Origin: Kineococcus sp. NBC_00420
GTDB taxonomy: Bacteria; Actinomycetota; Actinomycetes; Actinomycetales; Kineococcaceae
Length of the DNA stretch: 64,000 nucleotides
Assembly: GCF_036021035.1 (NCBI RefSeq)
Contig: NZ_CP107930.1
Span: 1,302,001-1,366,000 of the forward strand
Direction: 5' to 3'
Shown here: positions 1-64,000 of the stretch, one piece after another
Position numbering within the stretch: position 1 is the stretch's first letter
Layout of the letters: the number at the start of each line of letters is the position of its first letter
Notes under the pieces: generated by a model
Seen by the model: the letters and a program-made list of their open reading frames with translations, nothing else
Database searches by the model: none
Told to the model about the DNA's origin: nothing
Made by a program: the position numbers and the translations under genes

Positions 1-177
1 CTTCACGAGGGTCGACTTGCCGGCGCCGTTGTCCCCGACGAGTGCGGTGACCTCTCCGGGGCGGACGTCGAGGTCGACGCCGTGCAGGACCTGGACGGCA
101 CCGAAGCTCTTGTCGATGCCGCGCAGCGAGAGCAGCGTCGTCGCGTCGGTCGTCGCGTCAGTGGTGGTGGAACTCAT
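1..177 (-). CDS. Sugar ABC transporter ATP-binding protein, N-terminal part (cut by window edge)
   Basis: Only the first 59 codons are present; the rest lies before base 1. The product begins [10 protein letters not shown] and reaches a complete Walker A motif, GDNGAGKST, at residues 48-56, preceded by the usual beta-strand segment [28 protein letters not shown] is typical of sugar (CUT2, xylose/ribose type) ABC ATPases, which power import at the inner face of the membrane. It lies 81 nt downstream of the binding-protein gene on the same strand, so the two very likely form one operon. The substrate cannot be told from this fragment. Confidence 0.88.
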
Positions 178-207
178 GCACCCCTCCTCGGGGGGACGTG
201 GTGACGG

Positions 208-243
208 CCGGCCGGAACCCCGCCGCAGCGGGGTTCCGGCCGG
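208..243 (-). terminator. Perfect 16-bp intercistronic hairpin between binding protein and ATPase genes
   Basis: Arms 208-223 and 228-243 are perfectly complementary (16 bp, GC-rich) around a 4-nt loop CGCA. It sits between the stop of the substrate-binding protein gene and the ATPase start. In sugar ABC operons such a hairpin often stabilises the upstream mRNA or causes partial termination so that binding protein is made in excess; that role is inferred. There is no U-tract, so it is probably not a strong intrinsic terminator. Confidence 0.7.
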
Positions 244-258
244 TCGGGTGTCGGTCGG

Positions 259-1341
259 TCAGGAGATGCCGAGTTCGGTGCAGTCCGCGGCGAAGTCACC
301 GGTGCACAGCTCGGAGGCCTTGACGAAACCCGCGTCCACGACGGACTTCACCTTGTCGCGGGTGATCAGCTGCGGGTCGAGCAGGATGGACTTCACGTCG
401 CGCTTGCCGGTGGTGTCCTTGGTCGTCCCCGTGGTCTTGGGGGTTTCACCCTTGATGAGGGCGATGGCGATGTCGGACAACGACTTCGCCTCCTGGTCGA
501 CGGGCTTGTAGACCGTCATGCACTGGGTCTTGGCGAGGATGTTCTGCAGACCCTGGGTGGTGGCGTCCTGCCCCGTCACCGGAACCTTCCCGGCGAGCCC
601 GTTCTTGGCCAGGATCGAGATCGCGGCGTTGCCGAGGCCGTCGTTGGCGGCCAGGACACCGTCGATCTTGCCGCCCTGCTGGGTCAGCATCTGCTCGAAG
701 ATCGTCGCGGCCTGCTGGTTGTCCCAGTCGGGGACGGACTGCTCGGCGACGGCCTTGTAGTTCGTCATCGGGTCCAGCACGCTGTGCGCGCCGGCCGAGA
801 ACATCCCGGCGTTGTTGTCGGTCGGGGAACCGTTGAGGTAGACGATGTTCTTGTCCCCGCCGCCCAGGCACTGGGCCAGGCCCTGCCCCTGCTCCTGCCC
901 GACCTTGGTGTTGTCGAAGGAGACGTAGTAGTCGGCCGAACCGCCGAGGGTCAGCCGGTCGTAGTCGATGGTCTGGACGCCCTGCTTCTTGGCCTTGGCC
1001 TCGATCGCGGCCCCGGAGTCGGAGTCGAGGTTGACGATGGCCAGGACCTTGACCCCCTCGGTGAGCATCTGGTCCGCGATGGTCTGCATGTTGGACGCGT
1101 CGCCCTGGGCGTTCTGGATGTCGGCCTTGACGCCGGCGGCGTCGAAGGCCTTCTGGAGCAGCGGACGGTCGAACGACTCCCAGCGGGCGGAGGACTTCGT
1201 GTCCGGGAGGATCACGCCGACCTCGGCGGCGGAGGAACCGCCGCTGGGGGACGAGGATCCCGTGTCGCTGCTGCCGCAGGCCGACACGAGGAGGACGCCG
1301 GCGACGGTGGTCGCGAGCAGGACTGAGGATCGAACGCGCAT
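259..1341 (-). CDS. Xylose-type sugar ABC transporter substrate-binding lipoprotein
   Basis: The 360-residue product starts with a lipoprotein signal peptide (residues 1-21, lipobox LVSAC, lipidated Cys22) and a Ser/Gly-rich linker. The mature part is a periplasmic-binding-protein fold of the xylose/multiple-sugar (XylF/ChvE-like) group: VGVILPDTKSSARWESFD at its start, then TIADQMLTEGVKVLAIVNLDS and a second lobe with GVLAANDGLGNAAI. It would capture a monosaccharide outside the membrane and pass it to the permease. An AAGGAGC ribosome site lies just before the ATG at 1341. It is the first gene of the operon seen here. The exact sugar is unknown; xylose is the nearest guess from overall pattern. 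Confidence 0.88.
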   Translation of the reverse strand: MRVRSSVLLATTVAGVLLVSACGSSDTGSSSPSGGSSAAEVGVILPDTKSSARWESFDRPLLQKAFDAAGVKADIQNAQGDASNMQTIADQMLTEGVKVLAIVNLDSDSGAAIEAKAKKQGVQTIDYDRLTLGGSADYYVSFDNTKVGQEQGQGLAQCLGGGDKNIVYLNGSPTDNNAGMFSAGAHSVLDPMTNYKAVAEQSVPDWDNQQAATIFEQMLTQQGGKIDGVLAANDGLGNAAISILAKNGLAGKVPVTGQDATTQGLQNILAKTQCMTVYKPVDQEAKSLSDIAIALIKGETPKTTGTTKDTTGKRDVKSILLDPQLITRDKVKSVVDAGFVKASELCTGDFAADCTELGIS

Positions 1342-1391
1342 GGATGCTCCTTCGCATCTGGCTCTCCCGGCGGTCAGCTCGCCGGGAGTAA

Positions 1392-1461
1392 GTTGTGAGC
1401 CGCAACATATACCCGGGACCGCGCGGACGTGGGTGTTCGTGACCGAGTTGTGACCCGCAGC
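1392..1461. promoter_or_regulatory. Two copies of a 15-bp inverted-repeat motif upstream of the sugar ABC operon
   Basis: GTTGTGAGCCGCAAC at 1392-1406 is an imperfect palindrome (GTTGTG / CGCAAC), and GTTGTGACCCGCAGC at 1447-1461 is a close second copy, 55 bp away, five helical turns. Both lie upstream of the binding-protein start at 1341; the first abuts a TATATG element on the minus strand. The pattern fits an operator pair for a LacI- or ROK-type sugar repressor, but no such regulator gene is in the window, so the partner is unknown. Confidence 0.45.
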
Positions 1462-1480
1462 ACCCCTTCGGCGGAAGGGG

Positions 1481-2221
1481 TCAGCTCGTGCTGACGATGA
1501 CCTCGACGGCGGGCGGCTGCTCGTCCGCGGCGACGGCGGGACGGTCGTCGGAAGGGGTCGCGACGTCGACGTCGTCGTCGTCCTCCACGTCCTCGTCCTC
1601 GTCGTCCTTGTCGTGGTGGTTCGGACCCTCGTGGCCCGTCGCGTGGTCGATGCCCGCGAGGAAACCGCGCGCCCGTTCGGTCCTGGGGTAGGAGTTCAGC
1701 AGTCCCCAGAAGGCCCGCGAGTGGGTCGGGACGAGCAGGTGGGCGAGCTCGTGCAGCAGCACGTAGTCCAGGACCCAGCTCGGCATGCCCTGCAGACGGC
1801 TGGACAGGCGGATGCTCCCGTCGGCGGGGGTGCAGGACCCCCAGCGGTGGTGCTGGTTCTCGACCCAGGCCACCGACGTCGGCCGGGCGAGGCCGTCGAG
1901 GTGACGACGGGAGAGTTCGCGGGCGCGTTCCAGCAGGTCGCCCTCGAGCGGGTTGCGGCGCCGGTCGGCGGCCTCGAGCCGGGTGACCATCCGCTCGACC
2001 CACTCGCGTTCCTCGGCCGGGCTGAAGCGGGCGGGGATGAGCACCACGGTGCGGTCGCCGTCGCGGTAGGCCGAGACCGTCCGGGTCCGGCGGCGGCTGC
2101 GTCGCACGTCGACGGCGGGGCGGGGTCGTGCGTCGCCGGGGCGGTCCGGCGATTCGTCGTGGGGCTCGAGCGCCCCGTGGGCAGCATCGAGCGCCGCTGC
2201 ACCCTCCTGGTGAGCCGTCAC
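1481..2221 (-). CDS. YgjP/WLM-type (DUF45) zinc metallopeptidase-like protein
   Basis: The 246-residue product has the core signature of the YgjP/DUF45 family: NQHHRWGSCTPADGSIRLS (residues 122-140) followed by the zinc site HELAH (157-161) and a third ligand in THSRAFW (His167). No signal peptide or membrane span, so it should be cytoplasmic. Family members are probable metallopeptidases with no well-settled substrate. The last about 50 residues are a low-complexity Asp/Glu-rich tail, probably disordered. The GTG at 2221 lies 7 nt after a TAGCCT hexamer, supporting this start and a leaderless mRNA. Related genes sit near whiB7/uvrD2 in other actinobacteria. Confidence 0.8.
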   Translation of the reverse strand: MTAHQEGAAALDAAHGALEPHDESPDRPGDARPRPAVDVRRSRRRTRTVSAYRDGDRTVVLIPARFSPAEEREWVERMVTRLEAADRRRNPLEGDLLERARELSRRHLDGLARPTSVAWVENQHHRWGSCTPADGSIRLSSRLQGMPSWVLDYVLLHELAHLLVPTHSRAFWGLLNSYPRTERARGFLAGIDHATGHEGPNHHDKDDEDEDVEDDDDVDVATPSDDRPAVAADEQPPAVEVIVSTS

Positions 2222-2228
2222 CTCCGGC

Positions 2229-2234
2229 AGGCTA
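2229..2234 (-). promoter_or_regulatory. -10 element (TAGCCT) for the YgjP-like gene, leaderless
   Basis: TAGCCT on the minus strand ends 7 nt before the GTG start, which would place the transcript start at or within a base or two of the start codon. Confidence 0.5.
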
Positions 2235-2287
2235 CCCGTCCGGGCCCGGAAGTCCGTCGTGCGGTGATCGACACGGTACGCGCAGTG

Positions 2288-2316
2288 CCGAACCTGGCCG
2301 AACCTGGCCGTTCTGG
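2288..2316. repeat. Short tandem repeat, 10-bp unit
   Basis: CCGAACCTGG occurs twice head to tail (2288-2297, 2298-2307), followed by a partial third unit CCGTTCTGG. It lies in the 230-bp divergent region between the peptidase gene and the DUF5679 gene. It could be a small binding site array or simple slippage; nothing else in that gap looks coding. Confidence 0.55.
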
Positions 2317-2451
2317 CGTGCCGACGCGCCTCGCACGGCTGCGCAGGGCACGATGCCGGACAGGACCACCGGAGCCCAGCGACGGGTGAGGGTGGTCACC
2401 GGGGGTCCCGCGACGGGGCACCCGCCCGCGAACGAGACACGAGGAGGCACC

Positions 2452-2613
2452 ATGGCCGACGAGACCTGGAGCGGCGAGTTCTACTGCGTCAAGTGCAAGG
2501 AGAAGCGCGAGGCGACGGGCAACGTCGTCGAGACCAACGGCCGTCGGATGGCGAAGGGCAAGTGCCCCGTCTGCGACACCAACCTCAACCGCATCCTCGG
2601 CAAGGCGTCCTGA
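2452..2613 (+). CDS. Small zinc-ribbon protein, DUF5679 family
   Basis: This 53-residue protein (MADETWSGEF...) has two CxxC knuckles, CVKC near residue 12 and CPVC near residue 38, spaced as in a zinc ribbon, with a basic middle (KEKREATG, RRMAKGK). It matches the DUF5679 family of small actinobacterial proteins of unknown function. A strong GAGGAGG ribosome site lies 7 nt before the ATG. It is transcribed alone, followed by a hairpin terminator. The ribbon and basic charge are compatible with nucleic-acid or ribosome binding, but that is inference. Confidence 0.82.
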   Translation: MADETWSGEFYCVKCKEKREATGNVVETNGRRMAKGKCPVCDTNLNRILGKAS

Positions 2614-2642
2614 TCCGGGACTGAGCCTCCCGACCACCGGTC

Positions 2643-2667
2643 GGTGACCCCGCGTGCCGGGGTCACC
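2643..2667 (+). terminator. Hairpin terminator after the DUF5679 gene
   Basis: GGTGACCCC (2643-2651) pairs perfectly with GGGGTCACC (2659-2667) around a 7-nt loop, 30 nt after the stop codon. No U-tract follows, as is common in high-GC actinobacteria. Confidence 0.6.
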
Positions 2668-2719
2668 ACCGGCAGGGTGCGCCTGTGGACGACGCGGTCC
2701 ACCTCCGGAACACCTGCGG

Positions 2720-2725
2720 CACAGT
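2720..2725 (+). promoter_or_regulatory. Candidate -10 element (CACAGT) for the ThiF-like gene, leaderless
   Basis: CACAGT ends 6 nt before the ATG at 2732, matching the geometry of other leaderless genes in the window. It departs from TANNNT at the first base, so support is moderate. Confidence 0.35.
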
Positions 2726-2731
2726 GACCGC

Positions 2732-3520
2732 ATGCTCTCCCCCACCACGACGCGGGCCCTCCCCCGCGGGGTGCCCGTCCTCGCCCGGCCCGACGGTCGG
2801 TTCCTCGTGGGGTCGACACCGCGCAGCGCGGTCGTGCAGTCCTCGCCCCCGGCGCCGCCCCTCGAGGCGGGACCCCCCTCCGACGAGGCCGACGCCTGGG
2901 CGGCCTACGACCGCACCGGCTCCCCCGACCGGCTGACCGGGCGCGGCCGCACGAGCGTCGCCGTCGTGGGGTCCGCCCGGACGGCGGACGCGCTGCTCGA
3001 GGTGCTGGCCGCGGCCGGGGTCGGCCGGCTGGTGTGCGACCGCCCCGAGGCCGTCCCCGCGCGGGTGCGCAGGACGGGGAACCCCGCGGACTCCGGGCCG
3101 GCCGACGTGGTCGTCCTGCTGGAAGAGCACACCGCACGGCCCGTCGCCGCCGACGGGTTGCTGGCCGACGGTGTGGTGCACCTGTCGGTCGTGGTGCGCG
3201 ACACCGATGCGCTCATCGGGCCGCTGGTGCTGCCGGGCCGTTCGGCGTGCCTGCGCTGCGTCGACCGCTGGCGCACCGACGCCGACCCGTGCTGGCCGGC
3301 CACGCGGGACGGACTGAGCCGCGGGCCCCGCCGCCCGGTGGACGCGGCGACCGCCCACGCCGTCGCCGGACTCGCTGCGCTGCAGGTGCTCTCGCACCTC
3401 GACGGCGTTCCCGCGACGACGGTGGGGGTCTGGCTGGAACTGCTGTTGCCGGAGGGACGGGTGCGGGCCCGCGGCTGGGCCCCGCACCCCGGCTGCGGCT
3501 GCGTCGACCTCCCCCTCTGA
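2732..3520 (+). CDS. ThiF/TOMM leader-binding-like protein (E1-like fragment)
   Basis: The 262-residue product resembles the ocin-ThiF-like/TOMM precursor leader peptide-binding group found beside whiB7 in actinobacteria. Visible features are a Rossmann-like start (SVAVVGSARTADALLEVLAA), a glycine/proline turn GPLVLPGRSACLRCVD with a CxxC pair, and a C-terminal CGCVD. The GxGxxG loop of true E1 enzymes is degenerate (VGSART), so adenylation is doubtful. No precursor peptide, YcaO or dehydrogenase gene lies nearby, so there is no natural-product cluster here. The ATG at 2732 was preferred over upstream codons because of the -10-like hexamer 6 nt before it and because residues upstream look like intergenic DNA. 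Function unknown. Confidence 0.62.
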   Translation: MLSPTTTRALPRGVPVLARPDGRFLVGSTPRSAVVQSSPPAPPLEAGPPSDEADAWAAYDRTGSPDRLTGRGRTSVAVVGSARTADALLEVLAAAGVGRLVCDRPEAVPARVRRTGNPADSGPADVVVLLEEHTARPVAADGLLADGVVHLSVVVRDTDALIGPLVLPGRSACLRCVDRWRTDADPCWPATRDGLSRGPRRPVDAATAHAVAGLAALQVLSHLDGVPATTVGVWLELLLPEGRVRARGWAPHPGCGCVDLPL

Positions 3521-3537
3521 CCACCCCCTCTGACCAC

Positions 3538-3564
3538 GACCTCGCCGGGGTTCCCGGCGGGGTC
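3538..3564. terminator. Terminator hairpin between convergent genes
   Basis: GACCTCGCCGGG (3538-3549) and CCCGGCGGGGTC (3553-3564) pair with one mismatch/wobble around GTT. It separates the ThiF-like gene from the small gene downstream of whiB7 and can serve both. Just before it, CCCCTCTGACCAC is duplicated in tandem over the stop region (about 3511-3536). Confidence 0.65.
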
Positions 3565-3576
3565 GCGCTCGGAGGG

Positions 3577-3780
3577 TCAGACGGCGGCGAGGTCGCGGTC
3601 CCCGGCGGTCGAGGCGGCGGCCTCGGCGCGGTCGGCCCGCACCGCGAGGACGAGGGCACGCCGGGCGGCGACCTCGGCCTGGCGACGGGCACGCAGGGCG
3701 CGAACCGTCCGGGTGCGGGCGGCTTCGCGGTGCAGGCTGAGCAGACGTTCTCGGACGAGGTTCTCCTCGACGTAGGACAT
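3577..3780 (-). CDS. Small Arg/Ala-rich helical protein downstream of whiB7
   Basis: The 67-residue product (MSYVEENLVRERLL...) is dominated by Arg, Ala, Glu and Leu and would form one long amphipathic helix with very high positive charge in the middle (TRTVRALRARRQAEVAARR). There is no signal, membrane span or known motif. The ATG at 3780 has a GGAG ribosome site in ACTGGAGTCACC. It starts 57 nt after the whiB7 stop on the same strand, so it is probably in the whiB7 transcript and would be induced with it. I do not recognise a family; co-regulation with antibiotic stress is the main clue. Confidence 0.65.
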   Translation of the reverse strand: MSYVEENLVRERLLSLHREAARTRTVRALRARRQAEVAARRALVLAVRADRAEAAASTAGDRDLAAV

Positions 3781-3836
3781 GGTGACTCCAGTTCCGTTCA
3801 CGGTGGGGGTCGCTGCGTCGGACCGGACGAGCCGGT

Positions 3837-4205
3837 TCACGCGGCGACGGGGTGCTTGCGGGGACGGCCGCGCGGACGTTTCCGCGGGACGACGACCCCG
3901 GACAGGACGAGCTGGCCGCCCCAGACGCCCCACGGTTCCGAGCGCTCGAGAGCGCCTGCGAGGCAGGCGTTCGCGAGCGGGCAGTCCGCACAGAGCGACT
4001 TGGCGAGTTCGACGTCCTCGGGCTTCTCGGCGAACCAGAGTTCGGAGTCGAAGCGGCGGCAGGGCAGCGGGTCCGGCGTGTGGCGGCGGGTCACGCCGCT
4101 CACCTCCTCCTGGGTCACGGTGACGGATCCGGCGTCACCGGTGGTGCGGATGTTCTGTCGGTTGCCTCGACCCGGTCGGGTCTGCGGGGACTGGTGCACG
4201 GTCAT
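3837..4205 (-). CDS. whiB7: WhiB7 (WblC) iron-sulfur transcriptional regulator
   Basis: The 122-residue product has the four-cysteine [4Fe-4S] cluster pattern of Wbl proteins (Cys49, then CADC at 72-75 and Cys81), the turn EPWGVWGGQ (90-98) that contacts sigma factor, and a C-terminal AT-hook, RGRPRKH (112-118), diagnostic for WhiB7. WhiB7 binds the housekeeping sigma factor region 4 and activates intrinsic antibiotic-resistance genes and itself. The long Gly/Arg-poor N-terminal stretch (1-40) is unusual in length; a later start is possible but no better ribosome site is seen. Its leader carries an upstream ORF and hairpins (see those entries). The neighbour uvrD2 matches the standard actinobacterial arrangement. 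Confidence 0.93.
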   Translation of the reverse strand: MTVHQSPQTRPGRGNRQNIRTTGDAGSVTVTQEEVSGVTRRHTPDPLPCRRFDSELWFAEKPEDVELAKSLCADCPLANACLAGALERSEPWGVWGGQLVLSGVVVPRKRPRGRPRKHPVAA

Positions 4206-4260
4206 CTCTCTGCGTTCTCCGGCGAGTGATTCGGCGTCGAAGAGCCCACGAACGCAAAAT

Positions 4261-4294
4261 GGCCGCGGACCCGAGGTGATCGGGATCCGCGGCC
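4261..4294 (-). terminator. Intrinsic terminator/attenuator in the whiB7 leader
   Basis: Arms 4261-4274 and 4280-4294 form a 14-bp stem with one bulged base and a GGTGA-type loop; on the minus strand it is followed by ATTTTG, a short U-tract. It lies after the upstream ORF stop and about 55 nt before the whiB7 start, in the position where a conditional terminator controls whiB7 in mycobacteria and Streptomyces. Confidence 0.8.
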
Positions 4295-4304
4295 TGAGAG
4301 GTCG

Positions 4305-4324
4305 CCGGTCTGTGGCTAGACCGG
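4305..4324 (-). promoter_or_regulatory. Hairpin overlapping the whiB7 upstream-ORF stop codon
   Basis: On the minus strand CCGGTCT (plus 4318-4324) and AGACCGG (4305-4311) are perfectly complementary around AGCCAC, and the stem contains the TAG stop (4316-4318) of the upstream ORF. A ribosome ending translation there would cover the stem, so stalling or release could change folding of the terminator 10 nt further on. The regulatory role is inferred. Confidence 0.55.
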
Positions 4325-4576
4325 TGGACTCAGAGTCGAGGGTCCCGAGAACGGGAAGGAGGTGCTGCCGTAGGCGGGGGCGACCAGACGCCCGGCCGGG
4401 GACTTCGTGGCCGGGAGCAGACGCACTCCACCCGTGGTCATGCCGCCGGTGGAGGCGTGGCTGCGCTCCCACGAACCGCACTGGGCAGCGATCGGGGAGG
4501 TCTGGCGCGGGCGCACGGCGAAGGCATCGGCGATGACGCCGTTCTGCGCGGTGACCGCGTTCACGATGCTTTCCAT
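4316..4576 (-). CDS. Upstream ORF (86 codons) in the whiB7 leader
   Basis: This ORF starts at an ATG with a strong GAGGAGGG ribosome site 8 nt upstream, inside the predicted whiB7 transcript, and ends in the hairpin just before the terminator. The peptide (MESIVNAVTAQ... ending STLSPPV) is Ser/Thr/Pro/Gly-rich with no recognisable domain; the C-terminal Pro-Pro-Val could slow ribosomes. In known whiB7/wblC leaders, ribosome-targeting drugs stall translation of such an ORF and prevent termination. At 86 codons it is long for a sensor ORF, so part of it may be a free-standing small protein. An in-frame internal ATG (MTTGGVRLL) exists but lacks a good ribosome site. Confidence 0.6.
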   Translation of the reverse strand: MESIVNAVTAQNGVIADAFAVRPRQTSPIAAQCGSWERSHASTGGMTTGGVRLLPATKSPAGRLVAPAYGSTSFPFSGPSTLSPPV

Positions 4577-4638
4577 CGTCCTGCCCTCCTCTACGGTGCG
4601 TTCGCGCGGGACCGTTGCCCCGTGCTGTCGTGCATCTG

Positions 4639-4677
4639 ACTGTAGGGGCACCCGCACCGGGACGACAACGTCTTTTT
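4639..4677 (-). promoter_or_regulatory. WhiB7-type autoregulated promoter
   Basis: On the minus strand there is a -35 TTGTCG (plus 4663-4668), an 18-bp spacer and a -10 TACAGT (plus 4639-4644). Four bases upstream of the -35 lies an A5 run (plus T5 at 4673-4677). An A/T run just upstream of the -35 box is the known WhiB7 AT-hook site, so autoactivation is likely. It would give a leader of about 430 nt before whiB7. Confidence 0.75.
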
Positions 4678-4763
4678 CCGCCGGGTTCCGGACGAGTTCC
4701 GGTGCAATCCTCAACCACCGCCCGATCCGTTGCCGTGCAACGGATCAGTGGATCCCATCGAGG

Positions 4764-6869
4764 TCAGTCGGTGGCGAGGACGGCCAGCACCTCGTCGGCG
4801 TACTTCTCCAGCTTCGACGGCCCGACCCCGGAGATCTTCGCCAACGAGGCGGTGTCCGTGGGCATCGCCTCGCAGATCGCGACGAGCGTGGCGTCGGTGA
4901 ACACCACGTAGGCGGGCACCTCGGCGGCCTTGCACGTCGCGCTGCGCCACTCGCGCAGCCTCTCGAAGACCGCCTCGTCGTAGCTGGACGGGCAGTCGCT
5001 GCAGCGCCCGAGCTTGCGGTCCACCCCGGCGGTGAGCGACGCGCCGCAGACGCGGCAGAGCATGGGCCCGCTGGTGCGCTTGGTCTTCGCGCCCGCCGGC
5101 GTGACCGCACCGCCGCGACGGGCCGTGGGTGCGCCCTGGGGACGGACGGCGTCGAGGAAGCGCGAGGGTTTGCGGGAGGCCCGGCCTCCCGGGGTGCGGG
5201 AGTTGGCCCAGGACAGGTGGATCCCCTCGCGGGCCCGGGTCATCCCGACGTAGAGGAGGCGGCGTTCCTCCTCGATGTCGTCGGGGGTCTCGGCGAACGA
5301 GATCGGCAGCAACCCCTCGCTCACCCCCACCAGGAACACCACGTCCCACTCCAGTCCCTTGGCCGCGTGGAAGGAGGCCAGCGTCACGCCGTCGACCGTC
5401 GGGGCGTGCTGGGCCTGGCTGCGTTCCAGGAGTTCCTCGACGAGGTCGCTGAGTTGCGCACCGGGGCGCTTCTCGGCGAGCTCGTCGGCGAGGACCACCA
5501 ACGCCTGCAACGACTCCCACTTCTCGCGCGTCGCACCACCGGCCGTCGGGGCCTTCTCGCCCCAGCCGGCCGAGGACAGCACCGCACGGGTCTCGGCCCC
5601 GAGGTCGTGGCCGGGCACCGCGGACCGGGCGCCACCGCGCAGCAGCACGATCGCGTCGCGGACCTCCTTGCGGGAGAAGAACCGTTCCCCGCCGCGGACG
5701 ACGTAGCCGACACCGGCGTCGGCGAGCGCCGACTCCAGGGCCTGCGACTGGCCGTTGGTGCGGAAGAGGACCGCGATGTCCTTGGCGCTGCGACCACCGC
5801 GGACCTCGGCGGCGATGCGCGCGGCGACGCCGGCGGCCTCGGCGACGTCGTCGTCGTAGGCGGTGAACGTGGGCGGCGGGCCGGAGGGCCGTTGGGCGAT
5901 GAGCTCGAGGCGGGCCTGGGCGTGCGTGCCGCTGGCCATCGAGAGGACGGAGTTGGCGAGGCCGACGACCTCGGGGGTGGAGCGGTAGTCCCGCACGAGC
6001 CGGACGACCTTGGTGTCGGGGTGGCGCCGGGGGAAGTCGAGCAGGTGCTCGGGGGTGGCCCCGGCGAAGGAGTAGATCGTCTGGCTGGCGTCGCCGACGA
6101 CGCAGAGGTCCTGGCGGCCACCGAGCCAGAGGTCGAGGAGGCGCTGCTGCAGCGGGGAGACGTCCTGGTACTCGTCGACGACGAAGTGCCGGTACTGCTC
6201 ACGGACGGTCGCGGCCACGTCGGGGCGCTCGTCGAGGATGCCGGCGGTCAGCAGCAGGACGTCCTCGAAGTCGATGACGGCCCGGTCGGTCTTGACGTCC
6301 TCGTAGGTGCGCACGAGGCGCGCGACGGTGGCGAGGTCGAGCCCGCCCGGCTCGCCGCGGCCCGCGGCGGCGGCGAGGCGCACGTAGTCGTCGGGGTCGA
6401 CGAGCATGACCTTGGTCCACTCGACCTCGGCGGAGAGGTCGCGCACCCGGGTGCGGTCGGCCTGGATGCGCAGCCGGTTGCAGGCGTCGGCGATGAGCGG
6501 AGCCTTGTGCTCGACCAGGTTCGGCAGCGACCCGCCGATCGACTGCGGCCAGAAGAACTGCAGCTGACGCAGGGCGGCGGCGTGGAAGGTGCGGGCCTGG
6601 ACGCCGGCGACCCCGAGGTCGCGCAGACGGGTCCGCATCTCCCCCGCGGCGCGCGCCGTGAACGTCACGGCCAGCACCCGGTTGGGCACGTAGGCGCCGG
6701 AGTGCACGCCGTAGGCGATGCGGTGGGTGATGGCGCGGGTCTTGCCGGTGCCGGCGCCGGCGAGGACGCAGACGGGGCCGTCGAGCGTGGTCGCGACCTC
6801 GCGCTGCTCGGGGTCGAGCCCGTCGAGGACCGAGTCGGCGCTGGGGCGGAGGTCTGTGCTCGTCGTCAT
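4764..6869 (-). CDS. uvrD2: UvrD2-type ATP-dependent DNA helicase with HRDC domain
   Basis: The 701-residue product (MTTSTDLRPSADSV...) has superfamily 1A helicase motifs: Walker A GAGTGKTRA near residue 40, motif II DEYQDVSPLQQ near 230, motif IV/V region TLASFHAAKGLEWDVVFL and motif VI YVGMTRAREGIHLSW. The C-terminus carries a four-cysteine element (CRVCG...CSDC) and an HRDC domain ending in ISGVGPSKLEKYADEVL, the layout of mycobacterial UvrD2. It unwinds DNA 3'-5' in repair. The ATG at 6869 is favoured; another start 7 codons upstream is possible. whiB7 downstream and mycoredoxin divergent match the M. tuberculosis order. Confidence 0.93.
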   Translation of the reverse strand: MTTSTDLRPSADSVLDGLDPEQREVATTLDGPVCVLAGAGTGKTRAITHRIAYGVHSGAYVPNRVLAVTFTARAAGEMRTRLRDLGVAGVQARTFHAAALRQLQFFWPQSIGGSLPNLVEHKAPLIADACNRLRIQADRTRVRDLSAEVEWTKVMLVDPDDYVRLAAAAGRGEPGGLDLATVARLVRTYEDVKTDRAVIDFEDVLLLTAGILDERPDVAATVREQYRHFVVDEYQDVSPLQQRLLDLWLGGRQDLCVVGDASQTIYSFAGATPEHLLDFPRRHPDTKVVRLVRDYRSTPEVVGLANSVLSMASGTHAQARLELIAQRPSGPPPTFTAYDDDVAEAAGVAARIAAEVRGGRSAKDIAVLFRTNGQSQALESALADAGVGYVVRGGERFFSRKEVRDAIVLLRGGARSAVPGHDLGAETRAVLSSAGWGEKAPTAGGATREKWESLQALVVLADELAEKRPGAQLSDLVEELLERSQAQHAPTVDGVTLASFHAAKGLEWDVVFLVGVSEGLLPISFAETPDDIEEERRLLYVGMTRAREGIHLSWANSRTPGGRASRKPSRFLDAVRPQGAPTARRGGAVTPAGAKTKRTSGPMLCRVCGASLTAGVDRKLGRCSDCPSSYDEAVFERLREWRSATCKAAEVPAYVVFTDATLVAICEAMPTDTASLAKISGVGPSKLEKYADEVLAVLATD

Positions 6870-7036
6870 GGCCCCGGCATCTTCTCCCACCGGACGGGTG
6901 GTCGGTGGCAGGAGGGGCGGCGCGTTGTGGACGACACGCCGTGAGCCGCCTGCGGGAAGATGGCTGTGGATCCCGTGGTTGCACGGGGTGCAGACGATCC
7001 ACAGCCCGGTGGTGACCTGGAGCGAGGAGCAGGACC

Positions 7037-7297
7037 GTGTCCACGATGGAGGCCCCCGCGGCCGGCAGCGTCACGATGTTCACGACGACGTGGTGCGGCT
7101 ACTGCCGTCGCCTGAAGTCGCAGATGGACCGTGAAGGCATCAGCTACTCCGAGATCAACATCGAGGAGGTCCCGAACGCGGCCGAGTACGTGATGCAGGT
7201 CAACGGCGGCAACCAGACCGTGCCGACGCTGCTCTTCCCGGACGGGACCGCCGCGACGAACCCCTCCCTCGCCGAGGTCAAGGCCAAGCTCTCCTGA
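7037..7297 (+). CDS. mrx1: Mycoredoxin-1 (glutaredoxin-like)
   Basis: The 86-residue glutaredoxin-fold protein has the active site WCGYC (near residues 19-23), the cis-proline TVPTLLF and a C-terminal NPSLAEVKAKL. WCGYC is the mycoredoxin signature: it reduces mixed disulfides between proteins and mycothiol. mshB elsewhere in the window confirms that mycothiol is made. The GTG at 7037 has GAGGAGC 8 nt upstream; an ATG three codons later is an alternative. It stands divergent from uvrD2, as in M. tuberculosis (Rv3198A/Rv3198c). Confidence 0.9.
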   Translation: MSTMEAPAAGSVTMFTTTWCGYCRRLKSQMDREGISYSEINIEEVPNAAEYVMQVNGGNQTVPTLLFPDGTAATNPSLAEVKAKLS

Positions 7298-7923
7298 CCC
7301 CGAGCTTCCGGCCCACCGGTCCCCGCGAGTTCGCGGACCGGTGGGCCGTTTCGCTGCCCGCGGGCGCCTGCGTCGGCGTCGACGGCGCCGTCGACGCCGA
7401 CCGCGCCTGGTTCGCGGAGCACCTGGTGGCAGCGCTGCGAGACCGTGCCCGTCCGGTCCTGCAGGCGGACTGGTCGGGTTTCTGGCGTCCCCGGTCGCTG
7501 CGCTACGAGTTCGGTCGCGACGACCCCGACGCGTTCCACGACACCTGGCTGGACGTGCCGGGGCTCTACCGGGAGGTCCTGGAACCCCTCGGCGCGGAGC
7601 ACGACCGGTGGTGGGTCCCGTCGCTGTACGACCCCGCCACCGACCGGTCCTCCCGCGCGGCCCGTCGCGACGTCCCCGACGACGCCGTCCTGGTGTTCAC
7701 CGGCCCGTTCCTGCTGCGCGAGGACACCCGCTGGGGTTTCGACGCCGTGCTGCACCTGTCGACCTCGGACAACGCGATCCGTCGCCGGGTCCCGGCCGAC
7801 GACGCCGACAGGGTCCTCGGCGGGTGGAAGCGCTACCTGGACTCCAGCGAGCCCGTCGACCTCGCGACCGCGGTGCTGCGGTGCGAGGACCCCCGGCACC
7901 CGGCGGAACTGGTGCGGGAGTAG
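7294..7923 (+). CDS. Uridine kinase-like protein with a degenerate P-loop
   Basis: The reading frame codes for about 209 residues (TPSFRPTGPREFADRW...) resembling actinobacterial uridine-kinase-like P-loop proteins, with the lid-like RYEFGRDDPDAFHDTWLDV and the later GPFLLREDTRWGFDAVLHL. Where the Walker A (GxxxxGKT) should be there is VGVDGAVDADRAW, so the nucleotide-binding lysine is missing. The conserved N-terminus has no ATG or GTG; the first usable codon is a CTG at 7294 overlapping the mrx1 stop (CTGA), which suggests translational coupling. If only GTG is allowed, the start is 7426 and the first strand of the fold is lost. It is probably not an active kinase. Confidence 0.6.
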   Translation: MTPSFRPTGPREFADRWAVSLPAGACVGVDGAVDADRAWFAEHLVAALRDRARPVLQADWSGFWRPRSLRYEFGRDDPDAFHDTWLDVPGLYREVLEPLGAEHDRWWVPSLYDPATDRSSRAARRDVPDDAVLVFTGPFLLREDTRWGFDAVLHLSTSDNAIRRRVPADDADRVLGGWKRYLDSSEPVDLATAVLRCEDPRHPAELVRE

Positions 7924-7927
7924 CGGA

Positions 7928-8902
7928 TCAGGCCCAGGGCTTGTCGTCGGGAACGGGGATCGGCCCGCCGTACCAGGCCTCGATGAGACGCCGGGCGATG
8001 GAGACCCCCGGCGGCGGCAGGACCCGTCCGGCAGCGAGTTCTTCGGCGAGTTCCTCGCGGGTGAACCAGCGGGCGAGGGCGATCTCGTCGCCGTCGACCT
8101 TGATCTCCCGGGTCGTGGCGCGGGCGGCGAAACCCACCATGAGGCTCGCCGGGAACGGCCACGGCTGGCTACCGAGGTAGACGACGTCCTCGAGGCCGGG
8201 GCCGATGACGATGCCGGCCTCCTCGAACGCCTCGCGGCGCACGGTGTCCTCGAAGCACTCCCCCGGTTCGACGAAACCGGCGAGGACGGAGTAGCGGTTC
8301 TCCGGCCAGACCGGCTGGTGGCCCAGCAGGAGTTCGTCCTCGGGCGAGATGATGGCCATGATCACCGCGGCGTCGGTGCGCGGGAAGTGCTCCTTGCCGT
8401 CGGGTTCGACCTTCACCCATCCCGACGACGCGGCGGTCAACGGCTGACCGCTGCGCGGGGAGAACCGCGTCACGGCGTGCCAGTTGCCCATCGAGAGGGC
8501 CTCGGTGAACAATCCGGCGTCGCGGGCGGAGAGTTCCTCGCCGACCTCGCGCAGTCCCCGCCACTCCTCGCCGCCGCCGGCGCCGTCGGTGGCCTCGGGT
8601 TCGGCGTCGGCCGAGACGACCGCGACGTGGTGGACGCCCTCGTCGACGCCGAGGTAGAGCTGCAGGTCGTCGGGGCCGGGGGTGGGGACCTGGGCCGGGG
8701 CCCGGAGCACCAGCTTCAACCCCTCCGGAGTGCTCACGACGGGGGCGCGTCCGGCGTGGACCTGCAGGACGCGGGTGTCCGGCGAGGCCCAGAGCTCCTG
8801 CAGGTGCGAGGCCGGGACCCGGTTCACTCCGGCCCGGTCGACGTGCTGTCGGGACAGCGCCAGGTTGCGCAGGGGGGGACTCGGGAGGGGCACGGGGGTC
8901 AC
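7928..8902 (-). CDS. nudC: NADH pyrophosphatase NudC (Nudix), zinc ribbon lost
   Basis: The 324-residue product has a clear Nudix box, GFVEPGECFEDTVRREAFEE followed by AGI, and the NudC-specific SQPWPFPASLM motif, so it should cleave NAD(H) and possibly NAD-capped RNA. Two N-terminal segments are present. The usual four-cysteine zinc ribbon before YPRTDPAVI is altered: the sequence reads RFSPRSGQPLTAASSGW and then EHFPRTDAAVIM, with no cysteines. Structure there must be held without zinc. The GTG at 8902 lies 6 nt after TAAGGT, suggesting a leaderless message. It is divergent from the phosphotransferase gene; nudC in this neighbourhood matches M. tuberculosis Rv3199c. Confidence 0.9.
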   Translation of the reverse strand: MTPVPLPSPPLRNLALSRQHVDRAGVNRVPASHLQELWASPDTRVLQVHAGRAPVVSTPEGLKLVLRAPAQVPTPGPDDLQLYLGVDEGVHHVAVVSADAEPEATDGAGGGEEWRGLREVGEELSARDAGLFTEALSMGNWHAVTRFSPRSGQPLTAASSGWVKVEPDGKEHFPRTDAAVIMAIISPEDELLLGHQPVWPENRYSVLAGFVEPGECFEDTVRREAFEEAGIVIGPGLEDVVYLGSQPWPFPASLMVGFAARATTREIKVDGDEIALARWFTREELAEELAAGRVLPPPGVSIARRLIEAWYGGPIPVPDDKPWA

Positions 8903-8908
8903 ACCTGC

Positions 8909-8914
8909 ACCTTA
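8909..8914 (-). promoter_or_regulatory. -10 element (TAAGGT) for nudC, leaderless
   Basis: TAAGGT on the minus strand ends 6 nt before the nudC GTG at 8902. Confidence 0.55.
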
Positions 8915-8931
8915 TGCAGGCCCTCGCGCAA

Positions 8932-8937
8932 TACCGT
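8932..8937 (+). promoter_or_regulatory. -10 element (TACCGT) for the phosphotransferase gene, leaderless
   Basis: TACCGT ends 6 nt before the GTG at 8944, only 18 bp from the opposed nudC -10. The two divergent promoters therefore overlap back to back and may compete. Confidence 0.55.
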
Positions 8938-8943
8938 GGGGGT

Positions 8944-9861
8944 GTGCCCGTCCGCTCGCCCCGTGTCCTCGCCGCCCTCGCCACCGCTGCCGTGCGGGGT
9001 CTGGACGTGGTCGCGACCGGTCCCACGGATGCCGACGGCGCGGACTTCGACGTCGCCGTCGTGGTGGACGGCGAGGGCCGCAGGTTCGTCGTGCGCACTC
9101 CGCGCCGGCCCGCGGCGGCCGCCGCGCTGGACGCCGAGGTGGAACTGCTCGCCGGCCTCGTCGAGCCGTTGCCGTTCGCCGTCCCCGAACCCGCCGGGAC
9201 CCTCGCCCTGCCCGAGGGTGGGCGGTGCGTCGTGCACCGCGAGCTCCCGGGATCCCCGCTCGACCCGGGGGACCTGCGGCCGGGCCCGGGACTCGCCGCC
9301 TCGATCGGCATCGGGCTCGCTGCGCTGCACCAGATCGACACCGGGGTCTTCAGCGACGCCGGGGTGCCCGTGTACGACGCCGAGGAGTACCGCAAGCGGC
9401 GGCTGTCCGAACTCGACCGCGCCGCCTCGACCGGTCACGTCCCGCCGCGGTTGCTGACCCGCTGGGAGGTCCTCATGGAGGACGTCTCGCACTGGCGGTT
9501 CGCGGCCACCCCGATCCACGGCGACCTCGTCGGTGAGCACGTGCGCACGGACGGCTCCCGGCTCACCGGCATCACCGGCTGGGTCGACGCGAAGATCGCC
9601 GACCCCGCCGACGACTTCGCCTGGCTGGCCGTCGGGGCCGACCCCGACGCGCTCGAGTCGGTCCTGGAGGCCTACGCCCACGCGCGCCACGAACCGCCGG
9701 ACCCCGACCTGCTGCTGCGGGCCCGCCTCGCCGGCGAGCTCGCCCTCGCCCGCTGGTTGCTGCTGGGGTTGCGGATCGAGGACGCCGAGATCGTCGAGGA
9801 CGCCCGGCGGATGCTGGACGACCTCGACGCGCACGCGGACGCCAACCCGTTGGGTTCCTGA
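8944..9861 (+). CDS. APH-fold phosphotransferase (macrolide 2'-phosphotransferase-like)
   Basis: The product (about 305 residues, MPVRSPRVLAAL...) has the aminoglycoside/macrolide phosphotransferase fold: RRFVVRTPRR (nucleotide-lobe strand with a basic residue), the Brenner-type IHGDLVGEH and the metal-binding TGWVDAKIADPADDFAWL. The usual Asn of HGDxxxxN is replaced by His. Members near nudC are conserved in many actinobacteria, so this is more likely a housekeeping kinase than a resistance gene. The GTG at 8944 is chosen because of the -10 hexamer; an ATG at 8914 is in frame but would lie before that hexamer. Confidence 0.75.
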   Translation: MPVRSPRVLAALATAAVRGLDVVATGPTDADGADFDVAVVVDGEGRRFVVRTPRRPAAAAALDAEVELLAGLVEPLPFAVPEPAGTLALPEGGRCVVHRELPGSPLDPGDLRPGPGLAASIGIGLAALHQIDTGVFSDAGVPVYDAEEYRKRRLSELDRAASTGHVPPRLLTRWEVLMEDVSHWRFAATPIHGDLVGEHVRTDGSRLTGITGWVDAKIADPADDFAWLAVGADPDALESVLEAYAHARHEPPDPDLLLRARLAGELALARWLLLGLRIEDAEIVEDARRMLDDLDAHADANPLGS

Positions 9862-9865
9862 CCCC

Positions 9866-10639
9866 GTGCACCTGCGCATCGCCTCGGTCAACGCGGCCTC
9901 CGGTCGCGACCTCGCCTCCGGCGCCGTCGACTCCTTCGTCCTGACCACGGCGGTCGCGGCGCTGGACGCCGACGTCGTCGCGGTGCAGGAGGTCGACCAC
10001 CTGCTCCCCCGCAGCGCACGGGCGGACCAGACGGCGCTGCTCGCGCAGGCCACCGGGTCCACCGGGCGGTTCGTCGCCACCGTCCACGGCACTCCCGGTA
10101 CGCCGCAGGGCTTCTACCCGGCCGACGCGACCGTGGCCGGGGAACCGTCCTACGGCATCGCCCTGCTGTCGCGGTTGCCGGTCCTGGAGTGGCGCGAGGA
10201 ACGGATGGCTCCCGGTCGCGCGAGGCTGCCGCTGCCCGTCCCGGGCGCCGGCTTGCGCTGGATCCCGGACGAGCCGCGAGCCGTCGTCGCGGCCGTCGTG
10301 GGGACGGCGATCGGACCGGTGAGCGTCCTCGGGACCCACCTCTCGTTCTCGCCGCTCCGCTCGGTCGCGCAGTTGCGGGCCGTCCGGCGCTTCGCCGAGT
10401 CGCTGCCGCGCCCCCTCGTCCTGCTCGGGGACCTGAACCTGCCGCCGGGCGTCGTCCACCGGGTCCTGCCCTGGCGGCCCCTCGTCACCGGCCCGACGTT
10501 CCCCGCCCCCGCACCGAAGGTGCAGCTCGACCACGCCCTCGCCGACGGGCTGCCGGACTCCGTGCGGGTCACGGCGCGCATCGAGCAGGTGGGTGGGAGC
10601 GATCACCGGGGTGTGATCGTGGACCTGACCTTCGACTGA
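9866..10639 (+). CDS. Endonuclease/exonuclease/phosphatase (EEP) family protein
   Basis: The 257-residue product has EEP-superfamily landmarks in order: LRIASVNA at the start, VVAVQEVDHL (catalytic Glu for metal), PSYGIALLSRLPV, GTHLSFSP, LLGDLNLPP (Asp/Asn) and the terminal GGSDHRGVIVDL (catalytic Asp-His). It would hydrolyse phosphodiester bonds, but nucleic acid versus lipid or small-molecule substrate cannot be told. No signal peptide. The GTG at 9866 comes 4 nt after the stop of the phosphotransferase gene, indicating one transcript. Confidence 0.82.
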   Translation: MHLRIASVNAASGRDLASGAVDSFVLTTAVAALDADVVAVQEVDHLLPRSARADQTALLAQATGSTGRFVATVHGTPGTPQGFYPADATVAGEPSYGIALLSRLPVLEWREERMAPGRARLPLPVPGAGLRWIPDEPRAVVAAVVGTAIGPVSVLGTHLSFSPLRSVAQLRAVRRFAESLPRPLVLLGDLNLPPGVVHRVLPWRPLVTGPTFPAPAPKVQLDHALADGLPDSVRVTARIEQVGGSDHRGVIVDLTFD

Positions 10640-11146
10640 TGTCCCGCCGCACGGTCCCGGGCGCGGAGCCACCTCGAGTCGTCGCTCTCACCCGGGACAC
10701 GCACGACCCGACGTGCCTCGCCGCGTCCTGGGGCGGCTTGCTGGACCGGCCTGCCACGCCGGACGCCCTCCTCCCCGGCTCGGCCACCCAGCCGGGTCCC
10801 CGGTTCGTCCGGAGCAGCAGAGTGCCGGTCTCCTCGTCCACCGCTGGTGCCGCGTCCCCGACGACGAGGACAGCGAGGCCGCTCCCGCCTGACCCGTCGC
10901 ACCCACCGATGTCACCACCTCCCGTGAGACACGGGTCACACGAGGGCGGGATCCCGGCACCTGGTACGGCGTCGAGTGAGGCGTGGAGGTGACGATCTCG
11001 TCGCCAGGGCGCCCGGTTCGTCGCACCCACACCTCACTCCACGTGGTGACACCGATGGGTGTCCCACCGGGGGCCGCCTCGGGCGGACCGGGGAGGGTGT
11101 GGAGCTGGCCGACCCCGACGGCGACGGGTTCCGCCTCCTCCCGTGA
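10639..11146 (+). pseudogene. Decayed VOC/glyoxalase-family gene
   Basis: An ATG overlapping the previous stop (TGATG) opens a frame reading VVALTRDTHDPTCLAASWGG and LLPGSATQPGPRFV, a clear N-terminus of two-domain VOC proteins. Similarity then fades. Near 10985-11050 a segment VTISSPGRP...TSLHVVTP resembles the second domain start, and after a frame change the end reads VELADPDGDGFRLLP followed by a stop at 11144-11146. Intact homologues of this type are roughly 230-250 residues; here about 170 codons' worth remain in different frames. I read it as a pseudogene with deletions and at least one frameshift. A sequencing error is possible for the last shift but would not explain the missing middle. 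Confidence 0.7.
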
Positions 11147-11153
11147 GCACGGA

Positions 11154-11840
11154 TCAGGACCGCGGCGCGAGGCGGAGGACGAGGTCACGCACCTCGGCCG
11201 GCCGGGACAGGAACGGGTGGTGGCCGGCGTCGATCTCGACGACGGCATCCGCGCGGGCGGCGTGCTCGCGTTGCCGCCGCGGCGGGGTCCCGCGGTCCTG
11301 GGTGCAGACGAGGTAGGTGGTGGGCAGGGCCTGCCACGCGGCGGTGGTGACGGTTGCCGAGGTCACCTCGACGTTCTGCCGGGCGAGGTGGCGCTCCCCC
11401 TCGGCCCGGACCTCGGGGTCGCAGTCGTGCAGGAACGTGTCGACGAGGAGTTCCGGGCGCACCCCGAACGTGCCGGCGTCGACGTCCACGTCGAGGAAGG
11501 GCGAGGGCCCCTCACCGAAGTCGGCGAGGCCCTGGCCGACCTCGGGCAGGTAGCTGGAGACCAGCAGCAGGTGGCGCACCGAGGTGATCCCCGCAGCAGC
11601 CTGCGCGGTGACGATCCCGCCGTAGCTGTGGGCGACGACCACCGTCGGTTCGTCGCTGTCCTGCAGCACCCCCCGCACCGCGGCGACGTCCTCGGCGAAA
11701 CCACCCGAGCCACCCTCGCCGCAACTGGGCAGCAGCGGCGAGACGCTGCGGACACCGCGCTCCTGCAACAGGTCCGCGGTCCGGTGCCACCACCACGACC
11801 CGTCCTTCACACACGCCCCGTGCACGAACACGACCCTCAT
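11154..11840 (-). CDS. Alpha/beta hydrolase (EstC/YdeN-like)
   Basis: The 228-residue product starts MRVVFVHGACVKDGSWWWH (oxyanion HG near residue 8) and has the nucleophile elbow AHSYGGIV, then a late Asp and the histidine in AGHHPFLSRP. It belongs to the small cytoplasmic alpha/beta hydrolases related to salicylate-esterase/EstC-like enzymes; the substrate is not known. The ATG at 11840 is chosen because upstream sequence is promoter DNA. It is divergent from a TetR gene 67 bp away with a palindrome between them, so the TetR protein very likely controls it. Confidence 0.85.
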   Translation of the reverse strand: MRVVFVHGACVKDGSWWWHRTADLLQERGVRSVSPLLPSCGEGGSGGFAEDVAAVRGVLQDSDEPTVVVAHSYGGIVTAQAAAGITSVRHLLLVSSYLPEVGQGLADFGEGPSPFLDVDVDAGTFGVRPELLVDTFLHDCDPEVRAEGERHLARQNVEVTSATVTTAAWQALPTTYLVCTQDRGTPPRRQREHAARADAVVEIDAGHHPFLSRPAEVRDLVLRLAPRS

Positions 11841-11876
11841 CCCGACCTCCACGCTCGTCCGGCGACCAACGCTAGA

Positions 11877-11892
11877 CGTAGCGATCGTTACG
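11877..11892. promoter_or_regulatory. Palindromic operator between hydrolase and TetR genes
   Basis: CGTAGCGATCGTTACG is a 16-bp palindrome with a single mismatched pair, centred between the divergent starts at 11840 and 11908 and 3 bp from the TetR -10 hexamer. This is the usual setting for a TetR dimer repressing itself and its neighbour. Confidence 0.65.
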
Positions 11893-11895
11893 CGA

Positions 11896-11901
11896 AAAGA
11901 T
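11896..11901 (+). promoter_or_regulatory. -10 element (AAAGAT) for the TetR gene, leaderless
   Basis: AAAGAT ends 6 nt before the ATG at 11908 and sits beside the palindromic operator. Confidence 0.4.
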
Positions 11902-11907
11902 CCGGGG

Positions 11908-12540
11908 ATGGGCCGTCGACCGCAGCCACAACGGAAGGAGGAACTGCTCGACGCCTGCGCCGACCACGCCCTCGCCCACGGCCTCCCCGACCGGCTCGGG
12001 CCGTTCGTCACCGCCACCGGGACCTCGGCGCGGATGCTGATCTACCACTTCGGCACCCGCGACGCCCTGCTGCGCGCGGTCCTCGGCCGGGCCCGACAGC
12101 GACAGCTCGACGGGTTCCGCGACCTGCTCCGGCCACGACCCGACGAGCCGTACCGCGACACCCTCACCCGGGCGTGGACGGCGATCACCGGAGCGGACGG
12201 GCAGCCCTACCTGCGGATGTTCGGGGAACTGCGCGAGAGCACCGTCGAGCCGTTGTGGCCGGAACTACGCCGGGCCGCGACGACCGACTGGCTCGAACCC
12301 CTCGAGGACGGACTGCGGACCCTCGAGCGCCCGGACCTCGCGACCCTCGTCCTGGCCGTGATCCGCGGACTGATCACCGACCTGCACGCCACCGGCGACC
12401 GGGACCGCACCGACCGCGCGTTCCGGCAGTTCCTCGCGACCCTGGGCGACTACCCGACCGGGACGGAACGGACCAGTCGTTCCAGGTCGTCCGCGCCCAG
12501 CAGGTCGACGGGCCGGACCGTCGCACCCGTCGAGGCGTAG
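11908..12540 (+). CDS. TetR-family transcriptional regulator
   Basis: The 210-residue protein has an N-terminal TetR DNA-binding domain (RKEELLDACADHALAHG, then the recognition part TSARMLIYHFGTRDALL) and an all-helical ligand-binding domain. It probably represses itself and the divergent hydrolase through the palindrome at 11877. The last about 30 residues are Ser/Arg-rich and lie opposite the 3' end of adnB (91-bp tail-to-tail overlap), so that tail may be a recent extension. The ligand is unknown. Confidence 0.85.
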   Translation: MGRRPQPQRKEELLDACADHALAHGLPDRLGPFVTATGTSARMLIYHFGTRDALLRAVLGRARQRQLDGFRDLLRPRPDEPYRDTLTRAWTAITGADGQPYLRMFGELRESTVEPLWPELRRAATTDWLEPLEDGLRTLERPDLATLVLAVIRGLITDLHATGDRDRTDRAFRQFLATLGDYPTGTERTSRSRSSAPSRSTGRTVAPVEA

Positions 12541-15500
12541 AAGAACGCCGCGCTGACGTCCTCCAGCGGAACTCCCTGCCACCGCGACCAGGCCAGGCGG
12601 TAGACCGCGAGCTGGACGTCGCGGGCACGCGCCCCGTCCCCCTCCGGCGGTCGGCCCGTCTTCCAGTCCACGACGTCCCACCGGGTCCTCCCGGCCGAGA
12701 CCGTCGAGAAGACCGCGTCGATCCGGCCCCGCACCACGAGGTCGGCGACGGGGGTCTCCACCGACACCTCGACGGCGACCGGGTCCCGCGAGGCCCACTC
12801 CGAGGCGAGGAAGCGACGCTGCAGCGCCACGAGCTCCGCGTCGTCGGCGGCGTCCTCGTCGGCCGCACCGGGGAGGTCGACCAGGTCGAGCAGCGAACTC
12901 GCGGTGAAGCGCTGCTCCAGCCAGGCGTGGAACGCCGTCCCCCGACGGGTCGCCGGACGGGGTTCCAGCGGGACGGGCCGTCGCAGTTGCAGGGCCAACG
13001 CGTCGGCGTCCTGGGCCAGCGCCACCAGCCGCGACGCGGAGAGGTGCTTGGGCAGGAGCACCCCGGGGGCGTCGTGGGCCCGGGCGCGCTCGGCCAGCAG
13101 CAACCGGCTCTGCTCGCCCCAGGACAACGTCTCCTCGTCGACCTCGTCCACCTCCTCGACCTCGTCCAGGGTGGTCGTCGCGGCCATCGCGGCGCGGACG
13201 AGGGCGGCCCCCGCGTCCACGTCGCCGCGTCGGGAGGCGAGCGGATCGACCGGCCAGACGACGCGCTGCGGGTTCGCCGTCCGCGGGTTCGGCGCGTCGG
13301 GCTCCGGCGGGGCCGCCGGCGGCAGCACCACGAGCCCGGGAACGGCGCCGGGCGGGGCCTCGAGGACCTCGCGCAGGAACCGGGAGGGCTCCCGGGGCCT
13401 CGTCGCATCGTCCCAGTAGGCCCCGGACAGCAGGAGTTCCTCCTTGGCCCGGGTGAACGCGACGTAGGCGAGACGGCGTTCCTCGGCGAGCTGGTGCTCA
13501 CCGCAGGCGGCGAGGAACTGCTCGCGGGCGGTGTCGAGCTCCTTCTGGGTGTCGGCACCCTCGATGTCGAAGTGCGGCAGGCTGGAGCGGTCCCCGCGCA
13601 GCGGGTAGGGCAGGACGCCCAGCGAACCCATGCCGCCCAGCCACCCCGGTGCGGTCTCCCCCGTGGCGGGGAACGACTTCTCGACGAGCCCGGGCACGGC
13701 GACGACGTCCCACTCCAGCCCCTTGCTGGCGTGCACGGTGAGCAGCTGGACGGCGTCGGTCGCCACGTCGGAGGCTCCGGGTTCCAGTCCGCGCTCGCGG
13801 ACCTCGGCCGCGTCCAGCCAGGACAGGAAACCCCCCAGCCCCGGCCGCTGCGACCCCGCCGAGAACGACGCGGCCGCGTCGGCGAGGGCGTCGAGGTTGC
13901 TGCGGGCGAAGGCCGGGGAACTGCCCGGCCGGGCCGCCACCTCGACGTCGAGCAGCAGGGCACGTTCGACCTCGCCGACCAGGTCGGCGACGGGCAGGTG
14001 GGTCCGGCTGCGCAACCGGCGCAGGGCGGCGGCGAGCCGGGACAGCCGAGCGTGCGCCCGGGCGGACAACCCACGACCGTCCGGGCCGGTCCAGCCGGCG
14101 CCCGGGAGGTCGTCCAGGGCCTCCACGAGACTCACCGACTCGACCTCGTCGGGCAGGACGACGACGTCCTCGCCCGGTTCGTGCGGGTCCAGCGGCAGCG
14201 CGTTGCGCTGCCGCTGGAGCTGACGGGCCCACACCCCCAGCGCCGCGAGGTCGCGGGCGCCGAGGCGCCAGCGGGCACCGGTCAGCAACCGCGCGAGGTG
14301 GTCGCCACGACCCGGGTCGTGCAGGACGTGCAGGGTCGCGACCACGTCGACGACCTCCGGGGTCGAGAGCAGTCCCCCGAGCCCGACGACCTCGACGGGC
14401 AGCCCGGCGTCGCGCAACGCGCGCTGCAGCACCACGAACTGGCTCCGCTTGCGGCACAGCACCGCCGCGGTGCGACGGGGTCTGGGATCGGCCCCCTCCA
14501 CCCGGCGCTGGACGGCGAGCCGCTCGGAGTCGGCGCGCCACACCTCGGCGAGGCGGGCGGCGACCTCGGCGGCCTCCTCCTCGACCGTCGCGGCGAACGT
14601 CGCCCGCACCCGGCCGGTCCCGGCGCCCGGACGCGGGCGCAGCACCGCGACCGTCCCCGCCGTGAGCGCCGCGTTCAACGGCTCGGCGACGACGTTGGCG
14701 GCGGCGAGGACGCCCTCGTCGTTGCGCCAGCTCGTCGCGAGCGGCAGCTGGGCGGCGGGGGTGTCGTCGAGGCGGCGGAAGTGGGCGGGGAAGCTCACGA
14801 GGTTCCCCGCGCTGGCGCCGCGCCAGCCGTAGATGGACTGGTGCGGGTCGCCCACGGCCGTCACCGGGTGCCCGTCCCCGAACAGCGAACGCAGCAGGGC
14901 GAGCTGGGCGTAGGAGGTGTCCTGGTACTCGTCCAGCAGCACGATCCGGTGCTTCGCCCTCTCCGCCGCGGCGACGGCCGGGACCTCGCGGGCCAGGCGG
15001 GCGGCGAGCAGCACCTGGTCGCCGAAGTCGAGCTGCTCCGCGTCGCGCTTGCGGCGCTCGTACTCGGCGAGCAGCGGGACGACGACCTTGCGGGCCTGCT
15101 GGACGGCCAGGAGGTCGCGGACCTTGGCGTAGGGCTCCCCCGGGACGTGCGCGCCGAGCTTCGCGATGCTCCTGTCGTCCTTGGGCAGCGTCTTGACGTG
15201 GGCGTCGATCCCGTCGACGAAGGACAGCACGTCGGCGGGGTCGACGAGGTGCTCGGCGCACTCCCCCGCCAGCTGGAGCAGCGCCGCGGCCAGGGTGCTC
15301 GGTGCGGCCTCGACGCCGGGCAGGTCGCCGCGCCAGGTCTCCACGACGTCGGAGGCCAGCTGCCACGCGCCCGCGTCGGACAGGACGGTGGACTGCGGTT
15401 CGATGCCCATCCGCAGCCCGTGGTCGATCACGAGCGAGGCGGCGTAGGCGTGGTACGTCGAGACGACCGGTTCCCCCTCGCCCAACGCGTCGTCGGCGGC

Positions 15501-15794
15501 GTCCCCGCCCAGGCCGACGGCCCGCAGCCCCCGCAGCCGGCGACGGACGCGTTCGGCGAGCTCTCCGGCGGCCTTGCGGGTGAAGGTCAGGCCGAGGACG
15601 TCCTCGGGAGCCACCAGGCCGTTGGCGACGAGCCACACGACGCGCGAGGACATCGTCTCCGTCTTGCCCGAGCCGGCCCCCGCGACGACGAGCATCGGCT
15701 CCACGGGGGCCTCGATCACGGCCACCTGTTCGGGGGTCGGGGTCGGCCGTCCGAGCCGGTGCGCGATCTCCACGGCTCCCAGCAGCTCGCTCAC
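12450..15794 (-). CDS. adnB: AdnB subunit of the AdnAB helicase-nuclease
   Basis: The 1114-residue product has an intact SF1 motor: Walker A VAGAGSGKTETM near residue 40, motif II LLDEYQDTSYAQL, TVHASKGLEWDVVAVP and VAFTRAKEELLLSG. The C-terminus is a RecB-like nuclease with GRIDAVF and VVDWKTGRP. AdnAB processes double-strand breaks for recombination in mycobacteria in place of RecBCD. The GTG at 15794 has an AGGAGGG ribosome site and overlaps the adnA stop by 4 nt. The C-terminal end overlaps the convergent TetR gene. AdnB is expected to be the leading motor. Confidence 0.93.
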   Translation of the reverse strand: MSELLGAVEIAHRLGRPTPTPEQVAVIEAPVEPMLVVAGAGSGKTETMSSRVVWLVANGLVAPEDVLGLTFTRKAAGELAERVRRRLRGLRAVGLGGDAADDALGEGEPVVSTYHAYAASLVIDHGLRMGIEPQSTVLSDAGAWQLASDVVETWRGDLPGVEAAPSTLAAALLQLAGECAEHLVDPADVLSFVDGIDAHVKTLPKDDRSIAKLGAHVPGEPYAKVRDLLAVQQARKVVVPLLAEYERRKRDAEQLDFGDQVLLAARLAREVPAVAAAERAKHRIVLLDEYQDTSYAQLALLRSLFGDGHPVTAVGDPHQSIYGWRGASAGNLVSFPAHFRRLDDTPAAQLPLATSWRNDEGVLAAANVVAEPLNAALTAGTVAVLRPRPGAGTGRVRATFAATVEEEAAEVAARLAEVWRADSERLAVQRRVEGADPRPRRTAAVLCRKRSQFVVLQRALRDAGLPVEVVGLGGLLSTPEVVDVVATLHVLHDPGRGDHLARLLTGARWRLGARDLAALGVWARQLQRQRNALPLDPHEPGEDVVVLPDEVESVSLVEALDDLPGAGWTGPDGRGLSARAHARLSRLAAALRRLRSRTHLPVADLVGEVERALLLDVEVAARPGSSPAFARSNLDALADAAASFSAGSQRPGLGGFLSWLDAAEVRERGLEPGASDVATDAVQLLTVHASKGLEWDVVAVPGLVEKSFPATGETAPGWLGGMGSLGVLPYPLRGDRSSLPHFDIEGADTQKELDTAREQFLAACGEHQLAEERRLAYVAFTRAKEELLLSGAYWDDATRPREPSRFLREVLEAPPGAVPGLVVLPPAAPPEPDAPNPRTANPQRVVWPVDPLASRRGDVDAGAALVRAAMAATTTLDEVEEVDEVDEETLSWGEQSRLLLAERARAHDAPGVLLPKHLSASRLVALAQDADALALQLRRPVPLEPRPATRRGTAFHAWLEQRFTASSLLDLVDLPGAADEDAADDAELVALQRRFLASEWASRDPVAVEVSVETPVADLVVRGRIDAVFSTVSAGRTRWDVVDWKTGRPPEGDGARARDVQLAVYRLAWSRWQGVPLEDVSAAFFYASTGATVRPVDLLGADDLERLVRSVPVG

Positions 15795-18700
15795 CGGGAA
15801 CCCTCCTCGACGACGCTGCGGCCGGCGTCCTGGGCCGGGCAGCTGCTGTACACCGGGCAGTACCCGCAGTGCGGACCGACGACCGCCTCGAAGCGGTCGG
15901 CGGCCATCCCCTCGGCCGCGCGGGCGACGAGGTCGGACGCCCAGCCGGGCTCGGGGTCCTCGTCCAAAGCGCGTTGGCGCTGCTGCGGGGCCTTCTTCTG
16001 GTTGCCGCCGAGCTGGACGAGAGCGGCGCCCCCCGTGCCGCCGGGCACCGTGGGGAACGCGCCCTCCTGGGCGGCGAGCTGGTAGACGCCGAGCTGCGGC
16101 AGCCGCTCGAGGTCGGCCTTCGACGGCTGGGTCCTGCCCGTCTTGAGGTCGACGATCACGGCCCGGCCCTCGCCGTCGACCTCGAGGCGGTCCACCCGGC
16201 CGCGGATGCGGGCGCGACCGACAAGGACGTCGACGTCGAGCTCGACGCCCGCCAGCGTGCGACCCTCCCGGCGCGCCTCGCGGGAGTACTCCGCGAGCTT
16301 GTCGACCATCCGCTCGGCCCGGGCGCGCGCGGTGTCCGCGACCCACCCGTCCGGCAGTCCGAGGGTCGGCCAGAGCACTCCCAGGCGACGACGCAGCTCG
16401 AACGCGTCGGCCTCGGGAGCCTCGGAGGCGATGCGGTGCACGAGGTTGCCGATCGACTGGCTCGTCGAGTCGCCCGCGCGGGCGCCGGAGCTCTCCAGCA
16501 GCCAGCGCAGCCCGCAGCGCTCGAAGCTCTCGACCCGCGACGGCGAGACGGCGACCTCCTCGTGCGGAGCCCGCAACGGGCCGTCGTCGGTGAGGTCGTC
16601 GACGCCGTACCACTGCGCCGGGTCCGCGCCACCGACCCCGGCGCGGGCCAGCTCCGCCAGCCGGGACGCCGCGGCAGCCTTGCGCTGCGGGGACTCGAGC
16701 GTGTCCGGCGCGCAGACGACCTGGCGCAGCCGGGCCACCAGCGCCGGCAACGACACCGCCCGCGGCACGGTCGCCAGTTCGCGCTCCTCGTCCTGCGCGC
16801 CCTCCTGCAGCCCGGCCGCGTCGGCGACGACGTCGACGAAGGCCGACGGGCGTTCCTCCTCGGCCCGCACGGCGGTCACCGCCAGCTCCTCGCGCGCCCG
16901 GGAGACCGCGACGTGGAAGAGCCGCAGCTCGTCCTCCAGCACGGCGCGGCGCGCGCCGGGGCCGTCGGAGTCGCGGCCCTCGAGGACGTCCACGAGCGCC
17001 TGCGCGCCGAGGAGGGAACCGCGCAACCGCAGGTCGGGCCAGACCCCTTCCTGCACCCCGGCGACGACGACGAGGTCCCACTCGCGTCCCACCGCGCCCT
17101 GCGGGGTGGTCAGCGTGACGGCCCCCGCGTCGGGGGCGCGGTCGGCGAGGGTGTCGGAAGGCACCTCGGCCGCCATCAGCTGGTCGAGGAAGCGTTGCGC
17201 GCTGCCGGACCCGGGGAAGCGGTCCACGAAGCGACCCGCGGCCTCGAAGAGCGCGAGCACGGCGTCCAGGTCGCGGTCGGCGCGCCCGGCGTCGGCCCCC
17301 TCGACGACGGCCCCGGCCAGGGCGGCCCGCTGCCAGCGCTCCGCCAGACCACTGGCCTCCCAGATCCCCCAGAGGACCGTCTCGGCGCTCGCGTCGGGTG
17401 CCGCGGCCGCTCGTCGACCGGCCTGCAGGACGACCGCCACCCGCACGGCCGGGCGCAACGCCGGGTCCTCGACGCCGAGCATCGCCAGGTCACCGTCCGC
17501 CGCGGCGAGGTCACCGACCTCCGGCGCGGCGAGCGCCCCGGCCAGCGCCCCGGTGAGCACGGCGTCGCTGCTGCGACCGCCACCGGCGGCGACCTCGCTG
17601 CGGCGCAACGACTGCCGCAGGCGCCGCAGGGCGACCACGTCGGCTCCGCCGACGGGCGAGGTCACGAGGTCCCTGGCCGTGGCGTCGTCGAGGGCCTCCG
17701 GGTCGAGGACGACGGCGAGCGCCGTCAGCAGCGGGCGGACGGACGGCTCGTCGCGCACGGGGACCTCCGCGAGCGGCACCGCGAGCGGGACCCCGGCGTG
17801 CGCGAGCCCCCGGCGCAGCGCGGCGGTGTGCCCGGCGGAGCGGACGACGACGGCCATCCGCGACCAGGGCATCCCGTCCAGCAGGTGGCGGCGGCGCAAC
17901 CGCTGGGCGATCCAGGCGGCCTCCTGGGTGGGTGAGCCGAGGACGGCGACCTCGACGTGCCCACCGCCGCCGCGACCCGCGCGGGCCGCGCGTTGCCCGG
18001 CGCCGCCGAGAGCGCCGATGCGGGTCGAGACCGCCCGGGTCACGTCGTGCAGGACGGGCCGCTGGCGCCAGCCGGTGCCGAGCACGAACGTCGGCGCGTC
18101 GACGCCCGGTCGCGGCCCGAACCGCTGGGCCAGCCCGGCGGCGGTGCGCGCGTCGGCACCGCGGAAGCCCTGGGTGACGCTGTCGGGGTCGGTGGTCAGC
18201 ACGAGGTCGCGCCCACCGGCGACGACCTCGAGCAGGCGCAGACCGGCGTCGGAGAGGTCGTGGGCGTCGTCGACGGCGACGAGGTCCCAGCGGGCGCGTT
18301 CGGCGGTGAGCAGGTCGGGCTGGGCCTGCAGGGCGACGACGGCCTCGTCGACCACGGCGGCCGGGTCGTAGGCCTCGGAGCGGCTGAGGGCGTTGACGTC
18401 GAGGTACTCCTCGAGGAGGGCGGCCGCGGCCCGCCACTCGGGCCGGGCCTGGGTGCGGGCGAGGTCGAGCAGGTCGGCGGAGCGCAGCCCGCGTTCGACG
18501 ACGCGCATCAGCAGGTCGCGCAGTTCGTTGCGGAAGCTGCGCAGCACCCAGGACGCGCGGGGGACGTCGCTGGGCCAGCTCGGGACCCGCAGGGCACCCG
18601 TGGCGGTGAGCGCGCCGGTGGCGTCGAGGTCGAAGAGCTCGGTCACGGCCGGGCCCTCCTCGGCGGTGACGGCGAGGTGACCGCGGAGCAGGTCGGCCAG

Positions 18701-19180
18701 GATCGAGTCCTGCTCGGCGCCGGAGATCAGACGTGGCGGCGGGGTCCCCTCGCGGACGTGGACGAGGCGCAGCACGCCGAAGGCGTAGGACTGGGGCGTG
18801 CGGGCCGCGGGCTGGCCCGTCGTGCGTCGCAACCGTTGCGAGAGGTCGTCGCGCAGCAGGTCGGCGGAACGACGGGTCGGGGCCAGGACGAGGACCCGGT
18901 CCGGTTCCAGGCCGTCGCGTTCCACCCGGGTCGCGACGAGTTCGCGCAGGGTGCGGGTACGACCGGTCCCCGGGGCACCCAGGACGACCAGCGGGCCGCT
19001 GCCGGGCCGGGTGTCGAGCACCCGCTGCTGGCTCGGGTCCGGCTGTGCGGCAGGGGGTTCGACCGGTGCGGCCCGCCGCAACCGCGGCGGTCGCGGCCGT
19101 CGGGGCCGTTGGCGGGCACCGTCGCCGCCCCCACCGGGCGCACGGCCCGCACCACCGTCGTCCACGTTCTCCCCGAGCAC
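15791..19180 (-). CDS. adnA: AdnA subunit of the AdnAB helicase-nuclease, motor motifs altered
   Basis: The 1129-residue product pairs an SF1-like motor with a C-terminal nuclease (GRVDRLEVDG, AVIVDLKTGRTQPSK) and a four-cysteine iron-sulfur site made of FERCGLRW and CGYCPVYSSCP. The Walker A at residues 68-75 is GAPGTGRT, with Arg instead of Lys, and motif II reads VDDAHD in place of DEAQ/DEYQD. The motor is therefore probably weak or structural, while the nuclease looks intact. Gene order adnA then adnB with overlap matches Rv3202c-Rv3201c. The N-terminal 45 residues are Gly/Arg/Pro-rich and poorly conserved, so the exact start is uncertain. Confidence 0.92.
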   Translation of the reverse strand: MLGENVDDGGAGRAPGGGGDGARQRPRRPRPPRLRRAAPVEPPAAQPDPSQQRVLDTRPGSGPLVVLGAPGTGRTRTLRELVATRVERDGLEPDRVLVLAPTRRSADLLRDDLSQRLRRTTGQPAARTPQSYAFGVLRLVHVREGTPPPRLISGAEQDSILADLLRGHLAVTAEEGPAVTELFDLDATGALTATGALRVPSWPSDVPRASWVLRSFRNELRDLLMRVVERGLRSADLLDLARTQARPEWRAAAALLEEYLDVNALSRSEAYDPAAVVDEAVVALQAQPDLLTAERARWDLVAVDDAHDLSDAGLRLLEVVAGGRDLVLTTDPDSVTQGFRGADARTAAGLAQRFGPRPGVDAPTFVLGTGWRQRPVLHDVTRAVSTRIGALGGAGQRAARAGRGGGGHVEVAVLGSPTQEAAWIAQRLRRRHLLDGMPWSRMAVVVRSAGHTAALRRGLAHAGVPLAVPLAEVPVRDEPSVRPLLTALAVVLDPEALDDATARDLVTSPVGGADVVALRRLRQSLRRSEVAAGGGRSSDAVLTGALAGALAAPEVGDLAAADGDLAMLGVEDPALRPAVRVAVVLQAGRRAAAAPDASAETVLWGIWEASGLAERWQRAALAGAVVEGADAGRADRDLDAVLALFEAAGRFVDRFPGSGSAQRFLDQLMAAEVPSDTLADRAPDAGAVTLTTPQGAVGREWDLVVVAGVQEGVWPDLRLRGSLLGAQALVDVLEGRDSDGPGARRAVLEDELRLFHVAVSRAREELAVTAVRAEEERPSAFVDVVADAAGLQEGAQDEERELATVPRAVSLPALVARLRQVVCAPDTLESPQRKAAAASRLAELARAGVGGADPAQWYGVDDLTDDGPLRAPHEEVAVSPSRVESFERCGLRWLLESSGARAGDSTSQSIGNLVHRIASEAPEADAFELRRRLGVLWPTLGLPDGWVADTARARAERMVDKLAEYSREARREGRTLAGVELDVDVLVGRARIRGRVDRLEVDGEGRAVIVDLKTGRTQPSKADLERLPQLGVYQLAAQEGAFPTVPGGTGGAALVQLGGNQKKAPQQRQRALDEDPEPGWASDLVARAAEGMAADRFEAVVGPHCGYCPVYSSCPAQDAGRSVVEEGSR

Positions 19181-19223
19181 CTCGTCATGGCACCACAGAC
19201 CTCCGACACGACCCCCACCGCTG

Positions 19224-20096
19224 TCAGCCGGCCAGTCCCAGCTCGGCCACCAGCGCCTCGACGTTGGCGGCCTGGTTCAGGGAGTAGAGGTGCAGCAGGG
19301 GCACGCCCTCGGCCAGCAGCCGGCGGCCGTCCTCGACCGCGACCCGCAGACCCTCCTCGCGGAAGGCGCCCCGGTCGTCGAGGAAGGGGTCGAGGCGACG
19401 GTGCAGCCAGGAGGGTTCGTGGCCGTCGGTGAGCCGTCGGGTCACCTCGAGGACCCGCGGGCTGGTCACGGGCAGCAGACCCGGGACCAGCGGCACCTGG
19501 CAGCCGGCGGCGGCGAGGCGGTCCCGCAGTCGGAGGAAGTCCTCGACGTCGAAGGTCAGCTGGGCGATCGCGAACGCGGCTCCGGCGCGGACCTTCCCCA
19601 GCAGGTGCCGCAGGTCGGTGTCGGGGTCGGGAGAGTCGGGGTGGCCGAGCGGGAAGGCCGCCACCCCCACCGAGGACGCGCCCTCGGTCAGGGCCAGCCG
19701 CACCAGCTCGTCGGCGTGCTGCAGACCCTGCGGGTGCGGGCTCCAGGGTGCGTGCGGGTCGCCGTCCGGGTCCCCCCGCAGGGCGAGGACGTCGCGCACC
19801 CCGCCCGCCAGCAGCGCGCCGACGACACCGCGCAGCCGGTCCGCGGACTCCCCGACGGCGGTGAGGTGGGCGAGCGGGCGCAGGGACGTCTCGGCGGCGA
19901 GGCGGGAGGCGAGCTCGACCGTCCCCTCCCGGCTGCCGCCGCCGGCGCCGTAGGTGACCGAGGCGAAGACCGGCCGGAGCCGGGCGAGCCGTTCGACGCT
20001 CGCCCACTGCCGGGTGGCCGAGGCCTCGTCGTGGGCGGGCGAGAACTCCACCGAGAAGCGCCGCTGCGCGCAGGCCAGGTCCTCGGGGAGGCTCAC
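19224..20096 (-). CDS. metF: 5,10-methylenetetrahydrofolate reductase
   Basis: The 290-residue TIM-barrel protein starts RRFSVEFSPAHDE (the catalytic Glu in EF.P), then RPVFASVTYGAGG and DVLALRGDPDGD, characteristic FAD- and folate-contacting segments of MTHFR. It would make 5-methyl-tetrahydrofolate for methionine synthesis. The GTG at 20096 overlaps the stop of the alkyltransferase-like gene by 4 nt (GTGA), so the two are translationally coupled. The segment YSLNQAANVEALV at the end is the usual C-terminus. Confidence 0.9.
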   Translation of the reverse strand: MSLPEDLACAQRRFSVEFSPAHDEASATRQWASVERLARLRPVFASVTYGAGGGSREGTVELASRLAAETSLRPLAHLTAVGESADRLRGVVGALLAGGVRDVLALRGDPDGDPHAPWSPHPQGLQHADELVRLALTEGASSVGVAAFPLGHPDSPDPDTDLRHLLGKVRAGAAFAIAQLTFDVEDFLRLRDRLAAAGCQVPLVPGLLPVTSPRVLEVTRRLTDGHEPSWLHRRLDPFLDDRGAFREEGLRVAVEDGRRLLAEGVPLLHLYSLNQAANVEALVAELGLAG

Positions 20097-20440
20097 CGCG
20101 GGGCCCACGGGGCGACCCAGTCGCTCGCGTCCCAGCGGGCCTGCCCGAGGTCGACCCGGACGTCGGCGGCGTCGTGGGCGAGGCGCCGCAACGGGACACC
20201 CTCCGCCCGCCAGTGCTGCAGGGCCCGGTCCGCGAGCGGCGGGGCGGCGCTCCCGTCGGCCCGCAGGACGCGCCACCAGGGGGCGTCGGACCCGAAGCGG
20301 CGCAGCACGTTCCCGACGAACCGCGGTCCGCGGTCACCGACGAGCTCGCCCACGTCGCCGTAGGTCAGGACCCGCCCGGCGGGGATGGCGTGCACGACCT
20401 CGAGGACCTCCTCGGCGCGGTCGGGAAGCTCGCTCGGCAC
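20093..20440 (-). CDS. Alkyltransferase-like protein (MGMT fold without active cysteine)
   Basis: The 115-residue protein matches the DNA-binding domain of O6-alkylguanine alkyltransferases: IPAGRVLTYGDVGELVGDRG and RFVGNVLRRF. The active-site PCHRV is replaced by PWWRV, so it cannot accept alkyl groups. Such alkyltransferase-like proteins bind O6-alkylguanine and hand the lesion to nucleotide excision repair; their site is commonly PWHRV, so the second Trp here is unusual. It is the first gene of a set running into metF, adnA and adnB. Confidence 0.88.
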   Translation of the reverse strand: MPSELPDRAEEVLEVVHAIPAGRVLTYGDVGELVGDRGPRFVGNVLRRFGSDAPWWRVLRADGSAAPPLADRALQHWRAEGVPLRRLAHDAADVRVDLGQARWDASDWVAPWAPR

Positions 20441-20501
20441 GGGCGCAGCCTCCCACCCGGGTGCCGCGACACGCGCTGGCCCCCTGTGCCGGGCCCCTGC
20501 C

Positions 20502-21269
20502 TCAGGGGTTGGGCCAGGGGTTCGGCAGCGCGCCGTCCAGCCCCTTCGTCTGCTGCATCATCACCGGCGCGAGCTTCCCGGCCCCGGGGTTCGGCGCGTG
20601 GCCGTGACCGAGGGCGTGGCCCACCTCGTGGTTGACGACGTACTGCCGGTAGCCGGTGCGGTCCTCGCCGTAGTCGGGGATCGCCTCCACCCAGCGGTAC
20701 CACGTGAGGATCGCCGCGTCACCGCTGCGGCAGGAGAGCGTGCCGCCGGTGCGCAGGGGGCGGCAGAGCGCGGCGGAGGTGTCGGGGGTCGCCAGCACGA
20801 GGCGGATCTCGGCGTCGCCGTCGGTGCGGGCGAAGCTCGTCGTGCCGCCCGCGCCCCAGCTCCGCGGGTCGTTCAGGACGCCCAGCGCGAAGTCCGCGAA
20901 CGCGACCGGGTCCAGCACGCCCGCGTCGAGGAGGTCCTGTTCCACCTCGACGCGGAGGGTACGGACCCGTTGCGAGGCAGGGGCTTGCGAGGAACCCGGC
21001 ACGACGACGAGGGATCCCCCACCGGACTGCGGGACCCTGCGCAGCAGGACCCCGGCGCTGACGTCGGCCGCCGTGAGGCCCTCGGGCAGCGGCGGCTGAG
21101 TCGGCTGCGTCACCGTGGGTGTCGCCACCTCGGACGGGGCGGCCGTCGAGCTGGTGGGTGCCGGGGTCCCCGGGGCCTGCGACGGCGTGCCGCTCGCTCC
21201 GCCCGTGCACCCCGCGAGTCCCGCCAGCACCCCCGCTCCGCCGAGCAGGACCGCCCGTCGGGAGGTCAC
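20502..21269 (-). CDS. Exported DUF3152 protein with a metallopeptidase-like zinc motif
   Basis: The 255-residue product begins VTSRRAVLLGGAGVLAGLAGC, which combines a twin-arginine-like pair with a lipobox (LAGC), followed by a Pro/Thr-rich linker. The folded part ends with YVVNHEVGHALGHGH, an HExxHxxGHxH zinc pattern, and PVMMQQTKG resembling a Met-turn. DUF3152 proteins are surface proteins of unknown role, probably metalloproteases. The GTG at 21269 is chosen because it places the signal peptide at the N-terminus; an upstream in-frame start at 21365 would bury it. Confidence 0.8.
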   Translation of the reverse strand: MTSRRAVLLGGAGVLAGLAGCTGGASGTPSQAPGTPAPTSSTAAPSEVATPTVTQPTQPPLPEGLTAADVSAGVLLRRVPQSGGGSLVVVPGSSQAPASQRVRTLRVEVEQDLLDAGVLDPVAFADFALGVLNDPRSWGAGGTTSFARTDGDAEIRLVLATPDTSAALCRPLRTGGTLSCRSGDAAILTWYRWVEAIPDYGEDRTGYRQYVVNHEVGHALGHGHAPNPGAGKLAPVMMQQTKGLDGALPNPWPNP

Positions 21270-21496
21270 CGGGGGGCGGTCGGGGTCGCCGTCGTGGGCA
21301 CGCAGGAGCACGGCGTCAGCTTCGCACCGGTACCGCACAGCCGGGCGCAGCCACCCCGCTCGCACCTCCGCCCCGTCCGCTGGCGGCGAACCGGAACGCG
21401 GTCGCGCCCCGGCGGCGGCTAGCGTGGCCTGACGATCGCGGGCGGCAACCGCCCCACGCGAGGTTCAGGAACGGCGAGACCCGGGAGGGGACTGCG

Positions 21497-21721
21497 GTGG
21501 AGGTTCGGATCGGCGTGCAGAACGTCGCACGCGAGCTGGTGTTCGAGTCGGCCCAGACCAGCGAGGAGATCACCGCGGCGGTCACCGAGGCGCTGTCCGG
21601 CGGCACGGTGCTGCGGCTGGTGGACGAGAAGGGACGCCTCGTGGTGGTCCCGGCGGCGTCGCTGGGGTACATCGACATCGGTGCCTCGGAGGTCCGCAAG
21701 GTGGGCTTCGGCCTGTCCTGA
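21497..21721 (+). CDS. DUF3107 small protein
   Basis: The 74-residue product (VEVRIGVQNVARELVFES...) matches DUF3107, a short actinobacterial family (M. tuberculosis TB9.4 type) with an alternating beta-alpha pattern and a conserved IDIGASEVRKVGFG end that might mimic an ATP-binding strand. Function unknown. The GTG at 21497 has a GGGAGGGG ribosome site. It is transcribed alone between DUF3152 and the helicase gene, followed by a hairpin. Confidence 0.85.
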   Translation: MEVRIGVQNVARELVFESAQTSEEITAAVTEALSGGTVLRLVDEKGRLVVVPAASLGYIDIGASEVRKVGFGLS

Positions 21722-21749
21722 CGGGCGGGCACGAGGTGTGACGAGGTGT

Positions 21750-21780
21750 GACGTCGCGGTGGAGACCCCACCGCGGCGTC
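21750..21780 (+). terminator. Hairpin terminator after the DUF3107 gene
   Basis: CGCGGTGG (21755-21762) pairs with CCACCGCG (21768-21775); the stem extends outward with G-U and Watson-Crick pairs to about 21750/21780. GAGGTGTGAC is repeated just before it. Confidence 0.6.
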
Positions 21781-22020
21781 GCGCCGCACCGCCGGGGGCG
21801 CTGTGACGGGGTGTGAGGGGGCGACACGCGCCGGGCACGGGGTGGCACGGCTACCATGGTCAGGTTCATGGTTGCCCGGTCGCCAGTCACGATCGGCTGC
21901 CGATTGCCGCGACGCGGCCGCACGTCCCGCCTGACGACCTCCTCACGGAGGGTTCGAGCGCTCCCCACCCGGTGAGCTCGTGCGGGTCGTCGACGCCGCC
22001 GCCCCCTGCACGGGAGACGC
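21781..22020 (+). other. Intergenic leader region of the DEAD-box helicase gene
   Basis: This 240-bp stretch has no convincing ORF. A -10-like TACCAT lies near 21853, which would give a leader of about 160 nt before the helicase ATG. Long structured leaders on DEAD-box helicase genes are often cold- or autoregulated; no specific motif is identifiable here. Confidence 0.35.
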
Positions 22021-23796
22021 ATGACCGACTCGAGCACGACGGACGCCCAGCACGAGACGTCCGACCAGACCACCCCCGAGGCCGCCCCCTACGTGGCCCC
22101 GCCCGTCGGCACCTTCGCCGAGCACGGCGTCGACGCGCGCATCGCGCAGTCCCTCGCCGGAGCCGGGATCACCACCCCGTTCCCCATCCAGTCGATGACC
22201 CTGCCCGTGGCGCTGACCGGGCACGACATCATCGGCCAGGCCAAGACGGGTACCGGCAAGACCCTCGGTTTCGGCGTCCCGCTCCTGCAGCGCACCGCCG
22301 TCCCGGGTGACCCCGACTACGACGTCCTGCCGAACCCCGGCAAGCCGCAGGCGCTGGTCATCGTCCCGACCCGCGAGCTCGCCACCCAGGTCGCCGGCGA
22401 CCTGACGACCGCGAGCCGCAACTACCCCGCCCGCATCCTCACCGTGTACGGCGGCCGGGCCTACGAACCGCAGATCGCCGCGCTGACCAAGGGCATCGAC
22501 GTCGTCGTCGGCACCCCGGGCCGTCTCCTCGACCTCGCGCAGCAGCGTCACCTCGACCTCTTCAACGTCAAGTGCGTCGTCCTGGACGAGGCCGACGAGA
22601 TGCTCGACCTCGGCTTCCTGCCCGACGTCGAACGCCTGCTCTCGCAGACCAACCCGGGCCGGCAGACGATGCTGTTCTCGGCGACGATGCCCGGCCCGGT
22701 CGTGGCGATGGCGCGCTCCTACATGCGTCAGCCCACCCACATCCGCGCCGTGGACCCGACCGACGACGGAGCCACCGTCGCGGCCATCACGCAGTTCGCC
22801 TACCGCACCCACGCCCTCGACAAGGTCGAGGTCCTGGCCCGGTTGCTGCAGGCCGAGGGTCGCGGCCTCACCATCGTCTTCAGCCGCACCAAGCGCACCG
22901 CCGCCTCCGTCGCCGAGCAGCTGGAGGAACGCGGTTTCGCGGCCGCCTCCATCCACGGTGACCTCGGCCAGGGCGCCCGCGAGCAGGCCCTGCGCGCGTT
23001 CCGCGCCGGCAAGGTCGACGTCCTCGTCGCCACCGACGTCGCCGCCCGCGGCATCGACGTCGAGGACGTCACCCACGTCGTGAACTACCAGTGCCCCGAG
23101 GACGAGAAGACCTACCTGCACCGCATCGGTCGCACCGGCCGCGCCGGGAACACCGGTGTCGCGGTCACCTTCGTGGACTGGGACGAGCTCCCCCGCTGGG
23201 GCCTCATCGACAAGGCGCTCGGTCTCGGCTTCGGCGAACCCGTCGAGACGTACTCGTCCTCGCCGCACCTGTTCGACGACCTGAACATCCCCGCGGGCAC
23301 GACGGGACGCCTCCCGCGCGCGAGCCGGACCCGCGCCGGCCTCGAGGCCGAGCAGGTCGAGGACCTCGGGGAGGTCGGCGCCAGCAAGGGCCGACGCCCC
23401 CGCAAGGACGGTGGCCGGGAGTCCGGGCGCGACGGTGGGCGTGACAGTGGGCGTGGTCCCCGTCGCGACGCCGGCCCCACCGCTGTCGCGGCCGAGGAAG
23501 GTGTCGTCGAGGAACGCGTCGAGCGTCCCCGCCGCGACCGTCAGCGCCGCCGGACCCGCAGCGGGGTCGAACTCGACGAGACCCAGGTCGTGGAGACCCC
23601 GGTCGGGGCGGACGGAGCGGCGGTGACCCCCGAGGCTCCCGCGGTCGCGGAGACCCCGGAGACCCCGGCACCCGCCGAGGGTGGCGAGACCGCGGAGCGG
23701 CCGCGTCGCCGTCGTCGCAGCCGCGCGAAGACCGCCGACGCGAGCGCCGAGCAGGGCAGCGACGAGAGCGCTGCCCCCGCTCCCGCCGTCGACTGA
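22021..23796 (+). CDS. DEAD-box ATP-dependent RNA helicase (RhlE-like)
   Basis: The 591-residue protein has the full DEAD-box set: Q motif with PFPIQSMTLPVAL, Walker A AKTGTGKT, PTRELA, TPGRLLDL, VLDEADEML, SAT, then the second domain with IVFSRTKR, DVAARGID and HRIGRTGRAG. The last about 170 residues are Arg/Asp/Glu/Pro-rich and likely disordered RNA-binding tail (RRGRGPRRDAG-like and RRRRRSRAKT). It would remodel RNA in ribosome assembly or decay. The ATG has a GGGAGAC ribosome site. The position between DUF3107 and a hypothetical gene matches the Rv3211 neighbourhood. Confidence 0.92.
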   Translation: MTDSSTTDAQHETSDQTTPEAAPYVAPPVGTFAEHGVDARIAQSLAGAGITTPFPIQSMTLPVALTGHDIIGQAKTGTGKTLGFGVPLLQRTAVPGDPDYDVLPNPGKPQALVIVPTRELATQVAGDLTTASRNYPARILTVYGGRAYEPQIAALTKGIDVVVGTPGRLLDLAQQRHLDLFNVKCVVLDEADEMLDLGFLPDVERLLSQTNPGRQTMLFSATMPGPVVAMARSYMRQPTHIRAVDPTDDGATVAAITQFAYRTHALDKVEVLARLLQAEGRGLTIVFSRTKRTAASVAEQLEERGFAAASIHGDLGQGAREQALRAFRAGKVDVLVATDVAARGIDVEDVTHVVNYQCPEDEKTYLHRIGRTGRAGNTGVAVTFVDWDELPRWGLIDKALGLGFGEPVETYSSSPHLFDDLNIPAGTTGRLPRASRTRAGLEAEQVEDLGEVGASKGRRPRKDGGRESGRDGGRDSGRGPRRDAGPTAVAAEEGVVEERVERPRRDRQRRRTRSGVELDETQVVETPVGADGAAVTPEAPAVAETPETPAPAEGGETAERPRRRRRSRAKTADASAEQGSDESAAPAPAVD

Positions 23797-23801
23797 CCCG
23801 G

Positions 23802-23841
23802 TCGGACGGGTCCCGCCGCACCACCGGCGGGACCCGTCCGA
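23802..23841 (+). terminator. Perfect 17-bp hairpin terminator after the helicase gene
   Basis: Arms 23802-23818 and 23825-23841 are fully complementary around CACCAC, 5 nt after the helicase stop. There is no U-tract. Confidence 0.75.
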
Positions 23842-23865
23842 GCTGCGACCACCCGGACTCGACCG

Positions 23866-23871
23866 CACCCT
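23866..23871 (+). promoter_or_regulatory. Candidate -10 element (CACCCT), leaderless
   Basis: CACCCT ends 6 nt before the GTG at 23878. It deviates from TANNNT at the first base. Confidence 0.35.
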
Positions 23872-23877
23872 GGTGGG

Positions 23878-24552
23878 GTGACGGCAACCACTCGAGCACC
23901 AGTCACCGCCCGACCCGCGGCCCCACCGAGCGTGTCGCAGGTCCTGCACGCCGGGCCGACCCTCGAGGTGGCGCTGCTGGCCGCCGCGCTGGTCGAGGAA
24001 CGCCACCCCCGGCTGCGACCGGCCCTCGAGGACGAACGCCACCCCTGGCGACGCGTGCTCGACGCGGCCGCACTGCTGCGCGCGGCGTCGTGCGACCCGG
24101 TGCGGGCGATGGCGCTCGCGGCGCGCGAACGCGCCCTCGACGGCGGCCGGCACGTCCTGGCCGAGGGTCACGACCCCGACCTGGCGGCCCTGCGGCACGC
24201 GCTGCGGGTGCACACCGTGCTGCTGACCGCCGCCGCCGCCGGCGAAGCACCCACCCGAGCGGCCGCGGAGCGCTACGTCCGGGAGCAACGCTGCACGGCC
24301 GTCCTGCTCGGTGCCGAACCGGACGACCTGTCCGCGACGTCGGACGAGGTCGCCGCCGACGTCGCGGCGGTCCGGGCCGAGGTCGACCTGGACGCCCCGG
24401 CCCGCTCGCTGACCGGTTACGACGACGACTCGCTGCCCGGTTCCTGGGCGCAGGCCTGCCGTCTCGCCGTCAGCGTGCTGCCGTCGTGGGCCCGCAGGGG
24501 CCCCGCCCCGGAGAGCGGGGCGGACCTGAGGGCCCGGCTGCGGGAACTCTGA
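23878..24552 (+). CDS. Hypothetical all-helical protein
   Basis: I do not recognise this 224-residue protein. It is rich in Ala, Arg, Glu and Leu, predicted largely helical (EVALLAAALVEERHP, RRVLDAAALLRAASCDP, AMALAARERALDGGRH) with no signal, membrane span or catalytic motif. Its strong third-position GC bias and its placement directly after the helicase terminator argue for a real gene. The GTG at 23878 follows a -10-like hexamer. The Asp-rich LTGYDDDSLPGSW near the end could be an interaction segment. It converges with marC-family gene 6 bp downstream. Confidence 0.65.
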   Translation: MTATTRAPVTARPAAPPSVSQVLHAGPTLEVALLAAALVEERHPRLRPALEDERHPWRRVLDAAALLRAASCDPVRAMALAARERALDGGRHVLAEGHDPDLAALRHALRVHTVLLTAAAAGEAPTRAAAERYVREQRCTAVLLGAEPDDLSATSDEVAADVAAVRAEVDLDAPARSLTGYDDDSLPGSWAQACRLAVSVLPSWARRGPAPESGADLRARLREL

Positions 24553-24558
24553 GCCGGG

Positions 24559-25161
24559 TCAGCTCTCGACGACGAAGGTCCGGACCGCGTCCGCCACCAG
24601 CTGCACGGCGATCGCCGACAGCAGCAGACCCGCGACCCGGGTGACGAGCAGGACGCCGGAGTCGCCGAGCACCTTGTGGACCAGACCGGCGAAGCGCATC
24701 GCGAGCCACAACGTCACGTGCACCGCGATGACCCCGGCGGCGATCGCCGCCCGGTCACCCCAGTCGTGCGCCTGCTGGACGAAGACCATGGTGGCGACGA
24801 TGGCGCCCGGCCCGGCCAGCAGCGGGGTCCCCAGCGGGACCATCGCGACGTTGACCCCGACGGTGCTCGTCGGCTCGTCGCTCTTGCCGGTCAGCAGTTC
24901 CAGGGCGATGAGCAGCAGCAGCAGACCACCGGCGGCCTGCAGCGAAGGCAGGCTGATGTGCAGGTAGTCGAGGATCCGCTGACCGAAGAGGGCGAAGGCG
25001 ACGATGACGCCGAAGGCCACGAACACGGCCTGGCGCGCCGCCCGGGAGCGCTCGGTGGCGCTGAACGTCGCGGTCAGCCCGAGGAAGATCGGGACGGTCC
25101 CCAACGGGTCCATGATGACGAACAGGGTGACGAAGGTCTCCCCGAAGAGCTGCAGGTTCAC
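24559..25161 (-). CDS. MarC-family integral membrane protein
   Basis: The 200-residue protein shows six hydrophobic spans and the family start FVTLFVIMDPLGTVPIFLGLT plus the central VAMVPLGTPLLAGPGAIV, a glycine/proline-rich signature of MarC/UPF0056 proteins. Despite the name, members have no proven role in multiple antibiotic resistance; transport is suspected. The start GTG at 25161 overlaps the stop of the PHP gene by 4 nt, so they are co-translated. Confidence 0.9.
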   Translation of the reverse strand: MNLQLFGETFVTLFVIMDPLGTVPIFLGLTATFSATERSRAARQAVFVAFGVIVAFALFGQRILDYLHISLPSLQAAGGLLLLLIALELLTGKSDEPTSTVGVNVAMVPLGTPLLAGPGAIVATMVFVQQAHDWGDRAAIAAGVIAVHVTLWLAMRFAGLVHKVLGDSGVLLVTRVAGLLLSAIAVQLVADAVRTFVVES

Positions 25162-26006
25162 GCGTTCCCGACCTCGTGCGGGGCGGCGGCGAGCTCGTCG
25201 ATGCGGACCAGGACCTCGGGGTCGGTGGTGTTCTCCCCCAACAGGTTCCGCTTGCCGGTGCCGTGGTAGTCGCTCGACCCGGTGATCAGCAGGTCCAGGG
25301 AGGAGGCCAGGTCGCGCAGGTGCGCGCGTTCCGCGTCGGAGTGGTCGCGGTGGTCGACCTCGAGGCCCGCGAGACCGGCCTCGACCATGGCCTCGATGTC
25401 GGTGTCGCCGATGCAGCTGCCCCGCTTGGACGCCGCGGGGTGCGCGATGACGGGGACCCCGCCAGCCGCGCGGACCCGCCGGACGGCCTCGACCGGGTCG
25501 GGGGCCGTCTGCGGGACGAAGTAGCGGCTGCGACCGGAGAGCAACGTGGCGAAGGCCTCGTCGCGGTCCTCCACGACGCCGAGGCCGACGAGGGCGTCGG
25601 CGATGTGCGGACGCCCGATCGTGGCGTCGCCGTGGACGTGCTCGAGGACGTCCTCCCAGCGCAGACCGGTGTCGGGGCCGAGACGTTCGACCATCTGCCG
25701 GGCCCGGCTGGCGCGGGAGGTGCGCGACTCGGCCAGCATCCGGACGAGGGGTTCGTCGGTCGGGTCGTGCCGGTAGGCGAGCAGGTGGACGGAGACGCCG
25801 CGACGCAGGCAGCTGATCTCCACCCCGGGAACCACGCGAACTCCGAGCCGCTCGCCGGCGGTGACCGCCGCGACCCAGCCGTCACTGGTGTCGTGGTCGG
25901 TCAGGGCGACGACGTCGAGGCCGGCCTGCGCGGCGGAGGCCACGACGTCGGCCGGCGACTGGGTCCCGTCGGAGGCGTTGGAGTGCGTGTGCAGGTCGAT
26001 GCGCAC
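25158..26006 (-). CDS. PHP-domain phosphoesterase (RNase AM/YciV-like)
   Basis: The 282-residue protein opens with the PHP metal-site signature MRIDLHTHSNASDG and continues with ALTDHDTSDGW, EISC, IAHPAASKRG and SSDYHGTGKRN, placing His/Asp/Glu ligands of a trinuclear metal centre. This branch includes 5'-3' exonucleases acting on short RNAs or 3',5'-nucleoside bisphosphates. The GTG at 26006 lies 6 nt after TAAGCT, pointing to a leaderless message. It is cotranscribed with the MarC-family gene. Confidence 0.9.
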   Translation of the reverse strand: MRIDLHTHSNASDGTQSPADVVASAAQAGLDVVALTDHDTSDGWVAAVTAGERLGVRVVPGVEISCLRRGVSVHLLAYRHDPTDEPLVRMLAESRTSRASRARQMVERLGPDTGLRWEDVLEHVHGDATIGRPHIADALVGLGVVEDRDEAFATLLSGRSRYFVPQTAPDPVEAVRRVRAAGGVPVIAHPAASKRGSCIGDTDIEAMVEAGLAGLEVDHRDHSDAERAHLRDLASSLDLLITGSSDYHGTGKRNLLGENTTDPEVLVRIDELAAAPHEVGNA

Positions 26007-26012
26007 CCCACG

Positions 26013-26018
26013 AGCTTA
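26013..26018 (-). promoter_or_regulatory. -10 element (TAAGCT) for the PHP gene, leaderless
   Basis: TAAGCT on the minus strand ends 6 nt before the GTG at 26006. Confidence 0.5.
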
Positions 26019-26062
26019 CGTGCCGTGACCGGTGATCCCGTCCACACGCGTGGCGCGCCCGT

Positions 26063-26731
26063 TCAGGCGCCTCGGACCGCGGTCTCGGGGCCTGCCCAGG
26101 AGACCCGGGGCGACAACGCCCCGCAGGGCACGTCGAGTTCGTGGGCGGGATCGCGCAGGTCGATGAGCTGCAGGTCGTCGAAGAGGGTCAACCCGGCGGA
26201 GGCGGGCCAGAGCAACGCCCACAGCCAGACCCCGCCGGCCTCCCCGACCAGGACCGCGCGGTCACCGTCGGCCTCGACCCCCCACAGCGGCGTGGCGGCA
26301 CCGCCGGCGTGCGGACGCGCCGCGGGACGGCCGCTGACGATCCCCTCCCCCGGGTCGACGTCGTCGCGGCCGGCGAGGTGGGCACCGAGACCGGTCCCCG
26401 GTTGTTCGGAGACCAGCAGCAGGTCCGCGACGGGCGACCCTCCGACCCCGTGGTTCGGGCCCGAGACCGCGACCACGACGGCCTGCGCCTCGTGCTTCTC
26501 GTCCCGCACGCAGCGCGTCCCGGTGACGAGCCAGCCGTCGGGGAGGGGCCACGGCATCCAGACGGGGACGTCGGAGTGCCGGGCGATCCAGGCCAGGTGC
26601 TCGCCGTCCGCGCGCTGCGCGGGTTGCAGGGGAACCACCTCCCCGTGGACCGCGCAGGTCGCCGAGGAGTGCCAGATGCTGGGTGCCCGCACCGCTCCGT
26701 CGCAGCGGGGGCACCTCGCCGTACCGCCCAT
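26063..26731 (-). CDS. DUF6758-family protein
   Basis: The 222-residue protein begins with a zinc-knuckle-like CPRCDGAVRAPSIWHSSATC (two Cys plus later Cys/His) and then a mixed alpha/beta body with WMPWPLPDGWLVTGTR and VWLWALLWPASAGLTL. It matches DUF6758, an actinobacterial family usually found next to PHP-domain genes, as here. There is no signal peptide; the aromatic-rich segment near residue 165 is short for a span. Function unknown. Confidence 0.75.
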   Translation of the reverse strand: MGGTARCPRCDGAVRAPSIWHSSATCAVHGEVVPLQPAQRADGEHLAWIARHSDVPVWMPWPLPDGWLVTGTRCVRDEKHEAQAVVVAVSGPNHGVGGSPVADLLLVSEQPGTGLGAHLAGRDDVDPGEGIVSGRPAARPHAGGAATPLWGVEADGDRAVLVGEAGGVWLWALLWPASAGLTLFDDLQLIDLRDPAHELDVPCGALSPRVSWAGPETAVRGA

Positions 26732-26826
26732 GCCCCACCGTGACCCCCCGACCCGGGAATCGTCAACTGCTGGTCACAGGGGGTCACGACCTGCGGGGGT
26801 GGCGGGACAACGCGGGCACCGCGGGC

Positions 26827-26832
26827 GATGAT
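26827..26832 (+). promoter_or_regulatory. Candidate -10 element (GATGAT) for the aminopeptidase gene, leaderless
   Basis: GATGAT ends 6 nt before the GTG at 26839. Confidence 0.35.
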
Positions 26833-26838
26833 GGTCGG

Positions 26839-28431
26839 GTGACTCCAGGAGCGACTTCGCAGACGACGCAGCGGCCCGAGGGATCCGTCGAGGAGACCTT
26901 CGACGTGCAGGCCCCCGAGACCGACGGCGCCACCGTCACGCAGGGCGACGGGGAGGGCAGCGGGGAGGTCGACGGCGAGAACATGTCGTCGCACCGGGCC
27001 ACGCCCCGCTCGGCCGCGTTCCGCAAGTTCATCTCCGAGGGCTGGGGGCCGCGCCCCGCCGAGGACCTCGACGCCGCCCCGTCGGCGCCGTTCGCCGCGC
27101 GACGCCGCGCGGTGCTGTCCTCCCTGTTCCCGCACGAGGTGCTCGTCGTCCCCGCGGGGACGCTCGTCCGCCGCTCCAACGACACCGACTACCGCTTCCG
27201 GCCGCACTCGGCGTTCGCGCACCTCACCGGGCTCGGCAGCGACCGCGAGGCCGACGCCGTCCTCGTCCTGCACCCGCGGGCCGAGGGTCACGAGGCCGTC
27301 CTCTACGTCCGCCCGCAGGCCGCGCGCGACACCGAGGAGTTCTTCGCCGACGCCCGCTACGGCGAACTGTGGGTGGGGGTCCGTCCCACGCTCCGGGAGT
27401 TCGCCGCGCAGACCGGGATCACCTGCCACGACGTCGCGATCCTGACCGACGAGATCGGGTCCTCGCTGGACGACGACACCACGACGGGCCTGCGCGTGGT
27501 GCCCGACGCCGACCCCGCCGTCACTGCCCTCGTGGCACCGTTGCGCAGCGGCGAGGCGCTGGACAAGGCCGACGAGGAACTCGTCACCGCGCTCTCCGAA
27601 CTCCGCCTCGTGAAGGACGAGCACGAGATCGGCGAGATGCGGACGGCGGTCGCCGCCAGCATCCGCGGCTTCGAGGAGATCGTCCGGTCGCTGCCGCGCG
27701 CGATCGGCCACCCGCGCGGCGAACGTCTCGTCGAAGCGGTCTTCGACGGCAACGCCCGGGTCGAGGGCAACGCCGTCGGGTACGAGACCATCTCCGCCGC
27801 AGGCGATCACGCGTGCACGCTGCACTGGATCCGCAACGACGGCGCGGTGACCGCGGGTCAGCTGCTGCTGGTCGACGCCGGCGTCGAGGTCGACTCCCTC
27901 TACACCGCGGACGTCACCCGGACCCTGCCCGTCGACGGCACCTTCACCGACGCGCAGCGCCGGGTGTACCAGGCCGTCCTGGACGCGTCCGAGGCCGCCT
28001 TCGCCGTCGCGAAGCCCGGGGTGAGGTTCCGCGAGGTCCACGAGGCCGCCATGAAGGTCGTGGCCGACCGGGTCGCGGAGTGGGGGATGCTCCCCGTGGA
28101 CGTCGCGACCTCGATGGAACCCGGCGGGCAGTTCCACCGCCGGTGGATGCCGCACGGCACGAGCCACCACCTCGGCCTCGACGTGCACGACTGCGCGCAG
28201 GCCCGCAAGGAGATGTACCTCGACGCGGAACTGCGCGAGGGGATGGTGTTCACCATCGAACCCGGCATCTACATCAAGACCGAGGACGAACTCGCCCCCG
28301 CGGAACTGCGAGGGATCGGCGTCCGCATCGAGGACGACGTCCTCGTCACCGCCGACGGCGTCGAGAACCTCACCGCCGGGCTGGCCCGCACCCCCGACGA
28401 CGTCGAGGCGTGGATGGCCTCGCTGCGCTGA
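26839..28431 (+). CDS. Aminopeptidase P family (M24B) Xaa-Pro peptidase
   Basis: The 530-residue protein has an N-terminal creatinase-like domain (RRRAVLSSLFPHEVLVVPAG) and a C-terminal M24 catalytic domain with the five metal ligands: Asp in DAGVEVDSLY, Asp in TADVTRT, His in HGTSHHLGLDVHD, Glu in TIEPGIYI and Glu in GVRIEDDVLV. It removes N-terminal residues before proline. The first about 45 residues are acidic, Gly/Thr-rich and likely disordered; an internal ATG (MSSHRATPRS) could be the real start, but the GTG at 26839 sits correctly after a -10-like hexamer. Confidence 0.9.
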   Translation: MTPGATSQTTQRPEGSVEETFDVQAPETDGATVTQGDGEGSGEVDGENMSSHRATPRSAAFRKFISEGWGPRPAEDLDAAPSAPFAARRRAVLSSLFPHEVLVVPAGTLVRRSNDTDYRFRPHSAFAHLTGLGSDREADAVLVLHPRAEGHEAVLYVRPQAARDTEEFFADARYGELWVGVRPTLREFAAQTGITCHDVAILTDEIGSSLDDDTTTGLRVVPDADPAVTALVAPLRSGEALDKADEELVTALSELRLVKDEHEIGEMRTAVAASIRGFEEIVRSLPRAIGHPRGERLVEAVFDGNARVEGNAVGYETISAAGDHACTLHWIRNDGAVTAGQLLLVDAGVEVDSLYTADVTRTLPVDGTFTDAQRRVYQAVLDASEAAFAVAKPGVRFREVHEAAMKVVADRVAEWGMLPVDVATSMEPGGQFHRRWMPHGTSHHLGLDVHDCAQARKEMYLDAELREGMVFTIEPGIYIKTEDELAPAELRGIGVRIEDDVLVTADGVENLTAGLARTPDDVEAWMASLR

Positions 28432-28451
28432 TCCGTCGTCTCCACGCGGGA

Positions 28452-28500
28452 GCGCGCGGTGACCGGGGTGTCGATGGACGACACCGGGGTCACCGCGCGC
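28452..28500. terminator. Long hairpin terminator between convergent genes
   Basis: Arms 28452-28473 and 28479-28500 (22 nt each) pair with only two internal mismatches around ATGGA. It separates the aminopeptidase gene from the convergent membrane-protein gene and can end both transcripts. Confidence 0.75.
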
Positions 28501-28519
28501 CCAGACGCACGGCCGGGGA

Positions 28520-29326
28520 TCACTCCCGGTCGCGCGCCGGGGGGGTCTGCGAGGCGTCGTGCGCGGCCTGCTCGGCGGCCCGGCGGGCCCGGCGCTGTTC
28601 TTCCACCTTCTCAGCGTAGGTCGGACCCGAGAGGTCCATCACCGGCTCCGGGGCGGGCTGCTGCTCACCGGGCGGGGGCGGCGGCTGGTCCGCCGGGGCG
28701 CTGCCGGGCTGCGGCGGCGGCAGGTGCGCACCACTGGGCGGCGGCGACCACGGGGCGGGGCGCGCACCCGGGTCCGGGGCACCCCACTGCGACTGGCCCG
28801 TCGGCTTGGAGAAGTCGGGGCCGGTGCCACGACCGAGGCCGTTGGGCAGCTTGGAGAGGACCTCACGCGCCTGACCGGCCAGTTGCGGCAGGCAGAGCAC
28901 GGTGTACTCCGAGGCCACGATCTGCGACGAGGAGGTGAAGTCGCGGCGGCCGCCGGTGAGCGCGTAGGAGATGACGCCGAAGAGCATCCCGAACCCGGCC
29001 CCGACGAGGATGCCGGTGAACAACGCACCGGACCCACCGCTGCCGAAGACGGACAGCATGAGGCCGATGAGCAGACCGAACCAGGCTCCGGACCCGGCAC
29101 CGGCGCCCGCGGCACGACCGTAGGTCAGGCGCCCCGTGACGCGTTCCACCATCTGCAGGCCGTTGCCGACGATGGTGACGTTCTGCACCGGGAAGTGCTC
29201 GTCCGAGAGGAAGTCGACGGCCCGCTGCGCCTCCGAGTAGGTGGCGTACCGGCCGATCGCGTCCCCCGACGGCGGGGTGGGGGTGGTGATCCGCTGCGGA
29301 CCACCCATGGGCCCGAGGTTCGACAT
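28520..29326 (-). CDS. Membrane protein with general-stress-17M (DUF1269-like) domain
   Basis: The 268-residue product has an N-terminal alpha/beta part (YATYSEAQRAVDFLSDEHF, VQNVTIVGNGLQMVERVTG) typical of general stress protein 17M-like domains, then two glycine-rich transmembrane helices (residues about 80-125, GAWFGLLIGLML and ILVGAGFGMLFGVISYAL), and a long Pro/Gln-rich cytoplasmic tail ending in a charged helix (YAEKVEEQRRARRAAEQ). Such proteins are stress-linked but of unknown mechanism. It lies downstream of dps on the same strand, separated by a hairpin. Confidence 0.8.
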   Translation of the reverse strand: MSNLGPMGGPQRITTPTPPSGDAIGRYATYSEAQRAVDFLSDEHFPVQNVTIVGNGLQMVERVTGRLTYGRAAGAGAGSGAWFGLLIGLMLSVFGSGGSGALFTGILVGAGFGMLFGVISYALTGGRRDFTSSSQIVASEYTVLCLPQLAGQAREVLSKLPNGLGRGTGPDFSKPTGQSQWGAPDPGARPAPWSPPPSGAHLPPPQPGSAPADQPPPPPGEQQPAPEPVMDLSGPTYAEKVEEQRRARRAAEQAAHDASQTPPARDRE

Positions 29327-29419
29327 CTCTACATCCTCACCGGTCTACCCGTCCCGTGACCTTCGCGCGGGATCGGTCGATGGTCTCAGGTGGAGATCAT
29401 CGACACCCTGCACAACGTC

Positions 29420-29451
29420 GGGGAGCCGCGGGACGTGCCCCGCGGCCCCCC
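29420..29451 (-). terminator. Hairpin terminator after dps
   Basis: GCCGCGGG (29425-29432) pairs with CCCGCGGC (29439-29446), extended by an outer GGGG/CCCC after one mismatch, 9 nt after the dps stop. The rest of the 133-bp gap before the membrane-protein gene holds its ribosome site (GGTGAGGATG) but no ORF. Confidence 0.6.
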
Positions 29452-29459
29452 GACGGACC

Positions 29460-30059
29460 TCACGCGGTCTTGCGCTTGACCCCGGCCCGGGCCTGGCCGC
29501 GGGCCTCCACCTCGCTGGAGGCCCCGGCGGTGGACAGCGCGCCACCGGAGGTCTCGAGGTGGGCGCGCACGAACCAGTGGAACTGCTCGAGCTGGCCGGA
29601 CTGACCGATGAGCATGTCCTGGGTCACCGGGTCCAGCTCCTCGGTGGCCGCGATGTCGCGGCGGTAGTCCTCGATGACGCCGACGTAGACGAGGTCGAGG
29701 GCGCCGAGGTGCTCGATCGCGCCGGCGCGGCCGATCGAGTAGTCGTTCCAGGAGCGGTCGGCGACGAGCGCACCCGGGGTCCCGACGGGCGAGAGGCCCA
29801 GGGTCGAGATGCGCTCGGCCGTCGTGTCGGCCATCTCACGGACGGCGTCGACCTGCGGGTCGAGCATCTCGTGGACGGAGACGAAGTTCGGGCCGACGAC
29901 GTTCCAGTGGACGTGCTTCAACGTGAGGTGCAGATCGGTGAGGGCGTTCAGCCGGTCCTGCAGCAGGGCCGCCACTTCGGCACCCTGTTCCAGCGTCATG
30001 CCCGGGATCGTGAAGGAGGGGAGACCCTCCGACTTCATCTTCTTGCTCTCCTTGGCCAT
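29460..30059 (-). CDS. dps: Dps-family ferritin-like DNA-protection protein
   Basis: The 199-residue protein carries the Dps ferroxidase signature LKHVHWNVVGPNFVSVHEML with the His/Asp ligands, in a four-helix bundle (residues 25-165). The lysine-rich N-terminus (MAKESKKMK) and the Lys/Arg-rich C-terminal tail (ARAGVKRKTA) could bind DNA. It would store iron using hydrogen peroxide and shield DNA in stress. The ATG at 30059 is 6 nt after TACCGT, suggesting a leaderless mRNA, and is back to back with the MgtE-N/CBS gene promoter. Confidence 0.9.
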   Translation of the reverse strand: MAKESKKMKSEGLPSFTIPGMTLEQGAEVAALLQDRLNALTDLHLTLKHVHWNVVGPNFVSVHEMLDPQVDAVREMADTTAERISTLGLSPVGTPGALVADRSWNDYSIGRAGAIEHLGALDLVYVGVIEDYRRDIAATEELDPVTQDMLIGQSGQLEQFHWFVRAHLETSGGALSTAGASSEVEARGQARAGVKRKTA

Positions 30060-30065
30060 GTGGTC

Positions 30066-30071
30066 ACGGTA
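30066..30071 (-). promoter_or_regulatory. -10 element (TACCGT) for dps, leaderless
   Basis: TACCGT on the minus strand ends 6 nt before the dps ATG at 30059. Confidence 0.5.
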
Positions 30072-30110
30072 GGAGGCCGCCCGCGGTGCCGCGCGTTGAA
30101 GATCGGGGCC

Positions 30111-30116
30111 TAGATT
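30111..30116 (+). promoter_or_regulatory. -10 element (TAGATT) for the MgtE-N/CBS gene, leaderless
   Basis: TAGATT ends 7 nt before the GTG at 30124. A TTG at 30115 would lie inside the hexamer and is therefore unlikely as start. Confidence 0.55.
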
Positions 30117-30123
30117 GGACGGT

Positions 30124-31431
30124 GTGAGCGGCCCCACCACACGCGTCTTCGCCGCCCGGCTGGCGGGAACGTCGGTCTTCGACCCTCAGGGCGACCAGGT
30201 CGGGCGCATCCGCGACGTCGTCGGCATGATCCGCCCCCGCGGCCCGGTCCGGGTGATCGGCCTCGTCGTCGAGGTCCCCGGCCGGCGCCGGGTCTTCGTC
30301 CCGATGACCCGGGTCACCAACGTCGAGGTCGGCCAGGTCCTGACCACCGGCATCGTCAACATGCGCCGCTTCGAGCAGCGCGGCACCGAGACCCTGCTGC
30401 TGGCCGAACTGCTGGACCGCACGGTGGACCTGGCCGACGGCAGCGGCGAGGCGACGATCGAGGACCTCGGCCTGGAACCGGTCCGACCGCGCGACTGGCA
30501 GTTGACGAAGCTCTTCGTGCGCCGCGGCCGGGCGCCGCGCGGTCTCTCCGGTCGCCTGCGCCGCCGCGGCGAGACGATGACCATCGGCCTCGACGCCGTC
30601 GTCGGCGGGGTCGTCGGGCTCGCCGCGCCGGACCTCGACCAGGGCGCGACGAACCTGCTGGCCGCCTTCGAGGAGCTCAAGGCCGCCGACCTCGCCGAGG
30701 TCATCCACGAGCTGACGCCCAAGCGACGCCTCGAGGTCGCGGCGGCGCTGGACGACGAACGCCTCGCGGACGTCCTCGAGGAGCTCCCCGAGGACGACCA
30801 GGTCCAGATCCTCTCCGCCCTGGCCGGGGCCCGTGCCGCCCACGTCCTGGAGGAGATGCAGCCCGACGACGCGGCCGACCTGCTGAGCGAGCTGCCGGTG
30901 GAGCAGGCCGAGCGGCTGATGGCGTTGATGGACCCCGACGAGGCCGAACCGGTGCGACGGCTGCTGGCCTACGACGAACGCACCGCCGGTGGTCTGATGA
31001 CCTCCGACCCGGTCGTCCTGGCCCCCGACGCGACGATCGCCGAGGCCCTGGCCCACGTCCGCCGCACCGAGCTGAGCGTCCCGCTGGCCACCGCCGTCTA
31101 CGTCTGCCGGCCGCCGCTGGAGACGCCCACGGGCCGTTACCTCGGGACGGCGCACCTGCAGCGGCTGCTGCGCGAGCCGCCGCAGACGCCGCTGGGCCAG
31201 ATCCTGGACAACGACATCACCCCCCTCTCCCCCGAGGAGACACTGCAGGGGGTGACGCGCCAGCTGGCCGCCTACAACCTGGTGTCGCTGCCCGTGGTCG
31301 ACGAGGACGGGCACCTGCTGGGCGCCGTGACGGCCGACGACGTCCTCGACCACCTGCTGCCCGACGACTGGCGCGACGCCGAGGAACCCGTCTTCGAGGA
31401 GCCGAGCGCAGGGGGCGTGACCCGTGGCTGA
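30124..31431 (+). CDS. Soluble MgtE N-domain/CBS protein with PRC-barrel start
   Basis: The 435-residue protein has an N-terminal PRC-barrel-like part (GTSVFDPQGDQVGRIRDVV), an MgtE intracellular N-domain built of repeats (AADLAEVIHELTPKRRLEV, LADVLEELPEDDQVQIL, AADLLSELPVEQAERL) and two CBS motifs (TAGGLMTSDPVVLAPDATI and SLPVVDEDGHLLGAVTADD). There is no membrane part, so it is not a magnesium channel by itself; it may sense Mg2+ or nucleotide and act on a partner. The DUF1003 membrane protein overlapping its 3' end by 8 nt is the obvious candidate. Same pair as Rv1232c/Rv1231c as I recall. Confidence 0.85.
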   Translation: MSGPTTRVFAARLAGTSVFDPQGDQVGRIRDVVGMIRPRGPVRVIGLVVEVPGRRRVFVPMTRVTNVEVGQVLTTGIVNMRRFEQRGTETLLLAELLDRTVDLADGSGEATIEDLGLEPVRPRDWQLTKLFVRRGRAPRGLSGRLRRRGETMTIGLDAVVGGVVGLAAPDLDQGATNLLAAFEELKAADLAEVIHELTPKRRLEVAAALDDERLADVLEELPEDDQVQILSALAGARAAHVLEEMQPDDAADLLSELPVEQAERLMALMDPDEAEPVRRLLAYDERTAGGLMTSDPVVLAPDATIAEALAHVRRTELSVPLATAVYVCRPPLETPTGRYLGTAHLQRLLREPPQTPLGQILDNDITPLSPEETLQGVTRQLAAYNLVSLPVVDEDGHLLGAVTADDVLDHLLPDDWRDAEEPVFEEPSAGGVTRG

Positions 31432-32125
31432 GCGCGAACCCGGCCGGTCCCGCACCGGTCCCCGCCTGGTGCGCAACGACAGCGTCTCCCTGGACACCCC
31501 GCGCGAGGCGCGTCGTCAGCTGCTGGCCCGTCCGCAGGTCGACCCCGACGCGTTCGGGCGCGCGTCGGAGAAGTTCGCCCGCTTCATGGGGACGGGGACG
31601 TTCCTCGTCTACATGACGGCCTTCGTGGTGGTCTGGACGCTCTGGAACACCCTGACCCCGGGCGCCTTACGCTTCGACCAGTACCCGTTCGTCTTCCTGA
31701 CGCTGGTCCTGTCGCTGCAGGCGTCCTACGCCGCCCCGCTGATCCTGCTCGCGCAGAACCGCCAGGACGACCGGGACCGCGTCCTCAACGAGCAGGACCG
31801 CTCCCGCGACGAGCGCGGCCTAGCCGACACGGAGTACCTGACCCGCGAGGTCGCCGCGCTGCGCATCGCGCTGCGTGACGTCGCCACCCGCGACTTCGTC
31901 CGTTCGGAGCTGCGCTCGATCCTTGAGGAGCTGCGCGAGGAGGACGGCGATCCGAGCGCCTCGCGCGGTTCGCGCGACGCCAAGCGCAAGAACGGGAAGA
32001 AGCGCAAGCGCGTCACCGAGACGCCCGCCCCGAACCCCTCGCCGCAGGTCCTGGACGAGCAACCGGCTGAACCGGAGTCCGCGGATTCAGGTTCGGAGGG
32101 TGAGGTGCCGACACCCAACGGGTGA
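31424..32125 (+). CDS. DUF1003 membrane protein
   Basis: The 233-residue protein contains the DUF1003 core: FARFMGTGTFLVYMTAFVVV (first span), WTLWNTL and a second span FLTLVLSLQASYAAPLIL followed by the conserved AQNRQDDRDR. The C-terminal half is a charged cytoplasmic helix and a Lys-rich disordered tail (KRKNGKKRKRV). Function unknown; coupling with the MgtE-N/CBS protein suggests a two-part ion-related membrane system. The GTG start overlaps the upstream gene by 8 nt, and its stop overlaps the PilB-like start by 4 nt. Confidence 0.85.
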   Translation: MAEREPGRSRTGPRLVRNDSVSLDTPREARRQLLARPQVDPDAFGRASEKFARFMGTGTFLVYMTAFVVVWTLWNTLTPGALRFDQYPFVFLTLVLSLQASYAAPLILLAQNRQDDRDRVLNEQDRSRDERGLADTEYLTREVAALRIALRDVATRDFVRSELRSILEELREEDGDPSASRGSRDAKRKNGKKRKRVTETPAPNPSPQVLDEQPAEPESADSGSEGEVPTPNG

Positions 32126-33876
32126 CGACTCTCGACGAATCGCCCGGGGCCCCCGGTGCTCACGCTGCCCCGCCGGCCACCCAGGTCCGCAAGCGTCTCG
32201 GGGACGTCCTCGTCGAGAAGGGCCTGCTGGTCCCCGAGGACCTCGAGGTCGCGCTCTCCGAGCAGCGCAACGTGGAGGGCCCGCGTCGCCGTCTCGGTCA
32301 GATCCTCGTCGAGCTCGGGATGGTGTCCGAGGCCGAGCTGGCCCAGTGCCTCGCCGAGCTGCTGCAGCTCGAGCACGTCGACCTCTCCCGCCTGACCCTG
32401 GCCCCCGACGTCGTCCGGCTGCTGCCGCGCGCCGTCGCCGAGCGCTGCCGGGTGCTGGTGCTGGACAAGACGCCGGAGTACCTCCTCGTCGCGGCCGCGG
32501 ACCCGACGAACGTCCTCGCCCTCGACGACGTGAAGTTGTACACCCGCACCCCCGAGCTGCACGTCGTCGTCGCGATGGACTCCCAGATCCGCGACCAGCT
32601 GGCCCGCGCGTGGTCGCTGACCGAGGACACCTCGCAGGTCTCGCGGATGGTCGAGGACGCGACCGAGGACGACGACGAGGACCCGCTGGCGGCCCTCAAC
32701 GGCTCCGTCGACGACGACGCCCCCATCGTCAAGCTGGTGAACCGGATCCTCTCCGACGCGGTCCGCCTGCGCTGCTCCGACATCCACCTGGAGTCCCAGC
32801 GCGACCAGCTGCGCGTGCGCTTCCGCGTCGACGGGTTGCTGCGCGACGTCATGTCGGCCCCCAAGCGCGTCGCCCCCAGCGTGATCAGCCGCATCAAGAT
32901 CATCTCCGGCCTGGACATCTCCGAGCGCCGCATCCCCCAGGACGGCCGGACCCGCGTGGTGGTCGACGGGTCCGCCATCGACTGTCGCGTCTCGACCCTG
33001 CCCGCCCTGCACGGCGAGAAGATCGTGATCCGTCTGCTCACCCGCGGCGACGACGTCCCGACCCTGGAGTCGCTGGGCTTCGAACCGGACCAGCTGGTGA
33101 TCTTCAACAAGGCGCTGTCGGTGCCGCAGGGCCTGGTGCTCATCACCGGGCCGACGGGTTCGGGCAAGACGAACACCCTCTACGCCGCGATCCACGCGAC
33201 GATGAGCCCCGAGAAGAACATCATCACCCTCGAGGACCCCGTCGAGGTCCAGCTGCCCGGCATCACCCAGGTGCAGGTGCACGCGAAGGTCGGGATGACG
33301 TTCTCCGCGGGTCTGCGTTCCGTCCTGCGCCAGGACCCCGACATCGTCCTCATCGGTGAGGTCCGCGACACCGAGACGGCCGAGCTCGCGCTCAAGGCGT
33401 CGATGACGGGTCACCTCGTGCTCTCCACCCTGCACACGAACTCGGCCGTGGGAGCCCTGACCCGTCTGGTCGACATGGGGGCCGCGCCGTTCCTGGTGGC
33501 CAGCTCGCTGACCGCCGCGATCGCCCAGCGACTGGTCCGCAAACCCTGCGACTCCTGCGCCGACGGCTACATCCCGGACGAGGACACCCTCGCCCTGCTG
33601 GACCTCACCATCGAGGACATCCTGGACGCCACCCCGCTCAAGGGCACCGGGTGCCCCGAGTGCGGCGGGTCGGGCTACCGCGGCCGGACCGCCGTCTACG
33701 AGGTCCTCGACGTCACCCCGAGCGTGCGCAAGGTGCTCATGCACGACGCGACGGAGGCCGCGCTGCTCGCCGAGGCCGAGCGGATCGGCATGAAGACGCT
33801 GCGCCAGTCGGCCCTGGACAAGGCGATGCGCGGCGAGACCACGTTCGAGGAGGTCATCCGCGTCACCGCGGGGTGA
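32122..33876 (+). CDS. pilB: PilB/GspE-type type IV pilus assembly ATPase
   Basis: The 584-residue protein has an N-terminal MshEN/GspE-N domain with repeated RLGDVLVEKGLL and RLGQILVELGMV, and a full ATPase core: Walker A GPTGSGKTNTLY, Asp box region ITLEDPVEVQ, Walker B DIVLIGEVRDTETAELA, His box STLHTNSA, and a zinc tetracysteine (CDSC ... CPECGG). It should drive extension of a type IV pilus or secretion pseudopilus. No pilin, PilC, PilT or prepilin peptidase gene is in the window, so it is an orphan here, joined to the DUF1003 gene by a 4-nt overlap. Confidence 0.9.
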   Translation: MTTLDESPGAPGAHAAPPATQVRKRLGDVLVEKGLLVPEDLEVALSEQRNVEGPRRRLGQILVELGMVSEAELAQCLAELLQLEHVDLSRLTLAPDVVRLLPRAVAERCRVLVLDKTPEYLLVAAADPTNVLALDDVKLYTRTPELHVVVAMDSQIRDQLARAWSLTEDTSQVSRMVEDATEDDDEDPLAALNGSVDDDAPIVKLVNRILSDAVRLRCSDIHLESQRDQLRVRFRVDGLLRDVMSAPKRVAPSVISRIKIISGLDISERRIPQDGRTRVVVDGSAIDCRVSTLPALHGEKIVIRLLTRGDDVPTLESLGFEPDQLVIFNKALSVPQGLVLITGPTGSGKTNTLYAAIHATMSPEKNIITLEDPVEVQLPGITQVQVHAKVGMTFSAGLRSVLRQDPDIVLIGEVRDTETAELALKASMTGHLVLSTLHTNSAVGALTRLVDMGAAPFLVASSLTAAIAQRLVRKPCDSCADGYIPDEDTLALLDLTIEDILDATPLKGTGCPECGGSGYRGRTAVYEVLDVTPSVRKVLMHDATEAALLAEAERIGMKTLRQSALDKAMRGETTFEEVIRVTAG

Positions 33877-33957
33877 TCTGCGCGACACCTGTCGTTCAAA
33901 AAGTGCTTCAGGAGTAAACTTCTCGACGGACAGACCACTCGTCGAGGAGGACCCACC

Positions 33958-35004
33958 GTGCGCGCAGTGCAGTACCGGACCATCGGAGCAGCCCCCGAGG
34001 TCGTGGAGATCGAGAAGCCCGTCCCCGGCCCCGGGCAGGTCCTCCTCGAGGTCACCGCCGCCGGGATCTGCCACTCCGACGACTTCGTCATGGGCCTCCC
34101 GGCGGAGCAGTACACCTACGGACTGCCGCTGACCCTGGGCCACGAGGGCGCCGGTCGCGTCGTCGAGCTCGGCCCGGGAGCCGAGGGCATCGAGGTCGGG
34201 ACGAACGTCGTCGTCTACGGCCCGTGGGGTTGCGGCACCTGCCACCTGTGCGCGCAGGGCAAGGAGAACTACTGCCCGCGGGCGGCGGAGCTCGGGATCG
34301 ACCCGCCGGGACTCGGCGCCCCCGGTGCGCTGGCGGACTTCATGGTCGTCGACTCCCCGCGCCACCTGGTCCCGATCGGCGACCTCGACCCGGTCACGAC
34401 CGTCCCGCTGACCGACGCCGGCCTCACGCCGTACCACGCGATCAAGCGCTCGCTGCCGAAGCTGCGGGCCGGCTCCGTCGCCGTGGTCATCGGCACCGGC
34501 GGTCTGGGCCACCTCGCCATCCAGATCCTGCGCGCGCTCTCCCCAGCCCGCGTGATCGCCCTCGACGTCAGCGACGAGAAGCTCGCGCTGGCCGCCTCGG
34601 TCGGGGCCCACGACGTCGTCCTCTCGAACGCGGACGCGGCGAAGAACGTGCGGAAGCTGCTCGGGGGCCGGGGAGCTCAGCTCGTCCTCGACTTCGTGGG
34701 CGCGCAGCCGACGATCGACACCGCGATGTCGGTGGCCGACGTGGAGTCCGACGTGACGATCGTCGGGATCACGAACACCCCCGCCGCCGCGCAGGTCGGG
34801 TTCTTCCGCCAGGCCTACGAGGCTTCCGTCACCGTCCCGTACTGGGGTGCGCGTCACGAGCTCATCGAGCTGGTCGACCTCGCCCACCAGGGGGTCTTCG
34901 ACGTGCACACCGAGACGTTCGCGATGGCCGACGCGCCGAAGGCCTACGAGAAGCTCGCCGCGGGCAGCCTGCACGGGCGCGCCGTGGTCGTGCCGTCGCT
35001 CTGA
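33958..35004 (+). CDS. Zinc-dependent alcohol dehydrogenase (MDR family)
   Basis: The 348-residue protein has catalytic-zinc residues in AAGICHSDDF and GHEGAGRV, four structural-zinc cysteines in CGTCHLCAQGKENYC, and a Rossmann motif VIGTGGLGHLAIQ. Asp in ALDVSDEKL suggests NAD preference. It would oxidise alcohols or reduce aldehydes. It has a GAGGAGG ribosome site before its GTG. The next gene, an AraC regulator, follows 36 nt later on the same strand and may control it. The 81-bp upstream gap holds a -10-like TAAACT. Confidence 0.9.
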   Translation: MRAVQYRTIGAAPEVVEIEKPVPGPGQVLLEVTAAGICHSDDFVMGLPAEQYTYGLPLTLGHEGAGRVVELGPGAEGIEVGTNVVVYGPWGCGTCHLCAQGKENYCPRAAELGIDPPGLGAPGALADFMVVDSPRHLVPIGDLDPVTTVPLTDAGLTPYHAIKRSLPKLRAGSVAVVIGTGGLGHLAIQILRALSPARVIALDVSDEKLALAASVGAHDVVLSNADAAKNVRKLLGGRGAQLVLDFVGAQPTIDTAMSVADVESDVTIVGITNTPAAAQVGFFRQAYEASVTVPYWGARHELIELVDLAHQGVFDVHTETFAMADAPKAYEKLAAGSLHGRAVVVPSL

Positions 35005-35040
35005 CGGAACAACCCCGTGGGACCCGGGGGTTGCCGGAGT

Positions 35041-35919
35041 GTGGGTGACGAGCTGAGCCGGGTCCTGCGGTGCGTGCGGTGGTCGGTCCTGGACTACCGC
35101 CACGAGGTCCTCGACGCCGGCACCGTCCGGGCGGGGACGGGCGACGACGTCCGGTTCCTGTTCGTCCTCAGCGGTGCCGTGCTCGTCGACGGTCTGTCCC
35201 CGGAGGGGCCGCGGCGACTGGGGGGCGGGCAGTTCCTGCTGCTGCCCCGCGGCGGTACCCACACCGTCACGGTGCTGGAGCGCGCCGAGCTGCACGCGGG
35301 CGAACTGGTCGCGGAGACCGGCGACGCGGTGCTGCTGGTCCGGGTGATGCCCGCGGCCGTGGTCACCTGCGGGGTGCTCGTGGAGGACCCGTTCGTGGAG
35401 CTCGCGCTGCGCCAGATGGCGCTGGAGTCCGCCGCCGGGCGGCCGGGTTCGGTCCCGGTGCTCGCCCAGCTGGCGAACGTCGTGACCACCGCCGCGATCC
35501 GGTGGTGGGTGGAGTCGGGCTGCGAGAGCGCGCGGGTGCTCGAGGGCTTCCTGCACGCCGACGACGTCTCCCGCGCGCTGCAGGCGATCCACGACGACCC
35601 CGGGGCTCCGTGGACGGTCGAGGGGCTGGCCCGGCTGACGTTCGCCTCGCGTTCCGTGTTCGCGCAGCGGTTCCGCAGCGTCGTCGGGGAGACGCCGGTC
35701 CGCTACCTGGCGCAGGTGCGGATGGAGGCGGCGAAGCGCCTGCTGAGCGACGGGGGCGGGGTCACCGACACCGCCGTCCGGCTCGGGTACTCCTCCGACG
35801 CCGCGTTCAGCCGGGCGTTCCGCCGCCACACCGGCGCCGCCCCGTCTCAGTGGCGCGAGGTCGACGCGGCCCTCAGCAGCGCCCCACCGGCGATGGCGGC
35901 GACGGCCCCGACGACGTAG
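35041..35919 (+). CDS. AraC-family transcriptional regulator
   Basis: The 292-residue protein has an N-terminal cupin-like sensing domain (FLFVLSGAVLVDGLSPEG, HAGELVAETGDAVLLVR) and a C-terminal double helix-turn-helix (WTVEGLARLTFASRSVFAQRF and VTDTAVRLGYSSDAAFSRAFRR). This cupin-plus-HTH layout is common beside MDR alcohol dehydrogenases or MFS exporters. The GTG at 35041 is used. Its 3' end overlaps the convergent MFS gene by 73 bp. The inducer is unknown. Confidence 0.87.
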   Translation: MGDELSRVLRCVRWSVLDYRHEVLDAGTVRAGTGDDVRFLFVLSGAVLVDGLSPEGPRRLGGGQFLLLPRGGTHTVTVLERAELHAGELVAETGDAVLLVRVMPAAVVTCGVLVEDPFVELALRQMALESAAGRPGSVPVLAQLANVVTTAAIRWWVESGCESARVLEGFLHADDVSRALQAIHDDPGAPWTVEGLARLTFASRSVFAQRFRSVVGETPVRYLAQVRMEAAKRLLSDGGGVTDTAVRLGYSSDAAFSRAFRRHTGAAPSQWREVDAALSSAPPAMAATAPTT

Positions 35920-37064
35920 GTCGTCCCCACCCCGGCGGAGTCCGTGATCAGCCCACCGCTGGCGGCACCGACGGCGATGGCGACCTGGAACATCGCGGTG
36001 ACCAGCCCGGCGCCCTGCTCCACCCGGTCGGGTGCGGTGCGGGCGAGCCAGGTCTGGACCAGCGTCGGCAACGAGCCGAACGCGAGGCCCCAGACCCCGG
36101 TCGCGACGACGACCGCGACGAACTCGCCGGAGAACAGCCCGACGGAGGCGGTGCCGAGGCCGATGAGCAGCGGCGAGGTGAGCAGCGCGGCGCGCAGGTG
36201 GCGGTCGGCGGCCGCGCCGGCGGCGAGGTTGCCGAAGACGGAGGCGACGCCGAGCACCGAGAGCAGCAGGGCGATCTGACCGGGGGTGATCCCCGGGACC
36301 CGCTCCACCGCCGGGCGGATGTAGGTGAAGGCGGTGAAGTGACCACCGGCGACCAGGACGATCCCGCCCAGGCCGAGGAGCAGGACCCGCGAGCGCAGCG
36401 TCTCCCCCAGCGAGCGCAGGCTCGGCGAGCCCGTCGGTGCGCTGCGCGGGACGAGCAGCAGCAGCAGGACGAGCGCCACGGCGGTCACGCCGACGGCGAG
36501 CCAGAACACCGGTCGCCACCCCCAGGTCTCCCCGAGGAAGGTCCCGACGGGCACCGCGGTGACGGTGGCCAGCGGCATGCCCGCGTTGGCCACCATCATG
36601 GCCCGGCCCAGGTGCTGCGGGGCGGCCAGCTTCGCGGTCACCGACGGGGCGAGCCCCCAGAACCCGGCGAGCGAGATCCCGAGCAGCAACCGGGAGAGGA
36701 GGACGACCCAGAACGCGGGCGCCGTCGCGACGAGGACGTCGGAGACGATCGCGAGCCCCAGCAGTCCGGCCAGCAGGGTCCGCCGGTCCATCCGCGGGAA
36801 CAGCAGCCCGACGGTCGGCGCCGCGACGATCCCCATCAGGGCCGTCGCGGTGACCGCCTGTCCCGCGACCCCTTCGGTGATCCCGAGGTCGGCGGCGAGT
36901 CGCGGCAGCAGGCTCGCGGGCAGGAACTCGGCGGTGACGAGGGCGAAGATCCCGACCCCGAGGGCGACGACGGCACCCCACGGGGTCCGCCCGTCGGCGG
37001 TGGCGGTCCGGCGGGGTCGTCGGGGGGCGGGGACGCGGGGGGTCCGGCTGGTGGTGCTGGTCAC
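35847..37064 (-). CDS. MFS transporter, DHA1 (arabinose-efflux/chloramphenicol-resistance-like) type
   Basis: The 405-residue protein has 12 predicted spans. Span 1 carries VVALGVGIFALVTAEFLPASLLPRLAADLG, the pattern of the AraJ/CmlA-like DHA1 exporters, and motif A is altered to LLFPRMDRR after span 2. Likely a proton-driven exporter of sugar-like or drug substrates. The GTG at 37064 gives a 35-residue Arg/Pro-rich cytoplasmic N-terminus. It lies 79 bp downstream of the oxidoreductase gene on the same strand and tail to tail with the AraC gene. Confidence 0.85.
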   Translation of the reverse strand: MTSTTSRTPRVPAPRRPRRTATADGRTPWGAVVALGVGIFALVTAEFLPASLLPRLAADLGITEGVAGQAVTATALMGIVAAPTVGLLFPRMDRRTLLAGLLGLAIVSDVLVATAPAFWVVLLSRLLLGISLAGFWGLAPSVTAKLAAPQHLGRAMMVANAGMPLATVTAVPVGTFLGETWGWRPVFWLAVGVTAVALVLLLLLVPRSAPTGSPSLRSLGETLRSRVLLLGLGGIVLVAGGHFTAFTYIRPAVERVPGITPGQIALLLSVLGVASVFGNLAAGAAADRHLRAALLTSPLLIGLGTASVGLFSGEFVAVVVATGVWGLAFGSLPTLVQTWLARTAPDRVEQGAGLVTAMFQVAIAVGAASGGLITDSAGVGTTYVVGAVAAIAGGALLRAASTSRH

Positions 37065-37143
37065 GGCCCCAGCATGGGGCCACGGCGGCGCGGCCACGCG
37101 ACCCGTCGTCCGCGCGACCCCCACCGTCCGTCCGGGAGAGCGG

Positions 37144-38511
37144 TCAGGACGGCGTGCGGTGGGCTCCGAGCGCGGCCCGGCCGGCACCGAGGTCGAGGTC
37201 CGCGGTGCGGACCGCCTCACCCGTCTCCAGGGAGCGGTTCCCGGCGATCCCGACGACCACCGACCGCACCCCGTCGCGCCAGGACGCGGTGCGACCCAGC
37301 GGGTCGTCGGCCGGTCCCCGGAAGACGTCGCGCAGCAGCAGAGCGTCGCCGCCGCCGTGCCCACCCGCCCCGACCGGGATCTCGACGTCGCGGGCGGTCC
37401 CGAACTGCTGCTGGACGACGAGGCGCTCCGAGACCGGACGGGTCTCCTCCTGCGCCACCGCCTCGGGGTGCATGCTCGGGTCCACCGCGCCCCCCTCGCT
37501 CAGCACGGACCCCCGTTCGACGACGGTCAGCTCGGCCCGGCCGCGGGTGCCGTTGACCCCGACGACGTAGCCCTCCCACGGCGCGTGCGCGGTGAGCGAG
37601 TACGACATCGACGAGCGTCCCCCGCTCGCGAGCGCGTGGTCGACGACGAGGGACAGGTTGTCCTCGATGGTGATGCCCGCGTCGAAGACGTCGGCGTCGC
37701 GGCGGTAGCCGTCGAACCCCTCGTTCTCCAGGTAGAGCTCGCGGTAGTTCTCGTTCGTGCGCAGGTCGAGGCTGAAGGCGTCGGTCAGCGGGGAGTCGGA
37801 GCTCCCCCGCTCCGGGCGCGGCCCCAGCCCGCGGGCGGCCGCGTTCTCCGCCCCGTAGAAGCGCAGACCGCCGCTGGCGAACACCCGGGTCGGGATCCCG
37901 GAGATCCACCAGTTGACCAGGTCGAAGTGGTGGGAGCTCTTGTGCACGAGCAACCCGCCGGAGTTCTCCTTCTGCCGGTGCCAGCGGCGGAAGTAGTCGG
38001 CGCCGTGCGCGGTGTCGAGCAGCCACTCGAAGTGCACGGAGGTGACGTCACCGATCTCACCGGAGGCGATGAGCTGCTTGAGGGCGCTGTTGCGGGGCGC
38101 GTAGCGGTAGTTGAAGGTCACCAGCACGTCGCGACCCGTGCGTTCGACGGCGTCGGCGATGCGACGGACCCCGTCCTCGGTGGTGGTCAGGGGTTTCTCC
38201 ACGACGGCGTCCGCGCCGGCCTCGAGCGCGGCCACGACGTAGTCGGCGTGGAAGACGTCCGGGGTGGTGACGATGACCCGGTCGACGCCGAGGCGGCGCA
38301 CGGTCTCCCCCAGTTCCGCCGGGGCGAAGCGTTGCGGGGCAGGCGCTCCCGCGGCGAGCAGACGCCGGGTGTGGACGTCGAGGCGACCGGGGTTGGTGTC
38401 GCCGATCGCGACGAGCTCCCCGTCGGCGGCGTGGTCACCGGCGAGGGCGCCGAGGTACATCGACGCGCGGGAACCCGCCCCGACGAGGGCGTAGCGGCGG
38501 CGAACGGACAC
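37144..38511 (-). CDS. Gfo/Idh/MocA-family sugar oxidoreductase
   Basis: The 455-residue protein starts RRYALVGAGSRASMYLGAL (NAD(P)-binding GxGxxxxxY), has the family EKP motif in AVVEKPLTTTEDGV and a C-terminal alpha/beta dimer domain with HKSSHHFDLVNWW, where the His residues probably form the active site. It would oxidise or reduce a sugar or inositol derivative. The GTG at 38511 has a GGAGG ribosome site. A LacI-type operator lies just upstream, indicating control by sugar availability. The exact substrate is unknown. Confidence 0.87.
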   Translation of the reverse strand: MSVRRRYALVGAGSRASMYLGALAGDHAADGELVAIGDTNPGRLDVHTRRLLAAGAPAPQRFAPAELGETVRRLGVDRVIVTTPDVFHADYVVAALEAGADAVVEKPLTTTEDGVRRIADAVERTGRDVLVTFNYRYAPRNSALKQLIASGEIGDVTSVHFEWLLDTAHGADYFRRWHRQKENSGGLLVHKSSHHFDLVNWWISGIPTRVFASGGLRFYGAENAAARGLGPRPERGSSDSPLTDAFSLDLRTNENYRELYLENEGFDGYRRDADVFDAGITIEDNLSLVVDHALASGGRSSMSYSLTAHAPWEGYVVGVNGTRGRAELTVVERGSVLSEGGAVDPSMHPEAVAQEETRPVSERLVVQQQFGTARDVEIPVGAGGHGGGDALLLRDVFRGPADDPLGRTASWRDGVRSVVVGIAGNRSLETGEAVRTADLDLGAGRAALGAHRTPS

Positions 38512-38531
38512 GAGATCCTCCACGGTGAGGC

Positions 38532-38545
38532 GGCAAGCGCTTTCC
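38532..38545 (-). promoter_or_regulatory. LacI-family operator upstream of the oxidoreductase gene
   Basis: GGCAAGCGCTTTCC contains the palindromic core AAGCGCTT and is nearly symmetric over 14 bp, the classic LacI/GalR-type operator with a central CG. It is 21 bp before the GTG at 38511. No LacI gene is present in the window. Confidence 0.6.
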
Positions 38546-38615
38546 TGCGGAACCCTGTCACCGTCGCCCCGAGCGGTCAACCGCACCGGGACCCGCGACG
38601 CCGCCACGGGCCACG

Positions 38616-38621
38616 TACCCT
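38616..38621 (+). promoter_or_regulatory. -10 element (TACCCT) for mrp, leaderless
   Basis: TACCCT ends 6 nt before the mrp ATG at 38628. Confidence 0.55.
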
Positions 38622-38627
38622 GGGGCC

Positions 38628-39773
38628 ATGTCGCCCACGCAGGATCTCGAGAGCGTGCGCGCAGGGGTTCTGCACGCGCTCGGCTCCGTCAACGACCCCG
38701 AACTGCACCGCCCCATCACCGATCTCGGGATGGTCGACGGCGTCGACGTCGACCCCGACGGTCTGGTCGACGTCCGCGTCCTGCTGACCATCGCGGGCTG
38801 CCCCATGCGCGACACCCTGACCCGCGACGTCACCGCCGCCGTCCGGACCGTCGAGGGCACCCGGGGCGCCCGCGTGCACTTCGCCACGATGACGCCCGAG
38901 CAGCGCCGCGAGGTCACCACCAAGGTCCGCGGGACGACGAGCGCCGCGCCGACCATCCCGTTCAACGAACCCGGCAGCCTCACCCGCGTCTACGCGATCG
39001 CCTCCGGCAAGGGCGGCGTCGGGAAGTCCAGCGTCACCGCGAACCTCGCCGCCGCCATGGCCGCCGACGGTCTGCGGGTCGGGGTGCTCGACGCCGACGT
39101 GCACGGGTTCTCGATCCCACGCCTGCTCGGCGTGACCGGGAAGCCGACGAAGGTCGACGACCTGATGATCCCGCCGAGCGCCCACGGCGTGCGGGTCATC
39201 TCGATCGGGATGTTCGTCCCCGGCAACCAGCCCGTCGCGTGGCGGGGACCGATGCTGCACCGCGCGCTGCAGCAGTTCGCGAGCGAGGTCTTCTGGGGTG
39301 ACCTGGACGTCCTGCTGCTCGACCTGCCCCCCGGCACCGGTGACATCGCCATCAGCGTCGGTCAGCTGCTGCCGAAGGCGGAGATCCTCGTCGTCACGAC
39401 CCCGCAGGTCGCCGCGGCCGAGGTCGCCGAGCGCGCCGGGTCGGTGGCCTCGCAGACCGAGCAGCGCGTCGTCGGCGTCGTGGAGAACATGAGCTGGCTG
39501 GAACTGCCCGACGGGCAGCGCCTCGAGGTCTTCGGTTCCGGCGGCGGCCAGACCGTCGCGACGTCGCTGTCGCAGAAGCTGGGCACGGACGTGCCGCTGA
39601 TGACGCAGATCCCGATGGACGTGGCCCTGCGCGAGGGCGGCGACGTCGGGGTGCCGGTCGTGCTCTCGCACCCGGACTCCCCCGCGTCGATCGCGATGCG
39701 CGACCTGGCCCGCACGCTCGCCCGCCGCCCGCGCGGACTCGCGGGCCGGCGGCTGGGCGTCAGCGTCGCCTGA
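38628..39773 (+). CDS. mrp: Mrp/ApbC-type P-loop iron-sulfur carrier
   Basis: The 381-residue protein has an N-terminal MIP18/DUF59 domain (LGSVNDPELHRPITDLGMVD and TIAGCPMRDTL) and a deviant Walker A, GKGGVGKSSVTANLA, followed by GVLDADVHGFS and LLLDLPPGTGD, the Mrp/NBP35 hallmark. It should help assemble or deliver Fe-S clusters. The CxxC of many NBP35 proteins is absent, as is usual for bacterial Mrp in this subgroup. The ATG is leaderless by position. It converges with tatB, 3 bp apart, as in the Rv1229c region. Confidence 0.92.
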   Translation: MSPTQDLESVRAGVLHALGSVNDPELHRPITDLGMVDGVDVDPDGLVDVRVLLTIAGCPMRDTLTRDVTAAVRTVEGTRGARVHFATMTPEQRREVTTKVRGTTSAAPTIPFNEPGSLTRVYAIASGKGGVGKSSVTANLAAAMAADGLRVGVLDADVHGFSIPRLLGVTGKPTKVDDLMIPPSAHGVRVISIGMFVPGNQPVAWRGPMLHRALQQFASEVFWGDLDVLLLDLPPGTGDIAISVGQLLPKAEILVVTTPQVAAAEVAERAGSVASQTEQRVVGVVENMSWLELPDGQRLEVFGSGGGQTVATSLSQKLGTDVPLMTQIPMDVALREGGDVGVPVVLSHPDSPASIAMRDLARTLARRPRGLAGRRLGVSVA

Positions 39774-39776
39774 ACC

Positions 39777-40163
39777 TCAGGTGGCGTCCTCGTCGTAGGG
39801 GACGGGCGCCGGCGTGGCGGCCGGCGTCGACGACTTCTTGCCGAGGTCGAGTCCGCCGCCCGTGGCGGGCGTGGACTTCTTGGCCGGCGGCTCGTCGTCG
39901 TCGTCGTTCCAGGCCTCGGTGAGGGCCTCGCGGACGATGCGACGCGGGTCGTACTGGCGCGGGTCGAGCTTCTGCCAGTCGATGTCGTCGAACTCCGGCC
40001 CGAGCTCCTCGCGCATCTGCGCCTGAGCCCCCTTGGCGAAGCGCCGGGCAGACTTGACCAGACCGGCCAGCTGCTCGGCGTAGTGGGGTAGCCGCTCGGG
40101 TCCGAGGATCACGAGCGCTACGACGAGCAGGACGAGGAATTCGCCCCCGTTGATGCCGAACAC
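39777..40163 (-). CDS. tatB: Sec-independent protein translocase subunit TatB
   Basis: The 128-residue protein has the TatB pattern: one N-terminal span MFGINGGEFLVLLVVALVIL, the conserved GPERLP hinge, an amphipathic helix (YAEQLAGLVKSARRFAKGAQ) and an acidic/Pro-rich tail. With TatA and TatC, located elsewhere, it exports folded proteins. It follows htrA by 9 nt, so it probably shares the sigE-rseA-htrA transcript and rises in envelope stress. Confidence 0.93.
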   Translation of the reverse strand: MFGINGGEFLVLLVVALVILGPERLPHYAEQLAGLVKSARRFAKGAQAQMREELGPEFDDIDWQKLDPRQYDPRRIVREALTEAWNDDDDEPPAKKSTPATGGGLDLGKKSSTPAATPAPVPYDEDAT

Positions 40164-40172
40164 GTGGCGATC

Positions 40173-41483
40173 CTAACCGTCGGCGTCGAGAGTGACAGGC
40201 ACGTCCATGGTCCGACCGTCCCTGCGGACGCTCAGGACCACCACTTCGCCGGGTTCCCGGGCCCGGATGTCCACGATGAGCTCGACCGCCACGGTCACCG
40301 GGCGACCGTCGATCGAGAGCACGACGTCGCCCGGTCGCAGGTCCGCGCGCTCTCCCGGACCACCGGCGGTGACGGCGCCCGCGGCGTCCACGATCTGCAC
40401 GCCCTCGCCGGTGTAGGAGTTGTCGAGGGACACGCCGATGATCGGGTGCACCGCCCGGCCGGTCCGGATGAGCTGCTCGGCCGTGCGGCGCGCCTGCTGC
40501 GAGGGGATCGAGAAGCCGAGGCCGATGCTGCCCGTCGTCGTCGCTCCGCCGGCGCCCGGCAGGCTGGCGATGGCGGAGTTGATGCCGACCACCTGACCCG
40601 TGGAGTTGAGCAACGGACCACCCGAGTTGCCGGGGTTGATCGCGGCGTCGGTCTGGATGGCCTGGATGTAGGAGGAGTCGCCGCCCCCGTCGCCTGCTGT
40701 GACCGGTCGGTTGAGCGCCGAGACGATCCCCTCGGTGACCGTCCCCTGGAGCCCCAGCGGGGCCCCCACGGCCACGACGGGGTCACCCACGACGACGCCC
40801 GTGGAGTCCCCGAAGGGCAGCGCCCGCAGGCCGGTGCGCTCGACGCGCACGACGGCGAGGTCGTAGGAGGTGTCGGCCCCGACGACGTCACCGCTCACCT
40901 GCACCCCGTCCTCGAAGACGACCGTCACGCCGTCGTCGAGCGCACCCGCGACGACGTGGTTGTTGGTGAGGATGAAGGTCCCCTGCCCGGCGGAGGTCTC
41001 GAGGACGAAGCCCGAACCGGTCCCGAAGCCGTCCTGGCCCTCGACCTGGAGGGCGACGACGCTGGGCAGCGCGGCCGCGGCGATCCCGGCGACGGACCCC
41101 GCGGGACGTTCGGTGCTGCCCGCCGACGGGGACGCGATCGCGACGCTGGGGTAGGTCGCGTCGGAGTCGGAGAGCTCGTCCTGCACCAACCCACCGGCGA
41201 AGCCACCGACCACGCCGAGGACCAGGACGGCACTGCCCGCCCCGATCCAGCGGGCGGGCGATCCACGTCGGGGAGCAGCTGCGGGCGGTGCGGTGTGGGG
41301 GTCCGAGGGAGCCTGCGGCGGGAAGGCGTCGTGCCCCGCCGGGGGCTGCCACCAGCCCTGCTCACCCGGGGTCGGGACGGGGCTCGTGGGTGGCCCCGAC
41401 CAGGGGTCGCGGGCGGGCGGGGGCTGGTGCGCCCCCTCCTGCGGTCGGTCCCAGCCACCCCAGGGTGGGGACGGGGTGGCCAT
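40173..41483 (-). CDS. htrA: HtrA/DegP-type membrane-anchored serine protease with PDZ domain
   Basis: The 436-residue protein has a Pro/Trp-rich cytoplasmic N-terminus (1-75), one span (about 80-100), a trypsin-like domain with His in LTNNHVVAG, Asp in TSYDLAVVRV and Ser in INPGNSGGPLL, and a C-terminal PDZ domain (GVSLDNSYTGEGVQI, DLRPGDVVLSIDGRPV). It degrades or refolds damaged proteins outside the membrane. Its ATG shares a base with the rseA stop (TGATG), so it is translationally coupled in the SigE operon. Confidence 0.93.
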   Translation of the reverse strand: MATPSPPWGGWDRPQEGAHQPPPARDPWSGPPTSPVPTPGEQGWWQPPAGHDAFPPQAPSDPHTAPPAAAPRRGSPARWIGAGSAVLVLGVVGGFAGGLVQDELSDSDATYPSVAIASPSAGSTERPAGSVAGIAAAALPSVVALQVEGQDGFGTGSGFVLETSAGQGTFILTNNHVVAGALDDGVTVVFEDGVQVSGDVVGADTSYDLAVVRVERTGLRALPFGDSTGVVVGDPVVAVGAPLGLQGTVTEGIVSALNRPVTAGDGGGDSSYIQAIQTDAAINPGNSGGPLLNSTGQVVGINSAIASLPGAGGATTTGSIGLGFSIPSQQARRTAEQLIRTGRAVHPIIGVSLDNSYTGEGVQIVDAAGAVTAGGPGERADLRPGDVVLSIDGRPVTVAVELIVDIRAREPGEVVVLSVRRDGRTMDVPVTLDADG

Positions 41484-42085
41484 CAGGGTGTGGCGTTCGC
41501 CGGTGCGCTCGCGCCGGGCGTCGTGCTCGCGCTCACCGAGGGGCTCACCGAGGGCACCTGGCGGCTCACGGGAACCTCCGACGGCGCGGCCGACGGCGTG
41601 GTGCGCAGTTCGGCGACGGGCGCCTGGGAGCTCCCCCCGGGCATCCCGCCCAGGACGAGGACCCCGACGATCCCCGCTCCGAGGAGGGAGAAGGTCCCGG
41701 CCAACGCGGCCGCCACGGGGCGACGGCGGGCGCGGCGGACGACCTCACGGGCACCGGGACCCCGCGATCCGGGGGTGCGACGGGCATCGGTGCGCGAGGG
41801 CGGGGCGACCCCGACGACGGGCCGGGCCGGCACGGCCATCGGCTTGTCGCGCGGGTGCAGCGGGCCGGAGGGCCCGCCGATGTCGAGCAGCCGGGTCACC
41901 AGGTCGTCGGACATCTGCGGGACGCCGAGGGCCTGGACCCGCGCCCGGACGAGGCGTTCGGTCTCGACGGCGTCGGCGCACTCGCTGCACCCGCGCAGGT
42001 GCTCCGCAGCACGGGCTTCGGCGTCCGCGGCGAGCCGACCGTCGACCAGCGGGCTGACCCGCGCGCCGAGGTGCGCTCCGCTCAC
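41483..42085 (-). CDS. rseA: Anti-sigma factor RseA (zinc-binding type)
   Basis: The 200-residue protein begins with a ZAS-type anti-sigma domain whose H-x3-C-x2-C motif is HLRGCSEC, followed by a single membrane span near residue 140 ([19 protein letters not shown]) and a Ser/Thr/Pro-rich external tail. It should bind and silence SigE. In mycobacteria RseA is soluble; a membrane-spanning form here would allow regulated proteolysis from outside, with HtrA encoded next door. The GTG start overlaps the sigE stop by 4 nt. Confidence 0.85.
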
Positions 42086-42729
42086 GAGCCGTCCTCTCCG
42101 TAGGCGAACTGCGGCGCGCCCGGCGGGGTGGGCCGGGGAGCGCGGTGGGCGAGGGCGGCGCGCAGCTGGGCGCGACCCCGGTGGATGCGGGAGCGGACGG
42201 TGCCGAGCTTGACGCCCAGCGTCGCCGCGATCTCCTCGTAGGAGAGGCCCTCGATGTCGCAGAGGACGACGACGGCGCGGAAGTCCGGCGGCAGCGCGTC
42301 GAGCGCCTTCTGCACGTCGTCGTCGAGGTTGCGGTGCTCGAAGGCGCGCTCGGGACCGACGTCGGTGCTGGGCAGCTTGTCGTTGACGTCGTCCGCGAGC
42401 GCGTCGAAGCGGATGCGCTGCTTGCGCCGCACCTGATCCAGGAAGAGGTTGGTTGTGATCCGGTGCAGCCAGCCCTCGAACGTCCCGGGCTGGTAGTTCG
42501 ACAGCGAGCGGAACACGCGGACGAACACCTCCTGGGTGAGGTCCTCGGCGTCGTGCCGGTTCCCCGTCAGGCGGTAGGCCAGCCGGTAGACCCGGGCGGA
42601 GTGGTCGCGGACGACCTCCTCCCAGGTGGGGGGGACCCACGTCGAGGCCGCGGCCGACGGCGACAGCGCCGCCGGGTCGATCGCCGGTGGAACGGACCGC
42701 CCGGCGGTGTCGCCGGTGTCGTCGCTCAC
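42082..42729 (-). CDS. sigE: ECF sigma factor SigE
   Basis: The product (215 residues from the GTG at 42729) has region 2 [27 protein letters not shown] and region 4 [20 protein letters not shown] followed by [19 protein letters not shown]. It is the envelope-stress sigma factor with its anti-sigma gene overlapping. AGGAGGAAC precedes the GTG. An in-frame ATG at 42789 with a weaker ribosome site would add 20 residues; both lie downstream of the ECF promoter, so two forms may be made, as reported for mycobacterial SigE. Confidence 0.93.
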
Positions 42730-42857
42730 GGGGTTCCTCCTGGAACGGGCAGGGAAGGGGGCCGCGAACGGCACCGCCACTGCTCCCATGGTCTCCCACT
42801 CCTCACGCTCGAGCCAGTCGCCACCGGGACATCCATCCGGTCGGCGTCACAAGCTCC

Positions 42858-42883
42858 AACGGAGGTCTGACCTGCGCAGTTCC
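42858..42883 (-). promoter_or_regulatory. SigE-type ECF promoter for the sigE operon
   Basis: On the minus strand GGAAC (plus 42879-42883), a 17-bp spacer and CGTT (plus 42858-42861) match the consensus of mycobacterial SigE and other ECF promoters. It lies about 125 nt before the sigE GTG and would give positive autoregulation. Confidence 0.75.
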
Positions 42884-42979
42884 CACCCCACCCCTGGGCG
42901 GTGCCCTTCACCCGTCCTCCCCACTCTCGTGCACGGCGAGTTGCGGGGCGAGCACTCGGGGTGAGATCGCGGCGTGCAC

Positions 42980-42985
42980 TACATT
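42980..42985 (+). promoter_or_regulatory. -10 element (TACATT) for the O-methyltransferase gene, leaderless
   Basis: TACATT ends 6 nt before the GTG at 42992; this is why 42992 is preferred over an in-frame GTG at 42974. Confidence 0.55.
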
Positions 42986-42991
42986 GCGCAC

Positions 42992-43645
42992 GTGCCGACG
43001 CCCACGTCCCGCCCGCCCAAGCAGCCCGTCAGCTGGGCCTACACCGAGCAGTTCGTGCCCGAGGACGAGGTGCTGCAGCGGGCCCGTGCCCGCGCCGCCG
43101 ACCTGGGCGTCGACCCCGTCTCCCCCGGCGTCGCCGCGGTCCTGACCGTCCTGACCGCCGCGACCCGCGCCCGCACCGTCGTCGAGGTGGGCACCGGCAC
43201 CGGCGTCTCCACCATCAGCCTGCTCCGCGGCATGGGCGAGGACGGCGTCGTGACCACCATCGACTCCGACGGCGAGGCGCAGCGCGCCGCCCGGGAGACC
43301 GTGGCCGACGACGGGATCCGCCCCAACCGGGCCCGCCTCATCAACGGCCGCGCCCTCGAGGTGCTCCCCCGCCTCACCGACGGCGCCTACGACCTCGTCC
43401 TGCTCGACGGCGACGAGCGCGAGTACTCCGCCTACCTCGAGCAGGCCTTCCGCCTGCTGCGCCCCGGCGGCCTCCTCGTCGTCGACGACGCCCTCTGGCA
43501 CGGCCGGGTCACCGACCCGGCCGCCCGCGACGCCTCGACCGTCGCCCTGCGCGAGGTCGGGCGGACGGTCCTCGAGGACGGTCACTGGTACCCCTCGCTG
43601 CTGCCGACCGGCGACGGTCTGCTGCTCGCCGTCAAGCACGGCTGA
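42992..43645 (+). CDS. SAM-dependent O-methyltransferase
   Basis: The 217-residue protein belongs to the small cation-dependent O-methyltransferases: VVEVGTGTGVSTISLLRGM (SAM motif I), TIDSDGEAQ (acidic end of strand 2), YDLVLLDGDEREYSAYLEQA (metal-binding Asp) and GGLLVVDDALWHGRV. The acceptor is unknown. It is divergent from sigE across a 262-bp gap, matching Rv1220c/Rv1221. Confidence 0.88.
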   Translation: MPTPTSRPPKQPVSWAYTEQFVPEDEVLQRARARAADLGVDPVSPGVAAVLTVLTAATRARTVVEVGTGTGVSTISLLRGMGEDGVVTTIDSDGEAQRAARETVADDGIRPNRARLINGRALEVLPRLTDGAYDLVLLDGDEREYSAYLEQAFRLLRPGGLLVVDDALWHGRVTDPAARDASTVALREVGRTVLEDGHWYPSLLPTGDGLLLAVKHG

Positions 43646-43666
43646 CCGCCGCCGCGCCAGGGTTGC

Positions 43667-45211
43667 TCAGGCGCGCGCGAGGCCTTCCAGCCACTCCACG
43701 AGCAGCCGCGCACCGAACCCCGTCGCCCCGCGCGTGACCTCGTGCTCGTTGCCGTCGGCCCGCCCGGTCCCGGCGATGTCGAGGTGGGCCCAGCGCCGCT
43801 CACCGACGAAGGGGCGCAGGAACAGCGCCGCGATGATCGCGCCCGCGCCGAGGCCGGGGGTCGTGGAGACCTGACGGGCGTCGGCGAGGTCGGAGGCGAT
43901 CGCCGGCAGGTAGTCGTCCACGAGGGGCATCCGCCACACCCGCTCGCCGGTGCCCTCGGCCGCGGCCGACAGCTCGGCCGCGAGGGCGTCGTCGCTCGCG
44001 AAGAGCGCGGCGTGCCGCTTGCCGAGGGCGAGGCCGGCCGCACCGGTGAGGGTCGCGATGTCGACGATCACGTCGGGGTCCAGGGTCGCGTCGGCGTAGG
44101 CCATCGCGTCGGCGAGGACCATGCGGCCCTCGGCGTCGGTGTTGTTCACCTCGGTGGTGCGCCCGCCGTAGTGCCTCACGACGTCGCCCGGTCGGTAGGA
44201 GGAGGCCCCGAGGGCGTTCTCCGCCAGCGCCAGCAGGCCCGTGACCCTGATCGGGAGCTTCAGCGCCGCGACGGCCGCGACGGCCGCCAGCACGGCGGCC
44301 GAGCCGGCCATGTCCGTCTTCATGGCGACCATCGACTCGCGGGGTTTGAGGCCCAGGCCACCGGTGTCGAAGGTGATCCCCTTGCCGACCAGCACGACGT
44401 GCGGGACGCCGGCGCGGGCGCGGGGCGTCCAGCCGACCTGCACCAGCGCGGGGTCGGAGGCGGAGCCCGCACCGACGGCGACGAGCCCCCCGAACCCCTC
44501 GCGGCGCAGCCGGTCGACGTCGCGGACCTCGACCTTCAGACGCAGCGGGGCGGCGACCTCGTGCACCTGCGCGACCATCCACGCGGGGTCCTTGAGGTTC
44601 GACGGGGTCGCGGCGAGGTCGCGGGTCAGGATCGTCGCGCCCGCGGTCACCTCGGCGTGCCGGACGTCGGCCACGGCGACCTCGCCGAGCAGGACCAGCC
44701 GGCGCACGGGGGCCTCGGCCGCGGCCTTGCGGCCCGTCACGGGAGGCGAGTACGAGGCGAGCAGGAAGCCCTCGACGAACGCCCGCGTGCCGGCCGACCC
44801 GACGCCGTCCGCGAGCGTCGTCGCGACGTCACCGGTGCTCGCGGCGCGGGCGAGCGCCGCCCCGCTGCGTCGCAGGGAGGTGGTGGAGGAGTCCCCGACA
44901 CCGACGACGACCAGCCGCTGCGGGCTGCCCTCGGGGGCGGGGACGGGCAGGCGGGTCGTGGTCGCCGCCTTGCCGCTGACCTTCTCGGCAGCGCAGAGCG
45001 CGGTCAGGTCGATGCCGTACCGGACAGCGGCGTCGGCGGCGCCGGGACGCGGCTGCAGCGGTGCGTCGTCCCCCTCACCGGGGGCGACGGCCACGGCCAG
45101 GACGCTCACCCCGGACAGGTCGGCCGAGATCAGGGTGCCGCGGCGCACCTCGACGACGGGTGGGGTCCAGCGCCGCACGTCGGGGGCGGCGGAGGTGGTC
45201 GGCGTGCTCAC
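43667..45211 (-). CDS. pepA: Leucyl aminopeptidase (M17, PepA)
   Basis: The 514-residue protein has the M17 dinuclear zinc site: VGKGITFDTGGLGLKP, MKTDMAGSAAVL and NTDAEGRMVLADAMAYA, with the conserved Lys and Arg. The N-terminal domain (macro-like) is present. It trims N-terminal residues of peptides in the cytosol. The GTG start gives VSTPTTSAAPDV. It converges with the O-methyltransferase gene 21 bp away. Confidence 0.93.
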   Translation of the reverse strand: MSTPTTSAAPDVRRWTPPVVEVRRGTLISADLSGVSVLAVAVAPGEGDDAPLQPRPGAADAAVRYGIDLTALCAAEKVSGKAATTTRLPVPAPEGSPQRLVVVGVGDSSTTSLRRSGAALARAASTGDVATTLADGVGSAGTRAFVEGFLLASYSPPVTGRKAAAEAPVRRLVLLGEVAVADVRHAEVTAGATILTRDLAATPSNLKDPAWMVAQVHEVAAPLRLKVEVRDVDRLRREGFGGLVAVGAGSASDPALVQVGWTPRARAGVPHVVLVGKGITFDTGGLGLKPRESMVAMKTDMAGSAAVLAAVAAVAALKLPIRVTGLLALAENALGASSYRPGDVVRHYGGRTTEVNNTDAEGRMVLADAMAYADATLDPDVIVDIATLTGAAGLALGKRHAALFASDDALAAELSAAAEGTGERVWRMPLVDDYLPAIASDLADARQVSTTPGLGAGAIIAALFLRPFVGERRWAHLDIAGTGRADGNEHEVTRGATGFGARLLVEWLEGLARA

Positions 45212-45251
45212 GGTGTCGTCCTGACTCTCGTGCGGCGATCTGGTGCTGGAC

Positions 45252-45288
45252 GACGCGGGGCGGGCACCCCTGGTGCCCGCCCCGCGTC
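45252..45288 (-). terminator. Perfect 17-bp hairpin terminator after the DUF3117 gene
   Basis: Arms 45252-45268 and 45272-45288 are fully complementary with a CCT loop. It lies 6 nt after the DUF3117 stop and before the pepA start, insulating the two genes. Confidence 0.75.
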
Positions 45289-45294
45289 CGTGCC

Positions 45295-45462
45295 TCAGCC
45301 CACGACCGAGGTGATGGCCTCTCCGAGGGCTTTGGCTTCGTCGGGCGTCATCTCGACCACGAGACGACCACCGCCTTCCAGCGGCATGCGAAGGACGATG
45401 CCGCGCCCTTCCTTGGTGACCTCCAGCGGACCGTCCCCGGTCCTCGGCTTCATGGCCGCCAT
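45295..45462 (-). CDS. DUF3117 small protein
   Basis: The 55-residue protein (MAAMKPRTGDGPLEV...) matches DUF3117, a highly conserved actinobacterial family: GIVLRMPLEGGGRLVVEM and DEAKALGEAI. It is a compact beta-rich domain of unknown function. The ATG has a GAGGGAG ribosome site. In M. tuberculosis it is Rv1211, in the same relative neighbourhood. Confidence 0.9.
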   Translation of the reverse strand: MAAMKPRTGDGPLEVTKEGRGIVLRMPLEGGGRLVVEMTPDEAKALGEAITSVVG

Positions 45463-45619
45463 TGGCGTGCTCCCTCTCGTCGTCTCGTGCTCGCGCCGGG
45501 CCCGCGGCCGGGTGCTGCGGTCGGCGTGTAGGCGTCCATCATCCCCCACCGGGACCCCCTGGTGGGCGCAGGGGCTCACCGGTGATCTCGGGGCCACCCG
45601 GGCGCTGCGGGGACGACGA

Positions 45620-46861
45620 TCACGGTGGCCAGTCGGCGGGGGGCGAGAACCGCCACAGCCAGGCGATCCAGACCACCTGCAGGGCAAGGGAACAGACGAC
45701 CCAGGCGCGCAGGACGGGGCGGCTGCGGGGCCGGAGCGCGACCAGGCCGCCGAGGGGGAAGAGGAAGATCAGGTAGCGGAAGAGACTGGTGAACGGGTCC
45801 AGGACGAGGAGCAGGTAGCCGACGTAGGCCAGGCACCACGCCCGCAGCTCGGGGCCCAGGACGGCGGTGCGTCGCGAGAGCAGCCACGCCGCGTAGCCGA
45901 GCACCCCGGCGACCAGCAGCAGCGGCCCCGCGTGGTCGCCGAGGACGTACTGCGAGATCCCCCACCACGGCTTGAGGAACTCGACCTGCCCCCCGACCCG
46001 CCAGGCCCCCATCGTCGCCGTGTAGGCGTCGAGGCGGTGGGCGATCCGCCCGGCGGCGAGGGGCCACAGCAGACCCGCCGCACCGGAGGCGGCCAGCAGC
46101 ACCAGGCACCGCAGCGCCTCCCGACCACCGAGCACCGCACCGGCCCGACGACCCCGCCACCCGCGCACCGCGAGGTGCACCACGACGACGACCGACAACG
46201 GCACGGCGACGGGCCTGGTCACCCCGAGCAGCAGGGCGACCAGGACGGCGGGCAGGTACCGCCTGCGTTGCAGGCAGCCCAGGAAGACGACGAGCAGCGC
46301 GAGCGCGGGCCCCTCGGTGTAGGGCACCTGGAAGACCAGCGCCGTCGGGGAGACGCAGAACAGCACGGCGGCGCTCCAGGCTCCGCGGCGGGCCACCGCC
46401 GGCGTGCTCCGCTCGCCCAGCGCCCGCAGGACGAGGGTGTGCACCCCGACCGCGGCGACCGCCCCCGCCACCAGCGACACGATCGAGCCGGCCCAGGTGA
46501 AGGGCAGGCCGAGCAGCATGGGCAGCCGGGCCAGGAAGGGCGCCAGCGGGTAGAAGGCCAGCGCCGACTGCTGGACGTCGCCGGTGGCCCCCAGGGGCAC
46601 CGCGCTCGGGTACCCCGTCTCGGCGATCCGGCGGTACCAGGTGGCGTCCCACAGCCCGAGCATGTCGCCGTAGCCGGGGTGCGCGGGCGTCCAGGTGCTG
46701 GCCACCTGGAAGCGGGCGACCTCCGCGAGGACGATCGCGGAGAACACCCGGGCCAGCGCGTAGACGACGAGGACCCGCACCGCCGGCGGCGAGCGCAACC
46801 AGGCCAGCAGCAGCCGGGTCCGCAGTCCGAGCCTCTGGGCGGGGACGGCGGCAGCGGTCAC
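45620..46861 (-). CDS. Multi-span mannosyltransferase-like membrane protein (PIG-V/GT-C type)
   Basis: The 413-residue protein has about 9-10 spans and an early extracytoplasmic loop with an acidic motif, MLGLWDATWYRRIAETGYP, typical of GT-C transferases related to PIG-V, which use polyprenyl-phosphate sugar donors. A conserved QSALAFYPLAPFLARLP follows. It probably mannosylates a lipid or cell-wall glycan. The GTG start overlaps the SRPBCC gene by 4 nt, so it ends the dapE-led overlapping run. Donor and acceptor are unknown. Confidence 0.78.
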   Translation of the reverse strand: MTAAAVPAQRLGLRTRLLLAWLRSPPAVRVLVVYALARVFSAIVLAEVARFQVASTWTPAHPGYGDMLGLWDATWYRRIAETGYPSAVPLGATGDVQQSALAFYPLAPFLARLPMLLGLPFTWAGSIVSLVAGAVAAVGVHTLVLRALGERSTPAVARRGAWSAAVLFCVSPTALVFQVPYTEGPALALLVVFLGCLQRRRYLPAVLVALLLGVTRPVAVPLSVVVVVHLAVRGWRGRRAGAVLGGREALRCLVLLAASGAAGLLWPLAAGRIAHRLDAYTATMGAWRVGGQVEFLKPWWGISQYVLGDHAGPLLLVAGVLGYAAWLLSRRTAVLGPELRAWCLAYVGYLLLVLDPFTSLFRYLIFLFPLGGLVALRPRSRPVLRAWVVCSLALQVVWIAWLWRFSPPADWPP

Positions 46862-47361
46862 GAAGGACCCGACAGGTCCTCGCGGGCCGCTCGGAGCACG
46901 AGCTCGAAGGCGGCGCGGCCGACCAGGGCGGGGATCGGCCCACCGCAGGCGACGAGCAGCCCCAGACCCCGCGGGCGGACGACGATGTGCTCGGTCCACT
47001 CGACCTGCACCTGCCCGCGGTCGGCGGCCGCGGACACGACGATCTCGACCGTGCCGCCGAACACGTCACCGGTCTTGACGATGGAGACCCGACCCGGTCG
47101 GTCCGCGTCCGGCGCCTGCCACGCCACGACCTCCATCGGGTCGACCAGGACGATCGGCCCGAGCGTCGTGGTGCCGACGAAGCGCTCCCCCACCACACCG
47201 ACGGGTCCACCCTCGGGGCGGGCCACGACGGTCGAGGGGACCCACGCGGTCTGGCGGGGCCAGTCGGTGAGGACGTCGAAGACGTGCCGGACCCGGCCGG
47301 TGACGACCACCCGGGAGGTGAAGTCGATCGTGCGGGGGGTCAGTCCTCGACGCTTCGCCAC
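46858..47361 (-). CDS. SRPBCC (START-like) domain protein
   Basis: The 167-residue protein has the helix-grip fold pattern of polyketide-cyclase/START-like proteins: VVVTGRVRHVFDVLTDWPRQ at the start, a mid-sheet FVGTTTLGPIVLVD and a long C-terminal helix (FELVLRAAREDLSG). It would bind a hydrophobic ligand, possibly a lipid carrier. It is sandwiched between a DivIVA-like protein (22-bp overlap) and a membrane glycosyltransferase (4-bp overlap), so a role in envelope building is plausible. Confidence 0.78.
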   Translation of the reverse strand: MAKRRGLTPRTIDFTSRVVVTGRVRHVFDVLTDWPRQTAWVPSTVVARPEGGPVGVVGERFVGTTTLGPIVLVDPMEVVAWQAPDADRPGRVSIVKTGDVFGGTVEIVVSAAADRGQVQVEWTEHIVVRPRGLGLLVACGGPIPALVGRAAFELVLRAAREDLSGPS

Positions 47362-47621
47362 GCGGCCAGCTCCTCGTCTCGTTCTCGGATCTCCTCGCGC
47401 AGCCGGTCCAGGACGGCGTCGACCTCGTCCATGCGGTACCCGCGGACGCCCAGCGAGAAGCGGACGGCGTCGACGTCGGTGGCCAGGACCGGCCCTTCGG
47501 GCAGGCCGCGGTAGGGCCGGGTGGAGGTGGCGGGAGCCATCCCGCCGCTGATCCGGCCGGCGACGACGGCCACCACGACACCGAGGACGAGCAGCACCAG
47601 GACCAGCAGCACCAGCGTCAC
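47340..47621 (-). CDS. Small membrane protein with DivIVA-type motif
   Basis: The 93-residue protein has one N-terminal span (TLVLLVLVLLVLGVVVAVVAG), a Pro-rich linker and a C-terminal DivIVA-like element, FSLGVRGYRMDEVDAVLDRL followed by a charged coiled coil. GYRMDEVD is the membrane-curvature/coiled-coil signature seen in DivIVA-domain proteins. It may mark the cell pole or septum. It overlaps its neighbours on both sides in the dapE run. Confidence 0.82.
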   Translation of the reverse strand: MTLVLLVLVLLVLGVVVAVVAGRISGGMAPATSTRPYRGLPEGPVLATDVDAVRFSLGVRGYRMDEVDAVLDRLREEIRERDEELAAWRSVED

Positions 47622-48268
47622 GACGGGCCTCCCCCGGTCGGGGACTCCCGCCGGTCCTCGCCCGGCTGGCTGGGGAAGTCCACGAAGGTGCCCACGATCT
47701 CGGAGCTCGGCAGCGACACCCGCTCGCGCGGGGCCTGCTCGAGGTGCTCCAGGGCGGCCAGCGGGTCGTCGGTCCAGAGGATGCAGTCGAAGACGAGCGG
47801 ACGGGCGAAACCGGTCGCCACGAGTCCCTCGAGCCAGGTCCGCAACCCCGCGTAGTGCCCGCCGGAGTCCAGCACCGCCAGGGGTTTGGTGTGCAGGCCG
47901 ATGGTCCGCGCGACCCAGATCTCGAAGAGTTCCTCGAGCGTGCCCAGCCCGCCGGGCAGGACGACGAACGCGTCGGCGCGGGCGTCCATCTGCGCCTTGC
48001 GCTGGCGCATGTCGTCGGTGACGACGAGTTCGCTCAGCCCCTCGGGCGGGAGTTCGAGGTCCATGAGCGCCTGCGGCATGACCCCGGTGGTCCGGGCCCC
48101 CGCGGCCCGGGCCGCGGCCTCGGCCGCCCCCATGACGGAGGTGCCGCCCCCGCCGTAGACGAGGTCGTGCCCGCGTTCCCCGATGAGCCTCCCGACGGTC
48201 GCGGCGAGTTCGACGTGCGCAGGGTCGATGCCCCCGGACGCACTGCCGTACAAGCAGATCGTGCTCAC
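47618..48268 (-). CDS. LOG-family phosphoribohydrolase (TIGR00730)
   Basis: The 216-residue Rossmann protein carries LVYGGGGTSVMGAAEAA and the LOG signature PGGLGTLEELFEIW. Such enzymes release free adenine-type bases from N6-modified AMP (cytokinin activation) or other nucleotides. In M. tuberculosis Rv1205 makes cytokinin; the same context (next to dapE) is present here. The GTG at 48268 overlaps the dapE stop by 4 nt. Confidence 0.9.
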   Translation of the reverse strand: MSTICLYGSASGGIDPAHVELAATVGRLIGERGHDLVYGGGGTSVMGAAEAAARAAGARTTGVMPQALMDLELPPEGLSELVVTDDMRQRKAQMDARADAFVVLPGGLGTLEELFEIWVARTIGLHTKPLAVLDSGGHYAGLRTWLEGLVATGFARPLVFDCILWTDDPLAALEHLEQAPRERVSLPSSEIVGTFVDFPSQPGEDRRESPTGGGPS

Positions 48269-49401
48269 TGCACCCCCTCCAGCAACCAGCCCGAGAGGAC
48301 CTCGAGGCACTGTTCGACCTCCGCCGTCCGGCAGCGTTCGTCGTCGGCGTGCGCGGTCGCGTTGTCGCCCGGACCGTAGTTCACGGCCGGGACACCGAGC
48401 GCGGAGAAGCGGGCGACGTCCGTCCAGCCGTACTTGGGCAGCGGGGTCGTCCCCGTCCGCCGCACGAAGTCGGCGGCCGCCGGCAGGTGCAGCCCGGGTT
48501 TCGCGCCGTCGGCGGCGTCGGTGACCCGCACGTCGAAGCCGGCGAAGACCTCGCGCATGTGGGCCTCCGCCCCGGCGGCGTCGATCGCGGGGGCGAAGCG
48601 GTAGTTCACCGTCACGACGCAGCGGTCGGGGACGACGTTGCCCGCGATCCCCCCGGTGATGCCGACGGCGTTGAGCCCCTCGCGGAAGACCAGCCCCTCG
48701 ACCTCCACCTCGCGCGGGACGTAGTCCGCCAGCCGGGCGAGGACGGGTGCGGCGGCGTGGATGGCGTTGGACCCGCGCCAGGCCCGGGCCGAGTGCGCGG
48801 CCCGGCCGTTCGTGGTGACCTCGGCGCGCAGGGTCCCGTTGCAGCCGCCCTCGACGACCGCGGAGGACGGTTCCAGCAGGATCGCGAAGTCGGCGGCCAG
48901 CAGGTGGGGGTGGTTGCGGGCCAGTCGGGCGAGCCCGTTCTTGGCGGCCTCCACCTCCTCGTGGTCGTAGAAGACGAAGGTGACGTCGCGCGGGGCGCCG
49001 GGCCCGGCGTCGGCGACCAGGCGGGCGAGGGCCAGCTGGACGGCGACGCCGCCCTTCATGTCGCAGGTCCCCCGCCCCACCAGGACGTCCCCCTCGGTCG
49101 GGTGGACCTCGCGGCGCACCGGGAGGTTCGGCGGGTCGGTCAGCGGCACGGTGTCCAGGTGCCCCGCGAGCAGCACGCGCTCGGCGCGACCGAGGGTCGT
49201 GCGCGCCACGACGGCGTCACCGTCCCGGGTGACCTCGAGACCGGGCAGCGCACCCAGCGCCGCCTCGACGGCGTCGGCCAGGGCGGTCTCGTCGCCGCTC
49301 ACCGAGGGGATGTCACAGACCCTGCGGGTCAGCTCGACGACGTCCGGCGCAGCTCCCGGGGAAGCGGGCGAGAGGTCGAGCGCGAGGGTGGGGGCGGTCA
49401 C
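48265..49401 (-). CDS. dapE: Succinyl-diaminopimelate desuccinylase DapE
   Basis: The 378-residue M20 metallopeptidase-fold protein has LLAGHLDTVPL (metal His/Asp), GRGTCDMKGG (bridging Asp), FYDHEEVEA (catalytic Glu pair) and a C-terminal KYGWTDVARF / NYGPGDNATAHADDE. It cleaves succinyl from N-succinyl-LL-diaminopimelate in lysine and peptidoglycan synthesis. The GTG at 49401 is chosen because TAGGGT ends 7 nt upstream; in-frame upstream codons lie before that hexamer. It is the first gene of five overlapping ones and divergent from dapD. Confidence 0.93.
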   Translation of the reverse strand: MTAPTLALDLSPASPGAAPDVVELTRRVCDIPSVSGDETALADAVEAALGALPGLEVTRDGDAVVARTTLGRAERVLLAGHLDTVPLTDPPNLPVRREVHPTEGDVLVGRGTCDMKGGVAVQLALARLVADAGPGAPRDVTFVFYDHEEVEAAKNGLARLARNHPHLLAADFAILLEPSSAVVEGGCNGTLRAEVTTNGRAAHSARAWRGSNAIHAAAPVLARLADYVPREVEVEGLVFREGLNAVGITGGIAGNVVPDRCVVTVNYRFAPAIDAAGAEAHMREVFAGFDVRVTDAADGAKPGLHLPAAADFVRRTGTTPLPKYGWTDVARFSALGVPAVNYGPGDNATAHADDERCRTAEVEQCLEVLSGWLLEGVQ

Positions 49402-49408
49402 GTGCTTC

Positions 49409-49414
49409 ACCCTA
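49409..49414 (-). promoter_or_regulatory. -10 element (TAGGGT) for the dapE run, leaderless
   Basis: TAGGGT on the minus strand ends 7 nt before the dapE GTG at 49401; the same hexamer serves dapD on the other strand. Confidence 0.55.
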
Positions 49415-49459
49415 GCCACGCCCTCCGGCACGACGTCGGACCGAGGGCCCGGGCGCTTG

Positions 49460-49465
49460 TAGGGT
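49460..49465 (+). promoter_or_regulatory. -10 element (TAGGGT) for dapD, leaderless
   Basis: TAGGGT ends 7 nt before the dapD GTG at 49473. The divergent dapE and dapD elements are 45 bp apart and identical. Confidence 0.55.
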
Positions 49466-49472
49466 CACGTGG

Positions 49473-50456
49473 GTGAGCGAGCAGAGCCCCGTCCTCAGCC
49501 CCGAGCAGCAGCCACGACGAGCCTGGGGCCACGGCCTGGCGACCGTCGCCGCCGACGGCACGGTGCTCGACGTCTGGTACCCGTTCCCCGAGCTCGGACC
49601 CAACCCGCACACCGGTTCCTACGGCGTCCCGGCCGAGCTCGCCTCCCTCGAGGACTCCGACCCGCACCGCCGGGTCAAGCAGCGCGTGGTGACCACCGAG
49701 GTCGACCTGGACTCCGCACCGGTCGACACCGCCGACGCCTACCTGCGCCTGCACCTGCTCTCCCACCGCCTGGTGGCGCCGCACGGTCTCGTGCTGGACG
49801 GCCTGTTCGGGGTCCTCGCCAACGTGGTGTGGACCAACCAAGGCCCCTGCGCCGTCACGGACTTCGAACGCACCCGCCTCGCGCTGCGCGCGAACGTCGG
49901 GCCGGTGACGGTCTACGGGATCGACAAGTTCCCGCGGATGGTCGACTACGTGCTGCCGAGCGGGGTCCGGATCGCCGACGCGGACCGCGTCCGGCTCGGC
50001 GCGCACCTCGCCCCGGGCACGACGGTCATGCACGAGGGTTTCGTGAACTTCAACGCCGGCACCGTCGGGGTGTCGATGGTCGAGGGCCGCATCTCCGCGG
50101 GGGTCGTCGTCGGCGACGGTTCCGACGTCGGGGGTGGTGCCTCGATCATGGGGACGCTGTCCGGTGGCGGCAAGGAGGTCGTGAGCATCGGCGAACGCAC
50201 CCTGCTCGGCGCGAACTCCGGCACCGGCATCGCGCTGGGCGACGACTGCGTGGTGGAGGCCGGGACCTACGTGACGGCCGGCACCAAGGTGACCCTGCTG
50301 GGCCAGGACGGCGCCCCGGACCGGGTGGTCTCCGCCCGCACGCTGTCCGGCGCGAACGGTCTGCTGTTCCGCCGCAACTCCGTCTCCGGCCAGGTCGAGG
50401 CCCTTCCCCGCAAGGGCGTGAAGGTCGAGCTCAACCCCGCGCTGCACGCCAACTGA
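49473..50456 (+). CDS. dapD: Tetrahydrodipicolinate N-succinyltransferase DapD
   Basis: The 327-residue protein is a left-handed beta-helix acyltransferase, with hexapeptide-type segments [39 protein letters not shown] and [16 protein letters not shown]. The N-terminal domain ([21 protein letters not shown]) matches the long actinobacterial DapD type. It makes N-succinyl-2-amino-6-oxopimelate, the step before DapC and DapE. It is divergent from dapE with a shared promoter region. Confidence 0.93.
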
Positions 50457-50457
50457 G

Positions 50458-51390
50458 GTGCCCGCGAGCCCCCGCGGACGCATCCGACCCGCCTCCCCCG
50501 GACGACGTCACACCCGGCGTCTGCGACTCGTGACCACGCTCGCCGTCGTCGCGGTGGTCGCGACGGCCGGGGTGGTGTGGATCACCCGCGACGAGGACGC
50601 CCCGGTCGTGCGCGAACGCTGCTCGGCGAGCGTCGACGGGGAGTCCACCTCGATGTCCCCGGAGCAGGCGGCGAACGCCGCCACCGTCGTGGGCCTCTCC
50701 GTCCGGCGCGGCATGCCCGCCCGGGCGGCGACCATCGCCGTCGCGACGATCGTGCAGGAGTCGGGCATGCGCAACCTCGACCACGGCGACCGCGACTCCC
50801 TGGGGCTGTTCCAGCAGCGTCCCTCCCAGGGCTGGGGCACCCCCGAGCAGGTCCGTGACCCTGTTTACGCGAGCAACGCGTTCTACGACGCGCTGGAGAA
50901 GGTCGACGGCTACCGCGACCTGCCCGTCACCGAGGCGGCGCAACGCGTGCAGCGCAGCGGTTTCCCCCTCGCCTACGGCGACCACGAACCCGAGGCCCGA
51001 CTCGTGGCCTCGACGCTGACCGGCTACGACCCGCGCGGTTTCACCTGCCACCTGCGGTCCGTCGACGTGGGCGTCGAGGTCGGGGGCGACGAGCAGCTGA
51101 CCCCCAGCGCCCAGTCGGTCGCCGACGCCGCCACCGCCCAGGTGACGACCCTGGCGCCGTCGATCGTGGCCGGGACCGGCGGCCGGGGTTTCCGGTTCCA
51201 GGTCGAGGGCACCGACGCCGGACGCACGGCCTGGGCGATCGCCGCCTGGGCCGTCGCGAGCGCAGGCACCCACCCGGTGACCGAGGTGAGCGTGAACGGC
51301 TACCGCTGGACCCGCGACACCTCGGGCCGCGGCTGGGTGCAGACCGCCACCGGCCTGCCCGACGGGGGTGTCGAGGTCCGCGTCGGCTGA
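50458..51390 (+). CDS. Membrane-anchored lysozyme/transglycosylase-like protein
   Basis: The 310-residue protein has an Arg-rich cytoplasmic start, one span (about residues 25-42, TTLAVVAVVATAGVVWI) and an outer domain with QESGMRNLDHGDRDSLGLFQ and QQRPSQGWGTPEQ, a pattern of lytic-transglycosylase-like folds in which the early Glu (QES) would be catalytic. A second C-terminal domain (VQVEGTDAGRTAWAIAAW type) is of unknown kind. It likely acts on or binds peptidoglycan. It begins 1 nt after dapD, linking it to cell-wall precursor supply. Homologues are sometimes mislabelled as heavy-metal transporters. Confidence 0.72.
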   Translation: MPASPRGRIRPASPGRRHTRRLRLVTTLAVVAVVATAGVVWITRDEDAPVVRERCSASVDGESTSMSPEQAANAATVVGLSVRRGMPARAATIAVATIVQESGMRNLDHGDRDSLGLFQQRPSQGWGTPEQVRDPVYASNAFYDALEKVDGYRDLPVTEAAQRVQRSGFPLAYGDHEPEARLVASTLTGYDPRGFTCHLRSVDVGVEVGGDEQLTPSAQSVADAATAQVTTLAPSIVAGTGGRGFRFQVEGTDAGRTAWAIAAWAVASAGTHPVTEVSVNGYRWTRDTSGRGWVQTATGLPDGGVEVRVG

Positions 51391-51408
51391 TCCCGGCGCA
51401 AAGACTTG

Positions 51409-51458
51409 TGGGGAGTTTTCCACCCTTCCGGAGCTTTCGAAGGGTGGAAAACTCCCCA
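51409..51458. terminator. Perfect 20-bp inverted repeat between convergent genes
   Basis: Arms 51409-51428 and 51439-51458 are fully complementary around a 10-nt loop. The arms contain an A/T block (GTTTTCCA) unusual in this GC-rich window. Placed between the transglycosylase-like gene and gltA, it is probably a bidirectional terminator. Confidence 0.8.
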
Positions 51459-51475
51459 GGAGTTGGAGCGTGAGG

Positions 51476-52762
<1,287 letters not shown>

Positions 52763-52769
52763 GTCGCCG

Positions 52770-52775
52770 ACCGTA
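52770..52775 (-). promoter_or_regulatory. -10 element (TACGGT) for gltA, leaderless
   Basis: TACGGT on the minus strand ends 7 nt before the gltA ATG at 52762. Confidence 0.5.
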
Positions 52776-52842
52776 CCCGCCCCCACCGACGGTGCCCAAC
52801 ACAGGTCCGTCACACCTGTGGAGGACACCCGCGTGGGCACGG

Positions 52843-54015
52843 TCAGGCGAGGTCCGCCAGACGGGTGGGGACCTCGGCGATGCGTTCGTCGGTCGCCGTC
52901 AGCGCGATCCGGACGTGCTGCGCCCCGGGCGGCCCGTAGAAGTCCCCGGGGGCCGCGAGGATCCCCCGCTGCGCCAGCAGGTCGATCGTGGTGCGGCTGG
53001 GTTCCCCCCGGGTGCTCCAGAGGTACAACCCGGCTCCGGAGTGGTCGACCCGGAAACCCGCGCGCCGCAACGCCGGACGCAGCAGGTCGCGCCGGGCGCG
53101 GTAGCGCTCGCGCTGCGCCGCGACGTGCGCGTCGTCGCTCACCGCGGCCTGCAGGGCGACCTGCACGGGCCAGGGCACGATCATCCCGGCGTGCTTGCGC
53201 AGTTCGAGCAGTTCGCGCACCAGCGCGACGTCACCCGCCACGAACGCGGCGCGGTAGCCGGCGAGGTTCGACTGCTTCGAGGTGGAGTAGGCGACGAGCA
53301 GTCCGGTGTGGTCACCGTCACACACCCGCGGGTCGAGGACGGAGGGCACGAGACCACCGCGGGTCACGTCGTGCGCCTCGTCCCAGCCGAGTTCGGCGTA
53401 GCACTCGTCGGAGGCCACGACCACGTCGTGGGCGCGGGCCCAGGCGACGAGCGCGGCGAGCTCCTCGACCGTGCGCACCGCGCCCGTCGGGTTGGACGGG
53501 GAGTTCAGCCAGAGCAGCCGGATGCGGGACCCGGTCTCCCAGGCGGCGTCGAGCTCCTCGACGGTGTCGGCGCCCAGCGGGGTGGCCCGGGCCAGGCGCG
53601 CCCCGACGTCGTAGGTGGGGTAGGCGACCGACGGGTGGGCGACGACGTCACCCGCCTCGAGGCCGAGCAGCAGGGGCAGCCAGGCGACCAGTTCCTTGGA
53701 ACCGACCGTGGGCAGGACCCCGTCGGGATCGAGGGTCGCGACACCCCGGCGTCGGGCGAACCAGGCCGCGACGGCCTCGCGCAGCGGGGCGGTGCCGTAG
53801 GTCTGGGGGTACCCGGGGGCGTTCGCGGCCGAGCGCAACGCCTCGGCCACGACCTCGGGGGTCGCGTCGACGGGGGTGCCGACCGAGAGGTCGACGATCC
53901 CCCCGGGATGGGCCGCCGCGAGGGCCTTGGCCCCCGCGAGGGAGTCCCAGGGGAAGTCGGGCAGGGACGCGCCGACCCGGCGGCGCGGCGGGTGCTGCTG
54001 GGTCGGCGCGCTCAC
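52843..54015 (-). CDS. dapC: Succinyldiaminopimelate aminotransferase DapC
   Basis: The 390-residue class I/II aminotransferase has the PLP site STSKQSNLAGYRAAF with the Schiff-base Lys, the cofactor loop NSPSNPTGAV and ASDECYAELGW. It matches the actinobacterial DapC group that transaminates N-succinyl-2-amino-6-oxopimelate. The gene begins 1 nt after the ferredoxin stop, an arrangement (fdxC then aminotransferase) I recall from M. tuberculosis Rv1177-Rv1178. Together with dapD and dapE it completes the succinylase branch in this window. Confidence 0.9.
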   Translation of the reverse strand: MSAPTQQHPPRRRVGASLPDFPWDSLAGAKALAAAHPGGIVDLSVGTPVDATPEVVAEALRSAANAPGYPQTYGTAPLREAVAAWFARRRGVATLDPDGVLPTVGSKELVAWLPLLLGLEAGDVVAHPSVAYPTYDVGARLARATPLGADTVEELDAAWETGSRIRLLWLNSPSNPTGAVRTVEELAALVAWARAHDVVVASDECYAELGWDEAHDVTRGGLVPSVLDPRVCDGDHTGLLVAYSTSKQSNLAGYRAAFVAGDVALVRELLELRKHAGMIVPWPVQVALQAAVSDDAHVAAQRERYRARRDLLRPALRRAGFRVDHSGAGLYLWSTRGEPSRTTIDLLAQRGILAAPGDFYGPPGAQHVRIALTATDERIAEVPTRLADLA

Positions 54016-54016
54016 C

Positions 54017-54343
54017 TCAGTGGCCTTCGCCCTGCGGCGGGACCGCGGCGACCACCGGGTGGTCGGAGTCGATGACGCCCATCTTGGCGGCGCCACCGGG
54101 CGAGCCGACGACGTCGAAGAACTCGACGTTGGCGGCCGTGAAGGCGGACCACTGGTCGGGGACGTCGTCCTCGTAGTAGATCGCCTCGACGGGGCAGACG
54201 GGCTCGCACGCTCCACAGTCCACGCACTCGTCGGGCTGGATGTAGAGCGATCGCTTGCCTTCGTAGATGCAGTCGACCGGGCACTCTTCGATGCAGGCCT
54301 TGTCCTTGACGTCGACGCAGGGCTGCGCGATGACGTAGGTCAC
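54017..54343 (-). CDS. fdxA: 7Fe ferredoxin FdxA
   Basis: The 108-residue protein has the [3Fe-4S]/[4Fe-4S] cysteine pattern: CVDVKDKACIEECPVDCIY, then CVDCGACEPVCPVEAIYY, and a C-terminal extension (WSAFTAANVEFFDVVGSPGG) typical of actinobacterial seven-iron ferredoxins. It transfers electrons, often to cytochrome P450s or oxidoreductases. A strong GGAGGAGG ribosome site precedes the GTG at 54343. It is cotranscribed with dapC. Confidence 0.93.
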   Translation of the reverse strand: MTYVIAQPCVDVKDKACIEECPVDCIYEGKRSLYIQPDECVDCGACEPVCPVEAIYYEDDVPDQWSAFTAANVEFFDVVGSPGGAAKMGVIDSDHPVVAAVPPQGEGH

Positions 54344-54388
54344 GGGTTGTCCTCCTCCTCCGGCGGACGGGCGGCCGGACGCGCTGCC

Positions 54389-54394
54389 TAGTAT
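54389..54394 (+). promoter_or_regulatory. -10 element (TAGTAT) for the GNAT gene
   Basis: TAGTAT lies about 52 nt before the GTG at 54447, giving a short leader with a CTGGAGG ribosome site. The same A/T patch on the other strand (GATACT) may serve fdxA. Confidence 0.45.
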
Positions 54395-54446
54395 CGCCGA
54401 CGCACGCCGACCGTCGTGCACGAGGACCGCCAGCTGGAGGAAGCAC

Positions 54447-55445
54447 GTGGCCGAGGTCACCCGCACGCACGTGATCGAGGACCTGCAGGTGGGGTCCCGG
54501 GTGGTCGTGCGACACCGTCTCCCCGACGGTGCGGCCTCCGACGCGCTGGGCGACCTGGTGGCCGCGGACGACACCACGCTGCGGGTCGCGACCCGGCGCG
54601 GCGAGGTCACGCTCGCCCGCGCCGACGTCCTCGCGGCCAAGGCCGTCCCGCCACCGCCGGCCCGCAAGGGACCCCCGCACACCGCGATCGGCACCGAGGA
54701 CCTCGAGCGGGCGATGGCCGAGCACTGGCGTCCGCTGGAGCGCCTCGACCTCGGCGGCTGGCGGTTGCGCGCGAGCGAGGGGTTCACCGGGCGCGCCAAC
54801 TCCGCCCTCGCCGTCGGCGACCCCGGGGTACCGGACGCCGTCGAGCGGGTCGAACGGTTCTACGTCGAGCGCGGCCTGCCGGCGGTGGTCGCGGTCGCAC
54901 ACCCCGCCGACGGTCTCGGTGAGGGCGACCCGCTGGTCGACGACCTCACCGCCCGCGGGTGGACCGTCCGCACCCCCACGGTGGTCATGACGGCCGCCAC
55001 GGACGACCTGCCCGCCGCGCGCGAGGTCGCGCTCCCGGACGGCCTGCACGTCGAGACCCGTCCGGAACCCGACGACGCGTGGCTGGCGCAGTACCACTAC
55101 CAGGGAGCGCCGACGGTTCCCGCGGCCGGCCGTCGCATCCTCGTCTCCGCCGACGAGCAGGTGTTCCTGCGCATCCTCGACGGGACCGAGACCGTCGCCA
55201 TCGCCCGCGGTTCCCTCTCCCCCGGCTGGGCCGGGGTGACGGCCGTCGAGACCGCCCCCTCGCACCGGCGGCGGGGCCTCGGACGGCGACTGCTGGCCGA
55301 GATCGCCGACTGGGCCCGCGACCGCGGGGCGGCCTCGACCTACCTGCAGGTGCAGGCCGACAACTCCGGCGCCCGTGCGCTGTACGGGGGGACGGGTTTC
55401 ACCGTCCACCACGCCTACCACTACCGGGTGGCGCCCTCCGCCTGA
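54447..55445 (+). CDS. GNAT-family N-acetyltransferase
   Basis: The 332-residue protein has a C-terminal GNAT domain with the acetyl-CoA loop APSHRRRGLGRRLLAEI and the later YLQVQADNSGARALYGGTGF. The N-terminal 90 residues form a small barrel-like part (VGSRVVVRHRLPDG) found in related actinobacterial proteins. The substrate is unknown. Its 3' end overlaps the convergent regulator gene by 25 bp. Confidence 0.87.
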   Translation: MAEVTRTHVIEDLQVGSRVVVRHRLPDGAASDALGDLVAADDTTLRVATRRGEVTLARADVLAAKAVPPPPARKGPPHTAIGTEDLERAMAEHWRPLERLDLGGWRLRASEGFTGRANSALAVGDPGVPDAVERVERFYVERGLPAVVAVAHPADGLGEGDPLVDDLTARGWTVRTPTVVMTAATDDLPAAREVALPDGLHVETRPEPDDAWLAQYHYQGAPTVPAAGRRILVSADEQVFLRILDGTETVAIARGSLSPGWAGVTAVETAPSHRRRGLGRRLLAEIADWARDRGAASTYLQVQADNSGARALYGGTGFTVHHAYHYRVAPSA

Positions 55446-56245
55446 AGCGCGAGGAGGGCGAGCTTGTCGGCGTCCGCACTGCCGCGGTCGGCGTGGTAGA
55501 CGGCGACGGTGAGGTGCGGGGCCTCCCCCACGAGGAGTTTCTCCCGGTTGAGGGTGAGTTCCCCGACGACGGGGTGGTTCAGCACCGTCCGGGCGCCGCC
55601 CTTGCCGCGGACCTCGTGCCGGGCCCACAACCGGCGGAACCTGGGACTCGCCAACGACAACTGCCCCACGAGTTCCACGCTGCGCGGGTCCTCCTCGGTC
55701 CCCACGGACCGCCGGAACACCGCGACGAGGAACTCGGTGACCAGCTCCCACTGCGGGAACATCTCCCGTTCGTCGGGGTCGAGGAACACGTCGAGCAACC
55801 GGTTGCGACCCGCCACCAACCGCGGGGAGACGGCCGCCGCCAACGGGTTCGCCGCCAGCACGTCCAGGTGTCGTCCTTCGACGAAGGCCGGCATCCCCAG
55901 CCCGTCGAGGAACTTCAGGATCCCGGGCGGGACGGTCTCGCGCTGCCCGCGCCGCACCGGCCGGCGGCGCGGTTGCTCCGTGCCCAGGCCGAGCAGGTGC
56001 TCGAGGCTCTCGTCGTCCAGCCGCAGCACCCGGGCCAGCGCTTCGAGGATCTGCACCGACGGGTTGCGGTACTTCCCCTGCTCCAGCCGCAGGTAGTACT
56101 CGCCACTGATCCCGGCCAGCATCGCGACCTCCTCGCGGCGCAGACCGGGCACGCGCCGCCGTCCGAGCACCGGGATGCCGGCCTGCTCGGGGGTGACGAG
56201 TTCGCGGCGGGCCCGCAGGAAGTCGCCCAGCAGGTTGTCGGCCAC
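55421..56245 (-). CDS. MmyB-like XRE-family transcriptional regulator
   Basis: The 274-residue protein has an N-terminal XRE helix-turn-helix (VPGLRREEVAMLAGISGEYY) and a C-terminal MmyB-like ligand-binding domain (LDVLAANPLAAAV, RFRRLWARHEV) of the PAS-like fold that binds fatty acids in known structures. Such regulators typically sit divergent from one short-chain reductase gene, as here. The GTG start follows a TACCCT hexamer by 5 nt. Confidence 0.88.
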   Translation of the reverse strand: MADNLLGDFLRARRELVTPEQAGIPVLGRRRVPGLRREEVAMLAGISGEYYLRLEQGKYRNPSVQILEALARVLRLDDESLEHLLGLGTEQPRRRPVRRGQRETVPPGILKFLDGLGMPAFVEGRHLDVLAANPLAAAVSPRLVAGRNRLLDVFLDPDEREMFPQWELVTEFLVAVFRRSVGTEEDPRSVELVGQLSLASPRFRRLWARHEVRGKGGARTVLNHPVVGELTLNREKLLVGEAPHLTVAVYHADRGSADADKLALLALQAEGATR

Positions 56246-56250
56246 ACCCC

Positions 56251-56256
56251 AGGGTA
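56251..56256 (-). promoter_or_regulatory. -10 element (TACCCT) for the MmyB-like gene
   Basis: TACCCT on the minus strand ends 5 nt before the GTG at 56245. Confidence 0.4.
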
Positions 56257-56287
56257 GGCAGCCGGTCGACGGTCCTGCCTGGTCGTG

Positions 56288-56314
56288 CCACTACCAGGAG
56301 CGAGCCGGTACTGG
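56288..56314. promoter_or_regulatory. Inverted repeat, candidate operator between regulator and SDR gene
   Basis: CCACTACC (56288-56295) and GGTACTGG (56307-56314) form an inverted repeat with one mismatch and an 11-bp spacer, in the divergent gap between the MmyB-like gene and the reductase gene. Confidence 0.45.
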
Positions 56315-56373
56315 CCCGAGACGCCGCTCGGACGGACGGTGGTGGCCGTCAGTCACCCGATCTGGAGGTCCCC

Positions 56374-57393
56374 GTGCCCACCCGCGTTCTCGTCACCGGC
56401 GGTTCCGGCTTCATCGCCGGCCACTGCATCCTGCAGCTCCTGGCCGAGGGCCACGAGGTCCGCACCACGATTCGCTCCCCCGGTCGGGAGGCGGCCGTGC
56501 GCGCCGTGCTCCAGGGCGCCGGGACGGCGCACGGGGAGGACCTGACCTTCGTCGCGGCGGACCTGCTGGAGGACGCGGGCTGGGCCGACGCGACGGCGGG
56601 CATCGACACCGTCGTGCACGTCGCCTCCCCCGTCCGGCCCGGCCACGTCGAGGACGAGGACGACCTGATCGCCCCCGCCCGGGAGGGCACGCTGCGGGTG
56701 CTCGCCGCCGCCCGCGACGCCGGGGTTCGTCGGATCGTCCTGACGTCGGCCTTCCACGCGGTCAGCTGGGGCCACCCGCACGACGACCACGTCTTCACCG
56801 AGGAGGACTGGACGGTCATCGACGGCCCGGGCGTCGACGCCTACGGCAGGAGCAAGACCCTCGCCGAACGCGCCGCCTGGGAGTTCGCCGCCGCGAACGG
56901 CCTGGACCTCGTCACCCTGCTGCCGGTGGCGGTGATGGGACCGGTCATGGGGCAGGACGTCTCCGGCGCGAACCAGATCGTGCAGCGTCTGCTGACGGGC
57001 GCGGTGCCGGCGCTGCCGCACCTGTTCTTCCCGATCGTCGACGTGCGCGACGTCGCCGCCGCGCACGTCCTCGCCGTCGGCAGCGCGGAGGCCGCCGGAC
57101 AGCGGTTCCTGCTCTCCGACGGCCCGACCCTGGAGTTCCCGGAGATCGCCGCGATCCTGCGCTCGGCCCTCGGGGCGGACGCCGACCGGGTCCCCACCCA
57201 GGTCCTGCCGAACGATGTCGTCCGGGCCGGCGCCGACGCCGACCCGGCGTTGCGGGCCATGGTGCCCGACCTCGGCTACGCGAAGCGGACCTCGAACGAG
57301 AAGGCCCGCCGAGTGCTCGGGTGGGCACCCCGACCCGCCTCCGAGGCCGTCGAGGCGGCGGGTCGGAGCATGGTCGAGCGCGGACTCGTGTGA
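56374..57393 (+). CDS. NAD(P)-dependent epimerase/reductase (dihydroflavonol-reductase-like SDR)
   Basis: The 339-residue extended SDR protein has the cofactor site RVLVTGGSGFIAGHC, VVHVASPV, and a catalytic Tyr/Lys pair in AYGRSKTLAERAAWEF. It resembles aldehyde or dihydroflavonol-4-reductase-like enzymes that reduce carbonyls. The GTG at 56374 has CTGGAGG before it. It is probably the target of the divergent MmyB-like regulator. Confidence 0.88.
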   Translation: MPTRVLVTGGSGFIAGHCILQLLAEGHEVRTTIRSPGREAAVRAVLQGAGTAHGEDLTFVAADLLEDAGWADATAGIDTVVHVASPVRPGHVEDEDDLIAPAREGTLRVLAAARDAGVRRIVLTSAFHAVSWGHPHDDHVFTEEDWTVIDGPGVDAYGRSKTLAERAAWEFAAANGLDLVTLLPVAVMGPVMGQDVSGANQIVQRLLTGAVPALPHLFFPIVDVRDVAAAHVLAVGSAEAAGQRFLLSDGPTLEFPEIAAILRSALGADADRVPTQVLPNDVVRAGADADPALRAMVPDLGYAKRTSNEKARRVLGWAPRPASEAVEAAGRSMVERGLV

Positions 57394-57394
57394 C

Positions 57395-58639
57395 CTAGCG
57401 CCCGGCCGCGGGATCCACCGAGGCGTGGGTGCCGACGTCCCACACGAACGGCGGTTCGGTGCCGTTGACCGACCAGTCGCCGACGATCCGCTGCTTGTAG
57501 ATCACCGGGTTGTGCGAGGCGACCGTGCGGGCGTTGCGCCAGTGCCGGTCGAGGTCGCGGGCCCGCGAGGTGCCCGACGCGCCGAGGGTGTTGAAGAGCA
57601 GCGTCGCGGCGCGCGGGACGGACTCCGAGAGCACGACCTGGGCCTGGGCGGTCCGGATCTCGGCCTCGACGTTCGCCGCCCGGTCCGCCGCCGTCCCCGG
57701 CAGGTGTGCCGTGTCGGCGGCGGACTGGACCGCCTGCGCCGCAGCGCGGGTCACCGAGCGGGCGGTGAACGCGATCGAGGAGATCTCACCCACCACCGAC
57801 AGCACCTGGGCGTCGTTCCTGACGAGAGGGGCCAACCCGTGGGTGTAGCTGCGGGTCCGGGTGCGGACCTCGTGCCCGGTGTCGCGTTCGACCGCCGCGG
57901 CGATCCCGGCGTGCACGGCCAGCAGGACGAGTTGGTACAGCGCGGTCTGGTAGCGGAACCGGGTGGTGAACGGGGAGACGTCGTCGGCGGCGATCTCGAC
58001 GTCGTCGAGCTCGAGGGTCCCGGTCCCGGTGAGCTGCTGCCCGAAACCGTCCCAGTCGTCGGAGACGCGAACCCCCCGGCCCCGGACGGGGACCAGCGCG
58101 GTCACGACCTCGTGGGTCCCGTCCGGCAGCCGCCGGCGGGCGGTCGCGTCGGTCCAGTCGGCGTAGATCGTGCCGGTCGTGTAGTACTTCCGGCCCGAGA
58201 TCGCGGTGCGCCCGTCCCGGGTGGTGACGATCGTCTGCTGCTCGCCGGTGACCCCGTCACCGACCTCGCTCCAGGAGTTCCCGACCATCTCCCCCGCGAC
58301 CAGCCGCGCGATCCAGCGCGAGCGGTACTCCCCCACCGGCAGGCTCAGGACCTGCTCCACCCAGGCGATGTGGCCGCGGAAGATCTGCGGCAGGTTCGAG
58401 TCGGCGGCCGCGAGGTCGACCAGCAGGTCGGTGAACTCGACGAGGTCGAGACCGCCACCACCCTCCTCGACGGGGATGCGCAACCGGCCGAACCCGGCGT
58501 CGAGGAGTTCCCGGACCTGGTCCCGTGGCAGTTCGTGGTCCTGCTCGCGCGTCACGGTGCCGGCCGCGATCCGTTGCAGCAGCGGCGAGAAACGTTCCCG
58601 CACATCGGGTTCGACAGTGGGTTCCAGGGTGGTGCTCAC
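57395..58639 (-). CDS. Flavin-dependent monooxygenase of the acyl-CoA dehydrogenase fold (DszC/SfnB-like)
   Basis: The 414-residue protein has an acyl-CoA-dehydrogenase fold: N-terminal helices with LLDAGFGRLRIPVEEGGGGLDL, a beta domain (GNSWSEVGDG, TAISGRKYYTTGT) and a helical C-terminal domain. The GxKYYTTG segment is typical of the DszC/SfnB-type reduced-flavin monooxygenases that attack organosulfur compounds. A SAM-IV-type riboswitch precedes it, so it is a sulfur-scavenging enzyme turned off when SAM is plentiful; this supports the assignment. The GTG at 58639 has a GAGGAGAGC ribosome site. Confidence 0.82.
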   Translation of the reverse strand: MSTTLEPTVEPDVRERFSPLLQRIAAGTVTREQDHELPRDQVRELLDAGFGRLRIPVEEGGGGLDLVEFTDLLVDLAAADSNLPQIFRGHIAWVEQVLSLPVGEYRSRWIARLVAGEMVGNSWSEVGDGVTGEQQTIVTTRDGRTAISGRKYYTTGTIYADWTDATARRRLPDGTHEVVTALVPVRGRGVRVSDDWDGFGQQLTGTGTLELDDVEIAADDVSPFTTRFRYQTALYQLVLLAVHAGIAAAVERDTGHEVRTRTRSYTHGLAPLVRNDAQVLSVVGEISSIAFTARSVTRAAAQAVQSAADTAHLPGTAADRAANVEAEIRTAQAQVVLSESVPRAATLLFNTLGASGTSRARDLDRHWRNARTVASHNPVIYKQRIVGDWSVNGTEPPFVWDVGTHASVDPAAGR

Positions 58640-58711
58640 GGAGCTCTCCTCGATCGTGGACGCGTCGGCGTCCGGAACGGGAGGGACAGCGTCCTTACCC
58701 GTGCCGGAGCA

Positions 58712-58799
58712 CCAGGTCAGGTCGTCACCCGGGGCACCCCACGACGAGGAGGGTTGCCGGCCAGCGAGCCGGGGCTTGTCGCTGGCGCTCATGACCTGG
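58712..58799 (-). promoter_or_regulatory. SAM-IV-type riboswitch
   Basis: Read on the minus strand, an 8-bp closing stem CCAGGTCA/TGACCTGG (plus 58792-58799 and 58712-58719) encloses conserved SAM-IV blocks: ATGAGCGCCAGCG, AAGCCCCGGCT, GCTGGCCGGCAACCCTCC and GTGGGGTGCCCCGGGTGA. These match the SAM-IV consensus as I remember it from actinobacteria. It ends about 73 nt before the monooxygenase GTG. A CTCC in the linker could pair with the GGAG ribosome site, suggesting translational control, but this is inference. Confidence 0.85.
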
Positions 58800-58874
58800 G
58801 ACCAGGGAACCACAGGTGGGGAGGGAGGGTCCAGCCCGCTCCGCGGGTGGCCGATCGGGCCGCGGCGGACAGCA

Positions 58875-58920
58875 GAACGGGAACGCCTGCTCCAGCCCCC
58901 CGGAGCAACCGTTCCCGTTC
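58875..58920 (-). terminator. Interrupted inverted repeat after the FtsH-like gene
   Basis: GAACGGGAACG (58875-58885) pairs with CGTTCCCGTTC (58910-58920), and inside it TGCTCC (58888-58893) pairs with GGAGCA (58902-58907) across a 2x2 mismatch. In the 388-bp gap 58640-59027 this hairpin and the riboswitch are the only structures found; no ORF is convincing. It probably ends the FtsH-like transcript before the riboswitch begins. Confidence 0.65.
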
Positions 58921-59027
58921 CTGTGTTCCCGCGCCACCGCCCCCGGAGGCCCCCCGGCCTCCCACGGTGCGCGAGTTCCTGCGTCGCGGTCGTCGCTCCC
59001 CTCCTGAGGCGACGACCCCGACGGGTC

Positions 59028-61001
59028 CTAGATCCCCCGGACGACGCCGGAGGTGGTGTCGCGCAGGTCGATGACCCGCGGCGGTGCGGACTGCGCCTCG
59101 TGGGCGGCCTGCGCCGCCTCGAGCACGTCGGTGATCTCGTGACCGATGAGTTCGTGCCGTTCCAGCAGCGCGTCGCGCAGCGCCGCCACCAGGTGGCGGT
59201 TGCGGTCCATGAGTTCGCGGACGAACTCCTTCTGCTCGGTCAGCAGGTTCTCCACCAGTCGCCGCCCCTCGGAGTCGCCGAGGACGCGGGAGACGAGGTT
59301 CCCGTCGGCGAACGCGCCCTGCTGGACGGCGGCGAACGAGACCAGGGTCCCGGCCATTCCCGCCGAACCGACCATCTGCGCCGCGACCTGCGTCGCGGAC
59401 TGCAGGTCGCCGGCCGGGCCGGTCGAGACGTCGCCGAAGAAGAACTCCTCGGCGACCTGACCGCCGAACGCGATCTTGATCAGCCCGGCGAGTTCGCTGC
59501 GGGAACGGGTGTAGACGTCCTCGGCGTCACCGTGGGCGAGCAGCCCCAACGCGTTGGCGCGCTTGATGATCGTGAGGACCTCGAGGCGGCGCTGCGGGGC
59601 GACGAGCCAGGCGATCGTGGCGTGTCCGGCTTCGTGGGTCGCGATGAGCCGCGCCTCGTGGTCGGTGTAGCCGACGGGCTGGCCGAGGCCGACCTCGGTC
59701 ACCAGGCGGGCCTGCTCGACGTCGCTCCAGTTCATCCCGTCGGCACCGCGACGGACGGCGTTGACGAGGGCCTCGTCGAGCAGGCTCTCGATCATCACCG
59801 GCGAGTACCCGTTGGTGATCCCGGCGAGCGCGTCACGACGTTCGTCCTCGTCGAGCGGGGCCTCGTGGGCCTTGCGGGACAGGAAGTGGTCGACGAGCTC
59901 CCGGCGGCCGACCTTGTCCGGCAGGCCGAAGCTGAGCCGACGGTCGAAACGGCCGGGACGCAGCAGGGCCGGGTCGAGGGAGTCGGCGCGGTTGGTCGCG
60001 GCGATGAGCAGGATCTCGACGGGTTCGCTCTTCGGCCGCTGCAGCCAGCGGTGCTGGGGCAGGAACCGGTTGGCGGTGTCGACGAACCAGCCCTGCAGCC
60101 GCTCGGACGTGGTGGGTTCGTCGAAGGACTGCATCTGCACGAGCAGTTCGTTGACGACGCCGCTGGCGCCTTCGCTGCTGGCCAGGCGTTCCGTCCGCAG
60201 CGCCGTCCGGCCCGTGGCGGGGAAGGACATCGCGAGGTTGGTGAGCCCCCCGCAGCCGACGATCCCGGTGGCGACGTCGGCGTCCACGGGCGTCATGGCG
60301 CTCATGCCGCCGCGGGCGCCGGCGATGGCGTCGATCTCCTCGATGAACCCGATGGCGCCGCCCTCACGACGGGCCGCCTTGCGCAGGGCCTTGAAGTAGG
60401 AGCGGAGCTTGCGGGCCGTCGCGCCGTACCACATCGACTGGAAGCTGGTCGCGGAGACGAAGAGGAAGGGGACGCCCGCCTCGCGGGCCATCGCCTTGGC
60501 CATGTGCGTCTTGCCGGTGCCGGGCGAGCCCTCGAACAGGAGTCCGCGCCGGGGCCGTCCGCCCATCTGCGTCCGGAAGGTGCGGGCCGCGAGGAACAGG
60601 TCGAGGCTGCGCTCGACGTCCTCCTTGACCGCGGCCAGACCCTTGACGTCGTCGAGGCCGATGTCGATCTGCTCGGGGCGGTAGACGACGTGCGGCGAGC
60701 GGCCGGAGACCAGCGTCTGCCCGAGGAGCAGGCCGATCATGGCGAGGAAGAAGACGAAGACCATGACGTAGATCGGGTCGACGCTCGGCAGCGGCGGCAG
60801 GACCGAGCCGGTGAAGGCCAGGCGCAGGTCGACGACGAGCAGCAGCAGGGCCACGACCATGAGCAGCGACCGGGTGCGGCGGCGGCGGTTGCGCTCGCGC
60901 TGGCGACCGACGTCCGCGCTGTCCCGTCCGGTGCGGGGCTGCGGACGCGCGCCGCGTTCGGGGTCCTTCTCGGTCCGCGGGGCGTGCTTCACGTGAGCCA
61001 C
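59028..61001 (-). CDS. FtsH-like membrane AAA+ metalloprotease, divergent paralogue
   Basis: The 657-residue protein has two spans (about 45-64 and 76-97), an AAA domain with Walker A GSPGTGKT (158-165), a Walker B ending FIEEID (219-224, where FtsH has DEID), the second region of homology NRADSLDPALLRPGRFDR with its arginine fingers, and a peptidase domain with HEAGH (456-460). Compared with usual FtsH there are two insertions, roughly residues 232-275 and 298-328, flanking ELLVQMQSF. The outer loop between spans is very short (about 11 residues). Probably an active ATP-driven protease with special substrates. A GTG with AGAGGAG ribosome site is used. Confidence 0.85.
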   Translation of the reverse strand: MAHVKHAPRTEKDPERGARPQPRTGRDSADVGRQRERNRRRRTRSLLMVVALLLLVVDLRLAFTGSVLPPLPSVDPIYVMVFVFFLAMIGLLLGQTLVSGRSPHVVYRPEQIDIGLDDVKGLAAVKEDVERSLDLFLAARTFRTQMGGRPRRGLLFEGSPGTGKTHMAKAMAREAGVPFLFVSATSFQSMWYGATARKLRSYFKALRKAARREGGAIGFIEEIDAIAGARGGMSAMTPVDADVATGIVGCGGLTNLAMSFPATGRTALRTERLASSEGASGVVNELLVQMQSFDEPTTSERLQGWFVDTANRFLPQHRWLQRPKSEPVEILLIAATNRADSLDPALLRPGRFDRRLSFGLPDKVGRRELVDHFLSRKAHEAPLDEDERRDALAGITNGYSPVMIESLLDEALVNAVRRGADGMNWSDVEQARLVTEVGLGQPVGYTDHEARLIATHEAGHATIAWLVAPQRRLEVLTIIKRANALGLLAHGDAEDVYTRSRSELAGLIKIAFGGQVAEEFFFGDVSTGPAGDLQSATQVAAQMVGSAGMAGTLVSFAAVQQGAFADGNLVSRVLGDSEGRRLVENLLTEQKEFVRELMDRNRHLVAALRDALLERHELIGHEITDVLEAAQAAHEAQSAPPRVIDLRDTTSGVVRGI

Positions 61002-61177
61002 GGCCGCTCCTCTCGGTCACGTCCGGGCCGGTGCGCCAGGACGTGGTCCCAGCCAACCCCGTCGTCCGGGCGATGGCTACCGGCGACCACCCTCGGTGAC
61101 GCGTTCGGACGATCGCGTTCACCCGCCTGGAGCAACGGAGCGTGATCCCCCGAACACACACCACTCCCCCGATTCGG

Positions 61178-61204
61178 GATCCTGCTGGGATTCCCAGCGG
61201 GATC
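61178..61204 (-). terminator. Hairpin after mshB
   Basis: GATCCTGCTGGGA (61178-61190) pairs with TCCCAGCGGGATC (61192-61204) with one wobble, 17 nt after the mshB stop on the minus strand. The rest of the 219-bp gap up to the FtsH-like start has no ORF; it must hold that gene's promoter, but no clear -35/-10 pair was found. Confidence 0.6.
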
Positions 61205-61220
61205 ACGGATCGGAGGGGGG

Positions 61221-62309
61221 TCAGGAGGAGGGGGCGACGCCGGCGAAGAGGTCGGTCTCGAGGCCGTCGGCGTCGAAGGGGCCGGCGGGCACGCCGTGCA
61301 CCAGGCGGTAGTGCTCGAACGGCCAGATCGGTTGCGGCACACCGTTGCTGAGCCGCATGGCCGGGACGTCACCGTCGAGGTCGAGGCTGACCTGGGTGGC
61401 GTGGGCGCGGAGCGCCGCGATCTTGGCCGGGATCTGGCCGGTCCCGTCGACGACGGTGGTGACCTCGCCGGCCGGCACGACGACGCTCGGCAGCGGCCCG
61501 TCCGGGTCCCCCGCACCCGCCGCACCGGCCTCGGCCAGGCGACGCAGGGCTTCCCGAACGGGCTGCTCCGGTTGGACGATCTCGTAGACCTTCGCCACCT
61601 GCCACGGGGCGGCACCGTCGCGTCGGTCACCCGCCGCGAGCACGAGGGCGCGCATGGTCGCCTCGTGCACCCGGACGTGGTCGGGGTGGCCGTAGCCGCC
61701 GCCCGGTTCGTAGGTCACGACGACCTGCGGACGGACCTCGCGCAGGACGGTCGCGATGTCGGCGGCGACCTCCTCGGGATCGGCCGCCGCGAGCGACCGC
61801 GGGTCGACGTCGTCCCCGGACAGCGCCGCGTGACCCGCTCGACCCGGCTCCAGCCACACCATCCCGGAGTCGCGGTAGCCGCTGCCGTCGACGCGGGTCA
61901 GGAAGCGGTGGTCGGTGACGCCGAGGGCCTCCATCGCCGTCGCCAGCTCGCCCGTGCGGTGCTCGGCGAGCTCGTCCGGGGTCAGGTGCGCCAGCTCGGG
62001 CGGGATGACCTCACCCAGCTCACCGCGCGTCGCCGTGAGCAGCACGACCCCCGCCCCGGCCTCGGCGTAGCGGGCCATCGTGGCGCCGCTGCCGATGGTC
62101 TCGTCGTCGGGGTGGGCGTGCACGAAGAGCACCCGACGGGGCTGGTCCAGCTGCTCCATGGACGCCAGGTCGGCCGGGTCCAGCTCGCGCGAGACGTCGT
62201 CGACGAGGTCCGCGGCGATCTCCAGCGGGTCCCGTCCGGCCGTCGCCGCGCCGGCGGCGCCCTCGGGCGTCTCGTCGGGCTGCTCGGGAGGTCGCGGGGT
62301 CGTCGTCAT
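61221..62309 (-). CDS. mshB: Mycothiol biosynthesis deacetylase MshB
   Basis: The 362-residue PIG-L/LmbE protein has the zinc-site motif VHAHPDDETIGSG, then CTRGE-like TATRGELGEVIPPELAHLT, GVTDHRFL, YRDSGM and GGYGHPDHVRVHEATMRA, all typical of MshB (GlcNAc-inositol deacetylase). Mca amidase was considered, but EVIPPELAHL and the long C-terminal half fit MshB. It makes the GlcN-inositol precursor of mycothiol. The first about 55 residues are an acidic extension absent from many homologues. The ATG at 62309 lies 6 nt after CAAACT. typA next to mshB matches the Rv1165-Rv1170 area. Confidence 0.88.
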   Translation of the reverse strand: MTTTPRPPEQPDETPEGAAGAATAGRDPLEIAADLVDDVSRELDPADLASMEQLDQPRRVLFVHAHPDDETIGSGATMARYAEAGAGVVLLTATRGELGEVIPPELAHLTPDELAEHRTGELATAMEALGVTDHRFLTRVDGSGYRDSGMVWLEPGRAGHAALSGDDVDPRSLAAADPEEVAADIATVLREVRPQVVVTYEPGGGYGHPDHVRVHEATMRALVLAAGDRRDGAAPWQVAKVYEIVQPEQPVREALRRLAEAGAAGAGDPDGPLPSVVVPAGEVTTVVDGTGQIPAKIAALRAHATQVSLDLDGDVPAMRLSNGVPQPIWPFEHYRLVHGVPAGPFDADGLETDLFAGVAPSS

Positions 62310-62315
62310 GGCCCC

Positions 62316-62321
62316 AGTTTG
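62316..62321 (-). promoter_or_regulatory. Candidate -10 element (CAAACT) for mshB, leaderless
   Basis: CAAACT on the minus strand ends 6 nt before the mshB ATG at 62309. Confidence 0.4.
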
Positions 62322-62338
62322 CCCCGTGATCGCAGAAG

Positions 62339-62374
62339 CGCTCGACCACCACCCCGCGGGGTGGTGGTCGAGCG
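62339..62374 (-). terminator. Perfect 17-bp hairpin terminator after typA
   Basis: Arms 62339-62355 and 62358-62374 are fully complementary, 15 nt after the typA stop on the minus strand. No U-tract follows. Confidence 0.75.
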
Positions 62375-62389
62375 TTGAGGAGGCTGCGG

Positions 62390-64000
62390 TCAGGCCTTCT
62401 TGGCCTTGGAGGCCGTCTTCGCGCGCATGTTCGCCTCGAGGACGACCTTGCGGATGCGGACGGACTCCGGCGTCACCTCGACGCACTCGTCCTCGCGGCA
62501 GAACTCGAGGCACTGCTCTAGCGACAGGTGACGCGGGGGCACGAGGCGCTCGAACTCGTCCGAGGTGGACGAACGCATGTTGGAGAGCTTCTTCTCCTTG
62601 GTGATGTTGACGTCCATGTCATCGGCGCGGGAGTTCTCGCCGACGATCATGCCCTCGTACACCTCGGAGGTGGGCTCGATGAACATCTGCCCACGTTCCT
62701 GCAGGTTGGTCATCGCGAACGCGGTGGCCGCCCCGGCGCGGTCGGCGACGAGCGAACCGGACTGACGGGTGCGGATCTCGCCGGCCCAGTGGTCGTACTG
62801 CGCGAAGAGCGCGTGGGCGATGCCGGTACCGCGGGTGTCGGTGAGGAACTCGGTGCGGAAGCCGATGAGCCCGCGCGAGGGGACGTAGAACTCCATGCGC
62901 ACCCAGCCGGTGCCGTGGTTGGTCATCGTCTCCATGCGGCCCTTGCGGGCGGCGAGCAGCTGGGTGATCGCGCCCAGGTACTCCTCCGGGGAGTCGATCG
63001 TCAGGTTCTCGAAGGGTTCGAGGGTCTTGCCGTTCTCGTCCTTGCGGGTGACGACCTGCGGCTTGCCGACGGTCAGCTCGTAGCCCTCGCGGCGCATCTG
63101 CTCGACGAGAATGGCCAACGCCAGCTCACCGCGGCCCTGCACCTCCCACGCGTCGGGACGCTCGGTCGGGAGGACGCGGATCGAGACGTTGCCGACCAGT
63201 TCCTTCTCGAGGCGGTCCTTCACCAGACGGGCGGTGACCTTCGCGCCCTTGACCCGGCCGGCCATCGGGGAGGTGTTGATCCCGATGGTCATCGAGATGG
63301 CGGGCTCGTCGACCGTGATGAGCGGCAGCGGGTGCGGGTCGTCCGGGTCGGCCAGGGTCTCGCCGATGGTGATGTCCGGGATGCCCGCGACGGCGACGAT
63401 GTCACCGGGGCCGGCCTTCTCACCGGGGACGCGGGTGACGGCCTCGGTGACCAGGAGCTCGGTGATCTTGACCCGCTCGATGGTGCCGTCGTGCTTGCAC
63501 CACGCGACCTGCTGGCCCTTGATCAGCTCACCGGAGAAGATGCGCAGCAGCGCGAGGCGGCCGAGGAACGGCGAGGCGTCGAGGTTGGTGACGTGCGCCT
63601 GCAGCGGGGTCTCGGGGTCGTAGACCGGCGCGGGGATCGTGTCGATGATCGTCTGGAACAGCGGGACGAGGTCCTCGTGGTCCGGCAGACCGCCGTCCTC
63701 GGGCTGGTTCAGCGAGGCGCGGCCGTTCTTCGCCGAGGCGTAGACGACGGGGACCTCGAGGAGGCGCTCGACGTCGATGCCCTCGACGTCGCCGCCGAGG
63801 TCGAGCAGCAGGTCGATGGTCTCCTCAACGACGGCGCTGATGCGCGCGTCGGGGCGGTCGACCTTGTTGACGAGGATGACGACGGGCATGCCGGCCGCGA
63901 GCGCCTTGCGCAGCACGAAGCGGGTCTGCGGCAGCGGACCCTCGGAGGCGTCGACGAGCAGGACGACACCGTCGACCATCGACAGGCCGCGCTCGACCTC
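62390..64000 (-). CDS. typA: TypA/BipA ribosome-associated GTPase (N-terminus beyond window)
   Basis: The part present (537 codons) covers the end of the G domain (LVNKVDRPDARI, the NKxD motif), an EF-Tu-like domain 2, EF-G-like domains (GRGELALAILVEQMRREGYEL and RGLIGFRTEFLTDTRGTGI) and the C-terminal TypA domain ending LSLEQCLEFCREDECVEVTP. P-loop and switch regions lie past base 64000. TypA binds ribosomes and helps assembly and stress adaptation. The C-terminus is Lys/Ala-rich. Confidence 0.95.
   Translation of the reverse strand, partial: EVERGLSMVDGVVLLVDASEGPLPQTRFVLRKALAAGMPVVILVNKVDRPDARISAVVEETIDLLLDLGGDVEGIDVERLLEVPVVYASAKNGRASLNQPEDGGLPDHEDLVPLFQTIIDTIPAPVYDPETPLQAHVTNLDASPFLGRLALLRIFSGELIKGQQVAWCKHDGTIERVKITELLVTEAVTRVPGEKAGPGDIVAVAGIPDITIGETLADPDDPHPLPLITVDEPAISMTIGINTSPMAGRVKGAKVTARLVKDRLEKELVGNVSIRVLPTERPDAWEVQGRGELALAILVEQMRREGYELTVGKPQVVTRKDENGKTLEPFENLTIDSPEEYLGAITQLLAARKGRMETMTNHGTGWVRMEFYVPSRGLIGFRTEFLTDTRGTGIAHALFAQYDHWAGEIRTRQSGSLVADRAGAATAFAMTNLQERGQMFIEPTSEVYEGMIVGENSRADDMDVNITKEKKLSNMRSSTSDEFERLVPPRHLSLEQCLEFCREDECVEVTPESVRIRKVVLEANMRAKTASKAKKA

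Follow-up and report, generated by a model that had tools for sequence, protein, structure and literature searches.

The whiB7 leader of Kineococcus, a probable ribosome-controlled attenuator with a long uORF and no apparent arrest peptide

In the classical attenuators (trp, his, ilv), the position of the ribosome in a leader ORF chooses between an antiterminator and a terminator, and trp leaders also contain a transcription pause hairpin. The whiB7/wblC genes of Mycobacterium and Streptomyces are reportedly controlled by transcription attenuation mediated by an upstream ORF (uORF), as Lee 2022, Burian 2012 and Burian 2018 are said to have described, and whiB7 is induced by unlike ribosome-targeting drugs as well as by starvation. 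The scheme is recounted in passages of four papers (PMC11550727, PMC10727445, PMC9618640, PMC13393426), one of which has the whiB7 anti-terminator using overlapping uORF and terminator sequences (PMC10727445). Ribosome position in a leader ORF likewise sets antiterminator versus terminator in the ilvB1 leader of M. tuberculosis, according to an excerpt of PMC13236596. For Bacillus subtilis, sections of PMC9226507 describe in the vmlR leader a uORF attenuation of an antibiotic-resistance factor that involves an antiterminator, a terminator and polymerase pausing. For E. coli, a 2025 paper presents the toiL uORF before topAI as one uORF that senses several classes of ribosome-targeting drugs, and calls antibiotic stalling in the whiB7 uORF untested (PMC12121999).

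The window, a stretch of 64,000 nucleotides from a Kineococcus genome of one contig (5.43 Mb), carries on its minus strand, in this order, a helicase gene, a promoter, a uORF, a hairpin on the uORF stop codon, a terminator and whiB7; all features below lie on this strand. The coding sequence that follows the leader (3837..4205, start codon at 4205) specifies 122 amino acids and a stop. The protein has a WhiB domain (Pfam, E 3.5e-14), its nearest PDB chains are WhiB7 (7kif, E 4.9e-27), and it contains an RGRPRK AT-hook; NCBIfam assigned it no family. The gene adjoins a UvrD-HRDC helicase gene (4764..6890), a conserved neighbour. On the Pfam match, the PDB chains, the AT-hook and this neighbour, the downstream gene is whiB7. 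A whiB7 match was present in all 11 Kineococcus genomes searched, the window's own included; in the eleventh, whose whiB7 sits at a contig edge, the model of the antiterminator described below matches near the edge of another contig. A further WhiB7-like gene (E 1e-26 to 3e-23) is present in four Kineococcus genomes (L097, L098, L099 and L100). Scanning L097, L099 and L100 revealed no comparable leader with terminator and uORF before it, and the window's own genome has no second copy in this E range.

Directly 3' of whiB7 lies a small Arg/Ala-rich ORF (67 aa, 3780-3577), which matches no Pfam family and has similar sequences at the corresponding position of some other Kineococcus loci. The interval that separates the helicase gene from the whiB7 promoter contains a perfect 10-bp inverted repeat, GATCCGTTGC-ACG-GCAACGGATC (4746-4724), with counterparts in several other Kineococcus loci; it is perhaps the helicase terminator. 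A search of 2 kb around the leader with 4227 Rfam families returned eight matches, none of them at the family gathering score and none a whiB7 leader.

The Kineococcus leader belongs to the known whiB7/wblC uORF attenuators. It shares with those of Mycobacterium and Streptomyces, as far as the accounts cited above extend, the gene, the uORF, the predicted Rho-independent terminator, the predicted anti-terminator with shared sequence and probably the autoactivated promoter. The switch proposed below matches the scheme set out in the available passages of PMC11550727, PMC10727445, PMC9618640 and PMC13393426. A description of the Kineococcus leader did not turn up in the partly accessible literature that names both whiB7 and Kineococcus. 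The placing of the stop codon at the antiterminator apex, the freedom of the peptide and a box in the middle of the uORF are absent from the portions of the whiB7/wblC accounts examined, although Lee 2022 may contain part of this. The choice by ribosome position is that of the trp, his, ilv and ilvB1 leaders, but no short run of regulatory codons is evident here by eye, and the Kineococcus uORF is long and unconstrained, so that any slow step could count.

For comparison, 189 loci were collected, of which 182 had the WhiB signature, 177 were distinct and 162 had a terminator and a uORF candidate; 150 of these passed the filters, and 147 were distinct. A diverse set was made of 68 of the 147. 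Ten distinct Kineococcus leaders, the window's own among them, were readable. At L091 the automatic step took the wrong hairpin, and this leader was added to the Kineococcus set by hand; L095 lies at a contig edge.

The A5 run noted just upstream of a -35/-10 pair in the original prediction is in place (4677-4673). It forms part of an A-rich box, GAAAAA (4673..4678), a candidate WhiB7 site that precedes the putative -35 (TTGTCG, 4663..4668) and -10 (TACAGT, 4639..4644, spacer of 18 nt), and from the position of the -10 transcription would start near 4632. This promoter block is kept, with single-base changes, in all ten aligned Kineococcus leaders. The tool's promoter consensus scan does not list it, as it has 8 of 12 matches by manual count against a threshold of 9. 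WhiB7-type promoters carry GAAAWY 3 nt before the -35, according to part of PMC7157823; five of these six positions are matched here, and only if the -35 is set one base upstream, which makes the match a partial one. Further on, the Shine-Dalgarno site of the uORF (AGGAGG, 4585..4590) has an equivalent in every one of the ten readable Kineococcus leaders. Among the 68 diverse leaders, the uORF start region was the strongest shared motif (log-likelihood 387, versus 87 to 101 in four shuffled sets searched with fewer seeds and iterations).

The uORF (4316..4576) runs for 86 codons from an ATG at 4576 to Ser-Pro-Pro-Val-TAG, with the stop at 4318-4316. The ORF had been correctly described with its strong ribosome site and its Pro-Pro-Val end, but it had also been judged much longer than expected, and this does not hold: 86 codons is the median of the 147 distinct leaders (quartiles 67 and 104). 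Since uORF starts were chosen by Shine-Dalgarno score (range 14 to 189 codons), single lengths can be wrong. The frame is kept in all ten Kineococcus leaders, where the distance from start to stop takes six different values (195 to 270 nt), each a multiple of three, with no in-frame stop in between. In Kineococcus (n=10 each) the uORF had an uncorrected pN/pS of 1.31, the helicase C-terminus one of 0.47 and WhiB7 one of 0.18, and in Streptomyces the values were 0.85 (n=26), 0.44 (n=21) and 0.09 (n=27), respectively; alignment errors in so variable a uORF inflate both pN and pS, and the contrast weighs more than the absolute value. Two stretches of the Kineococcus uORF, one in the centre around TGGVR and the other at its end, combined low pN with low pS (nine leaders), as expected of constraint at the nucleotide level. 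Judged from these comparisons, the uORF peptide is not conserved, and the uORF probably measures the progress of the ribosome and not a peptide sequence.

A strong hairpin in the middle of the uORF (CUCCACC/GGUGGAG, 4464-4417) was also seen in Kineococcus; its sequence is nearly invariant, and covariation is uninformative about it either way. Reinitiation or coupling from the uORF to whiB7 was considered and rejected, the uORF stop and the whiB7 start being separated by 110 nt that include the terminator.

The stop hairpin (4305..4324) has a perfect 7-bp stem, CCGGTCT (4324-4318) with AGACCGG (4311-4305), so placed that the T of the stop codon is in the stem and its AG in the loop. Ten nt past it comes a 14-bp hairpin with a one-base bulge (4261..4294, -28.3 kcal/mol), then ATTTTG (T 4259-4256) and whiB7; similar stems are found in relatives, and the element is a predicted Rho-independent terminator between uORF and whiB7. 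Both hairpins had been located accurately. The terminator consensus scan of the tool leaves this one unlisted, with four T in the tail versus five required. Directly 3' of the terminator, a block TGCGTTCGTGGGCTCT (4256-4241) is kept in the ten aligned Kineococcus leaders. The description of the stop hairpin has to be corrected in one respect: it is part of a larger helix, which overlaps the terminator. This predicted antiterminator (4280..4348, -33.9 kcal/mol) extends from the uORF end to the terminator 5' arm and shares sequence with both: in its outer helix, UCGGGA.CC of the uORF pairs with the terminator 5' arm, its middle helix is CUGAG/CUCAG, and its tip is the stop hairpin.

For the Kineococcus leader of the window, the whole-leader folding z was -4.1. 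Among the 147 leaders, at least eight pairs with the terminator 5' arm could form in 138 (44.4% of shuffles), and the stop was bridged by at least five pairs in 140; both features occurred together in 131 of the 147 versus 28.8% of shuffles, a result that is independent of the covariance model. The mean energy z of the antiterminator was -3.24, and it was still -2.59 when only the uORF part was shuffled, with 101 of the 147 leaders below -2. The stop hairpin alone was less distinctive (130/147 versus 65.2% of shuffles), the mean z of the local hairpin being only -1.43, and the mycobacterial stop hairpins look weak.

The antiterminator pairs also covary. In the training family of 11 leaders (ten from Kineococcus and one from a sister genus), pairing occurs in 90.5% of antiterminator cells, slid controls reaching 25 to 52%, and two-sided changes affect 5 of 23 pairs versus 1.5 in shuffles, with 1 shuffle of 500 as high. 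Outside this family, 118 leaders remained after omitting most Streptomyces, and on 100 of these sources the covariance model of the 11 leaders was run (E up to 0.1). Seventy matches were obtained, of which 51 were the sense-strand leader; the 19 others were excluded from the covariation test, and 49 sources had no usable sense-strand match. In the 51 leaders from other genera, 85.4% of antiterminator cells pair, and 16 of the 23 pairs show two-sided changes, in 67 cells versus 17.3 (sd 3.5) for shuffles, none of 500 being as high, in a test that uses a structure-fitted alignment and shuffles that take no account of relatedness.

Applied to 99 whole genomes of the order, the antiterminator model gave 26 match rows in 17 genomes; since the hairpin is almost a palindrome, both strands are represented. 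Twenty-three rows lie just upstream of whiB7, two lie at a contig edge, both of them in the genome that also has its whiB7 at such an edge, and one lies elsewhere. Seven of the 17 genomes are from the training family, and outside this family 13 of 14 rows are at whiB7. WhiB7 matches were found in 82 of 149 genomes of the order, and with stricter filters the antiterminator model in 17 of 99; the model is therefore specific but misses many leaders. The sole match away from whiB7 and from contig edges is G051:C1:824596-824668 (E 0.0029). Frame, stems and promoter are thus conserved in relatives, with compensated pairs, and the original reading of the locus as a whiB7 attenuation leader holds.

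In the folding model, the antiterminator, with 11 or 12 pairs to the terminator arm, stays intact until the leading edge of the ribosome is about 36 nt from the stop; at 21 nt two of these pairs are left, and at 6 nt all of them are gone. Assuming a leading edge about 15 nt ahead of the P site, stalls in approximately the first 70 codons would leave the antiterminator intact. Of the two hairpins, the antiterminator is the stronger, but the full-length RNA at equilibrium favours terminator plus stop hairpin at every ribosome position tried and also without a ribosome (mean pair probability 0.95 to 0.98). The antiterminator would thus have to fold first, and the switch would depend on which hairpin is transcribed first. 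The idea that ribosome behaviour at the stop codon decides the terminator is retained as regards control by the ribosome, but the folding model places the decision better at the passage of about codon 70.

We infer the following sequence of events. RNA polymerase would start near 4632 and a ribosome would load on the uORF. During healthy translation, a ribosome following closely would open the last 35 nt or so of the uORF together with the stop hairpin; with the antiterminator opened, the terminator (4294-4261) could fold and transcription would stop. If the ribosome is inhibited or starved anywhere in approximately the first 70 codons, the uORF end would be left free, the stop-codon hairpin would nucleate the long antiterminator, and this would capture the terminator 5' arm before the 3' arm is made, allowing read-through into whiB7. 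WhiB7 would then activate its own promoter. The equilibrium preference for the terminator, its short T tract and the partial GAAAWY match of the A-rich box speak against the switch, as do the leaders missed by the antiterminator model and the weak look of the mycobacterial stop hairpins. Taken together, we hold with considerable confidence that the leader is a ribosome-controlled transcription attenuator of whiB7, in which the uORF serves as a length of track without an arrest peptide.

Other accounts of the uORF and of its stop hairpin were considered. The nascent uORF peptide, perhaps through its Pro-Pro-Val end, might stall the ribosome when a drug is present, the position of the stall setting the fold. 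Endings indeed recur: PPV closes 41 of the 147 uORFs, the penultimate residue is Pro in 85, and WSPPV is frequent. But this ending lies in the covarying helix, and the recurrent Trp-Ser-Pro-Pro-Val is accounted for by RNA pairing, TGGAG with CTCCA and CCGGTC with GACCGG, both sides of which change in step in other leaders. The Pro-Pro-Val end accordingly reflects RNA pairing and not selection on the peptide. Moreover, the conserved nascent-peptide residues expected of an arrest-peptide leader were not found in Kineococcus, given its uORF pN/pS, the Streptomyces value is also high, and in the folding model a ribosome stalled on the last codons would disrupt the antiterminator and promote termination. 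We regard an arrest-peptide sensor as very improbable. A functional small protein as the product of the uORF, with a terminator that is simply its own, would agree with the good ribosome site and the conserved frame; yet there is no amino-acid constraint, no Pfam family, a single NCBIfam match far under its cut-off (16.2 of 200 bits) and no other gene belonging to this terminator, and we find this account scarcely credible. Both were rejected on the pN/pS and the Pfam and NCBIfam results.

The stop hairpin could instead act mainly as a transcription pause hairpin, or as an obstacle to ribosome release, the outer pairing being incidental. Its bridging of the stop in nearly all leaders and its compatibility with the terminator in the full fold agree with such a role. 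The outer and middle helices covary as well, however, and pairing with the terminator 5' arm exceeds that of shuffles by far, which makes this an unlikely main function. It is compatible with the antiterminator, and both could apply to the same hairpin.

Besides the attenuator itself, a box was found in the middle of the uORF. De novo motif search in the 68 diverse leaders, uORF start and end excluded, returned TCCAGGGGAGCGGTCTGCCC with a log-likelihood of 217 from random seeds, versus 99 to 115 in six shuffled sets run with fewer seeds and iterations. The pattern GG.{6}T[CG][CT]G[CT]C is present in 31 of the 68 leaders. Dinucleotide shuffles gave 5.7 (max 13), synonymous codon permutations 12.0 (max 17) and the opposite strand 2; in a larger set 71 of 145 leaders have the pattern, and the corresponding numbers are 12.7, 23.4 and 15. 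Its median distance from the start codon is about 105 nt (31 leaders), and each of the three frames is represented (15, 6 and 13 sites), the -3 T falling at codon positions 3, 2 and 1 (16, 10 and 6 sites; background T 14%, 22% and 10% in the same uORFs). With each column left out in turn, from a matrix trained on the same leaders and lacking only the tested column, the expected base was found for G-11 in 31/40, G-10 in 33/35, T-3 in 32/32, Y-1 in 35/35 and G+1 in 34/35 sites, while the -2 column was split between G (15/37) and C (19/37).

The extended consensus pause of RNA polymerase is given in part of PMC6062546 as G-11G-10T-3G-2Y-1G+1. The box copy in the window, CACGGGTGGAGTGCGTCTGC (4436-4417), matches all six positions and is a candidate pause site, with its -1 base at 4423 and +1 at 4422. 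Other observations fit less well. The columns -8 (A/T, 32/34) and +3 (C, 33/37) are strong yet outside the pause consensus, the strict GGN6TGYG is not enriched (19 of 68 leaders versus 11.9 in shuffles, max 21), and neither is G-10Y-1G+1 alone, which every leader contains by chance. In cross-validation with 60 random seeds, four of eight training halves missed the box, their test halves having 1 to 4 of 34 leaders above the 95% line of codon shuffles; for the other four, 13 to 18 of 34 exceeded this line, where 1.7 would be expected, and 6 to 14 exceeded the corresponding line of synonymous permutations. With a matrix made from Kineococcus-type copies, no more than 23 of the 147 leaders scored above the top 1% of shuffles. 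The window's own genome has one match to the box pattern with up to two mismatches, and likewise one to a reversed control pattern. Pairing of the box with nine leader regions (31 or 32 leaders each) was not detected (mean z -0.47 to +0.59), and a wider motif search over 46 nt was swamped by codon periodicity. Because the register relative to the pause consensus was set only once the motif was known, we offer the pause reading as a proposal.

Such a pause has a precedent in the vmlR leader, for which no homology is claimed: there, by the relevant sections of PMC9226507, a three-codon uORF goes with a NusG-dependent TTNTTT pause, whereas Kineococcus has 86 codons and a box of the G-10/Y-1/G+1 type. 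The literature searched, as far as its texts were accessible, yielded no report of a pause in a whiB7 uORF. Some 140 nt into the uORF, the box may pause the polymerase and let the ribosome catch up. We put forward tentatively, with somewhat more doubt than conviction, that whiB7/wblC uORFs of many Actinobacteria contain a frame-independent pause site acting at the nucleotide level, at which the ribosome catches the polymerase, so that the leader is a general sensor of transcription-translation coupling. If this is true, the rest of the uORF would be a race track, and any lag of the ribosome behind the polymerase, whatever its cause, would switch whiB7 on; the leader would sense coupling rather than particular drugs or codons.

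The analysis yields a searchable antiterminator model for whiB7 leaders. In toiL, as described in the available part of PMC12121999, the ribosome stalls at the start codon or further downstream depending on the drug, whereas for Kineococcus we propose that what counts is how far the ribosome has advanced along a long uORF. How one uORF senses many translation stresses, a question raised in passages of the same paper (PMC12121999), is brought into sharper focus by the build of the antiterminator, the unconstrained peptide and the box. A free peptide, a constrained RNA end and a pause-like box in the middle would together predict broad sensing through lost coupling, and not through a specific arrest.
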